Origin: Candidatus Omnitrophota bacterium
GTDB taxonomy: Bacteria; Omnitrophota; Gorgyraeia; Tantalellales; Tantalellaceae
Assembly: GCA_028717825.1 (NCBI GenBank)
Contig: JAQUNB010000010.1
Span: forward strand, 1 to 11,860
DNA length: 11,860 nucleotides
Reading direction: 5' to 3'
The stretch's first letter is position 1, and each line of letters opens with the position of its first letter. Of the stretch, positions 1 to 11,860 are shown piece by piece. Below the pieces are notes generated by a model that was not told the origin of the DNA, ran no database searches, and was given only the letters and a program-made list of their open reading frames with translations. Position numbers and translations under genes: made by a program.

Positions 1-1
1 C

Positions 2-376
2 GAGACAGCGGATGAGCTTGGTTGTAAGAAAATCGCTTTGGGCCACCACAAAGACGACATCGCGGAGACGATTTTGATGAACATGATCTGGGCCGGTGAA
101 ATATCGGGTATAAATCCCGTTCAGATGCTTTTTGGCGGGAAGATCACGATCGTGAGGCCCTTGGTGTTACTTGAGGAGAAAGAAATAAGGGATTACGCGG
201 AAAAGGCCGCTCTTCCTGAAATTAAATCGGAATGCCCGATGAACCGTAATTCCAAAAGGGCGGTTGTCAGAGATATTATAACGCAGCTTTCAAAAGAGGA
301 TCAGGATATAAAGAGTAATATAATCAGGGCGCCGTTAAGGATCAAAACGGAATACATCTCCGATATCGAAGAATAG
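2..376 (+). CDS. TtcA-like PP-loop ATPase, tRNA 2-thiolation family (C-terminal part, 5' end outside window)
   Basis: The reading frame is open from base 2, so the gene starts before the window. The visible part begins ETADELGCKKIALGHHKDD. The segment ALGHHKDDIAETILMNM matches the conserved post-P-loop helix of TtcA/TilS-type tRNA thiolases and lysidine synthases, in which H/D residues lie near the ATP site. A conserved RPL...EKEIRDYAE segment follows. Then comes ECPMNRNSKR, which carries the single C-terminal cysteine that in TtcA proteins helps hold the 4Fe-4S cluster. The SGGKDS P-loop and the central CxxC pair lie upstream and cannot be seen. By family knowledge TtcA makes 2-thiocytidine at tRNA position 32, but related PP-loop proteins have other targets, so the exact tRNA modification is not certain. 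No clear terminator follows. Confidence 0.8.
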   Translation, partial: ETADELGCKKIALGHHKDDIAETILMNMIWAGEISGINPVQMLFGGKITIVRPLVLLEEKEIRDYAEKAALPEIKSECPMNRNSKRAVVRDIITQLSKEDQDIKSNIIRAPLRIKTEYISDIEE

Positions 377-467
377 TCATATCCGCCGGATAATGGATGT
401 TTTTTCCTTTTAAGGGATAGCTGTACGAGAGATGAACATTTTATTTTTAGTTTGATGTGTTTTCGAT

Positions 468-473
468 TATAAT
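468..473 (+). promoter_or_regulatory. Possible -10 promoter element (TATAAT) upstream of the flavodoxin-like gene
   Basis: A perfect TATAAT lies about 33 bases before the likely start codon at 507, in an AT-rich gap of about 130 bases after the TtcA-like gene. No good -35 hexamer is present at the usual distance; the region 444-450 is only T-rich. The position would give a short leader for the flavodoxin-PhoH-SYLF run. This is a motif match only. Confidence 0.35.
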
Positions 474-506
474 ACATTGTGAACTGTTCGAGTGAAGGAG
501 GCTATG

Positions 507-980
507 ATGAAAAAAATAGCGGTTGTTTACCATTCCGAAACGGGCAACACGCAAGCCATGGCAAAATTTATAGCCGAAGGTGCGAAAGAAGAACCTGGAG
601 TAGAAGTAGGGCTTTTTAGTATTAAGGATTTTGATCCGGGAAAGTTTTTAGAGTATGATGGTCTTGTAATAGGCTCTCCGACGTATTATGGCGCTATGAG
701 CTACGAGGTGAAGAAATTTTTCGATGACTCGGTAAAATATCACGGAAAATTTGCCGGCAAAATAGGAGGCGCATTCTCTTCAGCCGCGAATATAGGCGGG
801 GGGAACGAGACCACGATACTGGATATTTTGCAGGCCATGCTTATACATGGTATGGTCATACAGGGTAACGAAGCCGGCGATCATTATGGTCCGGTTTCGA
901 TAGGGAGCCCGGATGAACGAGTCAAGAAACAGTGCAAGAAGTTCGGAAAAAGGATATCTGTGCTGGTCAAAAAACTTTAG
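507..980 (+). CDS. Flavodoxin-like / WrbA-type FMN-binding protein
   Basis: A 157-residue single-domain flavodoxin-fold protein. SETGNT at residues 10-15 is the FMN phosphate-binding loop that follows the first beta strand (KKIAVVYHS). GSPTYYG near residues 56-62 matches the second flavin loop of WrbA and related NAD(P)H:quinone reductases. A third flavin-contact region, SSAANIGGGNETT (91-103), also resembles WrbA and FMN-reductase families. It probably acts in the cytoplasm as a two-electron quinone reductase or electron carrier; the substrate cannot be read from sequence. The frame is open further upstream to a GTG at 492, but that GTG overlaps a strong AAGGAGG ribosome-binding site (495-501). 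The two tandem ATGs at 504 and 507 are better starts, and 507 has the better spacing. The PhoH-like gene follows after 24 bases, so the two are probably cotranscribed. Confidence 0.85.
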   Translation: MKKIAVVYHSETGNTQAMAKFIAEGAKEEPGVEVGLFSIKDFDPGKFLEYDGLVIGSPTYYGAMSYEVKKFFDDSVKYHGKFAGKIGGAFSSAANIGGGNETTILDILQAMLIHGMVIQGNEAGDHYGPVSIGSPDERVKKQCKKFGKRISVLVKKL

Positions 981-1004
981 CGGAAATCTCAGAAAGGGGT
1001 TACA

Positions 1005-2333
1005 TTGAGAAAAACATTCGTTCTTGATACTAACGTAATACTGCATAACCCGAATTCTCTCATTTCATTCGCGGATAATGTTGTGCTTCTGCCCATCGAA
1101 GTCTTAGAAGAGCTTGATAGATTCAAAAGGAACCACGATGAAAAAGGGCGGAACGCGAGGATAGCCATTCGCATGCTGGATGAGTTTCGCTCAAGACATA
1201 GAGGTAAACCGGGGGAAGGATTTCCGCTGGATAACGGTGGGCTGTTGAAAATAGCGATAGGGATCGAAAAAGATATATTCGAAAAATCCGGTCTTTCTGC
1301 CAGCATCGCCGATAACAGGAGACTTATCGCCGCTTACTCTCTGAAGCAAAAAGGTGAGACTGTGATCTTTGTTACCAAAGACATAAACGCTCGGATCAAG
1401 GCCGACGCTTTGGGGATAACAAGTGTCGACTTCGAGAAACAGAAAGTTGATTTTGAACATCTTTATAGCGGATGGCATACGATAGACGCGGGCAAGGACG
1501 ACATAGATAATTTTTATCAGTCCAGAGAATTCAAAGTAAGGGAAAATGAGTTTTTCCCGAATGAATTCGCGGTCCTTGTTGATCAGGAAAACCCGAAGCA
1601 TACTGCAATAGGAAGATATAAAGAAGAGTTCGGGATACTGATGCCGCTTATTTTTAATAAGTCGAATGTGGTGTCTATCAAGCCGAGGAATAGAGAACAA
1701 GTTATGGCTGTTGAGCTTTTGCTTAATGATGATATCGACCTTGTGACACTGGTCGGTTCTGCCGGGACGGGGAAGACGCTGCTTGCGATCGCCGCGGGGC
1801 TCCATAAGATAATTAAGGATAAATCCTATGCGGGACTTTTGATCTCACGACCCGTAATGCCTTTGGGCAGGGACATAGGCTACCTTCCCGGGACAAAAGA
1901 GGAAAAGCTCGAAAGTTGGATGGGGCCGATATACGATAATTTAGAATATATTTTTAACGCTGAGAAAAAAGAAAAAGCGACGCAAGTCAAAACAAAAGCC
2001 CAGATAGAAAAATTCATAAAAGAAGAAATAATCGAGTTGGAGGCTATGACATTTATGAGGGGGCGAAGTATTCCTGATCGGTTCATAATAATCGATGAGG
2101 CGCAGAATATGACCCCGCATGAAGTGAAGACAGTTATTAGCAGGGCCGGCAGCCACACAAAGATCGTGCTTACGGGTGATCCGTATCAGATAGATAACCC
2201 TTATTTGGATTCTTCAAGCAACGGTCTGACGTATTGCGTTGAGAAAATGAAAGGGCAGAGAATGTTTGGGCACATAACGCTGACAAAAAGCGAGAGGAGC
2301 CCTTTGGCATCAATGGCGGCGGAACTTTTATAA
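1005..2333 (+). CDS. PIN-PhoH fusion protein (YlaK/PhoH2 type): PIN nuclease domain plus PhoH ATPase
   Basis: 442 residues, about the size of YlaK/PhoH2-type proteins. The N-terminal PIN domain (about 1-145) shows the expected acidic residues: D8 in LDTN, E35/E36, D103 in IADNRR and D126 in VTKD. The C-terminal PhoH ATPase (about 225-442) has Walker A GSAGTGKT (251-258), Walker B FIIIDEAQN (360-368), and a LTGDPYQID motif (389-396) with a later conserved KSERS segment. Family knowledge says PhoH2 proteins couple an ATP-driven RNA helicase activity to PIN ribonuclease activity. The start is a TTG: AGAAAGGGG lies 5 bases upstream, the PIN domain begins immediately after it, and the next in-frame Met is past residue 50. 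In actinobacteria PhoH2 pairs with a small antitoxin encoded upstream. Here the upstream gene is a flavodoxin, so no toxin-antitoxin arrangement is visible. Confidence 0.93.
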   Translation: MRKTFVLDTNVILHNPNSLISFADNVVLLPIEVLEELDRFKRNHDEKGRNARIAIRMLDEFRSRHRGKPGEGFPLDNGGLLKIAIGIEKDIFEKSGLSASIADNRRLIAAYSLKQKGETVIFVTKDINARIKADALGITSVDFEKQKVDFEHLYSGWHTIDAGKDDIDNFYQSREFKVRENEFFPNEFAVLVDQENPKHTAIGRYKEEFGILMPLIFNKSNVVSIKPRNREQVMAVELLLNDDIDLVTLVGSAGTGKTLLAIAAGLHKIIKDKSYAGLLISRPVMPLGRDIGYLPGTKEEKLESWMGPIYDNLEYIFNAEKKEKATQVKTKAQIEKFIKEEIIELEAMTFMRGRSIPDRFIIIDEAQNMTPHEVKTVISRAGSHTKIVLTGDPYQIDNPYLDSSSNGLTYCVEKMKGQRMFGHITLTKSERSPLASMAAELL

Positions 2334-2342
2334 AGGAGTGAA

Positions 2343-3041
2343 ATGAGAAAACACAATGTGCGGAATTCCGGATCAAAAATAATATTATGGCTGTTATGCT
2401 TAACACTGATCGCGGGTTTTTCTTTTGCTGATGAACCTGACAACGGCAGACTTGACAGCCGTATCAGAGAAGCAAGACTTGTGCTTGAAGAAATGAAAGC
2501 CATGCCCGATACTGCGATACCGAAGGACCTTCTTGAAAAATGTTATGGTATTGCTATATTCCCGTCGGTAATAAAAGGAGCTTTTATTTTAGGCGGGCAG
2601 TATGGAGAGGGGGTTCTTCTGCGCAGGGATGCAGACAAATGGAGCGCGCCGGTTTTCCTTTCTATAGGGGGTGCTAGTCTAGGATTTCAGCTGGGCGGAC
2701 AAATAACGGATCTGGTGTTAGTTATTACCAATGAAAGAGGCGTGGATAGTCTCATGCATGAGAACGTGACTTTGGGCGGAGATGTGTCGATTGCGGCCGG
2801 ACCGGTAGGCAGGGACGCCGAAATGGCGACGGACGTGCTTATGAAGACCGGGATCTTCTCATATTCAAGAAATAAAGGCCTTTTTGCCGGGGTTTCCTTA
2901 AAAGGTGCGATTGTCAGCCCGATGAAAAATCTTGACGATGACTATTACGGAGGTCTCCTGAGTATAGAGGATATTTTGTCGGGGAGAGCGAAGCTAAGCC
3001 CCGAAGCGAGCAAACTGGTTAATTCTCTTAAAGAGTATTGA
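2343..3041 (+). CDS. Exported SYLF (Ysc84-type) domain protein
   Basis: 232 residues. The N-terminus has a basic start, a hydrophobic core (IILWLLCLTLIAGF) and an SFA-like cleavage site near residue 29, so it is likely periplasmic. The remainder is a SYLF/Ysc84 domain: the LLEKCYGIAIFPSVIKGAF region, then GGQYGEGVLL, the SIGGASLGFQLGGQ block, TDLVLVITNERGVDSL, the glycine-rich VTLGGDVSIAAGPVGRDAE block, and SYSRNKGLFAGVSLKG near the end. In eukaryotes SYLF domains bind phosphoinositide lipids. Bacterial members are exported and their role is poorly defined, so lipid or envelope association is an inference. The start follows a GGAG ribosome-binding site with 4-base spacing, 9 bases after the PhoH-like stop, which suggests one operon. 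The stop overlaps the next gene's ATG. Confidence 0.88.
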   Translation: MRKHNVRNSGSKIILWLLCLTLIAGFSFADEPDNGRLDSRIREARLVLEEMKAMPDTAIPKDLLEKCYGIAIFPSVIKGAFILGGQYGEGVLLRRDADKWSAPVFLSIGGASLGFQLGGQITDLVLVITNERGVDSLMHENVTLGGDVSIAAGPVGRDAEMATDVLMKTGIFSYSRNKGLFAGVSLKGAIVSPMKNLDDDYYGGLLSIEDILSGRAKLSPEASKLVNSLKEY

Positions 3042-3643
3042 TGCCTTTTAGTGAAAAACCCCTAAAATATGCGGTTGTGATAAATATGAGTAAGAAGATC
3101 GGTATTTTTTTACTGAGCTTTATTTTATTTTTTAACTGTGTTTTTATTTCTGTTTATGCCGCGCAGGCTAAAAAAGAAAAATATGTTAAGATGAAAAGAA
3201 GCACCGAGCGGCTTATGGAAATAGGCGAGGCACATGGAAACAAAATAAAGGAACTGGCAAACGAAACAGGAAACTACAAAAAAATAAAAACTGCCGTAGA
3301 TAGAAATGAACTGAAAAAAGGCGAAAGTGCCGAAAGTATAATCGAAAAATACGGCAGATCCGTAGTGACTGTGAACGAAAACGGCGCGACAATAAAACGT
3401 TGGGTCTACAAACCCGGCGATGCGTCTTATTTTTCCGGAGAAAAAGTATATTTATTTTTCGATGAGAAGGAAGCTCTTATAGATTGGCGTTTTGTCCCCG
3501 CCAAGGAAGAAAAAAAAGAGATCGTATCTGAAAAAGAAATAAAACCCACGGAATCGACCACTCAGAAGATAAAACCACAGGAACAGAGAGTAAAGAGTAA
3601 GCCCAAGATTAAAGATCGTTCCCGTAATCCGTTATACCTTTAA
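3041..3643 (+). CDS. Small exported protein with BamE/SmpA-OmlA-like core and lysine-rich tail
   Basis: About 200 residues. A strong hydrophobic segment (KKIGIFLLSFILFFNCVFIS) ending near VYA is probably a signal peptide. The mature part begins with a highly charged helical region. It then has a compact core, LKKGESAESIIEKYGRS...RWVYKPG...EKVYLFFDEKEALIDWRF, whose layout resembles the small beta-sheet SmpA/OmlA (BamE) fold: a G-x-S-x-x-x-I motif, a W-x-Y strand, then a strand with F-D and a charged turn. The C-terminal 50 residues are Lys/Glu/Pro-rich and probably unstructured. There is no lipobox cysteine at the cleavage site, unlike BamE, although a Cys sits inside the hydrophobic segment. 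The ATG at 3041 overlaps the upstream TGA (TGATG), which suggests translational coupling. An ATG at 3086 would give a cleaner signal peptide but lacks a good ribosome-binding site. The function is not known. Confidence 0.7.
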   Translation: MPFSEKPLKYAVVINMSKKIGIFLLSFILFFNCVFISVYAAQAKKEKYVKMKRSTERLMEIGEAHGNKIKELANETGNYKKIKTAVDRNELKKGESAESIIEKYGRSVVTVNENGATIKRWVYKPGDASYFSGEKVYLFFDEKEALIDWRFVPAKEEKKEIVSEKEIKPTESTTQKIKPQEQRVKSKPKIKDRSRNPLYL

Positions 3644-3678
3644 AAAAAGCTGACCAGTTCGTCCCATGTAGATCGCAG

Positions 3679-4719
3679 TTAGGGTTCCTTATAATATTTT
3701 TCTAATATTTTTTGAGCAGGTTTATTTTGCGGTGAAAAATCGCGGTTATGTTTTCCTCCAGCGTAAGAATTTGTATCCCATCTCCACCAGTAGACTCCGG
3801 ACAGCCAAGGGCATCCCCACATTGTGTCAAAAAAAGCCTCATAACATTTGGCCTGTATTTCCGGTTCAGCGTTACCGCTAAAATTACATTCCCATGGTGT
3901 TGCCGGGGCGTATGTTACACAGGGATAGCCGATCTCGGTTATTATGATGGGTTTTTTGGTGTTATTGTGCCAATCTCGTAGTTCCGCTTTCCATTTTTCC
4001 CAACCCAGTTTTATTTCGGAGATCGAAGGCTCTGGTTTATTCGTAAGCGGGAAATACGCGTCAATGCCGATAAAATCCAATTCATCCCAGAACGCGATGG
4101 TTTTATAGCTATCCCAGTTCGATGCGTAGACAAGTTTGCCTGAATAAGCGTTCCGTATCGCCTTGATGATCTTTTTCCATTGACCGGTTTTCCCTGTAGT
4201 TGAGTTTAATTCCGTTCCGATGCAGAATATTTCGACCTTAGCGCTTTCGGCGAGCGTAGCGTAATGTAGTATGAATTTTTGATATTCATTGAACCATTTT
4301 GCCCATTCTTCTTCGCTTTTAAAAGTTATGTCACCTCTGTAGCACGAAAGAGAGTCCTTTTTTAGGATGTCTATGTGCGGTTTTAGCATGACCTTGAGCC
4401 CTAAACCATGAGCTTTGTCTGTCACATGGCGTAGACTCGTGTCGCTAGGTGTTATTTCCGATAGTTTTATCTCAACGGAGTCACGTCTATCCTGATATTG
4501 GGTCACTATAATAGAAACGTAATTTGCTCCGGTCTCGGAAAGTTTTTTCAGGGAGGTATCTGAGCGTGGTGTTGAATACGAGTCTTTATCCCACGCAGCA
4601 TAACATATGCCTTTTTGTATCGGTAAAGTCTTTTCGCCGGATGCCGGCGAGGTCCGGGACAAAAAAAGGAACAGGGCCAGAAGAATAATATTTAAAATTA
4701 TATTTTTTTGGATCTGCAT
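3679..4719 (-). CDS. Secreted GH113-like glycoside hydrolase (second gene of the glycosidase pair)
   Basis: 346 residues with an N-terminal hydrophobic signal segment (IILNIILLALFLFL) and cleavage near SPASG. The body is a TIM-barrel glycosidase of the GH-A clan. It has KGICYAAWDKDSYST near the first strand, LGLKVMLKPHID (106-117), the IFCIGTEL motif with the likely acid/base Glu170, DFIGIDAYFP (215-224), and PIIITEIGYP with the likely nucleophile Glu262. It ends in SGVYWWRWDTN and GGKHNRDFSPQNKPAQ. This layout matches family 113, whose characterised members are endo-beta-1,4-mannanases; the substrate here is not proven. It is a close paralog of the gene at 4837-5928 and lies 117 bases downstream of it in the same direction. 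No good ribosome-binding site precedes the ATG at 4719. The gene converges on the BamE-like gene with 35 bases between stops and no clear terminator. Confidence 0.82.
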   Translation of the reverse strand: MQIQKNIILNIILLALFLFLSRTSPASGEKTLPIQKGICYAAWDKDSYSTPRSDTSLKKLSETGANYVSIIVTQYQDRRDSVEIKLSEITPSDTSLRHVTDKAHGLGLKVMLKPHIDILKKDSLSCYRGDITFKSEEEWAKWFNEYQKFILHYATLAESAKVEIFCIGTELNSTTGKTGQWKKIIKAIRNAYSGKLVYASNWDSYKTIAFWDELDFIGIDAYFPLTNKPEPSISEIKLGWEKWKAELRDWHNNTKKPIIITEIGYPCVTYAPATPWECNFSGNAEPEIQAKCYEAFFDTMWGCPWLSGVYWWRWDTNSYAGGKHNRDFSPQNKPAQKILEKYYKEP

Positions 4720-4760
4720 AATAATGATCTATGTTTAGGGTAGCATTTAACGCGGAGTAT

Positions 4761-4816
4761 ATCTTACCATGAACTAAAAAAAATTCAAATTATCGCGTAA
4801 AATGATAGCGTAAAAT
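4761..4816. promoter_or_regulatory. Gap between glycosidase genes: 9-bp direct repeat and weak minus-strand promoter candidate
   Basis: Within the 117-base gap, GCGTAAAAT occurs twice (4795-4803 and 4808-4816) with a 13-base period, about one helical turn plus. On the minus strand, TTGAAT (plus 4783-4788) followed after 16 bases by TAAGAT (plus 4761-4766) resembles a weak sigma-70 promoter that could drive the downstream glycosidase separately from the riboswitch. A nearby TATACT (plus 4756-4761) is an alternative -10 but is spaced 21 bases from TTGAAT. No hairpin terminator is visible. Confidence 0.25.
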
Positions 4817-4836
4817 ATGCTAGAGCGGCAGCTTAG

Positions 4837-5928
4837 TTAAGCGCTTTCAGCGTCGGTATCTCTAGATGCGACATTTTTATAATTCAGCTCGACAATTTCC
4901 TGAGCGGGCTTATTTTGCGGAGTGAATTGTCTATTATTCTTTCCGCCGGCGTTAACGTTCGTGTCCCACTTCCACCAGTAGACACCTGCGAGCCATGGCT
5001 CGTTCCAGATGGTTTCAAAGAAAGCTTTGTAGCATATTGCCTGTATGTCCACATCGGGGTTGCCGCCTGTTGGGTTTTCCCATGGAGTTATCGCGGCGTG
5101 GCTAGTGGAAGGATAACCTATCTCCGTAAAGACTATTTTTTTATTGACCGTTTCCAGCCATGATTCTATCTCGCATTCCCATTTTTTCCACCCGCTTATT
5201 AGGTCTTCCAGCGTGGGGGTTGATTTCGTTGAGATAGGAAAGTATGCGTCTATGCCTACATAATCAAGCACATCCCAAAAATTTACATCTTTATAATCAT
5301 TCCAGTTCGCCGCGTATACCAATTGTGAGGAACATTCTGCGCGGACCTTTGCGATCAGATCGCGCCAGCGGGATTCCTTTTGGGCGGTAAAAGAAAGTTC
5401 CGTGCCGACACAATAGAGTTCTACTTCATATTCTTTGCACATCTGGGCATAATGGAGTATGATCTTTTCGTATTCTTTGAACCATTTTTCCCAATCTTCT
5501 TCAGTTACAAACCCTATATCCGCACGCCAATAAGTTCCGTCATATCTATCTATCAGATCAACGTGGGGTTTAAGCATTACCTTAAGGCCAAGTTTATGTG
5601 CGTTCTTTATTACATACTGGATGCTCTTGTCGCTTGGGGTTTGTTCGGTCGCCTTTATTTCGGTTGAGTTATATTTCTCTTGGTAGTAAGTAACGCAGAT
5701 GGATATATAGTCGACACCTATAGAGACAAGCTTTTGCAGGGATTCGTTAGAATACTGTGAAGAGAAACGGTCTTTTTCCCATGTAACGTAACACATGCCT
5801 CGTTGCGGATAAAATAGTGCTTCCTGTGACTGAGAGTGTACGGCAGGAAAGATCACCGAGCTGCCAAAGAGTAGCAGAACAACTGAGCTTGAGATCTTAA
5901 AAAATATTTTTTGATTAGACATCCCCAT
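4837..5928 (-). CDS. Secreted GH113-like glycoside hydrolase (first gene behind the c-di-GMP riboswitch)
   Basis: 363 residues with a signal peptide (hydrophobic VVLLLFGSSVIF, cleavage near VHS at about residue 32). The barrel motifs run parallel to its neighbour's: RGMCYVTWEKDRF, LGLKVMLKPHVDLI (114-126), ELYCVGTEL with likely acid/base Glu177, DYVGIDAYFP (222-231), KIVFTEIGYP with likely nucleophile Glu269, AGVYWWKWDTN, and GGKNNRQFTPQNKPAQ. The closest named family is GH113 (endo-beta-1,4-mannanases). It has a short extra C-terminal tail (VASRDTDAESA) absent from the paralog. The start at 5928 is preceded in the mRNA by AAGGA with 9-base spacing; a second ATG six bases on is possible. It is the first gene after the minus-strand cyclic-di-GMP-I aptamer, so its translation or transcription is probably switched by that ligand. 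Confidence 0.84.
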   Translation of the reverse strand: MGMSNQKIFFKISSSVVLLLFGSSVIFPAVHSQSQEALFYPQRGMCYVTWEKDRFSSQYSNESLQKLVSIGVDYISICVTYYQEKYNSTEIKATEQTPSDKSIQYVIKNAHKLGLKVMLKPHVDLIDRYDGTYWRADIGFVTEEDWEKWFKEYEKIILHYAQMCKEYEVELYCVGTELSFTAQKESRWRDLIAKVRAECSSQLVYAANWNDYKDVNFWDVLDYVGIDAYFPISTKSTPTLEDLISGWKKWECEIESWLETVNKKIVFTEIGYPSTSHAAITPWENPTGGNPDVDIQAICYKAFFETIWNEPWLAGVYWWKWDTNVNAGGKNNRQFTPQNKPAQEIVELNYKNVASRDTDAESA

Positions 5929-5929
5929 G

Positions 5930-5998
5930 TCTTACCATCCTTCTTTTTGTGAGATAAAGGCGAGTATTCGAGGTAAGGCCACAAAAAGTCAGGTAAGA
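5930..5998 (-). promoter_or_regulatory. Leader hairpin around the ribosome-binding site (likely riboswitch expression platform)
   Basis: The mRNA leader between the aptamer and the glycosidase start can form a two-part stem. The inner 9 bp pair plus positions 5943-5951 with 5980-5988 (CUUUUUGUG with CACAAAAAG in RNA). The outer 7 bp pair 5930-5936 with 5992-5998 (UCUUACC with GGUAAGA). The AAGGA ribosome-binding site sits in the internal loop between the two stems, and the outer stem ends one base before the start codon. A second copy of GGTAAG (plus 5972-5977) offers a competing partner for the outer strand. No U-tract follows, which favours control of translation over termination. Confidence 0.5.
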
Positions 5999-6019
5999 GA
6001 TGGAAAAGTTCTACCAAAT

Positions 6020-6108
6020 TCGGTAATCAGACAACCATATCTTACACTAAAACTGTGTAAGATTTAGGCTCACGACTTTGCGGTCCTATCCTTTCGGATA
6101 GTTTGCCT
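6020..6108 (-). promoter_or_regulatory. Cyclic-di-GMP-I riboswitch aptamer (GEMM motif)
   Basis: Read on the minus strand, the RNA shows the conserved GEMM elements in order. AGGCAAAC comes first, then a 5-bp stem UAUCC/GGAUA capped by a GAAA tetraloop (6087-6100). GGACCGCAAAG follows, then GCCUAAA (the 5' half of a tetraloop receptor). A 7-bp hairpin CUUACAC/GUGUAAG with a 7-base loop (6041-6061) is next, then UAUGG (the 3' half of the receptor), and finally GUCUGAUUACCGA, which corresponds to the consensus GCCGGGUUACCGA. The GAAA loop with CCUAAA...UAUGG is the known tertiary contact of this class. Differences from the consensus are an extra C before GCAAAG and GUC in place of GCC. The element ends 91 bases before the glycosidase ATG. 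The ON or OFF sense is not determined. Confidence 0.88.
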
Positions 6109-6109
6109 T

Positions 6110-6127
6110 TATCGTTTGATAACGATA
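6110..6127. repeat. 7-bp inverted repeat at the 5' edge of the riboswitch
   Basis: TATCGTT (6110-6116) and AACGATA (6121-6127) form a perfect inverted repeat with a 4-base loop, directly upstream of the aptamer in the minus-strand RNA. It may be a hairpin that abuts the aptamer, or a DNA operator near the promoter. No confident minus-strand -10/-35 pair is visible beside it. Confidence 0.5.
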
Positions 6128-6328
6128 TAATGTTGACTATTAAAGAGCTGTTCTAGTTCTAATTTTAAGTTTACTGCTAAAAGAGTAGAAAGCAAGATGT
6201 GGAAGTCCAACTTTTTTATAACTAACAATATGTTTTTCTTTTTCTTAAAATAAAGAAAGTGTTCTGTTAAAAATGTCCAAACAATCTATTCCCGGGGCAT
6301 AAACTTAAAATATCTTACGGGCTTTTCA
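6128..6328. other. AT-rich intergenic stretch, presumed promoter region of the riboswitch leader
   Basis: No gene is visible here. The minus-strand promoter for the riboswitch transcript must lie at or beyond the aptamer edge, but I see no good hexamer pair. On the plus strand TTGACT (6133-6138) resembles a -35 without a good -10 at 16-18 bases. The stretch is dominated by A/T runs, including a T-rich block at about 6210-6245. Confidence 0.4.
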
Positions 6329-6402
6329 CGGGGCCTGTCAGCCCCCGCGTTTGCTTTGCGAGGCAAAGCAGCAGAGGTGTTCGAATTATCTGCTGCCACA
6401 GG
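6329..6402. repeat. Multi-hairpin structured element of unknown function
   Basis: A locally GC-richer block with several inverted repeats. CGGGGC (6329-6334) pairs with GCCCCCG (6341-6347). TGCTTTGC (6352-6359) pairs perfectly with GCAAAGCA (6363-6370) over a 3-base loop. GCAGCAGA (6368-6375) pairs with TCTGCTGC (6389-6396) over a 13-base loop that contains TTCGAAT. CCTGT (6334-6338) can pair with ACAGG (6398-6402) to close the whole unit. Some stems overlap by a few bases and are alternatives. The T-loop-like TTCGAAT is suggestive of a tRNA, but no acceptor stem partner exists, so it is not called as a tRNA. It could be a REP/MITE-like extragenic palindrome or a small structured RNA. Confidence 0.6.
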
Positions 6403-6403
6403 T

Positions 6404-6420
6404 AAAAAACCCGCAGGGTT
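6404..6420 (-). terminator. Small intrinsic-terminator-like hairpin on the minus strand
   Basis: On the minus strand AACCC-TGC-GGGTT is followed directly by T residues, giving six in a row when the two stem Ts are included. The stem is only 5 bp, so strength would be low. It would stop minus-strand transcription coming from the greA side before it reaches the multi-hairpin element and the riboswitch. There is no gene just upstream that needs it. Confidence 0.35.
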
Positions 6421-6479
6421 CGGTACTCAATCATTTTCAATTTTTGTTTGTCATATCTTTTTAGGTAATATATAATTTA

Positions 6480-6508
6480 TTAAACATATTTTGTTTTGGT
6501 GCTATAAT
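6480..6508 (+). promoter_or_regulatory. Extended -10 promoter for greA
   Basis: TGCTATAAT at 6500-6508 is a TGn-extended -10 box with a perfect TATAAT. A weak TTAAAC sits at the -35 distance (6480-6485, 17-base spacing). The predicted transcript would start near 6515 and give a very short leader containing the GGAG ribosome-binding site at 6524-6527. A second TATAAT at 6471-6476 is less well placed. The promoter position rules out the longer TTG start at 6491 for greA. Confidence 0.65.
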
Positions 6509-6532
6509 GAGCTTTCAAAGGACGGAGAAAAA

Positions 6533-7009
6533 ATGGGTAAAGAACGCATTATGTTAACAAGAGAGGGCAGGGACAAGCTCTGCGTGGAACTAGAGCGGTT
6601 AAAGGGCGAGAAGAGACGGGAGATCGCAAAAGCGCTTGCCGAAGCAAGGTCACATGGGGACCTGAGCGAGAACGCGGAATATGATGCCGCGAAAGAAGCG
6701 CAGGCCCATAATGAAAAAAAGATAAATGAGCTAGAAGATATCCTTATGCGCGCTCGGATACTTGACGACACGACGGTCCCAAAGGACAAAGCTCTCCTAG
6801 GTTGTATAGTTAAAGTAAAGGACAAAAGGACTGGCGAGGAATTCGAGTATATATTGGTTTCAGAAGAGGAATCGGATTTTGAAGTGAATAAAATTTCCGT
6901 GTCTTCTCCCGTTGGAAGGGCCTTACTGGGCCGTAAGATCGGCGAAACGGTTGAGATCCAAGTGCCTGCGGGCCTGATCGAATATGAGATCGTGGAGTTA
7001 AGAAGGTAG
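6533..7009 (+). CDS. greA: Transcription elongation factor GreA
   Basis: 158 residues, the normal GreA length. The N-terminal antiparallel coiled coil (about 8-75) includes the tip GDLSENAEYDAAKE with D43 and E46. These acidic residues are inserted into the RNA polymerase secondary channel and stimulate cleavage of backtracked RNA. The C-terminal FKBP-like domain ends with SPVGRALLGRKIGETVEI and a final EYEIVELRR strand, as in the family. The ATG at 6533 has GGAG five bases upstream. The frame also runs back to a TTG at 6491, but the promoter lies inside that extension. The gene is divergent from the riboswitch-glycosidase unit. The next gene, a metallophosphoesterase, begins 44 bases after the stop and may be cotranscribed; a T-run at about 7017-7024 has no hairpin before it. 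Confidence 0.97.
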   Translation: MGKERIMLTREGRDKLCVELERLKGEKRREIAKALAEARSHGDLSENAEYDAAKEAQAHNEKKINELEDILMRARILDDTTVPKDKALLGCIVKVKDKRTGEEFEYILVSEEESDFEVNKISVSSPVGRALLGRKIGETVEIQVPAGLIEYEIVELRR

Positions 7010-7053
7010 AGAGCGTTTTTTTTGTTAAAATCATAAGGTGAAAGGAAGAGCAT

Positions 7054-8070
7054 ATGAGTATTATGGAATCCGGATGGAAGAGGGTTGTTATCCTTCTTTT
7101 CATTTTTGTGATCATTTATTCGTTCCTTCCGCTTATACCATTTTGGTTTATGGAGGGAGCGGGCCCCGGGGATAATAATGAGGCAAATATTGAGAAGCTC
7201 AAAGACAATAAAGGCGCGTATTTTTCGTTTATCGTAATAGGGGATATGCATTGCGGTCTTTTATTCAATGATGCGGCGGCTCTTAAGAATGTTTGGAACA
7301 TCAATCGGGAAGACCGGTTCAGAAAGACTCCTATAGACTTTGTTCTGAGCATAGGTGATGTTACCCTGAACGGTAAGTTGTCCGATTACACGGCTTTTAA
7401 AAAGATACAAAAACTTATTAAGTTTCCTTTGATCACGGCAATAGGCAATCATGACGAGAGAAAACTTTTTGAAAAATTCTGCGGAAAAAAAGAATTCGCT
7501 TTTGTGGATCGGAACTCATATTTTATCGTTCTTGACAACGAAGGCGGCAACTTGAGCGATGAACAATTCAAATGGGTCGAGGAACAGTTGAAAGAGGGAA
7601 AGAAGCATACGCATACATTTGTTGTAATGCACAAACCCCCGTTCGACCCGTATCAGCAGGATTGGTATAACATGGATAATAGTCCGTGGGCATACCGGTT
7701 CAGAAAATTATGCGCGGAATATGGCGTGAATACGGTTTTCACCGGGCACCGCCATATGTTCAAGGATGAGAATTTTGACGGCGTAAATTACGTGGTTACC
7801 GGCGGGGGTGGCATGCTGATAGAACTTCCAAAAGAAGAGGGCGGATATTTGCATTATGTAAGGGTTATGGTCAACCATGATTACGTCACGTTTGAGGTTC
7901 GAAAAGTGTCTCCGCCGTTATGGGAATATTTGACGTATTATGCATGGAAGGAAGTTGTTTACTGGTTCCACAGTCTATATGGATCGGGATATCTTTTTGG
8001 GGCGAATACCCGCATAGAACCTATTCGAGAGACCCGACTTAACAATAAAGAATACTGGTCGTGGGAATAG
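7054..8070 (+). CDS. Membrane-anchored calcineurin-like metallophosphoesterase
   Basis: 338 residues. One N-terminal transmembrane or uncleaved signal segment (about 10-33, VVILLFIFVIIYSFLPLIPFWF) is followed by an extracytoplasmic catalytic domain. All metal-binding motifs are present: GDMH (D64, H66), GDVTLNG (D102), GNHDE (N132, H133), VVMHKPP (H193) and GHRH (H232, H234). The fold is that of calcineurin-like phosphoesterases. The substrate could be a phosphomonoester, a nucleotide or a lipid headgroup, and cannot be assigned. The C-terminal 50-60 residues are rich in aromatics (WEYLTYYAWKEVVYWFHSLY at about 290-309) and may lie on a membrane surface. AGGAAG precedes the ATG with 5-base spacing. 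The gene sits between greA and metY with no obvious functional link to either. Confidence 0.85.
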   Translation: MSIMESGWKRVVILLFIFVIIYSFLPLIPFWFMEGAGPGDNNEANIEKLKDNKGAYFSFIVIGDMHCGLLFNDAAALKNVWNINREDRFRKTPIDFVLSIGDVTLNGKLSDYTAFKKIQKLIKFPLITAIGNHDERKLFEKFCGKKEFAFVDRNSYFIVLDNEGGNLSDEQFKWVEEQLKEGKKHTHTFVVMHKPPFDPYQQDWYNMDNSPWAYRFRKLCAEYGVNTVFTGHRHMFKDENFDGVNYVVTGGGGMLIELPKEEGGYLHYVRVMVNHDYVTFEVRKVSPPLWEYLTYYAWKEVVYWFHSLYGSGYLFGANTRIEPIRETRLNNKEYWSWE

Positions 8071-8117
8071 TGATTAACGATTATGTTTTTAAATTGATAA
8101 AATAGAGGCGGTAAAAT

Positions 8118-9419
8118 ATGAAGAAGCAAAAATGGAATCCGGCAACTTTGGCCATACACGGAGGATATACTCCGGAACCGACGACCGGTTCAAGGGCAGT
8201 GCCAATCTACCAAACCACTTCTTATGTGTTCCGTGACACGCAAGAAGCGCAGGACCTGTTTTCCTTAAAAAAATTCGGGAATATTTATACCAGAATGACG
8301 AACCCGACAACGGATGTTTTTGAAAAGCGGGTGGCGCAGCTTGAAGGCGGCACGGCGGCCGTGGCTATGTCGTCCGGACAAGCAGCTATATCGCTTGCTA
8401 TTCTTAATTTGGTTTCTTCGGGAGATGAGATAGTTTCTTCAAGCAGCCTGTATGGGGGAACCCACACGTTGTTTTGTTACACGTTGCGCAATATGGGTAT
8501 AAAGGTTAAGTTTGTTGATTCAACAGATCCGAGAAATTTTCAGAAGGCGATCACGGACAAAACCAAAGTTTTATACGCGGAGACGTTGGGCAATCCAAAA
8601 CTGGACGCTATAGACATCGAGGAGGTCGCAAAGGTCGCTCATAAGAATGGTATACCGTTCGTTATCGATAATACCGTGGGGACGCCTGCTCTCGTTAATC
8701 CGATACAGTATGGCGCTGATATAGTGATCCATTCTGCGACAAAATATATAGGCGGACACGGGACCTCTATCGGTGGAGTTATAGTGGATTCTGGAAATTT
8801 TGACTGGACAAGCGGTAAATTTCCGCATTTTGTCGAACCGGATCCCAGTTATCATGGCCTGAAATTTGCCGAAACTTTTGGGAACGTCGAAGGTATCGGG
8901 AATATTACTTTCGCGGTCAGGGTGCGCGTCAGTTTACTTAGGGATATAGGGGCATGCTTGAGCCCTTTTAATGCCTTTTTATTTCTATTAGGGCTGGAAA
9001 CGATCCATTTAAGGATGGTCCGGCACAGCGAGAATGCGCTCGAGATCGCTAGGTTCTTAAAAGGACACAAAAAAGTTTCGTGGGTGAATTATCCCGGGCT
9101 TGTCGAACATCCTCAGCATGAGATCGCCAGAAAATATTTTAAAAAGGGTCTTTATTCCGGCATCCTGGGTTTTGGCATAAAGGGAGGGCTTGAGGCCGGT
9201 AAGAAATTCATTAATGCGCTCGACCTATTCAGCCATCTCGCGAATATCGGGGACGCTAAGAGCCTTGCGATCCATCCGGCATCAACTACGCACCAGCAGC
9301 TTTCGGCAAAAGAACAGAAAGCCGCAGGGGTAACGGAAGATTTCGTGCGTTTATCGATAGGGATAGAAGACGTCGAAGATCTTATAGAAGATTTAGAACA
9401 AGCCTTGAAAAAAGCGTAA
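8118..9419 (+). CDS. metY: O-acetylhomoserine sulfhydrylase (PLP-dependent, Cys/Met metabolism family)
   Basis: 433 residues, typical of MetY, which is longer than the cystathionine gamma-synthase/lyase relatives at about 380-400. It uses PLP to replace the acetyl group of O-acetylhomoserine with sulfide, giving homocysteine directly. Visible motifs: YTRMTNPT (57-64, phosphate-contacting Tyr and Arg from the partner subunit), SSGQAA (85-90), [15 protein letters not shown] with Asp184 holding the pyridine nitrogen, and [10 protein letters not shown] with the PLP lysine K209. An inserted segment after the lysine (about 225-265) and the [10 protein letters not shown] motif near the end are typical of the sulfhydrylase branch. 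The ATG at 8118 follows GAGG. It leads an operon with cysK, metX and metW, which supplies its substrate and fits a direct-sulfhydrylation route. Confidence 0.95.
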
Positions 9420-9430
9420 GAAATAATAAT

Positions 9431-10363
9431 ATGAGAATTTTCGAGAACATAACACAAACCATAGGCGGCACCCCTCTTGTTCGGCTCAATAAAATCAGCA
9501 AGGGGTTGAATGCGAGTATTATTGCTAAGGCAGAGTTTTTTAATCCACTCTCCAGTATAAAGGACCGTGTCGCGCTCGCGATGATAGAAAAGGGAGAAAA
9601 AGAAAAAAAGATAAAAAAAAATACGGTCATAATCGAATCGACAAGTGGAAATACCGGGATCGGGCTCGCGTTCGTTTGCGCGGCCAGAGGATATAAACTG
9701 ATCCTTACAATGCCCGATACTATGAGTAAGGAGAGGGGTGCGCTTTTAAGGATCTTGGGCGCTGAACTTGTCCTGACCCCGGGCGATAAGGGTATGGCCG
9801 GAGCTGTTGACAAGGCCGAGGATCTTGCTAAAGAGATCCCTAATTCATTTTTGACGCGGCAATTTGATAATGACGCCAATCCTATGGTCCATAAAAAGAC
9901 GACCGCCGTGGAAATATGGAAGGATACGGATGGGAAAGTAGACATTTTTGTTGCGGGCATTGGGACCGGCGGTACGATCACGGGAGTAGGAGGATTTTTA
10001 AAAAATAAAGATCCCAAAATAAAGATCATCGGAGTTGAACCGGAAAAATCGGCGGTGATCTCCGGAGGGAAAGCCGCTCCGCATAAAATACAAGGTATCG
10101 GTGCCGGATTTATTCCGAAAATATTAAAAAGAGAATTTATAGATGAGATCCTGACCGTATCTGAAGAAGAGGCGGGGGAATACGCCAAGCGATTGGCTAG
10201 AGAAGAAGGTCTGTTGGTAGGGATATCGTCTGGGGCGAATATTGCGGCAAGCGTTAAGGTCGCGCGGCGCGCGGAAAATAAAGGCAAACACATTGTCACG
10301 GTCCTTTGCGATACGGGGGAAAGATATTTAAGCACTTGGCTTTTTCAGGATTCCATGTACTAG
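9431..10363 (+). CDS. cysK: Cysteine synthase (O-acetylserine sulfhydrylase)
   Basis: 310 residues, the normal CysK length. It condenses O-acetylserine and sulfide to cysteine with PLP. The N-terminus has the family's [14 protein letters not shown]. The PLP lysine is K44 in SSIKDRV. STSGNTG (70-76) binds the substrate carboxylate. [10 protein letters not shown] (about 177-186) is the cofactor phosphate loop. The C-terminal [10 protein letters not shown] holds the Ser that contacts the pyridine nitrogen, followed by [14 protein letters not shown]. The motif set favours CysK over cystathionine beta-synthase, although acyl-serine or homocysteine-using relatives exist. The gene starts 11 bases after the metY stop with no good ribosome-binding site, so it may depend on coupling to metY translation. 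No serine acetyltransferase (cysE) is within the window. Confidence 0.94.
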
Positions 10364-10400
10364 AAGTCATTCCATTTTAACTCAAAGGGAAGAGAAAAAC

Positions 10401-11546
10401 ATGACACACGCGCAGGATAGTCAAGGTGAGATCGTTGAGACAAAATATTATAACATGCCGAGTTATGAGAAATTTGTTTTGGCGAGCGGTGCTGAACTTG
10501 AAGAGCTAAAAATTGCGTATGAGACTTACGGCGCTTTGAACGAAAAAAGAGATAATGCGGTCCTTATTTGCCATGCGTTGTCGGGCGATGCGCATGCCGC
10601 GGGATATCACAAAGGAGATAAAAAGGCCGGGTGGTGGGATGTTATGATCGGACCCGGCAAAGCGTTCGATACGAATAAATATTTTGTTATTTGCTCGAAT
10701 ATAATCGGAGGATGTAAAGGGTCGAGCGGACCTAATTCCGTGAATCCAAAGACGAAGAAACCTTATGGCCTTAGTTTTCCGCTTGTAACGATCGGCGATA
10801 TGGTCAACGCACAGAAAAAACTGATAGATTTTTTGGAAATAGATAAGCTACTTTCGGTTTGCGGGGGATCCATGGGCGGGATGCAAGCGCTGCAATGGGC
10901 GGTATCGTATCCAAAACATATTCACTCATGTATACCGGTAGCGACGACGTATAAACATTCCGCGCAACAGATCGCTTTCGATGAAGTCGGTAGACAAGCT
11001 ATTATGGCGGATCCGGCATGGCAGGGCGGAGATTATTATGAGAAAACGCACCCTTCCGCCGGGCTTGCCGTCGCGCGTATGGTCGGCCATATTACCTACA
11101 TGAGCAATGACTCTATGGAACAAAAATTCGGCAGGACCATGAAAACCGAAAAATTGGGATATGGTTTTTCAACAGAATATGAGATCGAAGGGTATCTTCG
11201 CTATAGAGGAGATAGCTTTGTGAAACGGTTTGACGCTAATTCATATCTTTACATAACCAAAGCGATGGACCACTTCGATCTTCAGGAAGATAAAAAACTT
11301 CATCAGGCATTTAAAGGTGTAAAAACGCGTTTTCTCGTGATAGCCTTTAGCTCCGACTGGCTTTATCCGGCTTCCCAGTCAAAAGAGATAGTTAAGGCGC
11401 TTAAGATGAACGGTATTGACGTGACGTATTGTGAGATAAGATCGGACTACGGTCACGACGCATTTTTGCTCAAATCTGAGGAAGAGACGAAACTTATAAA
11501 ACATTTTCTTGATAATACGCATAAAGTTATAGAGAGGAACAGATGA
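10401..11546 (+). CDS. metX: Homoserine O-acetyltransferase (alpha/beta hydrolase fold)
   Basis: 381 residues, the usual MetX length. It transfers an acyl group from acyl-CoA to homoserine and supplies MetY. The alpha/beta-hydrolase catalytic triad is visible: Ser157 in the [10 protein letters not shown] nucleophile elbow, Asp319 in FSSDWLYP, and His352 in YGHDAFL. The oxyanion and substrate region [14 protein letters not shown] and the [14 protein letters not shown] block match acetyltransferase-type MetX. Some MetX proteins use succinyl-CoA or act on serine, so acetyl specificity is inferred from family resemblance and from the metY neighbour. AAAGGGAAGAG precedes the ATG. The gene follows cysK by 37 bases, and its stop overlaps the metW start in an ATGA. 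Confidence 0.94.
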
Positions 11547-11860
11547 TAAGCAGAAAGAAAGAAGATCTAAGGGCTGATCATAAGATCATAGGTGATATGA
11601 TCGAACAGGGAGCGTGTGTGCTAGACCTCGGATGTGGTGATGGGGATCTTCTTGAATATCTGGTCACGAACAAGGATGTCAGGGGTAGCGGCGTTGAGAT
11701 AAACGAAGACGCGATCTACGAGTGTGTGGAAAAAGGGGTAAGCGTTTCTCACGGCGACATCGATTCGGGGTTGCGGGAATACCCGGATCTTTTATTCGAT
11801 TATGTGATCTTTAATCAGGTTATGTCACAGGTACAAAAGCCGAAAGAAGCCATATGGGAA
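11543..11860 (+). CDS. metW: Methionine biosynthesis protein MetW (partial, runs off the window)
   Basis: The first 106 codons are visible and the frame is open to the last base. The N-terminus, [21 protein letters not shown], leads into a SAM-binding methyltransferase-like fold: [15 protein letters not shown] (motif I), then [13 protein letters not shown] with the acidic residue after beta 2, then [10 protein letters not shown] and [16 protein letters not shown]. The order and spacing match MetW. MetW is almost always encoded directly after metX and is reported to act with MetX in homoserine acylation; its own methyl-transfer reaction is not established. The ATG overlaps the metX TGA (ATGA), which indicates translational coupling. 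Confidence 0.92.

Follow-up and report, generated by a model that had tools for sequence, protein, structure and literature searches.

A class I c-di-GMP riboswitch aptamer precedes a putative exported GH113 mannanase gene of Candidatus Omnitrophota: a proposed OFF switch with a 5'-strand expression platform

Introduction

Several described systems come close to the one presented here. In Vibrio cholerae, the class I (GEMM-I) c-di-GMP aptamer Vc1 lies before gbpA and thereby leads a single exported, polysaccharide-directed protein, as does the aptamer presented in this study (PMC4744006). Cd1 of Clostridioides difficile is a transcriptional OFF switch resembling the one proposed below, in that ligand favours the terminator, whereas a short-lived antiterminator disrupts the ligand pocket (PMC9262584). 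A mannanase, manA, whose product disperses biofilms, is down-regulated at high c-di-GMP via a protein regulator, Clp (PMC3971182).

Neither the RNA class nor the enzyme family is new, while GH113 as a target of such an RNA is apparently undescribed. In the literature searched (subscription papers and supplements aside) we found no paper pairing a c-di-GMP riboswitch with a glycoside hydrolase, GH113 included, and none on riboswitches in Omnitrophota; the words riboswitch, c-di-GMP and mannan are all absent from the main Omnitrophota paper (PMC10066038). Here we describe an Omnitrophota locus and propose, with moderate confidence and from sequence comparison, that the class I c-di-GMP riboswitch preceding its putative exported GH113 mannanase gene acts as an OFF switch.

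Results

The window, i.e. the whole stretch of 11,860 nucleotides analysed (contig JAQUNB010000010.1 of assembly GCA_028717825.1), contains a real and well supported c-di-GMP-I aptamer on the minus strand at 6117-6019. It matches RF01051 with 67.4 bits (gathering score 35; E 9.1e-12) over the full length of the model (positions 1-87; cmscan), and this is the sole Rfam match at gathering level within the window. A first-pass annotation of the same DNA, made from its letters, had called such an aptamer from its characteristic elements and had named a search with the RF01051 covariance model as a check; the score bears the call out, and every element listed could be located on the minus strand: GGCAAAC (6107-6101), the GAAA-capped stem P2 (6101-6086), GCAAAG (6081-6076), the P3 stem with the tetraloop-receptor letters CCUAAA/UAUGG (6068-6035) and the closing ACCGA, read here as ACCGAA at the aptamer 3' end (6024-6019). 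The GAAA tetraloop and its receptor are thus both present. That annotation placed the aptamer correctly in the minus-strand leader and drew its interval too short, the aptamer starting 9 nt upstream of the upper coordinate, 6108. The aptamer 5' strand, CGAUAAAGGC (6114-6105, minus strand), holds the presumed equivalent of Vc2 G20 and forms strand P of the helix A discussed below.

The aptamer ends 90 nt before the ATG (5928) of the first of two tandem GH113 genes, which occupy 5928-4837 (363 aa) and 4719-3679 (346 aa) of the minus strand. The mannanase-like pair of the first-pass annotation is confirmed in that both ORFs match PF22612 (E 1.2e-64 and 1e-64; 218.9 and 219.1 bits, cut-off 27); in alignment, the second protein is 49% identical to the first. 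The solved mannanases 4cd6 and 3civ match the first protein with E about 1e-37, and residues E151/E231 of the 4cd6 chain, which we take to be its catalytic Glu pair, align with E177/E269. In the second protein CIGTEL and ITEIGY were read by eye as the Glu motifs, and the N-termini of both proteins, also judged by eye, resemble secretion signals. The product of the first gene is accordingly treated here as a putative exported endo-beta-mannanase.

Upstream of the aptamer, a search of 6120-6500 for additional RNAs gave at E<=1 a single hit, DUF805b (0.39), which is under its gathering score. No promoter-like site was detected directly 5' of the aptamer on the minus strand, the nearest one being at 6341-6312 (9/12 matches), and no tRNA is present in the window. 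The part of the greA-to-aptamer intergenic region at 6300-6450 is G+C-rich and repeat-like, with a short minus-strand hairpin, CCC-UGC-GGG-UUUUUU, that corresponds to no Rfam family.

The same genome provides an internal control. Its other two GH113 genes sit on contig C28 in a mannan-uptake operon: they are accompanied by genes for two membrane proteins of the sugar-permease type, for a phosphomannomutase/isomerase protein and for proteins bearing the mannan-binding domains Mann_GBD_bact and CBM27. No aptamer was detected on contig C28, and the GH113 loci L007 and L008 are likewise clear.

The search for the same leader in homologues, also proposed in the first-pass annotation, retrieved it widely. 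Among the named genomes, close relatives belong to Candidatus Omnitrophota, including Tantalella remota and Aadella gelida, and an aptamer lies directly upstream in 9 of 12 related loci of named genomes (RF01051 in eight, RF03167 in one); the other three comprise two loci cut off at the gene 5' end by the end of the DNA and one Bacteroidota relative. The family search covered 19 genomes from 19 genera (68 GH113 matches, 51 aptamer hits), and the order-level searches comprised the same 19 genomes. An aptamer was found just 5' of a GH113 gene in 16 of them, each representing a different genus, and 17 GH113 genes in these 16 genomes have a same-strand aptamer whose 3' end lies 91-284 nt ahead of the protein match. 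Nineteen of the 51 aptamer hits belong to such pairings (two G004 genes each have one split aptamer), and three further GH113 genes of the family are second in a tandem. The family genomes lacking the pairing are G011 (no close GH113), G013 (a clade fragment only) and G005 (a 49% homologue with no aptamer); G014 has, in addition, a second close homologue (60%) without an aptamer. Beyond the family, an aptamer was detected at one of the 18 class-level GH113 loci scanned (L087, RF03167). In the class as a whole c-di-GMP-I aptamers are very common, 166 of the 197 genomes having hits over the cut-off, with a maximum of 20 per genome.

Several leaders depart from the compact aptamer. Long hairpin inserts occur in or after P2 in L034 and L042 (both G004), L033 (G006) and L024 (G001), and cmsearch splits two of these. 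Tandem aptamers were considered for G004 and rejected, the two hits per gene being, by eye, one aptamer halved by a long insert. Another unusual case is L016, a Patescibacteria-labelled contig carrying an Omnitrophota-like GH113 gene and a c-di-GMP-I-GGC aptamer, which reflects either misbinning or transfer.

The locus has been inherited in place: in six of the nine named loci GreA is the upstream neighbour of the gene, and a hyp201 homologue is found downstream in eight of the nine, which matches the order in the window. A tree was built of 46 GH113 rows (without six of the 18 class loci, L094, L096, L097, L099, L101 and L102, and without GH113 matches lacking a locus). In it, 17 of 19 aptamer-bearing proteins fall in one half, together with the three tandem copies, three aptamer-free proteins and the long-branched Bacteroidota row; support for the branch between the halves is weak (78/97), and the other half includes L016 and G025. 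The history of the pairing may be either a single origin with losses or several gains. The pairing of aptamer and GH113 gene is itself well supported by these comparisons, and its retention in 16 genera, even where protein identity has dropped to about 50-63%, suggests selection on regulation.

Other aptamer targets in the family are exported as well, in keeping with what is known of GEMM targets; they include RHS-repeat proteins, two-partner-secretion exoproteins and large ORFs with signal sequences. Among the 32 non-GH113 aptamers (the Pfam scan of their targets was run without L146, L152 and L157), five precede two-partner-secretion exoproteins (PF05860; L131, L132, L133, L134 and L145), and contig C115, with the aptamer L077, has a ShlB/FhaC-type transporter gene. 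RHS-repeat proteins follow L147, L153 and L156, the last aptamer scoring 33.3 bits, below gathering. Giant proteins have been reported from Omnitrophota, and the large ORFs behind L078, L079, L149 and L155, which have mixed enzyme domains or no known domains and a common signal-like N-terminus, CLF..NT(V/I)..A, resemble them; in this group, the aptamer hit on C38 is just under the gathering score. Four of the 32 (L139, L142, L151 and L158; RF01051; genomes G002, G007 and G009) precede IS200-like (Y1_Tnp) proteins; the three of these scanned with NCBIfam match the model of REP-associated tyrosine transposases below its cut-off. A c-di-GMP aptamer ahead of a transposase-like gene is odd.

With regard to the ligand, a G, an A and a C of the leaders, which on a motif-based and partly assumed mapping we take as Vc2 G20, A47 and C92, are invariant in all 13 aligned leaders. 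The genome of the window has four GGDEF matches, of which three are readable and carry GGEEF, the fourth being cut by a contig end; at what we presume to be the position of base selectivity, the readable ones have GD, GD and GN and no Hypr-type Ser. PilZ proteins are encoded in all 19 family genomes. Because the GGEEF proteins lack the Ser, PilZ is universal in the family and the contact letters are invariant, c-di-GMP is the likely ligand, rather than cGAMP. The ligand-contact residues of Vc2 used for this comparison are those given in PMC4744006. It is very unlikely that the aptamer binds 3',3'-cGAMP or is promiscuous. Such a reading would draw on the initial annotation of cGAMP riboswitches as c-di-GMP riboswitches, as recounted in PMC9262584, and on the clan shared by c-di-GMP-I and related models; against it, the equivalent of Vc2 G20 is G in 13/13 leaders, so that the A replacing G20 in cGAMP riboswitches (GEMM-Ib) was found in none, and it was a G20A change that, according to PMC6274999, was used to make a class I GEMM bind cGAMP. 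The selectivity positions of the three readable GGDEF matches argue in the same direction.

Downstream of the aptamer, the minimum-energy fold of the window contains a long hairpin with the start codon region base-paired (6007-5922, minus strand; UUUUCCAU CUCUUACC / GGUAAGA C AUGGGGA), with an inner stem CUUUUUGUG / CACAAAAAG at 5988-5980 / 5951-5943. In this fold the start codon is paired with a probability of 0.97, and the Shine-Dalgarno-like AAGGA (5942-5938, 9 nt before the ATG) lies within an internal loop (paired probability 0.16). No intrinsic terminator was identified in the window leader. By our own reading, in which calls that were weak or overlapped the start (L024, L027 and L042) do not count, an intrinsic terminator precedes the gene in 9 of the 19 GH113 leaders (L021, L022, L023, L025, L026, L028, L036, L016 and L087).

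Comparison of the leaders brings out an element, A', that is complementary to the aptamer 5' strand. In the window A' (GCCUUUAUC, 5961-5953, minus strand) pairs at 9/9 positions with GAUAAAGGC in the aptamer 5' strand (6114-6105), a segment containing the presumed Vc2 G20 equivalent, and this match has p=0.003 against dinucleotide shuffles. A' lies inside the start-codon-sequestering hairpin of the window and inside the terminator hairpins of six relatives (L021, L022, L023, L025, L026 and L036). Over the 19 GH113 leaders the complementarity to the 5' strand gives a Fisher p=1.7e-9 against dinucleotide shuffles, nine leaders being individually significant at p<0.05 and the remaining ten not (counts made without L013, which equals L028, and without L034b and L042b, the second halves of split aptamers). 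When eight aptamer segments were scanned, the 5' strand stood out (p=4e-9), with weaker signals from the P2 strands (5' p=0.0026, 3' p=0.0032).

The helix that A' would form with the 5' strand, helix A, shows some compensatory change. It was picked by eye before counting, and the tests ignore relatedness. In an alignment of 13 of the 19 leaders (without L033, L034, L042, L040, L016 and L087), 87.5% of its cells are paired, as compared with 41-56% in slid controls; three pairs, comprising six cells in total, are altered on both sides, a result attained by 1/500 shuffles, and the covariation score was attained by 12/500. Two of the five measures are weaker (percentage paired, 28/500; further pair types, 126/500). 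A second pairing, B, between the P2 3' strand and the terminator 5' strand, was also considered and is not claimed, its covariation being reached by 85/500 shuffles (84% paired versus 31-55% when slid).

These data bear on whether helix A is a by-product of the shared ancestry of the leaders rather than a working switch, the true platform being some other, unrecognised one. We consider this unlikely. The leaders are orthologous, their locus is largely syntenic, and several of them lack the helix (no convincing helix A exists in L024, L028, L040 and L016), all of which would suit such a by-product. Against it stand compensatory changes, C-G for U-A in G012 and G015 and G-C in G018 and G002 where others have A-U, and a matched shortening in G017, whose helix A is one base shorter on both strands. 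Moreover, helices formed with a leader's own partner are more stable than those with swapped partners (-10.8 versus -9.3 kcal/mol, p=0.0011, n=14; L024, L028, L040, L016 and L087 not among the leaders used), and the other riboswitches of these genomes give no comparable signal (p=0.58 for the 14 testable of 32; the other 18 lack a GGCA[A/T]A close to the 5' end and fall outside the test).

Folding of partial transcripts indicates when helix A could form. In transcripts ending at A', it has a probability of 0.84-1.00 in all 13 leaders folded (0.93 in the window; the set is without L022, L024, L028, L040, L016 and L087) and is 6-22 kcal/mol better than the aptamer and downstream RNA folded apart. 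Thirty nt past A', the probability is at most 0.06 in six of the 13, the window included, 0.45 in one and at least 0.81 in six. In complete leaders the minimum-energy fold is the repressing hairpin and helix A is absent, so that the proposed switch would have to be kinetic; dominance of helix A early and of the hairpin later is as expected of a kinetic OFF switch. An unbiased folding measure, computed for 17 of the 19 leaders (without L034 and L042), gave 14/17 for GH113 leaders and 7/14 for other leaders (p=0.004), a moderate separation.

An alternative is that the same riboswitch works with the opposite sign, c-di-GMP turning the mannanase ON, for example by making the start codon accessible, in which case mannan would be degraded by attached cells. 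This seems doubtful to us. It has precedent in Vc1, which acts as an ON switch on chitin-binding GbpA (PMC4744006), and in the occurrence of GEMM-I aptamers both as ON and as OFF switches (PMC9262584). On the other hand, helix A and a ligand-competent aptamer are mutually exclusive, and the 3' part of helix A overlaps the repressing hairpins; furthermore, the aptamer 3' strand, a possible antiterminator partner, has no complementarity with the leader (p=0.84 and 0.98).

Discussion

We infer from these comparisons that c-di-GMP controls the secreted mannanase through the leader RNA, and that the sign of control is OFF. In the OFF switch that we favour, A', emerging during transcription at low c-di-GMP, would capture the aptamer 5' strand, which would destroy the ligand pocket, delay the repressing hairpin and allow the gene to be expressed. 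This repressing hairpin would be the start-codon-sequestering hairpin in the window and an intrinsic terminator in several relatives. At high c-di-GMP, the bound aptamer would retain its 5' strand and A' would remain in the hairpin, which would halt transcription or translation. Cells that leave or forage, with low c-di-GMP, would then produce the exported mannanase, and attached cells would not.

We tentatively extend this proposal to a family-wide OFF switch with a distinct platform, in which the hairpin or terminator carries the complement of the aptamer 5' strand and the apo aptamer is torn apart, control being exerted on transcription or translation depending on the genus. The mannanase would be its most conserved target, and mannan breakdown would be tied to detachment. 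The leaders form a natural series in this respect, with one aptamer coupled to a terminator or to a start-codon hairpin according to the genus.

Compared with the first-pass annotation, the present analysis adds the expression platform with A' complementary to the 5' strand of the aptamer (a new element), the likely OFF sign, the syntenic locus, and GH113 genes of the mannan-uptake operon that lack the leader. It would add an exported polysaccharide hydrolase to the direct RNA-level targets of c-di-GMP, in an uncultured phylum, and it yields a testable claim, namely that mannan hydrolysis is switched against c-di-GMP without a protein regulator. If the OFF switch holds true, the exported mannanase is produced at low c-di-GMP. 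A signal of surface life probably sets the timing of mannan-type sugar digestion in these bacteria. As to the role of the enzyme, the mannan-uptake operon favours mannan as food, and the regulation favours dispersal from the cells' own matrix.

The comparison with known systems brings out what may be particular to this locus. Unlike the window, Vc1 precedes a chitin-binding protein, not a GH113 glycosidase, and it is reported as an ON switch (PMC4744006). The antiterminator of Cd1 uses the aptamer 3' strand, whereas the signal of the GH113 leaders is in the 5' strand (PMC9262584); among class I platforms, the 5'-strand platform was set against those of Cd1 and pilM. The c-di-GMP-I-GGC form (RF03167) shares a clan with RF01051 and is found upstream of GH113 relatives in L016 and L087, whereas the window matches RF01051 only. 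The regulation of manA resembles the proposed switch in its outcome, a mannanase being down when c-di-GMP is high; there, however, control is indirect and exerted by a protein, Clp (PMC3971182), while in the window it would be exerted by the leader RNA.
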